A stretch of DNA of 29,015 bases, taken from positions 1 to 29,015 of the IMG/VR virus record IMGVR_UViG_3300031669_000179, one strand, 5' to 3'. Below the pieces are notes generated by a model. It saw only the letters and a list, made by a program, of their open reading frames with translations. It made no database searches and had not been told where the DNA came from. The DNA is from a virus. This document shows, piece after piece, positions 1 to 29,015 of the stretch (its first letter is position 1; each line of letters opens with the position of its first letter). The position numbers and the translations under genes are program-made.

Positions 1-2
1 AC

Positions 3-686
3 GAAGGCAAGAGCCTCGCAGGGCATCCGATTTTCAAACTAAACAAAGACGTCTTCGTGCAAGTTGATATGCTATGGGCATCGGAACCCGAGGCAGATTG
101 GGCACGTTATCGCTCAACGCCAGAGCGTGGCATTAAAGGCCTTGTATACGGCAGCATTTACAGCAGCCTAGGCAACGTATTAGAGATGAGCATACAGAGT
201 AGCGGCGCACAGATGAAGATAAAAGGCGGCGAGCCTGTTAATTTTGCTCGCAGTCGCAAAGTAGATTCTGTCGATACACTATCATTGGACCAAGAAAATT
301 TCGGCATAGACATTTTGCGTGAATTGTTTGATCGTGTATATCCATATACCGCATCTGGCGCTATGCAGATTGCTAAAGAGCTAAAACAGAATCCGGGCAT
401 TGACAAAAAGAATCTTAAAATGTCGCGACTTATTTCTGTCGTGCGAGGATTAGGAAGAAGCTTTGAGCTAAACGACATGTTTGGCAAGTATAATCTAAAA
501 GGTATAAATTCCTATAACGAATACATTGAACGCTTTATGGCAGATATGACTGCTAAAACAGAAGCAGCAAAGACAGCTAAGAAATTCGACAAAGCACAAA
601 CACCTGAAGCGAAAGAAAAGGTGGAACAGATCCGCAAACAAATTGACGACGCAATGTCGCAAATTAAAGAACTCGTTTACGCTTGA
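3..686 (+). CDS. C-terminal part of an unknown protein (5' truncated)
   Basis: The reading frame is open to the left edge of the window, so the true start lies upstream. The GTG at 57 is only an internal valine with no ribosome binding site before it. About 227 residues are visible. The last 60 are highly charged and helical (runs of K, A, E), probably a coiled coil. I do not recognise the family. The position just before a gp1-like kinase and the late block gives no clear clue. Its TGA stop overlaps the -35 box of the next gene's promoter. Confidence 0.8.
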   Translation, partial: EGKSLAGHPIFKLNKDVFVQVDMLWASEPEADWARYRSTPERGIKGLVYGSIYSSLGNVLEMSIQSSGAQMKIKGGEPVNFARSRKVDSVDTLSLDQENFGIDILRELFDRVYPYTASGAMQIAKELKQNPGIDKKNLKMSRLISVVRGLGRSFELNDMFGKYNLKGINSYNEYIERFMADMTAKTEAAKTAKKFDKAQTPEAKEKVEQIRKQIDDAMSQIKELVYA

Positions 687-711
687 CAATTTCATAAATT
701 CCTGCTATAAT
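683..711 (+). promoter_or_regulatory. Sigma70-type promoter for the dNMP kinase gene
   Basis: TTGACA at 683-688 and TATAAT at 706-711 are separated by exactly 17 bp, a consensus match. The -35 box overlaps the stop codon of the upstream gene. Transcription would start near 718, giving a leader of about 25 nt with the ribosome site TTAGGA at 726-731. This is an early-type promoter read by unmodified host polymerase. Confidence 0.85.
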
Positions 712-741
712 TGCGTAAACAATTATTAGGACACTCTCTTC

Positions 742-1368
742 ATGCTTATAGGAATACTCGGACGCATCAATTCTGGTAAAGATACCGTTGCGAGAGAACT
801 CGTTGAGACATACGGCTTCAGGCAAGACAGCTTTGCATCTACACTAAAAGACATTACAGCACAAATATTTGGTTGGGACAGGGAATTGCTATCTGGCGGA
901 TCTGTCGAGAGTCGTGCATTCCGCGAAGAAGTAGATGAGTGGTGGGCAGAACAGCTTGGCATGCCTAACTTCACTCCTCGCCTAGCACTTCAGTTGATCG
1001 GTACGGATGTATTTCGCAATAATTTCCACACAGACATTTGGGTCCTCAGCGCAATGCGCCGCTATAAAGAAGGCGAGAATGTAGTGATCAGCGATGCACG
1101 TTTTCCTAATGAAGTGCAAATCATACGCAGTCTAGGTGGACACATTATACAAGTGGACCGCGGCGAAGAACCTGAGTGGTGGCCTATAGCAAAAGAGGCA
1201 GCAGCAGGACACGAACCCGGCATTGTTGCAATGAACGACCACTATAATATACATGCAAGTGAGTGGGCATGGGCAAATGAAACTCCCGACGAGCTAATTC
1301 ACAACGATGGCACGTTAGAACAGCTATACAGCATGGTAGGACTACTGAATAACAAGTATCAATTTTAG
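742..1368 (+). CDS. 1: Deoxynucleoside monophosphate kinase (T4 gp1-like)
   Basis: Predicted to phosphorylate dNMPs to dNDPs for phage DNA synthesis in the cytoplasm. Residues 5-13 hold a P-loop of the form GRxNSGKDT, typical of this kinase family. The middle holds 'LQLIGTDVFR', followed by 'VISDARFPNE' and a GGHIIQVDR strand, the conserved D-R-x-x-N-E region of gp1-type kinases. Length is 208 residues against about 240 in T4. The ATG is preceded by TTAGGA and a consensus sigma70 promoter, so early expression is expected. It ends in TAG, with an in-frame TAA four codons later. Confidence 0.9.
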   Translation: MLIGILGRINSGKDTVARELVETYGFRQDSFASTLKDITAQIFGWDRELLSGGSVESRAFREEVDEWWAEQLGMPNFTPRLALQLIGTDVFRNNFHTDIWVLSAMRRYKEGENVVISDARFPNEVQIIRSLGGHIIQVDRGEEPEWWPIAKEAAAGHEPGIVAMNDHYNIHASEWAWANETPDELIHNDGTLEQLYSMVGLLNNKYQF

Positions 1369-1375
1369 TTTCCTA

Positions 1376-1383
1376 GATAAATA
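1376..1383 (+). promoter_or_regulatory. Late promoter box GATAAATA, 5 nt from the ATG
   Basis: GATAAATA ends exactly 5 nt before the ATG at 1389, and there is no Shine-Dalgarno sequence. By analogy with T4 late promoters (TATAAATA centred near -10), transcription would start at or next to the A of the ATG, giving a leaderless message. Confidence 0.7.
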
Positions 1384-1388
1384 ACAGT

Positions 1389-2198
1389 ATGAAACTTACT
1401 GATATCGACGAAAACCTAGCCGAAGCCCAACCTGCAGGCATTCTTGCTCGCATGGGCACCAAACTAAAGAAGCACACGCCGTTCAATAAGGCTGCTCGTG
1501 ACCGAGCCGCCGGTGAGGAAATTACGCAACAGGCAGCTAATGAGGTTGCAGGTGCATTTAATACGTGGCTCGGTAAAGCAAAGGCGTCGGGTGTCAATCC
1601 TAAAGCACTTACCGTTGCAAATCTTATGGATTTCTTTCAAGAAGAGGGCTATGCTAAGACTGCTGAGCGAGTTATCAAAGCCGCAGCAGAAAAGAAGGCA
1701 CCTAAGCAAGTTGAGCAACCATCGGAAGATGAACCAAAAGCAGGTACAGACTATACGGATCAAGCTAATGCGCAGTTAGCTAAGAACAAAAAGAAAGGTC
1801 CTTCGCAAAATGTACCGGGGTACGGACAGGTCAACATCAATACTGAATCGCTAGAAGCGCGCCTAGCAGCAATGCTAACAGAAGCTGGCGAAGAGCAAGA
1901 AGTTACGTTCAACCCTAAAGAAGTGAACAAACTAATTATGCAGATTATCGGCACTGTTCACAAAGAGAAGCCTAAAGCACTTGCAACAAAAATCGAAAAA
2001 GACGATACCGAAGCAAGTACAACAGACACAAGCACTATATCAGACGAAGATATTGCCCGTATTAAGCAACGATTAGATAAGTTCGGTGATGACTTAGAAA
2101 ATACATTACGCTCAAAGATCGAAGACAAAGGACTTGAGAAGGATGTCATCGGCGGCGTCCGCGGCCTTATTGCTGATATAGCAGACGATATCTACTAA
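1389..2198 (+). CDS. Candidate packaged or prohead-core protein with capsid-targeting-like N-terminus
   Basis: The 269-residue protein is alanine- and lysine-rich and largely helical. It starts MKLTDIDENLAEA, where LAE|A fits the T4 gp21 protease site (L/I)xE|A/G found in T4 capsid-targeting peptides. A second candidate site, MLTE|AG, lies near residue 160. The middle (residues 100-150) is low-complexity linker, and the C-terminal 60 residues are amphipathic helix. The late box GATAAATA directly before the ATG supports virion-stage expression. The exact role is unknown; an internal head protein or scaffold-type protein is my inference. It converges on the minus-strand gene downstream with a 4-nt overlap. 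Confidence 0.75.
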   Translation: MKLTDIDENLAEAQPAGILARMGTKLKKHTPFNKAARDRAAGEEITQQAANEVAGAFNTWLGKAKASGVNPKALTVANLMDFFQEEGYAKTAERVIKAAAEKKAPKQVEQPSEDEPKAGTDYTDQANAQLAKNKKKGPSQNVPGYGQVNINTESLEARLAAMLTEAGEEQEVTFNPKEVNKLIMQIIGTVHKEKPKALATKIEKDDTEASTTDTSTISDEDIARIKQRLDKFGDDLENTLRSKIEDKGLEKDVIGGVRGLIADIADDIY

Positions 2199-2596
2199 CA
2201 AAATTCCTTTATATAACGATAGATAGATGCGCGAGACACTTCATAGTGTTTTGCTAATTCGCTTATCTTTTTTCCATTGCTGTATTCATTAGCAATATGC
2301 TTCCTAACAGCCTTTGCGATTGCCTTTGGTTTAGGCCTTCCGCATTTAGCACTTAACTTTTTACGTATTGCTTGTCCGTGTCGTGTGTCGTAAAAGTCAC
2401 GCATACGCTTTGAACGTTTCTCAAGCACTTCCTTACCTTCGTCTGTCTTGTAAAACTTTTTGCAAGACTCGCTAATCTTCTCGTTATGCTCTTTTGTGCG
2501 TGATTTTGTGCTATGATGCGGGCTGACTTCCACAGGATCGGTTGTAACAAGGTTCTCGATATCATTAAAAGATGTTATTTTATCTAAACCGCTCAT
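2195..2596 (-). CDS. Helix-turn-helix DNA-binding protein, possible homing-endonuclease remnant
   Basis: I chose the ATG at 2596 because AGGA (TCCT at 2601-2604 on the plus strand) is spaced 5 nt before it. An in-frame ATG at 2650 would add 18 residues and sits 2 nt after a minus-strand GATAAATA box. The protein has a basic region (about residues 30-80) of K/R/S-rich repeats resembling NUMOD-type DNA-binding modules of GIY-YIG and HNH homing endonucleases. The last 25 residues are a resolvase-like helix-turn-helix (ISELAKHYEVSRASIYRYI). No nuclease catalytic motif is visible. Lying alone on the opposite strand inside the late block fits a mobile free-standing gene. It stops at TAG, followed in frame by a second TAG. 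Confidence 0.7.
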   Translation of the reverse strand: MSGLDKITSFNDIENLVTTDPVEVSPHHSTKSRTKEHNEKISESCKKFYKTDEGKEVLEKRSKRMRDFYDTRHGQAIRKKLSAKCGRPKPKAIAKAVRKHIANEYSNGKKISELAKHYEVSRASIYRYIKEFC

Positions 2597-2610
2597 AAAT
2601 TCCTGTATGT

Positions 2611-2618
2611 GATAAATA
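2611..2618 (+). promoter_or_regulatory. Late promoter box for the tail sheath gene
   Basis: GATAAATA on the plus strand, 56 nt before the sheath ATG at 2675. The predicted start near 2624 gives a leader of about 50 nt that begins with the palindrome at 2627-2638 and contains the strong ribosome site AAGGAG. Confidence 0.65.
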
Positions 2619-2626
2619 TCACTATA

Positions 2627-2638
2627 GTCCAATTGGAC
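2627..2638. promoter_or_regulatory. 12-bp palindrome GTCCAATTGGAC, possible operator
   Basis: A perfect 12-bp inverted repeat lies between the plus-strand late box (2611-2618) and the minus-strand late boxes (2640-2647, 2653-2660). It also sits in the upstream region of the helix-turn-helix gene. Location suggests an operator for that protein or for a divergent-promoter switch; this is inference only. Confidence 0.4.
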
Positions 2639-2652
2639 ATATTTATACATAT

Positions 2653-2660
2653 TATTTATC
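2653..2660 (-). promoter_or_regulatory. Minus-strand late promoter box for the helix-turn-helix gene
   Basis: GATAAATA reads leftward, 2 nt before the first possible ATG at 2650. An exact T4 consensus TATAAATA also reads leftward at 2647-2640, and would serve the preferred start at 2596. It overlaps the sheath leader, so the two late transcripts diverge and overlap. Confidence 0.5.
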
Positions 2661-2674
2661 TAAGGAGAAAAAGA

Positions 2675-5488
2675 ATGGCCCTATTATCCCCAGGCGTGCA
2701 GGTGAGCGTGACGGACGAGAGTTTCTCGACTGGCGCAGGACCAGGTACAGTACCGCTTGTCTTTGTTGCTACTAAGCAGGATAAGACAACACCAGACGGT
2801 ACAGCGACAGCAGTAGGTACGACAGCAGCCAACGCAAACAATCTTTACCTAATCTCTAGTCAGCGTGAGCTACTACAGACATTTGGTAACCCGGACTTTA
2901 ACGAAGTCGGTGGATCAGCACAGAACGGCTACCCACTAAACGAATACGGTTTGCTTGCTGCATATTCCTACCTAGGACTTGCTAACCGCGCGTATGTAAT
3001 TCGCGCAGACATTGATCTAGCAGAACTAGATCCACTATCAATTGCACCAACAGGCGATGCGGTAGACAGCACTTATTGGGTTGATCTAAACGAGTTTACG
3101 CCTGGTTTGTTTATATCGGATGCATCCAGTAATTGGACAGCAGTAGACGTAGACGTAATAGTTAACCCTAGTGCTACAGCGTTTGATACATCTAGCAATG
3201 TAAGCGGACGCCAAGTAGGCGACATAATTGCAGTATTTTATCCAGCAAGCGTAGATGCAACGACGGGTGTTCACCTAGAATACTATAACTTTACATCGGG
3301 CGGCACCTGGGCTAAACTAGACGGCGGCGCACTAGCTAATGAGATATACCAGTCTCCGCACTATACAGTACCTACCGGTACTGCTGGCGACCTTTGGTTG
3401 AAGACAACTACACCAAACAGTGGTTTAAGTCTCAACCTTAAGCGTTATGATGCAACACTAGCGCAGTTTGTTGACTTAGGTACAACGCCAATCTTCCAGA
3501 ATCCAACGGCGTATTACGCATCGTCGGGTGTTACATCATCAGCAGTAACAGCAGGCACAGTAGTAGGTTTTGTTGATTCGACAGACAACAGTGTGTCGGG
3601 CGAAGATGTACTAGACGTTGTATTCCAGTCCCACAGTGGTGCAACAACAACATCAGCAACAGGTACAGCAACACCAACATTTGTTAACATTGCAGCACTA
3701 GACTCGATCGACATTACGCTCGGTGCAGGCGCGGCAGTTACGGTTGCATTTACGGGTGCTGAAACTACAGTGGACGAACTAGCAACAACAATTAACACTG
3801 ATGCAGACGTTATTACAAACGGCAATATTGTCGCAAGCAGCACAACACTTACGGGCGGCGCAGAAGTACTAGTAATTACTGCTACTAACGGAGCAGACGT
3901 AACACTTGCTAATAACGTTAATACTCCACTAGCAGAAATGGGTTACGGTTCCGGTGGCACATATTCAAACTTCAGTGACCTAGACTCAGTATCTGGTGTA
4001 ACATACGCAGCATCACTAACAACACCTGCAGGCGATACAGCATACGGTACATACTGGTATGACGCAAACTTTAACGTAGACCTACTTGTTAAAGATGCAG
4101 CTGGCACAGGTTGGATTGAAGTTGCAGGTACAGTTTCCACGCAAGCAGACGCTCCGACTTCACCATCGAACGGTGACATTTGGGTTGAAACAGATTCAGG
4201 CACATCGTATCCGGTAATTTACCGTCGTACAGCAGGTGCATGGGTACTAGTTGACAACACTGACCAAACATCACCACTAGGTATTATCTTTGCCGATGCA
4301 CGACCAACTAACTCATCAGCGGCAACTAACGGCGTTAACAACGGCGGCGGCAGTGATCCAGATCTAGACAGCGATGCTCCAGATCCAGCACTGTATCCAG
4401 GAGGCACACTCCTATGGAATACACGCTACAGTGGACGCAACGTTAAGGTATGGACGCAAGACGCAGCTACAACAGATGTATCGGGACTAGTTTCCGTTGA
4501 TCGTTGGGTCAGCGCAAGCGGCAACAACCTAGACGGTAGCTTAATTACTGGCGCAGCGGCACAGAAGAAAGTTGTTATTAACGCAATTGCAGCAACAATC
4601 ACTGCAAATGAAGATGTACGCAATGACACAATCTTCTACAACCTAATTGCTGCACCTGGCTTCACTGAGCTAATGGACGAAATGCTAACTCTAAACACTG
4701 ATCGTAAGGAACAGGCGTTTGTAATTGGCGACGCACCATTCGGACTATCTAATGCAACGACAAGTTTGCAAGCATGGTCATCTAATGCTAACAATGCAGC
4801 AGGCAACGGCGACGACGGACTAGTAACAACAAGTCCTTACTTGGGTGTTTACTACCCATCAGGCCTATCTACTAACGTAGACGGCAGCGAAGTAGTTGTT
4901 CCTGCAAGCCACATGGTACTACGTCAAATGGCGTTTAACGACCAGGTTGCTTATCCTTGGTTTGCACCAGCAGGCTTCTCACGTGGCACAATTAGCAATT
5001 CATCCGCAGTTGGTTACTTGGATAGCGAGGACGAGTTTGTAACAGTTGCGCTGAACGCAGGTCAGCGCGACACGCTATACACAAACAACGTTAACGCTAT
5101 TGCAACACTTCCTGGACGAGGCATTGTTATTTGGGGACAGAAGACACGTAACCCAGTAGCAGGTTCGCTAGACCGTGTAAATGTTGCACGTCTTGTTAAC
5201 TACATTCGTTACCAATCAGACCTGTTGGCACAGCCATTCTTGTTTGAGCCTAACGATACAGTAACACGAGATGCAGTTAAAGAAGCGTTTGACTCGTTCC
5301 TAGCAGAACTTGTTACACTACGCGGCGTAACTGACTTCCTGGTTGTTGTAGACGAGAGCAATAACACGCCAGCACGTATTGATCGCAACGAACTTTGGGT
5401 AGATATTGCTATACAGCCTACAAAGGCAGTAGAGTTTATCTTCATCCCAATTCGACTACGCAATACCGGCGACGATCTAAACCTATAA
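2675..5488 (+). CDS. 18: Tail sheath protein (gp18-like), enlarged
   Basis: This is the contractile tail sheath subunit. The N-terminus (MALLSPGVQVSVTDES) and the C-terminal domain (FLVVVDESNNTP, then RNELWVDIAIQPTKAVEFI) match the conserved ends of T4-type sheath proteins. The ATG at 2675 follows AAGGAG; an upstream in-frame GTG has no such site. At 937 residues it is much longer than T4 gp18 (659). The extra material, roughly residues 120-560, is Thr/Ala/Gly-rich beta sequence with repeated 'GD(I/L)W(V/L)' segments, probably surface-exposed inserted domains. A UUCG-loop terminator follows at once, so the gene is likely a single-gene late unit. Confidence 0.93.
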   Translation: MALLSPGVQVSVTDESFSTGAGPGTVPLVFVATKQDKTTPDGTATAVGTTAANANNLYLISSQRELLQTFGNPDFNEVGGSAQNGYPLNEYGLLAAYSYLGLANRAYVIRADIDLAELDPLSIAPTGDAVDSTYWVDLNEFTPGLFISDASSNWTAVDVDVIVNPSATAFDTSSNVSGRQVGDIIAVFYPASVDATTGVHLEYYNFTSGGTWAKLDGGALANEIYQSPHYTVPTGTAGDLWLKTTTPNSGLSLNLKRYDATLAQFVDLGTTPIFQNPTAYYASSGVTSSAVTAGTVVGFVDSTDNSVSGEDVLDVVFQSHSGATTTSATGTATPTFVNIAALDSIDITLGAGAAVTVAFTGAETTVDELATTINTDADVITNGNIVASSTTLTGGAEVLVITATNGADVTLANNVNTPLAEMGYGSGGTYSNFSDLDSVSGVTYAASLTTPAGDTAYGTYWYDANFNVDLLVKDAAGTGWIEVAGTVSTQADAPTSPSNGDIWVETDSGTSYPVIYRRTAGAWVLVDNTDQTSPLGIIFADARPTNSSAATNGVNNGGGSDPDLDSDAPDPALYPGGTLLWNTRYSGRNVKVWTQDAATTDVSGLVSVDRWVSASGNNLDGSLITGAAAQKKVVINAIAATITANEDVRNDTIFYNLIAAPGFTELMDEMLTLNTDRKEQAFVIGDAPFGLSNATTSLQAWSSNANNAAGNGDDGLVTTSPYLGVYYPSGLSTNVDGSEVVVPASHMVLRQMAFNDQVAYPWFAPAGFSRGTISNSSAVGYLDSEDEFVTVALNAGQRDTLYTNNVNAIATLPGRGIVIWGQKTRNPVAGSLDRVNVARLVNYIRYQSDLLAQPFLFEPNDTVTRDAVKEAFDSFLAELVTLRGVTDFLVVVDESNNTPARIDRNELWVDIAIQPTKAVEFIFIPIRLRNTGDDLNL

Positions 5489-5509
5489 GGCTTAGTTGGA
5501 CCCACACAG

Positions 5510-5534
5510 AGCCCTGCTTCGGCGGGGCTTTTTT
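5510..5534 (+). terminator. Intrinsic terminator with UUCG tetraloop after the sheath gene
   Basis: Stem GCCCTGC (5511-5517) pairs with GCGGGGC (5522-5528) around TTCG, closed by A-T, followed by six T. One G-T wobble. Confidence 0.92.
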
Positions 5535-5563
5535 ACGGCTTGAAAATATTTTTAGACAAAAGT

Positions 5564-5571
5564 GATAAATA
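5564..5571 (+). promoter_or_regulatory. Late promoter box for the tail tube gene
   Basis: GATAAATA, 37 nt before the tube ATG. The predicted leader contains the ribosome site CAGGAGA at 5595-5601. A TTGAAA hexamer at 5540-5545 lies 17 bp before TGATAA, so weak sigma70 recognition is also possible. Confidence 0.7.
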
Positions 5572-5608
5572 ATAGTGATATAGTTACTGCTCAACAGGAG
5601 AACTTTAA

Positions 5609-6229
5609 ATGGCAGATTTAAGCAAATTTGGTGTACCGCTAGACGGAGATAAGCAAGGCATTTTACAGCCTAAGCTGATGTACCGTTTCCGCGTCGTGTT
5701 TCAGAATTTTGGCACCAACAACAACCTCAGAGAGCTAACTGCAAACGTTCAGTCGGTTACACGCCCAGACATTACATATGCCAAGGGTGAAGTGCATTCG
5801 TATAATTCCGTAGCATACTACTCGGGCAAACATGCGTGGGCACCGATTACACTAACGGTACGTGATGACATTACAAATGCTACTACTTCGGCTGTTCATT
5901 CGCAGGTACAGCGTCAGCTAAACCACTACGAACAGATTGGTCCTGTAGCAGGAACAAACTACAAGTTTGGTATGCAAATTCATACGCTTGACGGCACAAA
6001 TGCTGAAGAGACAGAAAGCTGGCAGCTAGACGGATGCTTCTTAGAGCAAGTTACCAACAACGAATTCAACTACACAGATACTTCGGGTCACATGCTTATT
6101 AGTATGCAGATCCAGTATGATAACGCAACTCTACTTAGCGGTCCTAATGATAACGATGGTACTACTGTCGGTGGCGATCCATTCCCTAACTTGTCGGATG
6201 GATACACTGGTGGTACGAGCATCGGTTAA
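5609..6229 (+). CDS. 19: Tail tube protein (gp19-like)
   Basis: This is the inner tail tube subunit. The protein carries the gp19-type pattern: an N-terminal 'MYRFRVVFQNFG' strand, 'NVQSVTRPDITY', 'WAPITLTVRDD', a central 'FGMQIHTLDG' strand, then 'WQLDGCFLEQVTNNEFNY' and 'LISMQIQYDNA'. This is the beta-barrel of T4-type tubes. Length is 206 residues versus 163 in T4, with extra length mainly in a Gly/Asp-rich C-terminal tail. It lies directly after the sheath gene, as in T4, with its own late box and ribosome site. Confidence 0.92.
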   Translation: MADLSKFGVPLDGDKQGILQPKLMYRFRVVFQNFGTNNNLRELTANVQSVTRPDITYAKGEVHSYNSVAYYSGKHAWAPITLTVRDDITNATTSAVHSQVQRQLNHYEQIGPVAGTNYKFGMQIHTLDGTNAEETESWQLDGCFLEQVTNNEFNYTDTSGHMLISMQIQYDNATLLSGPNDNDGTTVGGDPFPNLSDGYTGGTSIG

Positions 6230-6252
6230 TAGAACTTTAATAGGATAACAAC

Positions 6253-7488
6253 GTGCCAGATGGAATCTTCGGAGGTATCTTCGATCAAAACGTACACTTA
6301 CGAGATTCGAGACATGCAGCTGAAGCATATGGTTACAACAAATCGGATCTTAGTAATGGAACACCTCGACTCAAGTTCGAGTTTTTCCTACGGTTTAATT
6401 TTAACCGCGACCTAGATACTTACGTTAGAAAATTCCTTACTGAACCCGATCAAGAGGTTATTACGACAGCAGTCAAGTCGGTTACGATGCCCGGAATGAC
6501 AATGGGCACGGAAGTTTTAAATCAATACAACAAGAAACGCATCTCACAAACAAGCATAGATTATTCACCCGTCAACATTACGTTACACGATACTGTTGAA
6601 GGACGTTCTATGCGCCTGTGGGAAATGTATTACGAGTATTACTTTAAAGATGGCGTTGCTTATGAGAAACTTGGCGAGGGCGGCTCGACAGAGAGCAGAG
6701 GATTTTTTGAAACATTAATCCGTGGTCCTGCAGGAACCGAAGCACCTAAACTTAATAAGCGCGAATACGAAAATGATATTATTCGCGACAAGTTTAACGA
6801 CAACTACGGTTACAACCTATCACGTGTCGGAAACAGCAAATACCTTATCGACAGCATAGATATTTTCCAGGTACACGGCGGACGCTTCTCGCGCACGACG
6901 CTTGTTAATCCACGCATCGCCAGCTTTGCACACGATACATTAAGCTACGAAGACAATGTTGGCTTGGTAGAAATGAATTTCGGTTTTGTATACGAGGGCG
7001 TTGTTTACGCAAACATTAATGAGCGTCTTTCGGATCGAGAGCTAGAACGCTATCGTTACGGCGACTTTTGGGAGATGGCGAATCTTATTACTATTCGCAC
7101 TCCTGTTAACGGACGCAAAATCGAAAGCATTCCTAAGCCTCGCGTAGATACGTGCGGTGGTGGTGTAATTCCGCTTATCGGCGCAGGTATTACACAAAGT
7201 CCATTCTTCCAAGCAATCGGCGGCGTCATTGGTGATCGAAACGTAACACGTATTACCGATAGTATTGGTGGCGTAGTAGGTGCTATTCCCGGCGCTATTG
7301 GCGCGTATGCTAGTGCAAGCATCTTTGGCGGCGAAGTTAGTTTTAATCCTGACCCGCTTCAATCATTGCGCACCACAGGCAACCAAGTAGGACGTAGCGT
7401 TGTTAATAGAGCGCGCGGAAACTTTGCGGCAGCAGTAGCGCAAACAGGCGCAAACATTCTAAGCGGAGTCTTCGGCAGTGGCGGTTAA
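6253..7488 (+). CDS. Second tail-tube-fold protein (tube cap/initiator-like)
   Basis: The start is GTG at 6253, with AGGA at 6242-6245. The protein (411 residues) contains tube-like features: 'FEFFLRFNF' near residue 45, 'AVKSVTMPGMTMGTEVLNQYNKK', 'PVNITLHDTVEGRSMRLWEMYYEYYF', 'YLIDSIDIFQVHGG' and 'VGLVEMNFGFVYEGVVY'. These mirror gp19 and the paralogous T4 baseplate tube proteins gp48 and gp54. The last 120 residues are Gly/Ala-rich and hydrophobic. Adjacent to gp19 and read in the same direction, it probably starts or caps the tube. Which T4 protein it matches cannot be settled by eye. Confidence 0.7.
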   Translation: MPDGIFGGIFDQNVHLRDSRHAAEAYGYNKSDLSNGTPRLKFEFFLRFNFNRDLDTYVRKFLTEPDQEVITTAVKSVTMPGMTMGTEVLNQYNKKRISQTSIDYSPVNITLHDTVEGRSMRLWEMYYEYYFKDGVAYEKLGEGGSTESRGFFETLIRGPAGTEAPKLNKREYENDIIRDKFNDNYGYNLSRVGNSKYLIDSIDIFQVHGGRFSRTTLVNPRIASFAHDTLSYEDNVGLVEMNFGFVYEGVVYANINERLSDRELERYRYGDFWEMANLITIRTPVNGRKIESIPKPRVDTCGGGVIPLIGAGITQSPFFQAIGGVIGDRNVTRITDSIGGVVGAIPGAIGAYASASIFGGEVSFNPDPLQSLRTTGNQVGRSVVNRARGNFAAAVAQTGANILSGVFGSGG

Positions 7489-7930
7489 TAGAAGCAGTAC
7501 CTCACTCGTTCGTTACCTAGGTGCCACTGTAAAGGCAAACAGTAGCAGCGGTTCGCTTGCTAACGTAGCGCAAGACACGCAAGGCAGCGTAACAAGAAAC
7601 GACCCTTCGGCACGCCGCCTGTCAACACCGGGACTAACGCAAGACTCAATTAAAATTGCAGACTACCAAGCAGCACTAGGCTATCTAGGTGCGCGCGGCG
7701 TTGATCCTCTTGTAGCAAAAACAATGGCAGCAGTATTTGTAGACGCTGCAAAATCGGAAGGTGTCGGCGTTATGTCTTTGCTAGAATCAACAAATACTAA
7801 TGCATTGTCGCTAGTTAATGCGCAAGTATTCAATCGCATTAATCAACTACGCGATTTATCAAGCCAGTTAAATAGTTCGAGTCCCGTCGACAATACAGCG
7901 AGTGTTCCTGCAAGACGCATACAAGCATAA
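7478..7930 (+). CDS. Unknown virion-associated protein
   Basis: The start is GTG at 7478, overlapping the previous gene by 11 nt, with GGAG at 7465-7468. The 150-residue protein has a Ser/Ala/Asn-rich N-terminal 50 residues and a helical middle (about residues 55-95). The C-terminus is a second helix followed by a disordered tail. I recognise no family. The tight overlaps on both sides (11 nt and 1 nt) place it in a translationally coupled late operon between the tube proteins and head-completion gp4, so a structural or assembly role is likely. Confidence 0.7.
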   Translation: MAVNRSSTSLVRYLGATVKANSSSGSLANVAQDTQGSVTRNDPSARRLSTPGLTQDSIKIADYQAALGYLGARGVDPLVAKTMAAVFVDAAKSEGVGVMSLLESTNTNALSLVNAQVFNRINQLRDLSSQLNSSSPVDNTASVPARRIQA

Positions 7931-8370
7931 TGGCTAAGAAAAAGAAATTTATGAGCGGCGAATATACGCCGATCAATCCTGACAAATATAAAGGCACGTA
8001 TCCGATACGTTGGCGCTCTAGTTGGGAAGTTGCTCTTATGCGCGTATTTGATAAACACCCCGATGTTGTCGCATGGGCATCGGAGTCGATAAAAATTCCC
8101 TACCTAAATCCTATCACAAAGAAAGTTGCTAATTACATTCCAGACTTTCTTGTTGTTTATGAAGACAAGAACGGCAATCGCCGCAAAGAGCTCATCGAAG
8201 TAAAGCCCTCCGCACAAACACATATTACTGAAGCAAAGTCTCGCTATGAGAAAGTGTCGTTAGCAATTAACGCAGCAAAGTGGAAATCGGCAGCAGCATG
8301 GTGCCGCAACCACGGAATAAGCTTTCGCGTCATAAACGAGAACGAGATATTCAACAAACCTAAAAAGTAG
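7930..8370 (+). CDS. 4: Head completion protein, PD-(D/E)XK nuclease fold (gp4-like)
   Basis: The 146-residue protein matches T4 gp4 in size and pattern: 'YPIRWRSSWEVALMRVFDKHPDVVAWASESIKIPY', then 'YIPDFLVVYED', 'KELIEVKPS', and a C-terminal alpha/beta part. D in IPDF and E-x-K in IEVKP form the nuclease-type catalytic set. Related proteins (T4 gp4/gp50 group, TnsA-like fold) finish DNA-filled heads before tail joining. The ATG overlaps the previous stop (TAATG), so the two are coupled. It ends in TAG, and readthrough would run into the next gene's leader in another frame. Confidence 0.85.
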   Translation: MAKKKKFMSGEYTPINPDKYKGTYPIRWRSSWEVALMRVFDKHPDVVAWASESIKIPYLNPITKKVANYIPDFLVVYEDKNGNRRKELIEVKPSAQTHITEAKSRYEKVSLAINAAKWKSAAAWCRNHGISFRVINENEIFNKPKK

Positions 8371-8381
8371 TCTGGTTTCGT

Positions 8382-8389
8382 GATAAATA
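8382..8389 (+). promoter_or_regulatory. Late promoter box for the small terminase gene
   Basis: GATAAATA, 27 nt before the ATG at 8417. The leader contains the ribosome site AAAGGA (8404-8409). Confidence 0.7.
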
Positions 8390-8416
8390 CACTGTATATC
8401 ACAAAAGGAAATCCGT

Positions 8417-8956
8417 ATGGGTACGAAACTAGAAGAAGCTTTTGATTTGCGTCCGATTAAGGAAGCAGAAGAAAGCCAATCAGACGATTTTGACGACACA
8501 GATCCCGATGATGCGAAAGAAGCGCAAAAGAACGCAGTAACACCCAAGGAAGCAATTGAACACGCTACTGAGATTGTTACAGCACTTTCCGCAGCCGAAA
8601 AAGTAGATCACGCCCTAACAACAGTGGCAGGCTTGAATGAGCACGACACTGAAATGGACGAGATTGCTAAAGAAGCACTCGAATCATACATGGAACTGAA
8701 AGAGCTTGGCATGAACATGGCTGACAGCCATAGCGGACGTATTATGGAAGTAGCCGCAACTATGCTAAAAACAGCACTTGAGGCACGTGACGCAAAAGTA
8801 AATCGTAAGCTAAAAACAATTGATCTACAGTTAAAGAAGATGAAGATTGATAAAGCAGGCGGCGACGAGGCAGTAGGCCCCGACGACGGTATGCCGTTCG
8901 ATCGAAACGTACTTTTGAAGTCGCTTAAAGAGATTAGAAAGGACGAGCCTAATTAA
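8417..8956 (+). CDS. 16: Terminase small subunit (gp16-like)
   Basis: The 179-residue protein has an acidic, disordered first 45 residues and then long helices. The C-terminal half contains 'SGRIMEVAATMLKTALEARDAKVNRKLKTID' followed by 'LQLKKMKIDKA'. This resembles the coiled-coil region of T4 gp16-type DNA packaging proteins. Small terminase oligomerises and regulates gp17 packaging. Size (T4 gp16 is 164) and position four genes before gp17 agree. The call rests on pattern memory of the family, so a profile search is the deciding test. Confidence 0.65.
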   Translation: MGTKLEEAFDLRPIKEAEESQSDDFDDTDPDDAKEAQKNAVTPKEAIEHATEIVTALSAAEKVDHALTTVAGLNEHDTEMDEIAKEALESYMELKELGMNMADSHSGRIMEVAATMLKTALEARDAKVNRKLKTIDLQLKKMKIDKAGGDEAVGPDDGMPFDRNVLLKSLKEIRKDEPN

Positions 8957-8981
8957 TATGAGGCTTATATTCCTGGATTAT

Positions 8982-8989
8982 GATAAATA
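8982..8989 (+). promoter_or_regulatory. Late promoter box
   Basis: GATAAATA, 31 nt before the ATG at 9021. The ribosome site TTGAGGAA lies at 9003-9010. Confidence 0.65.
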
Positions 8990-9020
8990 CTAAGAAATAG
9001 CATTGAGGAATTTTTGCAAA

Positions 9021-9644
9021 ATGAAAGCATTTAAAGACTATTTGCTGGCTGAATCCACAAAGGATTATGCCTACAAAATTAAGTTTGCTGTAAACGACCT
9101 TACTGAAGACCAGAAAGATGCGTTAGAAGCAGCACTAGCAAAGTTTGACGTTCGCTCGTTTGGCGCGTTTAAGAATACGCCGATTCAGCAGCATCCTGTA
9201 GACTTCCCGAATGTACGCAATTCAACAGTGTACATTGCAGAGTTTGTACTAGGTTATCCTGTCACAGTAGATGAGCTACGTGTTTACCTATCAGGCAAAG
9301 TAGGCATCAATCAGCAAGAGATTGCTGTATATAATGCATACGATCCGCGTGATAAGAACAACGAAGAAGCTATTGTTATCCGCGACGGCGTTGACGGCGA
9401 CTACGAAACAGCACTAGGCAACGATTATGCTGTAGAAGACAAGCCAGCATACGGTAAAGAATATAACGACGAATTTCTAAAAGACATGAAGAAGGTTCGC
9501 GATGATCGCGACGTAGTAGAATTTGAAAACCCTTTGTCGCTAAAGACAAAAGTTGACAACACTTCTGTAGCGCCCGACGATGTCGGTGAGCGCGGCGGTT
9601 GGTCAACATTAGGCGGCGAGACTACTGATGGCCCGGGGAAGTAA
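9021..9644 (+). CDS. Candidate packaged protein with T4-like capsid-targeting peptide
   Basis: I chose the ATG at 9021 because TTGAGGAA lies 10 nt before it. The upstream in-frame TTG at 9003 is part of that site. The start MKAFKDYLLAES closely mirrors the T4 internal-protein targeting peptide (MKTYQEFIAEA), ending in an LAE motif as required by the gp21 protease. The body (residues 15-110) is a mixed alpha/beta domain ('YKIKFAVNDLTEDQ...'), and the last 80 residues are acidic and disordered. A late promoter and its position in the packaging operon fit a head-internal protein. The biochemical role is unknown. Confidence 0.75.
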   Translation: MKAFKDYLLAESTKDYAYKIKFAVNDLTEDQKDALEAALAKFDVRSFGAFKNTPIQQHPVDFPNVRNSTVYIAEFVLGYPVTVDELRVYLSGKVGINQQEIAVYNAYDPRDKNNEEAIVIRDGVDGDYETALGNDYAVEDKPAYGKEYNDEFLKDMKKVRDDRDVVEFENPLSLKTKVDNTSVAPDDVGERGGWSTLGGETTDGPGK

Positions 9645-10062
9645 GAACACTATATACGAGTGGCGTAAGATTGTTGCTGAATTATTTGAAGACGACAAGC
9701 CCTACGCTACAATGGATGATGGTCCTGAGGACTATCTCTACCGTAAAGACGGCGAGCAGAAGCTTGTAGGTTCGGCAGATAACGAACCCGAAGCAGACGA
9801 AGAGGCGCTTGCCGAAGAAGAGAATGACGGTTATCGATATCGTGAAGAAGTTGATTACGAAGAAGATAACAGCAAGATTTGGCACTACGTAAAGTCGCCA
9901 GGTGAGGAGTGGACATATATTGACCGTTCGCCCTACGCACCAATGGATGACTTTGCTTGGGAATTGTATAAAGATTTTCATAAAAAGAATGGCAGATGGC
10001 CAACAAAAGATGAAAGTCGTAAAATAGAAGAGCTTGAATACCAAAGGTATAAAAATGACTAA
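9628..10062 (+). CDS. Acidic protein of unknown function
   Basis: The ATG overlaps the end of the preceding gene by 17 nt, and GGCGGCGAG precedes it. The 144-residue protein is very acidic and rich in Tyr and Trp. A central region (residues 35-85) is nearly all Asp/Glu. The C-terminal 40 residues ('FAWELYKDFHKKNGRWPTKDESRKIEELEYQRY') look like a small helical domain. No family is recognised. Coupled overlaps with both neighbours put it in the same late operon. DNA mimicry is a possible reading of the charge, unproven. Confidence 0.65.
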   Translation: MARGSKNTIYEWRKIVAELFEDDKPYATMDDGPEDYLYRKDGEQKLVGSADNEPEADEEALAEEENDGYRYREEVDYEEDNSKIWHYVKSPGEEWTYIDRSPYAPMDDFAWELYKDFHKKNGRWPTKDESRKIEELEYQRYKND

Positions 10063-11794
10063 AGAACTCGAAGAACTACGTAAACTAGCTGGCCTACCAG
10101 TTGTCGAAGATTGTGACGAAGAAGTAGTTGAAGAAGCTAGTGGACAGAGAACATCAACACTACGGCGTATTGTCGGTCCAGGCGAAACATCAAGTGAGCG
10201 TGGACGCACGTTTTTGTCGTTCGGCAAAGACCAAAAGCATCTTGCTACAGTTATAGACAAGCTTACTGCTATGTATGGCGAGCCGCAAGTAAAGAACAAG
10301 GCGCTTGTTTTTAATGATGGCGAGAAAGACCTTATGCTACATAATTACGATAGATTTAATGAATTATCGTTTAATTATATGGACGAGTCAGACATGTTTA
10401 AAGAAGATTGCGACGAATCAGAAGACGACAAGAATGACGATGGCGAATGCAGCCCATTTACACATGCTGACGACAACGTTGCAATGGTACGCGAAGATGA
10501 TTTCGAAGAAGACTACTTAGTTCCACCTAAGGACTTAGAGGATGGTCATTACGAAGATGACGACGACGGCCACTGGGATAACTCAGGTAATGTTAGTGTT
10601 CGCACTTCGGAACCGTTTGATAATGACCGCGTCGTAGACAACGATGACGAAGGCACATACAGCGGCAAGACAAACTTTGATGACGAAACATTCGATGACT
10701 GGACTGCAAAGTATCCAGACGAGTCCGTCGAAGAAGCAGATTCGGATGATCCGTCCGCAATTGAATGTCCGGGATGTAGTGAGATTGCATTCAACAAAAT
10801 TGGCAAGGTAGGCAAAGATGATGAATTTGAATGTGAGAACTGCGGGAAGTACGGCATAATGGGTGCGCTAGATGAGCAAGGCCCAGGCGACGACGAAGAC
10901 GAATTTGCAGCAGATGATGATGCAATGGTTGACGTAGGTGACGACGAAGATTACGAAGAGTTTGACTTTAACGATGAGTTTGAGCAAATGATGGGCAACA
11001 CTAACCGTTTTGAAGCAATCGAAATAAACGAACTACGCAAACGCGCAGGACTAGCAGAAAAGACAATCGTTACAAAAGATGACATCGCGGCAGCAGGTGG
11101 CGAAGTAGTAGGACACAAGGACGAAGTTACTGGCGGCCCAGGCACATCAACACGCCACGACGGTAGCGACCAAGTACGTATTAGCGTAGCGAAAGGCTTC
11201 CCAAACATGAAGCAGTGGTGGAAGGAAGATCCAAAGGACATTATGTCTATGGTATACTGGCAGAAGAACCAACTACCACCTAGCGACGAAGAAGCATTTG
11301 CTCGCAATTGGGAAAAAGTAAAAGCTAACCTAACAAAGAAATTCGGCGCAGCACCGGAAGTAGCAGAATCGACAGATAACAAAGACGATTACGATTTCTT
11401 TAACTTCGACGACGAGAAAGCGTACTACCTAGTAGCTGACGAAATTGGCGATCAAATTATCTTCGGTATGCAAAACGAAGTTGGTGTTCCTGAGCAGTAT
11501 ACAGATAAGATTGTCGCGTTACTAACAGACCACGGCTTCGAGCAAGGTCGAGCATATGAATTTGCAGGCATGGAAGAAGATTTGCAGAACGGCTATAACG
11601 ATCGAGAATCTGTTGATGACGAGTTTGATCTACGTTTCCCTGCAGGTGCTACTAGCAGTCCAGCACGTGAGCTAGGACCAGCAGGTGCGAAGCATGGCGA
11701 TAACCCAATGCGCACACCGATGGCATCAGTTGATAAGGACGAAGATTACATTTACGAGTCCTTTAAACACGCTTATCGCAGATTCCGCAAGTAG
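10055..11794 (+). CDS. Large acidic protein with zinc ribbon and LRKLAGL repeats
   Basis: The ATG at 10055 follows AAAGG; the upstream in-frame TTG has no such site. The 579-residue protein is extremely acidic. It opens 'KELEELRKLAGLPVVED', and a related segment, 'INELRKRAGLAEK', recurs near residue 325, suggesting two modules each introduced by the same helix. A C-x2-C...C-x2-C zinc ribbon occupies about residues 238-262 (CPGC and CENC). Further mixed domains follow to residue 579. It resembles the other large accessory proteins in this window (13851-16010 and the minus-strand 25785-27821) in charge and zinc knuckles. Function is unknown; virion-associated by context. It stops at TAG immediately followed by TAA. 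Confidence 0.7.
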   Translation: MTKELEELRKLAGLPVVEDCDEEVVEEASGQRTSTLRRIVGPGETSSERGRTFLSFGKDQKHLATVIDKLTAMYGEPQVKNKALVFNDGEKDLMLHNYDRFNELSFNYMDESDMFKEDCDESEDDKNDDGECSPFTHADDNVAMVREDDFEEDYLVPPKDLEDGHYEDDDDGHWDNSGNVSVRTSEPFDNDRVVDNDDEGTYSGKTNFDDETFDDWTAKYPDESVEEADSDDPSAIECPGCSEIAFNKIGKVGKDDEFECENCGKYGIMGALDEQGPGDDEDEFAADDDAMVDVGDDEDYEEFDFNDEFEQMMGNTNRFEAIEINELRKRAGLAEKTIVTKDDIAAAGGEVVGHKDEVTGGPGTSTRHDGSDQVRISVAKGFPNMKQWWKEDPKDIMSMVYWQKNQLPPSDEEAFARNWEKVKANLTKKFGAAPEVAESTDNKDDYDFFNFDDEKAYYLVADEIGDQIIFGMQNEVGVPEQYTDKIVALLTDHGFEQGRAYEFAGMEEDLQNGYNDRESVDDEFDLRFPAGATSSPARELGPAGAKHGDNPMRTPMASVDKDEDYIYESFKHAYRRFRK

Positions 11795-11799
11795 TAAAA

Positions 11800-12210
11800 A
11801 TGCCGAAGCCACCGAAGACAGCGAAAGAAAAGGACGACTTCGATAAAGCTCGCAAAGATCTTTGGAAAGAAGTCGACCGCATGTATAAGCGAGCAGACGT
11901 TCTATCGTTTTTGGATACGCAATGCGAACTTGTCGATATTGATACCGAAGCGTTTACTATTAGAACACTTGATTATAAAGGACGCAACAGGCGTCCTTTA
12001 CAAGTTGCTCTTCGAAAGCTCATACGCGACAACATGTCAACGAAAGTAAAAGACGACAAGACTTCAGAAGACTTTGATACCATCGAAGAGAAGGTAATCG
12101 TTATTGAAGAAGCATTGCTTTCGATTCCTGTGCCGCTAGACGAAAAGATAAGAAAGCGCAACACAAAGAAAGCTAAAAACCCTCGCAAACCTGTCAAGAA
12201 GCCTAAGTAA
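11800..12210 (+). CDS. Basic protein of unknown function
   Basis: The 136-residue protein has many Lys residues at both ends ('KPPKTAKEKDDFDKARKDLWKEV' region and 'KRNTKKAKNPRKPVKKPK'), with a helical middle and a short beta stretch ('CELVDIDTEAFTIRTLDY'). It starts 5 nt after the previous stop, with no strong ribosome site, so it is probably translationally coupled. Basic tails suggest nucleic-acid contact. No family is recognised. Confidence 0.65.
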   Translation: MPKPPKTAKEKDDFDKARKDLWKEVDRMYKRADVLSFLDTQCELVDIDTEAFTIRTLDYKGRNRRPLQVALRKLIRDNMSTKVKDDKTSEDFDTIEEKVIVIEEALLSIPVPLDEKIRKRNTKKAKNPRKPVKKPK

Positions 12211-12232
12211 CGTTTGTTGGTGCTTTTTCACC

Positions 12233-12240
12233 GATAAATA
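12233..12240 (+). promoter_or_regulatory. Late promoter box 5 nt before the terminase ATG
   Basis: GATAAATA ends exactly 5 nt before the ATG of gp17, and no Shine-Dalgarno sequence is present. A leaderless terminase mRNA is predicted. Confidence 0.7.
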
Positions 12241-12245
12241 CATAC

Positions 12246-13823
12246 ATGAGTACGTTAGACGACAAGCTAGTCAAAAAAGCCCATACTAAGATTCGCTATA
12301 CTCCCGAGATGCTCGATGAGCTCTCGAAGTGCGAAGATCCTGACACAGGGCCTATGTACTTCATGGAAAACTTCATGTACATTCAGCATCCTGTCAAAGG
12401 TAAGCTGAAGTTTGAACCATTTGATTATCAGCGCGAGCTTTGCGACGTTTATCACAGCTATCGTTATTCGATTGCTATGATTGGACGACAGCTAGGTAAG
12501 ACAACACTAGCAGCAGGCTACCTACTATGGTACGCAATGTTCAAACCCGACTCTCTTATTCTTATTGCAGCACATAAGCGCGAAGGTGCTACAGAAATCA
12601 TGGAAAAGATTCGCTACGCATACGAGGACCTTCCAGACCATATTCGCGCAGGCGTATCCGAATATAACAAGCAGAGCATGAAGTTTGACAATGGCTCGCG
12701 TATTATTTCCCAAGCAACAACACCAAACACAGGACGTGGTCTTGCTATTTCCCTTGTATACTTAGATGAGTTTGCGTTCGTGCAACCTCGCATTGCTAAG
12801 GAATTCTGGACTGCACTATCTCCAACACTATCGACGGGTGGTAAGTGTATCATTACTTCTACGCCAAACGTTGACGACGATCAGTTCGCTACTATTTGGC
12901 ACGATTCGCAGCATACTATTGATGAGTTCGGTAACGACACTGACACAGGTAAGAACGGCTTCAAGGGCTACTTTGCAACATGGCGCGCCCATCCAGAACG
13001 CGATGAAGAGTGGGCAAGGCAAGAACGTTCCAAGACAAACGACGACAGATTCGAGCGTGAGCACGAGTGCAAGTTTATCTCCTTCCAAGAAACGCTCATT
13101 CGTTCAGGCACATTAGCAGCACTGAATCGAAAAGTATGCAATCCTATGCGTAAGTCCGGAGAAGTTCGCTGGTACGAAAAGATTAAAGACGGCAAGACAT
13201 ACTGCGTAGCACTCGATCCTTCTATGGGTACTGGCGGCGACTTCGCTGCCATACAAGTTCTCGAGCTACCGTCTATGAAGCAGGTTGCTGAATGGCAGCA
13301 TAATCGTAGTATTGTTGAGGAACAAGTCCGCGTATTGCGACAAATCTTGCAAGAAATAGAACGCGAAGCACCCCATTCCGAAATTTACTGGACGTTAGAA
13401 AACAACAGCGTCGGAGAAGCAGCACTTGTATGTATACGCGACTCCGGTGAAGAGCGATTCCCCGGTACTATGATGCACGATCCTAACCGACACCTTCGAG
13501 GACGAGCAGCTCGCAAGGGCTACACCACAACAAACAAGACTAAAATGGAGGCCTGCTCTAAATTTAAGTCTTTGCTAGAGGGTGATAGCATGTCTGTTAA
13601 GAGTAAAAACTTAGCGCATGAGCTAAAGTACTTTATTGCTAAGGGTAATGGCTATGAAGCAGCCCAAGGCGAGCATGACGACCTCATATCGGCTATGCTA
13701 GTAGTCATACGCATGGCTCAGCACATTGCAACATGGGATGACAGACTTCATGATGCTATCAACAGCAATATCGGCGGCGAATTTGAAGACGATGACGCGC
13801 ACCCAATGCCGTTAATTATCTAA
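12246..13823 (+). CDS. 17: Terminase large subunit (gp17-like packaging motor)
   Basis: This is an ATPase-nuclease that pumps DNA into the prohead and cuts concatemers. The N-terminal ATPase has Walker A 'GRQLGKTT' near residue 80 (T4: SRQLGKTT), Walker B 'LVYLDEF' near 169 and coupling motif 'ITSTPN' near 203. The C-terminal RNase-H-like nuclease shows catalytic acids in 'CVALDPSMGTGGDFAA' (about 324), 'TLENN' (about 390) and 'EHDDLISAM' (about 478). Length is 525 residues against 610 in T4, with a shorter N-terminus. The ATG sits 5 nt after a late box with no ribosome site. Unlike T4, it lies after gp18, gp19 and gp4 rather than before them. Confidence 0.96.
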   Translation: MSTLDDKLVKKAHTKIRYTPEMLDELSKCEDPDTGPMYFMENFMYIQHPVKGKLKFEPFDYQRELCDVYHSYRYSIAMIGRQLGKTTLAAGYLLWYAMFKPDSLILIAAHKREGATEIMEKIRYAYEDLPDHIRAGVSEYNKQSMKFDNGSRIISQATTPNTGRGLAISLVYLDEFAFVQPRIAKEFWTALSPTLSTGGKCIITSTPNVDDDQFATIWHDSQHTIDEFGNDTDTGKNGFKGYFATWRAHPERDEEWARQERSKTNDDRFEREHECKFISFQETLIRSGTLAALNRKVCNPMRKSGEVRWYEKIKDGKTYCVALDPSMGTGGDFAAIQVLELPSMKQVAEWQHNRSIVEEQVRVLRQILQEIEREAPHSEIYWTLENNSVGEAALVCIRDSGEERFPGTMMHDPNRHLRGRAARKGYTTTNKTKMEACSKFKSLLEGDSMSVKSKNLAHELKYFIAKGNGYEAAQGEHDDLISAMLVVIRMAQHIATWDDRLHDAINSNIGGEFEDDDAHPMPLII

Positions 13824-13837
13824 ATACAGCTATAACT

Positions 13838-13845
13838 GATAAATA
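13838..13845 (+). promoter_or_regulatory. Late promoter box 5 nt before the ATG, with an upstream near-copy
   Basis: GATAAATA ends 5 nt before the ATG at 13851, and there is no ribosome site. The same context (TAAATACAG-C/T-TAT) occurs about 20 nt earlier at 13821-13833, across the gp17 stop codon, forming an imperfect tandem repeat. A leaderless start is predicted. Confidence 0.68.
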
Positions 13846-13850
13846 CAGTT

Positions 13851-16010
13851 ATGCGAAAAACACTAAACGAAGCTATAGACTTCGGCAAAGTAGCCGAAAA
13901 AGCCGTTGCTATTATGAAAGGCAAGGGACACTCTGTTGTCATGTTCACACTCGATGGCATGGAAACAGCAGATCCTGAAGAGGCACGCCGTTTCTACGTT
14001 AAAACCCCAAATTACATGGTTACAATTGACGAAGACAATGCCCAGCTACGTATTAATAAGAACAGCAAAGTAAAGCTAGATGAATTAGAAGCAGTTATGA
14101 AACAGCTTCGTAACCTAGCTAGGCAATATATGCTCAAATATGAGCTAAAAGTATTTGGCAAAGAGATTGCACCTAAAGATTTTGCCTTCCAAGCAAAGAA
14201 ATACAGGGATAAGAAAATGAATCAAGTAAGTGAAGCAGCACTATCTAAAATGCACGGTAGCACAAAGACAAGCTACCAAACACTAGAGTCAACAAAGATT
14301 ATTGTACGTCACCGTAAGCCTGTACAAGAAGAAGTACGCGGCGCACGTTCACGTCAAATCAATGCAATCTTTATTGAACAGGCAGGCGAGCGTTTTCGCT
14401 TCCCGCATAACAACCTAGCAGGTGCAAGAGCAATGGCACGCCACATTGATGAAGGTGGTGAAATGCATGACGCCGTTGGCGCATACATTATTGAGTCTGT
14501 TGCAAACTTAATTAAGCTTTCCGAATTTATACGCTATACACGCACAAACAAGCTAATAAACGAGACTAGCGAAGATATTATTAAGATTGTACGCGAGAAT
14601 ATGGCAGCATATCGCCGTGAGATTTCCAAGTTCCAAGGTGCAACAACATATGCTAAAATGTGCGAGCAGATTGCTAGCCGTGAAGGCAGCGAGCTTGAAG
14701 AAGATACAGATGAGCTAAAAGATATGTTTACTGTACGCAAGTTTGACGAGAAGATTGGCGACACGCTACCGCTAATCAAGCGCCTTGTTACAGAAAAGAA
14801 CGCATGGCGTTCGATGATCGAAGAAGCAAGCACAGAAGCGTTTGCAGTAACGTCCACAGAAGACTTAATCGAAGCTGACGTTATTGAGTTTGATTCTCCG
14901 GTACAGAAGCTAGGCTACAAGATTCGCGCACTATCGGAGCGCGTTATCGAAGAGTCGGAGCTATCGAAATTCGTTCACAAAATCGGTAACAAACTAATCG
15001 AAGGCAACGAGCTATCGAAGTTTGAAAAGTCGGTTGTCGGCAACGTGCTAGAAAATATCGAAGTTGCAGAGCAAGCAGAAGTCGAGTTTGTTGACAAGCT
15101 TGAAGAGTCGTTTAACGCATGGTCGGCTAAGATCGACAAGCTTGCCGAAGCAAATTTCCCTGCGCAAGGTTCCGAACAGGAGTGTGCATGGTGGGCAGGA
15201 TGCCACAACGATGCAACCACTACAGAACCACATCCAATCTTAGGCGATGTGCCTATTTGTGATAGGTGTGTATCTAAGCTACGTAAGATCGAAGGACTAG
15301 ACGAAGCAGAAGGCGATACATGTTCACGCTGCCGTAAGGGCACAATGGAACGTGGCGAAACAATGACAGGCCCCGCAGAACGTTGCAATCGTTGCGGCTG
15401 GCAGCACCAAGTAAGAGAAGACGACGACGACGGTTGCGAGACTTGCAGAGGCTGGGATCCAGATGATCAATCAGTATGTCCAGATTGCTTCGGTCAAAAT
15501 GCAATTGACGGTTCGGTTACGGAAGATGATTGGGATGATGAGGTTCGCCGCGGCGAATCTGAGTCTGGAGCAACGGGCATGGGCATGCCAATGGACGATA
15601 ACGAATCTAATTCCGAAAAGATACAAGACCTGCTCGATCGAGGTATCGAAGTAGTATCCCAGGTTTCCGGGATGGTCGGAAAAATAATTAAGATTGATGA
15701 TAATCTTGCACTAATTCACCACAAAGCTTCGCGTAGAAAGGGCTGGGCCAGTGTAAACAGAGATACACTATCACTACAGCCACACAAATTCAAGAAAGGT
15801 GCATATGCACTTGTTAGTTCGTACGATGACAAACTAAGTGAAGAACCCGGCGACTGGGATCACGGCTATAACTATGAAGGACAAGGTAACATAGATCCAG
15901 AAGATTTCATGGACGAATGTCCAGCTTGTTCAGGAACAGGCATGAGTGCCGATCCATTCGGTCCTGGCGGCGGCGATTGCGAAAAGTGCGACGGCAACGG
16001 CTACGTATAA
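13851..16010 (+). CDS. Large virion-associated protein with multiple zinc knuckles
   Basis: The 719-residue protein starts MRKTLNEAIDF, with LNE|A as a candidate gp21 cleavage site. Residues 1-125 form an alpha/beta domain. Residues 130-220 ('SKMHGSTKTSYQTLESTK', then 'GARSRQINAIFIEQAGERFRFP') look like a module I associate with T4-like virion proteins. Residues 220-440 are helical and acidic. The last 280 residues carry four Cys clusters: about 445-473, 491-515, 529-545 and 690-713 (CPAC...CEKC with a DnaJ-like CxxCxGxG pattern). An SH3-like stretch lies near 600-660. No enzyme is identifiable. Its late promoter and place after gp17 suggest a packaged or structural protein. Confidence 0.7.
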   Translation: MRKTLNEAIDFGKVAEKAVAIMKGKGHSVVMFTLDGMETADPEEARRFYVKTPNYMVTIDEDNAQLRINKNSKVKLDELEAVMKQLRNLARQYMLKYELKVFGKEIAPKDFAFQAKKYRDKKMNQVSEAALSKMHGSTKTSYQTLESTKIIVRHRKPVQEEVRGARSRQINAIFIEQAGERFRFPHNNLAGARAMARHIDEGGEMHDAVGAYIIESVANLIKLSEFIRYTRTNKLINETSEDIIKIVRENMAAYRREISKFQGATTYAKMCEQIASREGSELEEDTDELKDMFTVRKFDEKIGDTLPLIKRLVTEKNAWRSMIEEASTEAFAVTSTEDLIEADVIEFDSPVQKLGYKIRALSERVIEESELSKFVHKIGNKLIEGNELSKFEKSVVGNVLENIEVAEQAEVEFVDKLEESFNAWSAKIDKLAEANFPAQGSEQECAWWAGCHNDATTTEPHPILGDVPICDRCVSKLRKIEGLDEAEGDTCSRCRKGTMERGETMTGPAERCNRCGWQHQVREDDDDGCETCRGWDPDDQSVCPDCFGQNAIDGSVTEDDWDDEVRRGESESGATGMGMPMDDNESNSEKIQDLLDRGIEVVSQVSGMVGKIIKIDDNLALIHHKASRRKGWASVNRDTLSLQPHKFKKGAYALVSSYDDKLSEEPGDWDHGYNYEGQGNIDPEDFMDECPACSGTGMSADPFGPGGGDCEKCDGNGYV

Positions 16011-16042
16011 AGCGTTAAAACAACAAAATAAGCGAAAATATT

Positions 16043-16077
16043 AAACGGCGTTTTTATCTAATAAAACGCCGTTTTCT
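16043..16077. terminator. Intrinsic terminator between the late block and gp32
   Basis: Stem CGGCGTTTT (16046-16054) pairs with AAAACGCCG (16063-16071), extended by A/T pairs, followed by TTTT. The flanking A run means it may act in both directions. Confidence 0.85.
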
Positions 16078-16084
16078 ATTCAGC

Positions 16085-16113
16085 TTGACTAAATAAAAGG
16101 TAGAACGTATAAT
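16085..16113 (+). promoter_or_regulatory. Sigma70-type promoter for gp32
   Basis: TTGACT (16085-16090) and TATAAT (16108-16113) are spaced 17 bp. Transcription would start near 16120, exactly where the leader stem begins. Confidence 0.85.
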
Positions 16114-16120
16114 ATGTATT

Positions 16121-16185
16121 ATGCGTTCGACAGCTCAATCCGAAACTAATGCGGTTCGGTGTCGAGTCATAAAAGAGAAACGCAT
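16121..16185 (+). ncRNA. Nested-stem 5' leader RNA of gp32, candidate autoregulatory element
   Basis: Three nested stems are visible. ATGCGTT (16121-16127) pairs with AACGCAT (16179-16185). CGACA (16128-16132) pairs with TGTCG (16160-16164). CCGAA (16140-16144) pairs with TTCGG (16155-16159), with a 10-nt loop and a 7-nt bulge on the 5' side only. The predicted transcript start coincides with the first paired base. The ribosome site AAGGAGA lies 27 nt further on. In T4, gp32 represses its own translation by binding a structured leader. A similar role here is inferred. Confidence 0.6.
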
Positions 16186-16224
16186 TTAGGCCAAAAATTA
16201 TAATTACATATAAGGAGAATAATC

Positions 16225-17211
16225 ATGGCATCTTTAGAAGAAATTAGAAAGAAGCTCCAAGAAATGGAGTCACGTAAGGGTGGTAACAATCGCCAATTCA
16301 CATCTGGACTAACATACCCATTTTGGAATATCCCAGAGAACGAAGCCGCAGTCCTGCGCTTCCTACCAGACGCAAATCCAGAGAACACATTCTTCTGGCG
16401 TGAACGTCAGCTAATCAACCTTAAGTTTCCTGGCATCAAGGGCCAAGACGAAAACAAGTCTGTTGTCGTTAAAGTACCTTGTGTGGAGATGTGGGGTGAG
16501 ACTTGCCCAATCCTAGCAGAGGTCCGTCCAATGTGGAATGACAAGTCGCTTGAAGATACAGCACGTCAGTATTGGAAGAAACGTTCTTACATGTTCCAGG
16601 GCTTTGTTAACGAAGATCCACTAAACGACGAAGAGAAGCCGGAGAATCCAATTCGCCGCTTTATCCTTGGTCCGCAGATTTTTAACATTGTTAAAGACGC
16701 GCTAATGGATCCAGATATGGAGAACATTCCGGTTGATTACCTAAACGGTACGGACTTCCGTATTACGCGCACCAAGAAAGGCCAGTATGCTGATTACAGC
16801 ACTTCCAAGTGGGGACGTAAAGAGTCTTCGCTAACAGAAGAGCAGTTGGAAGCTATCGAGAAGCACGGCTTGTTTGATCTAAACGAGTGGTTGCCGAAGA
16901 AGCCTGATGCAGCAGGACTAAACGCTATTAGCGAAATGTTCGAAGCATCGGTTGATGGTGAGCTATACGATCCAGAACGTTGGGCTTCATACTACCGTCC
17001 ATACGGACTAGAGTATGATGCATCCGATGATGATGACAAGGGTTCTGCAGGTGAGACGACAGAAACAAAGACCGAAGCTAAGACAGAGACAGTAACCGAG
17101 ACAAAGGCTGAAGAGCCAGTTGAGGAGAAGGTTGAAGTTAAGGCAGAGGGTGGCGCTAAGTCGGCTCAAGATATTCTAGCTAAGATTCGCAACCGCGCGT
17201 CGGCAGAATAA
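16225..17211 (+). CDS. 32: Single-stranded DNA-binding protein (gp32-like)
   Basis: It coats ssDNA during replication and recombination and partners with UvsX and UvsY. It has the gp32 order: a short basic N-terminal cooperativity segment (about residues 1-25), 'AVLRFLP' near residue 42, the OB-fold core, then an acidic flexible tail (about 270-310). Length is 328 against 301 in T4. Two points are odd. The T4 zinc site (His, CxxC set) is reduced to two cysteines, since 'CVEMWGETCPIL' has Leu where T4 has the last Cys. The acidic tail is followed by a terminal helix, 'SAQDILAKIRNRASAE', that T4 lacks. Strong ribosome site AAGGAGA. Confidence 0.93.
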   Translation: MASLEEIRKKLQEMESRKGGNNRQFTSGLTYPFWNIPENEAAVLRFLPDANPENTFFWRERQLINLKFPGIKGQDENKSVVVKVPCVEMWGETCPILAEVRPMWNDKSLEDTARQYWKKRSYMFQGFVNEDPLNDEEKPENPIRRFILGPQIFNIVKDALMDPDMENIPVDYLNGTDFRITRTKKGQYADYSTSKWGRKESSLTEEQLEAIEKHGLFDLNEWLPKKPDAAGLNAISEMFEASVDGELYDPERWASYYRPYGLEYDASDDDDKGSAGETTETKTEAKTETVTETKAEEPVEEKVEVKAEGGAKSAQDILAKIRNRASAE

Positions 17212-17220
17212 TAATAAACG

Positions 17221-17245
17221 AGGGGCGGCGCAATGTCGCCCCTTT
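17221..17245 (+). terminator. Weak hairpin terminator after gp32
   Basis: Stem GGGGCG (17222-17227) pairs with CGCCCC (17237-17242), followed by only three T. It probably reduces rather than stops readthrough into uvsX, which has no separate promoter that I can see. Confidence 0.6.
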
Positions 17246-17265
17246 AATAATACTGGAGAATTGAG

Positions 17266-18390
17266 ATGGTAAAACCATTTAACCCCGATAAGTTCCGTAA
17301 GGGAATTACAAAAGCACTTCCAGGAGTGGCGGCAGGATTTCACGATCCTGATACCTGGGTCAGCACAGGCAACTATGTATTAAACTATCTTATCAGTGGA
17401 GACTTTCACAAAGGTATTCCACTAGGTAAGGTTACAGTTTTTGCAGGTGAATCCGGCGCTGGCAAGTCGTACATCGCAGCAGGCAACCTTGTTCGTCACG
17501 CACAGGAACAGGGTATCTTTGTTGTATTGCTTGACTCGGAAAACGCATTGGATGAAAAGTGGCTACAGGCACTAGGCATCGATACAAGTGAAGACAAGCT
17601 TCTTCGCATTGGTGTGTCGATGGTAGACGAAGTTGCTAAGATTTTGTCTGATTTCGTTAAAGACTATAAGGCCGATTTTGGACACCTAGAAGTTGATGAG
17701 CGTCCTAAGGTTATGTTTGTAGTTGATTCGCTAGGCATGCTACTTACGCCAACCGATAGCGATCAGTTTGAAAGAGGCGACATGAAGGGCGATCTAGGTC
17801 GTAAAGCTAAGTCACTCACAGCACTTGTTCGTAACGCAGTTAATCGTATTGCGCAATGGAATATCGGTCTTGTTTGCACGAACCACACATATGCTTCACA
17901 GGATATGTTTGATCCTGACGACAAGATTAGCGGCGGACAGGGCTTCATTTATGCAAGCTCTATCGTAGTTGCTATGCGAAAGTTGAAGTTGAAGCTAGAC
18001 GAAGACGGCAACAAAGTAACTGACGTGAAGGGCATTCGTGCAGCATGTAAGATAATGAAGTCCAGGTATGCGAAACCTTTCGAGACAGTGAAGGTAAATA
18101 TTCCGTATGATACTGGAATGGATCCGTATTCGGGCATGTTTGATATGCTTATGAATATGGAAGTTCTTACAAAAGTCGGCAACAGATACAAGTATGTATC
18201 GCCGGTCGATGGTGAGGAAGTTATCCTGTTCCAGAAAGCTTGGGGTCGAAATGATGACGGCTGTTTAGATCGTGTAATGAAGGAATTTTCGCAGGTTAAG
18301 AAAAATGCGAACTACAACATTGCGGATCATAACGCAGACGACGTCGTTGCTGATACTGAAGTAGAACTAGAGGTAGAAGAGACGGAATAA
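17266..18390 (+). CDS. uvsX: RecA-like recombinase UvsX
   Basis: It forms filaments on ssDNA and drives strand exchange and recombination-dependent replication. Walker A GESGAGKS lies near residues 61-68. 'VVLLDSENALDEKWL' and 'MFVVDSLGML' (Walker B) follow, then 'CTNHTY', a DNA-binding-loop region and 'GGQGFIYASSIVV'. Length is 374 against 391 in T4, with a typical acidic C-terminus ('ADTEVELEVEETE'). Ribosome site TGGAGA at 17253-17258. It lies directly after gp32, and its stop overlaps the next start by 1 nt, forming a recombination operon. Confidence 0.94.
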   Translation: MVKPFNPDKFRKGITKALPGVAAGFHDPDTWVSTGNYVLNYLISGDFHKGIPLGKVTVFAGESGAGKSYIAAGNLVRHAQEQGIFVVLLDSENALDEKWLQALGIDTSEDKLLRIGVSMVDEVAKILSDFVKDYKADFGHLEVDERPKVMFVVDSLGMLLTPTDSDQFERGDMKGDLGRKAKSLTALVRNAVNRIAQWNIGLVCTNHTYASQDMFDPDDKISGGQGFIYASSIVVAMRKLKLKLDEDGNKVTDVKGIRAACKIMKSRYAKPFETVKVNIPYDTGMDPYSGMFDMLMNMEVLTKVGNRYKYVSPVDGEEVILFQKAWGRNDDGCLDRVMKEFSQVKKNANYNIADHNADDVVADTEVELEVEETE

Positions 18391-18515
18391 TGTCAAAAGG
18401 ACATTTTAAAGTAGTATGTAAGGAATGCGGCACTGTAATTAATCAGTGCCGCTGTCCTTCGCCTACAAAACAAACAATACACGACACATGCAACAGGTGT
18501 AAGGAAAAGGAATGA
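18390..18515 (+). CDS. 41-residue cysteine-rich protein, probable small zinc finger
   Basis: The ATG overlaps the UvsX stop (TAATG), and the TGA overlaps the next ATG (ATGA), so both junctions are coupled. Cysteines are arranged as C-x2-C...C-x-C...C-x2-C ('CKECGT', 'QCRC', 'CNRCKEKE'), suggesting one or two zinc sites. The spacing and coupling argue strongly that this short frame is real. Function is unknown, possibly an accessory of the recombination complex. Confidence 0.7.
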   Translation: MSKGHFKVVCKECGTVINQCRCPSPTKQTIHDTCNRCKEKE

Positions 18516-18733
18516 GAGAGGACTTCATAATTGATTTATGGTCTCGTATTAAGCACTTTGTTCCTGCTAAAGATAGGTTAGACGTTGCAGATGCAATTAT
18601 AGCAATCTGTGATGATTACGGTTATGCAGACGGTATAGAAGACCACGCAGACCTGGACAAAGAACTTCACGCCGCAGTAAAAACATACTACGGTGCATAC
18701 GAAGACGATGAGGACGAAGACTATGACTACTAA
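18512..18733 (+). CDS. Small conserved-looking helical protein
   Basis: The 73-residue protein has a helical body ('IIDLWSRIKHFVPAKDRLDVADAIIAICDDYG') and an acidic/aromatic tail (YEDDEDEDYDY). AAAGGA lies 5 nt before the ATG. It resembles short proteins of unknown function common in T4-like phages. It is coupled by overlap to both neighbours in the uvsX-uvsY interval. Confidence 0.7.
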   Translation: MREDFIIDLWSRIKHFVPAKDRLDVADAIIAICDDYGYADGIEDHADLDKELHAAVKTYYGAYEDDEDEDYDY

Positions 18734-19001
18734 AGTCGAAATACTAAAAGAAGTAATTCGCAAGAAAAGCAAGAATCAAACTATAATGGTGCTTGACAGC
18801 ATCCTTGAACACCTTGATGATCAGCTAATCCGAGAAATTACAAATCCAGAAGTGATCACAGAATTACATGCAATGCTTATTGAGTTCCTCGGGGTAAATC
18901 CTCAAGCAATGAAACTTAAGAAGCGAGTTGCACTACGCCATCGCCGCGCGATACTATTTCTTCGTGCTATGAAGGCAGGAGTAATGAAGGTTAAAGATTA
19001 A
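18723..19001 (+). CDS. Small basic helical protein
   Basis: I chose the ATG at 18723 (MTTKVEILKEV), with GAGGA about 9 nt upstream. A longer frame from 18693 would only add sequence that duplicates the acidic tail of the previous gene out of frame. The 92-residue protein is all-helical, and its C-terminal half is strongly basic ('LKKRVALRHRRAILFLRAMKAG'). Its stop overlaps the UvsY-like start (TAATG). No family is recognised. Confidence 0.65.
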   Translation: MTTKVEILKEVIRKKSKNQTIMVLDSILEHLDDQLIREITNPEVITELHAMLIEFLGVNPQAMKLKKRVALRHRRAILFLRAMKAGVMKVKD

Positions 19002-19465
19002 TGGCTGGATGGTATAACAAAGTATCGTCGGACCTATCACACCTACCTGACTGCATCGATCATTTTGACAGCGAGCTAGAGTATGCTAGGAAGACTGACC
19101 TCAATCTTAAGGGCAAGCCTATCGAGCGCCTGTCTGCAGAGATGCCGGGCATTGTTGAGCAGCGATACAATCAGCTACAGGAAATAGAAGCCATACTAGA
19201 GCACATGAACGCAGAGTTGCGTAAAATACGTTCTAAGTGGTTTCGCAAGTATCTGGAAAATTACAACCGAGCGTTAACGGCCCGCGATGCAGAAAAATAT
19301 ATCGACGGCGAAAGCGAAGTTGTAGACATGGCAATGCTTGTTAACGAATTTGCGTTGCTACGCAATCGCTGGATTGGGTTGCACAAAGCGTTAGAGACAA
19401 AAAACTTCCAGATCAACAATATCGTGAAACTACGATGTGCGGGTATGGATGATGCCACAATCTAA
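19001..19465 (+). CDS. uvsY: Probable recombination mediator UvsY
   Basis: The 154-residue protein is close in size to T4 UvsY (137) and lies in the expected uvsX neighbourhood. It is helical, with '[26 protein letters not shown]' followed by '[32 protein letters not shown]'. The order of basic DNA-binding helix, W/ALE helix and 'F-x-I-x-N' segment recalls UvsY. UvsY loads UvsX onto gp32-coated DNA. The identification is by pattern and position, not by strong motif. Confidence 0.55.
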
Positions 19466-19694
19466 AATTACAGCACAGATGGTAAAAGACTTGCGCAACG
19501 AAACCGGCGCTGGCATGGTAGAGTGCAAGGCGGCTCTTGAAAAATGCAAGGGTGATATTTTGCTCGCAGAAGGCTGGCTGAAATATTATGGGTGCGCTAT
19601 CAACACCTATGACACGCCACACGAAGAGTGGGCAATGACGGGTGCGCAAGCGTGGAAGCGGGCCCTACTCGAAGAGCGCTCTAAGTCTAAGTAG
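19449..19694 (+). CDS. Stand-alone EF-Ts N-terminal (UBA-like) domain protein
   Basis: Two adjacent in-frame ATGs (19449, 19452) are possible, and an upstream GTG is less likely. The frame overlaps the previous gene by 17 nt. Residues 5-45, '[18 protein letters not shown]', then '[25 protein letters not shown]', follow the bacterial EF-Ts N-terminal domain closely (pattern: V-K-x-L-R-x-x-T-G-A-G-M-x-x-C-K-x-A-L...G-D). The EF-Ts core and coiled coil are missing, and a short basic C-terminus replaces them. In EF-Ts this domain contacts EF-Tu. A phage protein that docks on host EF-Tu is my inference. Stop codon is TAG. Confidence 0.75.
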
Positions 19695-19699
19695 CAAAA

Positions 19700-19711
19700 T
19701 CAATGACTTAC
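19700..19711 (+). repeat. TCAAWGACTTAY motif, copy 1
   Basis: Sequence TCAATGACTTAC, just after the EF-Ts-like gene. Copy 2 is inverted 107 nt away, and the shared core extends to 15 nt. Confidence 0.6.
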
Positions 19712-19817
19712 GTCGGTCCTGACGTAACCTCTTGAAATCTAAAGAATTCTTTTTTCAGAAATGTGCATCTTTCTGGGTCTATAACCTGTTGAATCTACTG
19801 GAAATATTAAAATAGTT

Positions 19818-19829
19818 GTAAGTCATTGA
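19818..19829 (-). repeat. TCAAWGACTTAY motif, copy 2 (inverted)
   Basis: Reads TCAATGACTTAC on the minus strand, 20 nt upstream of the promoter at 19849. Confidence 0.6.
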
Positions 19830-19848
19830 TTTCTAAGAGATTTCATAG

Positions 19849-19877
19849 TTGACTTCTGGAAACAATGGCTCTACAAT
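19849..19877 (+). promoter_or_regulatory. Sigma70-type promoter for the AAA+ ATPase
   Basis: TTGACT (19849-19854) and TACAAT (19872-19877) are spaced 17 bp, giving a leader of about 42 nt with the ribosome site AAAGGA at 19913-19918. Confidence 0.75.
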
Positions 19878-19925
19878 TATATTTAACAGTTAGGGCACAC
19901 TAACTTATAGACAAAGGACTTACAC

Positions 19926-21002
19926 ATGACCGCACAAGTAATTATTAAGAATGGCAGCTACCGTAACAACGACGTTACAGGTACGTTTAAACTTGTTAAG
20001 CCTTGGAAGGCTGGCAAGAACGGCGGCTTTGTCACTGTAGTAAATGATGGCTCCCTTGACGGTCCGGAACAGGTCCGCGTTAAGGTTGAGTTCGAGGACG
20101 TTGAGCAGATCGGTGAGCTGGCTGCTACGACACACGGTCCGAACGGCAAGGCAAACGACCTCCCGGAATTTGTTGAGACGGACGAGCAGACGATCGCCCG
20201 AATCGAAAAGACCTTTGCTTACATTGAGACGCTTGCGGCAGCAGCCCAGCGCAACCAGATACGTGGACTGATTATTTCCGGTCCCGCTGGTGTTGGTAAG
20301 TCTTACGGCGTTGAGAAGACGCTGGAGCGCATGAACATGACGCGAGTGCTGAAGGGCTTGCCCGAACGCTACGACCTGATCACAGGTGGTACGTCAGCTA
20401 TTTCACTCTACATCAAGCTTTGGGACAACCGCAAGCCAGGTAACGTTGTCGTATTTGACGACTGTGACACGGCACTGTGGGACGAGCTCCAGTTGAACTT
20501 GCTCAAGGCTGCGATGGACACGAAGAAGAAACGCAAGCTTTGTTGGATGAAAGAGTCGAACGCCCTTAACGGACGTGGCGACGAGGAAGGTGAAAACATT
20601 CCTGAGAGCTTCCACTTTGAAGGCACGATTGTGTTCTTGACGAACATCAAGTTTGACCAGTGTAAGAGCAAGAAGATTGCTGCTCACTTAGAGGCTATCA
20701 TGTCACGTGTTCATTACTTGGACTTGTGTCTCGATACGCGCCGCGAGCAGTTGCTCCGTGTTAAGCAGGTTGTCGCAGCAGGTATGCTTGATGACCGCGA
20801 CCTTAGCACCAAGTTGAAAGACGCTGTTGTCAACTACGTTTACGATAACGTTGACTACTTGAACGAGCTGAGCCTGCGAACTGTACTGAAGGTAGCTGAC
20901 CTGGCTGCAATCGACCCGGATGGCTGGGACGAGGCTGCGGACTTTACGGTACTGTCCCACAAGGGTCGCATCCAGAAGATGATAGCGCAGGATGCAGCAT
21001 AA
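19926..21002 (+). CDS. AAA+ ATPase
   Basis: The 358-residue protein has a nucleotide-binding domain with Walker A GPAGVGKS near residues 119-126 and Walker B 'VVVFDDCD' near 174-181. A sensor-like 'TIVFLTN' lies near 235, followed by a lid with 'MSRVHYLDLCLDTRRE'. The first 110 residues form a separate, beta-rich N-terminal domain. Partner and substrate are unknown; roles in replication or remodelling are possible. It is a self-contained unit with its own promoter and a UUCG terminator. Its third codon positions look richer in G/C (for example CTG, GAG, GGC) than the neighbouring genes, hinting at separate ancestry or high expression. Confidence 0.85.
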   Translation: MTAQVIIKNGSYRNNDVTGTFKLVKPWKAGKNGGFVTVVNDGSLDGPEQVRVKVEFEDVEQIGELAATTHGPNGKANDLPEFVETDEQTIARIEKTFAYIETLAAAAQRNQIRGLIISGPAGVGKSYGVEKTLERMNMTRVLKGLPERYDLITGGTSAISLYIKLWDNRKPGNVVVFDDCDTALWDELQLNLLKAAMDTKKKRKLCWMKESNALNGRGDEEGENIPESFHFEGTIVFLTNIKFDQCKSKKIAAHLEAIMSRVHYLDLCLDTRREQLLRVKQVVAAGMLDDRDLSTKLKDAVVNYVYDNVDYLNELSLRTVLKVADLAAIDPDGWDEAADFTVLSHKGRIQKMIAQDAA

Positions 21003-21023
21003 CTGAACAATGTGTGGTCCATT

Positions 21024-21047
21024 GCCCCTCTTCGGAGGGGCTTTTTT
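21024..21047 (+). terminator. Intrinsic terminator with UUCG tetraloop
   Basis: Perfect stem GCCCCTC (21024-21030) with GAGGGGC (21035-21041), loop TTCG, then six T. Confidence 0.95.
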
Positions 21048-21084
21048 AAACACTAAAAATTTTATTAACGTTGAGGAAACTGAA

Positions 21085-21288
21085 ATGCCAGTATTTGAAT
21101 TTACACAGAGAGAAGTAACGACCCACACCATCGTTGTTCGTGCGGATTCTGAGGAAGAAGCAGCAGAATTTGTCGGCGGTTTGTGCGACGACGAGTTCCC
21201 GAACTCCGAAACAGACTGGGAAGATACTGAGTGCGAAGAAGTTGACGAAGATTCTGATGTTGACGAGGACTTGACTGAGGAAGAATAA
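21085..21288 (+). CDS. Small acidic protein of unknown function
   Basis: The 67-residue protein uses the ATG at 21085 after TTGAGGAAA. The first 35 residues form a beta-alpha unit ('VFEFTQREVTTHTIVVRADSEEEAAEFV'), and the remainder is a nearly pure Asp/Glu tail. It sits between two UUCG terminators, so it is a one-gene unit or depends on readthrough from the ATPase gene. No separate promoter is evident. Confidence 0.7.
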   Translation: MPVFEFTQREVTTHTIVVRADSEEEAAEFVGGLCDDEFPNSETDWEDTECEEVDEDSDVDEDLTEEE

Positions 21289-21310
21289 CAGAACATGCCA
21301 TGCAAGCTCG

Positions 21311-21331
21311 CCGCCCTTCGGGGCGGTTTTT
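21311..21331 (+). terminator. Intrinsic terminator with UUCG tetraloop
   Basis: Perfect stem CCGCCC (21311-21316) with GGGCGG (21321-21326), loop TTCG, then five T. Confidence 0.93.
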
Positions 21332-21343
21332 CTGTACTTGCTT

Positions 21344-21351
21344 GATAAATA
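21344..21351 (+). promoter_or_regulatory. Late promoter box
   Basis: GATAAATA directly after a terminator. An ATG lies exactly 5 nt downstream (21357), the same spacing as at 1376, 12233 and 13838, and opens a 17-codon frame before the next gene. Confidence 0.65.
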
Positions 21352-21356
21352 CATGC

Positions 21357-21410
21357 ATGGGATGGTTTATTATTTTACTAATCCTGATAATTCTATTTTG
21401 GGACACATAG
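21357..21410 (+). CDS. Candidate 17-residue hydrophobic leader peptide
   Basis: The frame reads MGWFIILLILIILFWDT and stops at TAG, 1 nt before the next gene's ATG. It is almost entirely hydrophobic, like a minimal transmembrane helix. The ATG has the 5-nt late-box spacing seen at larger genes. It could be a membrane micropeptide, a leader whose translation couples to the next gene, or chance. No ribosome site is present. Confidence 0.4.
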   Translation: MGWFIILLILIILFWDT

Positions 21411-21411
21411 C

Positions 21412-21861
21412 ATGAGACTCACAGAAATACTAAACGAGGATATCAAGGGACAATTCTACGCAGCACTGAAAGGCAACCAGCCTGTCATCTTAGCGTATGG
21501 CGAAGGTTCTGGAAGGAACTTGGACATCATTGGAGTTCCTGTTACACTCGATCAGTGGGTAAAGACAATGGACATTGCTGTTGGTGGAGGCTATAATGAT
21601 TTTGAGCCTAAGCCCGCTGGCAGAGATTTGAAAGATGCATTACGCGATATTAGCATTTCTCCAGATGAACTAAAGTTCATCCCTGCTCGTGAAGGCAGCG
21701 TAGCATTGTATATTACCGGACCAGAACATTACCTAAGAGAATTAGGCGAATATCTTGACGAAGCCAACTTTGCCCAAGAGATAGATTTATATGCAAACGG
21801 CCGCACCACTCTAAAAGGTGCTACAATTCCTGGACCAGTTTTACGCCTCTGGTGGGACTAA
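21412..21861 (+). CDS. Candidate packaged protein with MRLTEILNE targeting-like peptide
   Basis: The 149-residue protein starts MRLTEILNEDIKG, nearly identical in its first nine residues to the minus-strand protein starting at 25776 (MKITEILNE). LNE fits the gp21 cleavage pattern, though the next residue is Asp. The body is alpha/beta ('QPVILAYGEGSGRNLDIIGVPVTLDQWV'). Function is unknown. The late box upstream supports expression with virion genes, although its neighbours are early genes. Only a weak ribosome site (GGGA) is present, and coupling to the 17-codon frame is possible. Confidence 0.7.
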   Translation: MRLTEILNEDIKGQFYAALKGNQPVILAYGEGSGRNLDIIGVPVTLDQWVKTMDIAVGGGYNDFEPKPAGRDLKDALRDISISPDELKFIPAREGSVALYITGPEHYLRELGEYLDEANFAQEIDLYANGRTTLKGATIPGPVLRLWWD

Positions 21862-21885
21862 ACTCCTTTAACTGAAAACGCAGTT

Positions 21886-21897
21886 TCAAAGACTTAT
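21886..21897 (+). repeat. TCAAWGACTTAY motif, copy 3
   Basis: TCAAAGACTTAT; its last base is the first base of the -35 box at 21897. Confidence 0.6.
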
Positions 21898-21925
21898 TGA
21901 CACTTTCTGTTGATGGTGTTATAAT
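21897..21925 (+). promoter_or_regulatory. Sigma70-type promoter for the winged-helix gene
   Basis: TTGACA (21897-21902) and TATAAT (21920-21925) are spaced 17 bp, a full consensus match, followed by the very strong ribosome site AAGGAGG at 21944-21950. High early expression is expected. Confidence 0.9.
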
Positions 21926-21958
21926 AGTTACTGCAATCGTAAAAAGGAGGACAATAAT

Positions 21959-22225
21959 ATGTCTACAATTACAACAAAGAAAGAGGCTGTTCTAGAAGGC
22001 CTTCGCAATACAGACCGTGGTCTGACAGCGGCACAAATCGAAGCACGTTATGGCGTTGCAAATGTTAGCGCAACAATTAACGATCTACGTTTCGACGGTT
22101 TTGCAATTTACACAAACCACCGCACAGACACAAAGGGTCGCGCTAAGACGTTCTATCGTCTCGGTACACCTTCACGTCGTATCGTGGCAGCAGGCTACAA
22201 GGCTTTGGCTCAAGGCCTAGTCTAA
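21959..22225 (+). CDS. Small winged-helix-type DNA-binding protein
   Basis: The 88-residue protein has a winged-helix layout: 'AVLEGLRNTDRGLTAAQIEARYGV' (helices 1-2), 'ANVSATINDLRFDGFAIYTN' (recognition helix) and a basic beta wing ('RTDTKGRAKTFYRLG'). It probably acts as an early transcription regulator. Consensus promoter, near-perfect ribosome site and dedicated terminator mark a strongly expressed single-gene unit. Which genes it regulates is unknown; the repeated 12-nt motif beside its promoter is a candidate target. Confidence 0.75.
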   Translation: MSTITTKKEAVLEGLRNTDRGLTAAQIEARYGVANVSATINDLRFDGFAIYTNHRTDTKGRAKTFYRLGTPSRRIVAAGYKALAQGLV

Positions 22226-22233
22226 AGCAATTT

Positions 22234-22275
22234 AGCGGGGTGATTTGCGCGTAGTGCGCAATGACCCCCGCTTTC
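22234..22275 (+). terminator. Long hairpin terminator after the winged-helix gene
   Basis: Outer stem AGCGGGG (22234-22240) pairs with CCCCGCT (22266-22272). Inner stem TTGCGC (22245-22250) pairs with GCGCAA (22256-22261). TTT follows. Confidence 0.8.
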
Positions 22276-22322
22276 TAATTTGAGAGCACGCTCGTGGTCT
22301 TTTAGGGCCTAGTCCAATAAAA

Positions 22323-22334
22323 TCAAAGACTTAC
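22323..22334 (+). repeat. TCAAWGACTTAY motif, copy 4
   Basis: TCAAAGACTTAC; a TTATAA element starts 12 nt after it. Confidence 0.6.
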
Positions 22335-22357
22335 GTGCGGGCTGATTTATAAGAAAA

Positions 22358-22369
22358 TCAATGACTTAC
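22358..22369 (+). repeat. TCAAWGACTTAY motif, copy 5
   Basis: TCAATGACTTAC, 8 nt before the ATG at 22378. It occupies the place where a ribosome binding site would be expected. Confidence 0.6.
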
Positions 22370-22377
22370 AGTTTCAC

Positions 22378-22644
22378 ATGGCTAACGTAGTACATTGCAA
22401 ACGAGATAGTTTCGACGTTTATATCGGACGTCCTGGCCCCTGGGGCAACCCGTTTAGCATAGGAGCAGACGGAACACGTGAAGAGGTTGTTGAAAAATAC
22501 GCTGAGTGGTTGCTATCGCAGCCCGATCTAGTCGAAAAGGCTCGGCGTGAATTGAATGGTAAGGTACTTGGATGTTGGTGCGCACCAAAATTGTGCCACG
22601 GTGACATACTAGTACAAATAATAAAAGGTGATAATAATGGATGA
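22378..22644 (+). CDS. DUF4326 family protein
   Basis: The 88-residue protein has the DUF4326 pattern: 'VVHCKRDSFDVYIGRPGPWGNPF' at the start, 'TREEVVEKYAEWL' in the middle, and 'GKVLGCWCAPKLCHGDIL' at the end. The family is common in phages and bacteria and has no established activity; the conserved Cys/His cluster suggests metal binding. No ribosome site is seen, and a repeated 12-nt motif lies 8 nt before the ATG. It overlaps the next gene by 8 nt. Confidence 0.88.
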   Translation: MANVVHCKRDSFDVYIGRPGPWGNPFSIGADGTREEVVEKYAEWLLSQPDLVEKARRELNGKVLGCWCAPKLCHGDILVQIIKGDNNG

Positions 22645-22948
22645 AGTACTCAAATATTTTAAGTATGTATTAGGCGGTGCGTTTGCACTTCAGACACTAG
22701 CAGTATTGATGGGCGGCCATAGCGTATTGCTTGCAATGTTGATTGCAGCAGTATTGGGCTTGGCAGCAGCACGTGAGTTTGATCTTTTGAAAGGAAAGGT
22801 TGAACTATGTGAAGCACATGTCTACAAGCACTTGGAACTAGGTACGCTTTTGTACTGCGATGCAGAACAAGCAACGCACACAGACTATCAGTACCTAGGT
22901 ACAGCTAAGGTTCCTTGCGATAAAGTAGGTCGTTGTAGCCTAGCATAA
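22637..22948 (+). CDS. Small membrane protein of unknown function
   Basis: I chose the ATG at 22637 after AAAGGTGA. The 103-residue protein has two hydrophobic helices (about residues 8-24 and 28-44, 'VLGGAFALQTLAVLMGG' and 'SVLLAMLIAAVLGLAAA'). A soluble tail with three cysteines follows. It is probably in the inner membrane with the tail in the cytoplasm. Coupled by overlap to the DUF4326 gene. No known holin or antiholin family is evident. Confidence 0.7.
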   Translation: MDEVLKYFKYVLGGAFALQTLAVLMGGHSVLLAMLIAAVLGLAAAREFDLLKGKVELCEAHVYKHLELGTLLYCDAEQATHTDYQYLGTAKVPCDKVGRCSLA

Positions 22949-22955
22949 AAGTTTC

Positions 22956-23031
22956 GGCTCGTTAGCTCAGTGGTAGAGCACACGCCTCTAAAACGTATTG
23001 GTCCAGGGTTCGATTCCCTGACGAGCCTCCA
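22956..23031 (+). tRNA. tRNA-like gene with CUA (amber) anticodon
   Basis: It is 76 nt with an encoded CCA. The acceptor GGCTCGT/ACGAGCC pairs 7 of 7, D-stem GCTC/GAGC, and T-stem CAGGG/CCCTG with loop TTCGATT. The anticodon loop reads CTCTAAA (22986-22992), with T33, anticodon CTA and A37, the loop of known amber suppressors. The anticodon stem is poor: CACGC against ACGTA gives three pairs with C-A mismatches at both ends. Discriminator base is T. It may be a functional suppressor or a decaying tRNA. Confidence 0.75.
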
Positions 23032-23048
23032 AACATAGGAAAGTAAGT

Positions 23049-23342
23049 ATGAAGCCTAAAACAACAGATCGACTTAATTATTCACTCGAAGGGTGTGTAG
23101 TTAAGTTTCTGGGGTTAGATGATGTAATCCAGCCAGATGATTTTATACGCGACTTGTATGAAGCAGCCTGGCTCGACGCCGGCTTTGACACAACATATAA
23201 ATCAAAAAACTGGCGCGGAACATTTTGGCATAAAGTAGACAATGATATGCCGGCTTGGGTAGGAAGAACATATCGTGATTTCTTAGAGTTTTGTGAGCAG
23301 GGCGACACTAAAATGATGCACGAGCTTGCAAGGGTAATTTAA
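23049..23342 (+). CDS. Unknown protein between tRNA genes
   Basis: The 97-residue protein follows AGGAAAG 5 nt before the ATG. It has a Trp/Asp-rich alpha/beta sequence ('DFIRDLYEAAWLDAGFDTTY', 'WRGTFWHKVDNDMPAWVGRTYRDFLEF'). I recognise no family. The copied tRNA 5' half begins at the base right after its TAA. Confidence 0.65.
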   Translation: MKPKTTDRLNYSLEGCVVKFLGLDDVIQPDDFIRDLYEAAWLDAGFDTTYKSKNWRGTFWHKVDNDMPAWVGRTYRDFLEFCEQGDTKMMHELARVI

Positions 23343-23374
23343 TGCTGGTGTGCCGTTGGACGGATAAGGGTCTC
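23343..23374 (+). repeat. Duplicated 5' half of a tRNA, copy 1
   Basis: These 32 nt are identical to 23561-23592, the 5' half of the tRNA-like gene at 23562. Identity stops inside the anticodon loop. No 3' half follows, so this copy cannot fold as a tRNA. It now forms the leader of the small Cys-rich frame at 23393. Confidence 0.85.
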
Positions 23375-23392
23375 AAATTATAGGAAATAGAG

Positions 23393-23557
23393 TTGAACAA
23401 AATACCTAAGAAACTTGCAGAACTAATCGAAAAAGGCATGAAATCACCGGGATTCGCCGAAGGATACAAAGCAGCACAAAAAGACGATGATTGGGATTGC
23501 GGTTGTCCGCGCGGCGCAGAGGACGAATGCGTTTCTATAATTTGTCCCCGAAAATAG
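23393..23557 (+). CDS. 54-residue Cys-rich protein between the two tRNA-half copies
   Basis: The start is TTG at 23393, with AGGA at 23382-23385. The N-terminal half is a basic-acidic helix ('KIPKKLAELIEKGMKSPGFAEGYKAAQ'). The C-terminal half has four cysteines ('WDCGCPRGAEDECVSIICPRK'), possibly a metal site. It stops at TAG, 4 nt before the tRNA-like gene whose anticodon loop reads CUA. No family is recognised. The uncommon start and short length keep this tentative. Confidence 0.5.
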   Translation: MNKIPKKLAELIEKGMKSPGFAEGYKAAQKDDDWDCGCPRGAEDECVSIICPRK

Positions 23558-23561
23558 ATTT

Positions 23562-23633
23562 GCTGGTGTGCCGTTGGACGGATAAGGGTCTCTAAAGCCT
23601 GGACTTGAGGGTTCGAATCCCTCCACTAGCGCA
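23562..23633 (+). tRNA. Second tRNA-like gene with CUA anticodon and reduced D-arm
   Basis: Acceptor GCTGGTG/CACTAGC pairs 7 of 7 with one wobble. T-arm GAGGG/CCCTC is perfect with loop TTCGAAT, and the variable loop is 5 nt. The anticodon loop reads CTCTAAA (23590-23596), the same as in the tRNA at 22956, so the anticodon is CTA. The D-arm is short (CCG/CGG or CCGT/ACGG around a 3-5 nt loop). The end is G-CA, not CCA, so CCA would be added by the host. Its 5' half is duplicated at 23343. Confidence 0.65.
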
Positions 23634-23637
23634 GCAT

Positions 23638-23645
23638 GATAAATA
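23638..23645 (+). promoter_or_regulatory. Late promoter box directly after the tRNA
   Basis: GATAAATA, 7 nt before the ATG at 23653, with no ribosome site. A near-leaderless message is predicted. Confidence 0.6.
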
Positions 23646-23652
23646 AAAGTAT

Positions 23653-23811
23653 ATGAATAAATGGTTGACAAAATTATACGTTGGAGTTACAATAGGAACA
23701 TGGATTAAAAGAATATTGATCATTCTTTTATGTCTAGCACTATATCAGTGCGGTGACTATTACTTTAACGTTCACTTACCAATGATGGAAAACGGAGGGC
23801 ATGTACAATGA
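23653..23811 (+). CDS. 52-residue single-span membrane protein
   Basis: The frame has a basic N-terminus (MNKWLTKLY), one hydrophobic helix ('ILIILLCLALYQCG', residues 21-34) and a short aromatic outer tail. The cysteine after the helix does not fit a strict lipobox. It has its own late box at near-leaderless spacing. A lysis accessory (holin or spanin type) is conceivable from size and timing but unsupported by motif. Confidence 0.55.
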   Translation: MNKWLTKLYVGVTIGTWIKRILIILLCLALYQCGDYYFNVHLPMMENGGHVQ

Positions 23812-23845
23812 CATAGACTAATTTAATACGCGGTCCCTAATACGG

Positions 23846-23884
23846 GTTGTTTGACCTATCCCCGAGCATTCGCTCACAAACAAC
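23846..23884 (+). ncRNA. Structured leader before the gene at 23909
   Basis: An outer 8-bp stem GTTGTTTG/CAAACAAC (23846-23853, 23877-23884) encloses a 4-bp stem GAGC/GCTC with loop ATTC (23864-23875) and a 10-nt bulge on one side. The ribosome site TAGGAGA follows at 23895-23901. It lacks a T run, so it is more likely a leader element than a terminator. Confidence 0.5.
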
Positions 23885-23908
23885 ATTTAACTTATTAGGA
23901 GAACTAAA

Positions 23909-24478
23909 ATGAAACACTTTACAATCGAAAACGCAAAGACTCGACTCTTTGAATCAAAAGAACATTACCTAAATTTCAAACAAGCATGGAAGTCATTCCA
24001 TAATAGCGACAAACTCGTATGGCGCGAGGACGTTGAGGTCTACGTGTATAACCAAAACAAGTATGCTACTATGCGCAATGTCAAGCATACTGCTCTTTCT
24101 GCAGAACACTACATGCTTTATAACTTGCTTCGCGGCTATAGCTCGGAGCGCGGCTTCCGTGAGGACGGCGATCATGGCTGGACAGCATGTGAGTATGCGC
24201 TATGGCAAATCAACCGTACAGCTAAGAACCTGAAAGACGTTAACAGCGAATACGCAATAAATCGCAAGAGTACTCGTGCAGCAATCGACAAATTATTGTT
24301 GCCGTTTAACGATACTGTCTCACACCAAATGTTATACGAAGTTGGCAAAGCTATATCAGAGCAGTTCTACGGACACGATAGCAGCACACACTTCAACTTT
24401 GAGGTTGAAGAATGGAAAGAGATAGAGGAAGAAAAGCCAATGTCTCTCAAAGAGAAGCTAATGACGAGGTTTGCATAA
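23909..24478 (+). CDS. Unknown protein, helical
   Basis: The 189-residue protein has a strong ribosome site (TAGGAGA). It begins with 'TIENAKTRLFESKEHYLNFKQAWKSFHNS' and has a middle rich in Tyr/His/Arg ('SAEHYMLYNLLRGYSSERGF') and an acidic C-terminal helix. No family is recognised. The stop overlaps the next ATG (TAATG), so the two proteins are likely made together. A structured leader precedes it. Confidence 0.7.
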   Translation: MKHFTIENAKTRLFESKEHYLNFKQAWKSFHNSDKLVWREDVEVYVYNQNKYATMRNVKHTALSAEHYMLYNLLRGYSSERGFREDGDHGWTACEYALWQINRTAKNLKDVNSEYAINRKSTRAAIDKLLLPFNDTVSHQMLYEVGKAISEQFYGHDSSTHFNFEVEEWKEIEEEKPMSLKEKLMTRFA

Positions 24479-24876
24479 TGGCACAGTTAAAACAGCACGA
24501 GTTCGAAGATCATATTGATAGCTATGCAAAGATTGACTTAGCAATACGCTGCCTTGCAGACGAGTATGCTAACAAGTTTGATAGTGGATCGCATGTTACG
24601 GATATTGAAGTGGAGTATGATGGTGTCTTTGGCACCATCGCCATTTCAACTGAAACATATTCGCCTTGTAGTTGCTGCGGTTCTGATTACGGTGAGTTCA
24701 CTATTCCGCTTCGCTATCTTTACGAAGATGATTGGGCAGAACAGGTACAAGCCGAACTTGATAAAAAGCAGCGCATACGTGAAGAGGTCAAGCGTGAGAA
24801 AGCAGCCGAACAAAAGAAAAGGGAAGCTGAGGGCGAACGTAAACTTTACGAGAAGCTAAAAGAGAAGTACAAATAA
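24478..24876 (+). CDS. Unknown protein with CSCC cluster and C-terminal coiled coil
   Basis: The ATG at 24478 overlaps the previous stop. The 132-residue protein has an N-terminal alpha/beta domain with 'YSPCSCCGSDYGEFTIPLRYL' near residues 60-80, and a 45-residue Lys/Glu-rich coiled coil at the end. Metal binding is possible but not established. It ends 8 nt before the tRNA-like RNA at 24885. Confidence 0.7.
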   Translation: MAQLKQHEFEDHIDSYAKIDLAIRCLADEYANKFDSGSHVTDIEVEYDGVFGTIAISTETYSPCSCCGSDYGEFTIPLRYLYEDDWAEQVQAELDKKQRIREEVKREKAAEQKKREAEGERKLYEKLKEKYK

Positions 24877-24884
24877 CAAACAAC

Positions 24885-25068
24885 GGGGGCGTAGCTCAGT
24901 GGTAGAGCATTCACAGCTATAATTGTCCGGCGCGGCCAGTCGGAGATGAGCATCTACAGGTGGTCCTGTGGGTTGGTGAAAAGTCGGTAAAGCGTATGTG
25001 AGGATGGGGATTACGGCCAACAATCCCTAGTCAAACCAGGCGTGGTTCAATTCCACCCGCCCCCACCA
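24885..25068 (+). ncRNA. Interrupted tRNA-like RNA (about 110-nt insertion), ends in CCA
   Basis: The 5' end has acceptor GGGGGCG and D-arm GCTC-loop-GAGC. The 3' end has T-loop TTCAATT with stem GTGG/CCAC, acceptor CGCCCCC (7 of 7 pairs), A73 and CCA. Between them lie about 130 nt in place of the usual anticodon arm and variable loop. Inside are hairpins ACAGG-TGGT-CCTGT and GGGATT...AATCCC, and TTCAC (24910-24914) can pair with GTGAA (24976-24980). No group I or II intron core is visible by eye. It could be an intron-containing tRNA, a tmRNA-like chimera or a new tRNA-mimic. The 3' end abuts the convergent FeoA-like gene by 1 nt. Confidence 0.7.
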
Positions 25069-25069
25069 A

Positions 25070-25288
25070 TTAAACGGGCTCGACAGTAAAATGTCGGGCC
25101 TGTTCTGCTGAAAATGCGAAACGGCTGTCGTGTAGTTTAAATTCGAGGGCGCTGCCTGTGCGGCTAACGTGTTCGATAACTGCACCTTCAACAAAGCCTA
25201 ATACCATTAAGCGTTGAACGTGCGGATCGGTTGCGTCAATAGCAGTTATGATTGCTTTTTTGCCTAGCCCTAGATCAGTTATGCACAT
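25070..25288 (-). CDS. FeoA-domain protein
   Basis: The 72-residue protein fits the FeoA (SH3-like) pattern: 'DLGLGKKAIITAIDA' (L-x-x-G-x-x-A-x-I), 'VQRLMVLGFVEGAVIEHV' (R-L-x-x-L-G-x-x-x-G) and a C-terminal 'FAFSAEQARHFTVEPV' (A-x-x-I/F-x-V). FeoA is a small cytoplasmic partner of the ferrous iron transporter FeoB, and related domains sit on DtxR regulators. The start overlaps the upstream stop (TAATG), so it is translated with a candidate packaged protein. A phage copy could modulate host iron uptake or be an unrelated use of the fold. Confidence 0.75.
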   Translation of the reverse strand: MCITDLGLGKKAIITAIDATDPHVQRLMVLGFVEGAVIEHVSRTGSALEFKLHDSRFAFSAEQARHFTVEPV

Positions 25289-25776
25289 TAGTTTGATTGA
25301 ATTAGTTTGTCTTGTTGCTTAGGTTGTAGACGATAAAAGTCAGTAAGCTTCATTGCCTTGCCACCGACATATACAGTATTGCGTCCGCCACCTGCCGAAA
25401 TGCCTTCGTATTTCTCCCATACAAGTCCGGGTGCAGTCATAACAAAACGGAATAGGGTTGGCATGTTCTTTTTGTTAGGTGCATTATACGCCGCCTGTCC
25501 TTCATACTCAGCCAAACCCAAATAGTCAAATTCTTGACCGCTACGTGCAAGCACATTGCTAAGATATTCAAAATGGCCTTCCTGAATAGAGCTGAGCGTA
25601 TAGCCCATCGGATCGCCCGAATAATGGCGAATTTTAATACGATTCTTTTGAAAGAAACTTTTGCCATACCAACCGCCATCATAGGTAGACGGGTCAAGAA
25701 CTGTTGTATTTCTTACGCCAGTAGGAATACGTTTTTCTTTTGTTGCTGCTTCATTTAAAATTTCAGTTATTTTCAT
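25288..25776 (-). CDS. Candidate packaged protein with MKITEILNEAA targeting peptide
   Basis: The 162-residue protein starts MKITEILNEAATKE, where LNE|A is an ideal gp21 cleavage pattern, and it shares this start with the protein at 21412. The body is alpha/beta with 'RIKIRHYSGDPMGYTLSSI' and 'GRNTVYVGGKAMKLTDFY'. No enzyme family is recognised, although the size would suit a small effector such as an ADP-ribosyltransferase-like fold; this is not supported by catalytic residues. Ribosome site AAGGTG overlaps the preceding stop. Middle gene of a three-gene minus-strand late operon. Confidence 0.72.
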   Translation of the reverse strand: MKITEILNEAATKEKRIPTGVRNTTVLDPSTYDGGWYGKSFFQKNRIKIRHYSGDPMGYTLSSIQEGHFEYLSNVLARSGQEFDYLGLAEYEGQAAYNAPNKKNMPTLFRFVMTAPGLVWEKYEGISAGGGRNTVYVGGKAMKLTDFYRLQPKQQDKLIQSN

Positions 25777-25784
25777 TTTACACC

Positions 25785-27821
25785 TTACATGAATGACGGT
25801 ACGAAACGTGCTACTGTACCTTTGTTAGAAGTGCCAGCGTAAGAGATACCGAAGTTACCCATTGTAGATGCTTTCTTAACAGCACTAACAATCTCACGGA
25901 AGTTATCGTGATCGTCTTCGGTGAAACGCTTGCCGTCCTTACGCTTAATAGCAACAGGAACTTCCACATCAACGTCATAGTTTAGATCGCCAAAGTCATC
26001 GCCCTCAGCACCTAAGTCTGCAGGGTCACCAACTAGTTCAGCAGCGTTCTTCCAAACAACATTGTAAAAATCGCTGTCGCGCAGTTCTTGTAATAATTCC
26101 CACGCGCTATCCTGTTTCTTTTCGAAATTCTTTTCCCAGTCCCAGCCACTGTGCATAGCGGGCTGCGTTGGTTCGCGCAGTTTTGCACCAGCAGTAAAAT
26201 CTTTGTGATTAAGCTTCTGGTAGTTGCCTTTCTTTGTTTCTTTGCGCTTTGTTGTTCCTGTTTGGAATAGTAATTCGCCTGTCTCAGGATCTACAACATC
26301 GTGACTAACTTGGTCATCAATGCCTATCTCCCTAACAAAGTTTTCTGCGTCTTTGCTTGTAAGCCCGAGCCTATTAGATGAATCTTCGCCGCGTAAACCT
26401 GCAGGGACTTGCACCACCTTGCCCTTAGCTTCTTGGACTGGCGCTCGGCGCTCTAAACGTTCCATCCAACTAGCAATGTCTTCGTCAATATCTTTGTTTG
26501 AGTGAGGTACTAGTCCGAAGTGATCGATTTGCCCCACAAGCTCAAGATTAAGATCCTCTCTTCCGTCAATTTTAAAGGTAACGTTTTCGCCGAAGTTTTG
26601 ATCTTTGTATGTAATGGTGCCGTCTTCAACATTTGCGTCAGACACAACACCGCCCGCGCCAGGTATTCTAGAAATAACAGACTTTCTTTGTGCTAATAGG
26701 CTCTTTACTTGGGCTACGATAGAATCTTCTTTGTTGTAGAAATCTTCTTCGATATCGTCGTATGTTCCACGGAAACCACCAAAATCGTCTAAATCGTCGT
26801 AATCTGGATCACACCACTCACAACCTTCGCCTTCACAATCTTTACATACGCCGTCGCCATCCTCATCCATTACTTTATCAGCAACAGCCTTTACCGCCAT
26901 ACCAATTAGCGGATTTTCTTCTAGCTCTTTTTCTTCGATGCCTTCGTATTCGCCTTTGAAGCGAATGTATGCTGCACCCGGCTCTTGGTCGAAGTCGACA
27001 TCGTGCGGCGGAAAGTTATCACGCATCTGATAGTATTCATCAACTGTCGTAATTCTAGTCGCATCTTCGTATGGAACAGTGGTTGGGAACGGTATAACGT
27101 CACCCTCTTCGAGACTCTCGCCTGGCCATTTCTCTAACCAATCATTAAACCCATCATTATCTATGAAGTCACCATAAGCTGGATCAAAAATTAAATGCTG
27201 ATCAGCACCGTCCGGACCACCGTATGCCAATACATTTATTGTGCCTTCTGCATCACCCGGACCGTACCCGCCAATTTCTAGTTCTGGACTACGCTTTGCT
27301 AGTGCCGCCGCAATTTGTGCATGTAGATCATCGTCTACAAACAGATCGCCGCTATCTTCACGCATATGCGGCTGCGGATCGCTGTTTTCCCAGTCTGACA
27401 AATCAGCTTCTGATTCAAACTTGTCACTCAAATATGTTGCCGCTTCTTGCCCGTACTTTGAGCGGACAATTGCTACTAGCTTATCTTGTGATAGATTTGG
27501 GTTGTTTACTATTAGCTCGTCGATTGCTGCCGCCATACGTGAAAAATAGCCTTCGTCAATTTTTCCGACAGATTCCCCCTTAACGACAGGCTCGTATGCA
27601 TCAGAGAATAGTCCGTCATACTGATCAACAAATGATTCTTCTACTTCTTGCCCGTCTTCTTCATCGCGCAATATAACGTAGGTTCCACCGACCTTAATAA
27701 CTGTCTGTAAATTTCCGCTATCATAATGAATGAACTGATCACCAACACTTGGTGGCTCAACCCATCGACCATGTTCGCTGATTTCTTTAACTGCTTCCAT
27801 TAGTTTGCGCATTTCGTTCAT
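25785..27821 (-). CDS. Large acidic accessory protein with zinc knuckle
   Basis: The 678-residue protein starts MNEMRKLMEAVKE, with LME|A as a possible gp21 site. Near residues 20-60 lies an SH3/Tudor-like beta segment ('VGDQFIHYDSGNLQTVIKVGGTYVILRDE'). A helical segment around 90-140 and acidic linkers follow. 'CKDCEGEGCEWC' near residues 324-336 is DnaJ-like, and an alpha/beta domain occupies the C-terminus. It parallels the 579- and 719-residue accessory proteins on the plus strand. It is driven by its own leftward late box and heads an operon with the next two genes. Function is unknown; packaged protein by inference. Confidence 0.7.
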   Translation of the reverse strand: MNEMRKLMEAVKEISEHGRWVEPPSVGDQFIHYDSGNLQTVIKVGGTYVILRDEEDGQEVEESFVDQYDGLFSDAYEPVVKGESVGKIDEGYFSRMAAAIDELIVNNPNLSQDKLVAIVRSKYGQEAATYLSDKFESEADLSDWENSDPQPHMREDSGDLFVDDDLHAQIAAALAKRSPELEIGGYGPGDAEGTINVLAYGGPDGADQHLIFDPAYGDFIDNDGFNDWLEKWPGESLEEGDVIPFPTTVPYEDATRITTVDEYYQMRDNFPPHDVDFDQEPGAAYIRFKGEYEGIEEKELEENPLIGMAVKAVADKVMDEDGDGVCKDCEGEGCEWCDPDYDDLDDFGGFRGTYDDIEEDFYNKEDSIVAQVKSLLAQRKSVISRIPGAGGVVSDANVEDGTITYKDQNFGENVTFKIDGREDLNLELVGQIDHFGLVPHSNKDIDEDIASWMERLERRAPVQEAKGKVVQVPAGLRGEDSSNRLGLTSKDAENFVREIGIDDQVSHDVVDPETGELLFQTGTTKRKETKKGNYQKLNHKDFTAGAKLREPTQPAMHSGWDWEKNFEKKQDSAWELLQELRDSDFYNVVWKNAAELVGDPADLGAEGDDFGDLNYDVDVEVPVAIKRKDGKRFTEDDHDNFREIVSAVKKASTMGNFGISYAGTSNKGTVARFVPSFM

Positions 27822-27833
27822 ATTAAAATCCCG

Positions 27834-27841
27834 TATAAATA
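27834..27841 (+). promoter_or_regulatory. Exact T4-type late box TATAAATA upstream of uvsW
   Basis: TATAAATA on the plus strand, 47 nt before the UvsW ATG. T4 uvsW is a late gene, so a late promoter here is expected. Confidence 0.5.
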
Positions 27842-27855
27842 TAGTAGTGCTCTTG

Positions 27856-27863
27856 TATTTATC
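27856..27863 (-). promoter_or_regulatory. Leftward late box for the minus-strand operon
   Basis: GATAAATA on the minus strand, 34 nt before the ATG at 27821. It interleaves with the rightward uvsW promoters, so the two directions may interfere. Confidence 0.65.
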
Positions 27864-27873
27864 AAAGACTTAT
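27862..27873 (+). repeat. TCAAWGACTTAY motif, copy 6
   Basis: TCAAAGACTTAT, overlapping the leftward late box by 2 nt and ending 2 nt before the TATACT box of uvsW. Confidence 0.55.
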
Positions 27874-27888
27874 GCTATACTATAGGTT

Positions 27889-29015
27889 ATGAAAAAGACT
27901 ATCTTAGAAATAGTCGATGAAGTGAATTGTAGATTCCACAACCTCGACATTGTTACACGAAGAAAACTAACAAATGAACTGAGCTATATGCTCCCTTACG
28001 CCTATCATACTCCAGCATATAAGCTTGGTCGTTGGGACGGCAAGGTCAAGTTTTGCGATGTTGGTGCTCGTACCTATATAAACCTGCTTGACAGGTTGCT
28101 TCCTATTGTGCAGGATTCCGGCTATGATGTGGAACTTGTCGACAACCGCGTAGATCAGTCCTTCCGATTTGAGAAGGTTGACGCCAATACATTTGCTGAC
28201 AAAACGTGGCCCGCCGGACATAAGCACGAAGGTGAGCCGATTATACTGCGAGACTATCAGGTCGAAATTGTCAACATGTTTTTAGAGAACACGCAGGGCA
28301 TACAAGAGATCAGCACAGGCGCGGGCAAGACACTTGTCACCGCCGTATTGTCGAAACTGATCGAACCGTACGGACGCAGCATTGTCGTCGTACCGAGCAA
28401 ACAGCTTGTAGAGCAGACGGAAGATGATTACAAGAACCTCGGACTTGACGTAGGTGTGCTTTATGGTGATCGAAAAGAATATACAAAGACGCATACCATT
28501 TGCACGTGGCAAAGTTTAGAAGCACTCAACAAGAAATCGAAAATATATGATCCAGATATTTCGTTGATGGATTTTATTGAGGGTGTTTCGTGTATTATCG
28601 TAGACGAAGTGCATGGTGCAAAGGCAGACGTGCTGAAGAAACTAATGACACGCGAGTTTGCAAACATTCCATTACGTTGGGGATTGACAGGCACAATACC
28701 GTTGGACGAGGCTGAGAAGATAGCACTTATTTTATCCATCGGTGATATCATACACGAAGTAACAGCAAAGGAATTGCAAGACCAGGGTGTGCTGTCTAAT
28801 CTGCATGTTGAAGTCATGCAGCTAAAAGACCCTGTCATGAAGTTTCAAAATTACCAAGCAGAGTTAAAGTGGCTTGTGTCAGACAAGAAGCGTATGACAT
28901 ATGTTGCTAATCACATAATAGAACAAGCAAAGACAGGCAATACATTGGTGCTTGTGCAGCACATTAAAGCAGGCGAATTATTGCAGAGCATGATTCCCGA
29001 CTCTGTGTTTATACA
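27889..29015 (+). CDS. uvsW: UvsW-like superfamily 2 helicase (3' truncated by the window)
   Basis: About 375 residues are present (T4 UvsW has 503), running off the right edge. The N-terminal about 110 residues contain 'LPYAYHTPAYKLGRWDGKVKFCD', typical of the UvsW substrate-binding domain. The helicase core has Q-like 'ILRDYQ', motif I STGAGKT (about 142-148), Ia 'VVVPSKQLVEQ', II DEVH (about 239-242) and III LTGT (about 266). UvsW unwinds R-loops and branched DNA and shifts replication from origin- to recombination-driven mode. No ribosome site is evident before the ATG at 27889. Confidence 0.92.
   Translation, partial: MKKTILEIVDEVNCRFHNLDIVTRRKLTNELSYMLPYAYHTPAYKLGRWDGKVKFCDVGARTYINLLDRLLPIVQDSGYDVELVDNRVDQSFRFEKVDANTFADKTWPAGHKHEGEPIILRDYQVEIVNMFLENTQGIQEISTGAGKTLVTAVLSKLIEPYGRSIVVVPSKQLVEQTEDDYKNLGLDVGVLYGDRKEYTKTHTICTWQSLEALNKKSKIYDPDISLMDFIEGVSCIIVDEVHGAKADVLKKLMTREFANIPLRWGLTGTIPLDEAEKIALILSIGDIIHEVTAKELQDQGVLSNLHVEVMQLKDPVMKFQNYQAELKWLVSDKKRMTYVANHIIEQAKTGNTLVLVQHIKAGELLQSMIPDSVFI

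Follow-up and report, generated by a model that had tools for sequence, protein, structure and literature searches.

The DNA analysed here (the window: 29,015 nt, positions 1 to 29,015 of the viral record IMGVR_UViG_3300031669_000179) comes from a jumbo myophage and covers part of its genome. The terminase shares 59% identity with that of the PA5oct group, and genes for a tail sheath, UvsX, and an ssDNA-binding protein are present. Two plus-strand genes in this window, one encoding 189 aa with no function assigned (23909–24478) and one encoding 132 aa from the start codon common to its relatives (24478–24876), are directly followed by an RNA of 184 nt on the same strand (24885–25068). The RNA begins 8 nt after the stop of the 132-aa gene and occupies the entire gap between that stop (24876) and the stop (25070) of a convergent 72-aa gene, from which its 3′ end is separated by 1 nt.

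The convergent gene (25070–25288, minus strand) was found in all four phages that carry an array of such RNAs and is missing from L211, a relative without the array. Its product is FeoA-like by eye only and had no match in PHROGs or phage records. A hairpin (CAGGCTC..ACA-GTAAAA-TGT..GAGCCTG; 25070–25100 in the window) overlaps the end of this gene and is conserved directly after the array in L004, L007, and L018 as well; it could terminate the RNA transcript, but in the window it was not called by a terminator scan. The neighbouring genes in the window matched no defence or tRNA-processing families, no close relatives were confirmed for a neighbouring protein of 154 aa, and complementarity of the RNA to the rest of its own operon did not rise above that of shuffled controls. 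A related phage contig (L173) encodes a cytidylyltransferase–Nudix fusion protein and a nicotinamide phosphoribosyltransferase (833–1894 and 2408–3916), which suggests NAD+ salvage.

An amber-containing leader and two CTA tRNAs lie upstream

The gene at 23909 is preceded by a mini-ORF with an upstream ribosome-binding site and the layout ATG-NNN-TAG-NNN-NNN-NNN-Ile-Arg-Gly-Pro-TAA. It is located at 23808–23840 on the plus strand of the window, at 9987–10019 in L004, 14425–14457 in L007, and 13340–13372 in L211, and on the minus strand of L018 at 11136–11168. Its third codon is UAG in all five phages, and the Ile-Arg-Gly-Pro stretch is conserved through synonymous codon changes (Arg as CGC, CGT, or AGA). 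At its end the leader reads CCCTAAT, a complement of the ribosome-binding site that serves the next gene. Judged from these sequences, the leader is possibly a translational switch that depends on read-through of UAG, that is, on amber suppression. Recoding of TAG as a sense codon by the phage was not seen, the long structural ORFs being devoid of in-frame TAG.

Two tRNA genes with CTA anticodons are also located upstream of the 184-nt RNA. In the first (22956–23031), good pairing in the anticodon stem is limited to three pairs at its middle, and the second (23562–23632) has a D-stem of 3 bp. The 5′ half of the second is present as an exact duplicate of 32 nt (23343–23374 and 23561–23592), which ends within the anticodon. 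The extra copy lies about 220 nt before the complete gene, and a small ORF sits between the two. This duplicate looks like the trace of an insertion or recombination event at a tRNA.

The 184-nt RNA has a complete tRNA shell

A preliminary description of the locus had assigned a tRNA frame to 24885–25068, and all of its elements were confirmed to the nucleotide. The acceptor stem P1 is formed by GGGGGCG (24885–24891) and CGCCCCC (25058–25064), which pair at seven of seven positions, followed by the discriminator base A and an encoded CCA (25065–25068). The D-arm (GCTC-AGTGGTA-GAGC, with GG in the loop; 24894–24908) and a T-arm of 4 bp (GTGG-TTCAATT-CCAC, with the elbow bases present; 25042–25056) complete the shell, the latter supported by both sequence and model. 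In a focused cmscan, the Rfam tRNA model (RF00005) matched 24885–25065 with 32.1 bits (gathering score 29; E 3.9e-5 for 301 bases) and placed an insert of 110 nt in the alignment. The default scan of the whole window with Rfam and ARAGORN both missed the RNA, as did ARAGORN when anticodon-loop introns of up to 200 nt were allowed at the default score.

The folding energy of the single sequence is unexceptional (z −1.29; equalled or bettered by 16 of 200 shuffles), so that the window copy alone would make a weak case. What settles the reality of the RNA is its recurrence in eight full-length copies from four phages, together with the covariation among them.

The RNA recurs in tandem arrays in related phages

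RNAs of the same type were found at the same locus in the viral contigs L004, L007, and L018, in tandem arrays of three, two, and two copies, respectively. With the single copy of the window, this amounts to eight full-length copies from four related jumbo phages, all of which keep both halves of the tRNA frame. The contig L003, apparently from a phage near-identical to that of the window, contains the first 67 nt of the RNA before the contig ends. The copies sort into two types and one divergent copy (L004_C). RF00005 scored 31.0 bits for L007_2 and 44.5 bits for L004_C; no RF00005 match was listed for the type-1 copies.

Across the copies, pairing of the acceptor stem is complete and five of its seven pairs change on both sides, and the encoded CCA is retained in all eight. 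The D-stem is fully paired wherever it is present and is lost only in L018_1, a copy that retains the inserted core. The discriminator base varies (A, G, or C), which indicates that no single aminoacylation identity has been kept.

Two inserts form a conserved domain of their own

The preliminary description had regarded the RNA as a tRNA interrupted by about 110 nt. The length agrees with the insert in the Rfam alignment, but the interruption consists of two insertions, one of 54 nt in the anticodon loop (insertion A; 24922–24975) and one of 61 nt where a tRNA has its variable loop (insertion B; 24981–25041), all elements described here being on the plus strand. The insert had also been described as structured, with two hairpins and a TTCAC/GTGAA pairing, all of which are present, and as leaving no obvious 5-bp anticodon stem once cut out. 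The TTCAC/GTGAA pairing covaries and is itself the 5-bp equivalent of that stem, located exactly at its place. Termed P3 here (24910–24914 with 24976–24980), it changes on both sides at five of five pairs in the eight copies, starts right after tRNA position 26, and encloses about 60 nt, comprising the former anticodon-loop segment and insertion A. In a canonical tRNA, a 5-bp stem closes a 7-nt loop that holds U33 and the anticodon. In the window copy, the stem is present as P3, but the loop is opened and position 33 is G. The former loop segment itself (AGCTATA; 24915–24921) reads mostly nnGCAAA in the other copies and AUGCAAA in L007_2. As the latter resembles the anticodon loop of tRNA-Cys, descent from an ordinary tRNA that acquired two insertions is suggested.

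Insertion A contains the hairpins P4 and P5. P4 (24926–24944; 7-nt loop GCGGCCA) is fully paired in seven copies, with five of six pairs covarying, and was recovered independently by RNAalifold. P5 (24952–24973) is variable in length and replaced in sequence among the copies, and paired in all seven that have it; on the model alignment its pairing falls to 64%, owing to register shifts. Insertion B takes the form of a giant variable arm, made up of a CGGTAAA joining strand, the helix P7 (24994–24998 with 25037–25041), and the hairpin P6 (25005–25029; loop ACGGCCAAC), which is supported by covariation. Four of the five P7 pairs covary and 97.5% of its cells are paired in the eight copies, with one mismatch in the window copy; between P7 and P6 lies an internal loop, GTTAGG/CAAAC. 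The inserted joining strands and loops CGGTAAA, GTTAGG, CGGCCAA, and CAAACC are among the most conserved positions.

The GGCC in the loop of P6 can pair with the GGCC in the loop of P4. When the copies were aligned by hand, helix by helix, this loop–loop pairing was kept in all seven that have both loops, with a single compensatory change (GGUC–GACC in L004_A). As GGCC is self-complementary, pairing between two molecules is equally possible.

The fold is supported by covariation and by held-out copies

A covariance model (R1) was built from four of the copies, aligned with MAFFT. The four copies left out of R1 scored 63–92 bits, compared with at most about 47 for ordinary tRNAs; the window copy scored 197 bits, a value to be read with regard to the fact that R1 was built partly from it. 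In the alignment of all eight copies, both partners change in 31 of 49 pairs and 92.9% of the cells are paired, compared with 74.6% in shuffles, none of 500 of which reached the observed value; sliding the partner strand by one to three columns cut the pairing to 34–48%. Because the structure guided this alignment, the values lean in its favour. Independently of such fitting, 21 of 46 pairs were changed on both sides in the MAFFT alignment of four copies, and RNAalifold, unaided, recovered P1, the D-stem, P3, P4, P7, P6, and part of P5 from that same alignment. The hand alignment by helix agrees with the fold of the eight-copy alignment. Judged by these alignments, the eight copies share one well-supported fold.

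Known copies are confined to one small clade

Every known copy belongs to one small clade, and the family, with members of about 150–185 nt, is narrow in its known distribution. When 83 further related viral records, many of them fragments, were scanned with R1, only ordinary tRNAs were found, and the same was true of the isolates PA5oct, Phosso, fENko-Kae01, and Vibrio 2.275.O. One R1 match of 150 nt in Phosso turned out to be two adjacent tRNAs. Among viral contigs, a strict pattern of the window copy gave no match, and looser patterns of the core, with R1 as the judge, gave true copies only in the same three contigs; in a genome collection, none of nine pattern matches was a real copy according to R1. 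By DNA similarity, the window copy had no match among phage records, and the L007 pair matched only pieces of ordinary tRNAs and short fragments among phage and plasmid records. In L211 (61% identity in a marker protein), the two upstream genes are present and the array is absent, leaving an empty site. There, the upstream gene is followed by a plain hairpin that resembles a terminator and has a T run (14304–14340), and the next gene comes thereafter.

Comparison with known RNAs

With tRNA (RF00005), the RNA shares the acceptor stem, the D-arm, the T-arm, the elbow bases, and the encoded CCA, and it passed the gathering score of that family in the focused scan. It differs in having no closed anticodon loop, in carrying two inserts (54 and 61 nt) with a conserved fold of their own, and in its inconstant discriminator base. 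The preliminary description had named a hit to a known Rfam class as grounds for abandoning the idea of an undescribed RNA. The shell does match the tRNA family, and no other Rfam family matches. The idea of a structured RNA, not described before and built on a tRNA frame, is supported.

YrlA, a bacterial Y RNA that also occurs in phages, is a tRNA mimic that does not decode. Compared with YrlA, the phage RNA keeps the order of tRNA unpermuted and is devoid of the Ro60-binding stem. The YrlA model (RF02553) had no match in the window; a match in L004 (19.2 bits vs. a threshold of 69) spanned the junction of two copies and was rejected. No TROVE/Ro60 gene was found in nine records, most of which are fragments.

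Like tmRNA, the RNA has a long structured insert with loop pairings between tRNA-like ends; unlike tmRNA, its D-stem is intact. ARAGORN in tmRNA mode (-m) reported nothing and no Rfam tmRNA match was obtained up to E 10, which leaves the tmRNA-like option raised in the preliminary description unsupported. GOLLD and ROOL are phage RNAs found by tRNA islands that assemble via kissing loops (PMC12286853). They resemble the RNA in being structured, located near tRNA genes, equipped with kissing loops, and without an assigned function; they differ in being several times longer and in having no tRNA shell, and their Rfam models did not match the window RNA. In the laboratory, RNAs are made stable in E. 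coli by building them into a tRNA at its anticodon arm (PMC3753655). In such scaffolds a foreign fold likewise sits in the anticodon arm, but they are man-made and have neither an insert in the variable region nor pairing between inserts. Group I introns in tRNAs share the insertion in the anticodon loop; the phage inserts, however, are far too short, devoid of the core motifs, and without an Rfam match. That no group I or II signature is visible had been remarked on in the preliminary description, and it holds in that no Rfam intron matched up to E 10.

Alternative readings

Insertion A could be an intron in the anticodon loop, so that the mature product would be a tRNA, in which a huge variable arm may remain. 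In keeping with this, P3 forms a proper anticodon stem of 5 bp, and the AUGCAAA that follows its 5′ strand in L007_2 reads like the intact anticodon loop of tRNA-Cys(GCA) before the insertion begins. However, no known class of intron in Rfam matches, the triplet at the anticodon position differs among the copies, position 33 is not U in most of them (the window copy included), and the variable region would stay at 61 nt. In a scan of 700 excisions per copy, no common tRNA product emerged, and shuffled inserts were called tRNAs as often in most copies; ARAGORN is permissive in this setting, which makes the scan weak by itself. A simple intron is disfavoured, given that a consistent tRNA did not result from any one excision. 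Within the insert, a middle segment serves as partner of the 5′ strand of the anticodon stem, and another internal segment as partner of the final stretch ahead of the T-arm, both with covariation, which also counts against the miniature intron and the split tRNA of the preliminary description; furthermore, pairing of the P4 loop with P6 argues that both inserts stay in the RNA. An interrupted tRNA is improbable. Even less credit is due to the notion that the copies are functionless tRNA genes decaying after insertions broke them. One copy has lost its D-stem, base mismatches occur in the T-stem, and the relative L211 does without the array, all of which would fit decay. Nevertheless, pairs are maintained by strong compensatory changes across shell and inserts, which makes mere debris very unlikely, the joining strands are invariant, and the copies have been duplicated and kept.

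A regulatory circuit that joins the arrays to the CUA tRNAs and the UAG leader peptide, for example through competition with these tRNAs for processing or charging, likewise appears quite unlikely. The UAG mini-ORF is conserved in five of five phages near CUA tRNA genes, and the window copy happens to carry CTA at the anticodon position; however, L211 lacks the array despite having the leader and a CUA tRNA, and CTA is not found there in any other copy. More serious is the possibility that the tRNA shell only matures and stabilises the RNA, the work being done by the P4–P5–P6–P7 domain (in regulation, in binding of a phage protein, or in oligomerisation via the self-complementary GGCC loops). 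As an account of the data it was graded nearly as good as tRNA mimicry, and we hold it to be possible, if on the unlikely side. The inserted core is conserved as much as the shell and was kept in L018_1 when the D-stem was not; tRNA embedding in the laboratory provides a precedent (PMC3753655), as do the kissing-loop assemblies of GOLLD and ROOL near tRNA islands (PMC12286853). On the other hand, an acceptor stem that is paired throughout with covariation and a CCA in eight of eight copies exceed what simple protection needs, and neither the families of the neighbouring genes nor complementarity within the operon revealed a target or partner.

A proposed tRNA mimic

Among the options offered in the preliminary description, a tRNA-mimic RNA is the best supported. 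The decoding loop is opened and filled by a second conserved fold, and the RNA, therefore, probably cannot read codons. We lean towards regarding it as a member of a new family of tRNA-scaffolded phage RNAs that do not decode and work by tRNA mimicry. The RNA is probably matured like tRNAs. It would be co-transcribed with the two upstream genes, RNase P and other tRNA-maturation enzymes would recognise the shell and cut it out, and tRNA 3′ maturation would finish its end. Once released, it would accumulate as a stable, nuclease-resistant molecule in which the loops of P4 and P6 kiss. With less confidence, as surfaces recognised in tRNA are presented without a free anticodon loop, its action may be one of mimicry, in which it would occupy or divert a host factor that binds tRNA. 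The most plausible target would be a tRNA-cutting defence nuclease, or else another tRNA-processing or translation factor, with specificity supplied by the conserved inserted domain.

YrlA has been proposed as a competitor of anticodon nucleases (PMC7790460), and phages evade tRNA-cutting defences by supplying tRNA (PMC13096335), which together make a decoy plausible. In a more daring version, which we consider speculative and rather unlikely, tandem tRNA decoys with a kissing-loop domain would neutralise a host defence that targets tRNA, or seize a tRNA-binding factor, from within an operon gated by UAG suppression.

The RNA family is real, undescribed, and structurally well supported; its function we infer. 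To our knowledge, non-decoding RNAs that mimic tRNA are few, namely tmRNA, YrlA, and the 3′ ends of plant viruses. The family would add a phage mimic to these, in which the tRNA is neither permuted nor reduced but expanded at two sites that can touch each other, and it is the natural parallel to the tRNA scaffolds used in RNA engineering. As ARAGORN and default Rfam scans were silent here, similar RNAs may hide in other tRNA regions of phages. If the RNA is a decoy, a concrete prediction follows as to the resistance of jumbo phages to tRNA-cutting immunity.
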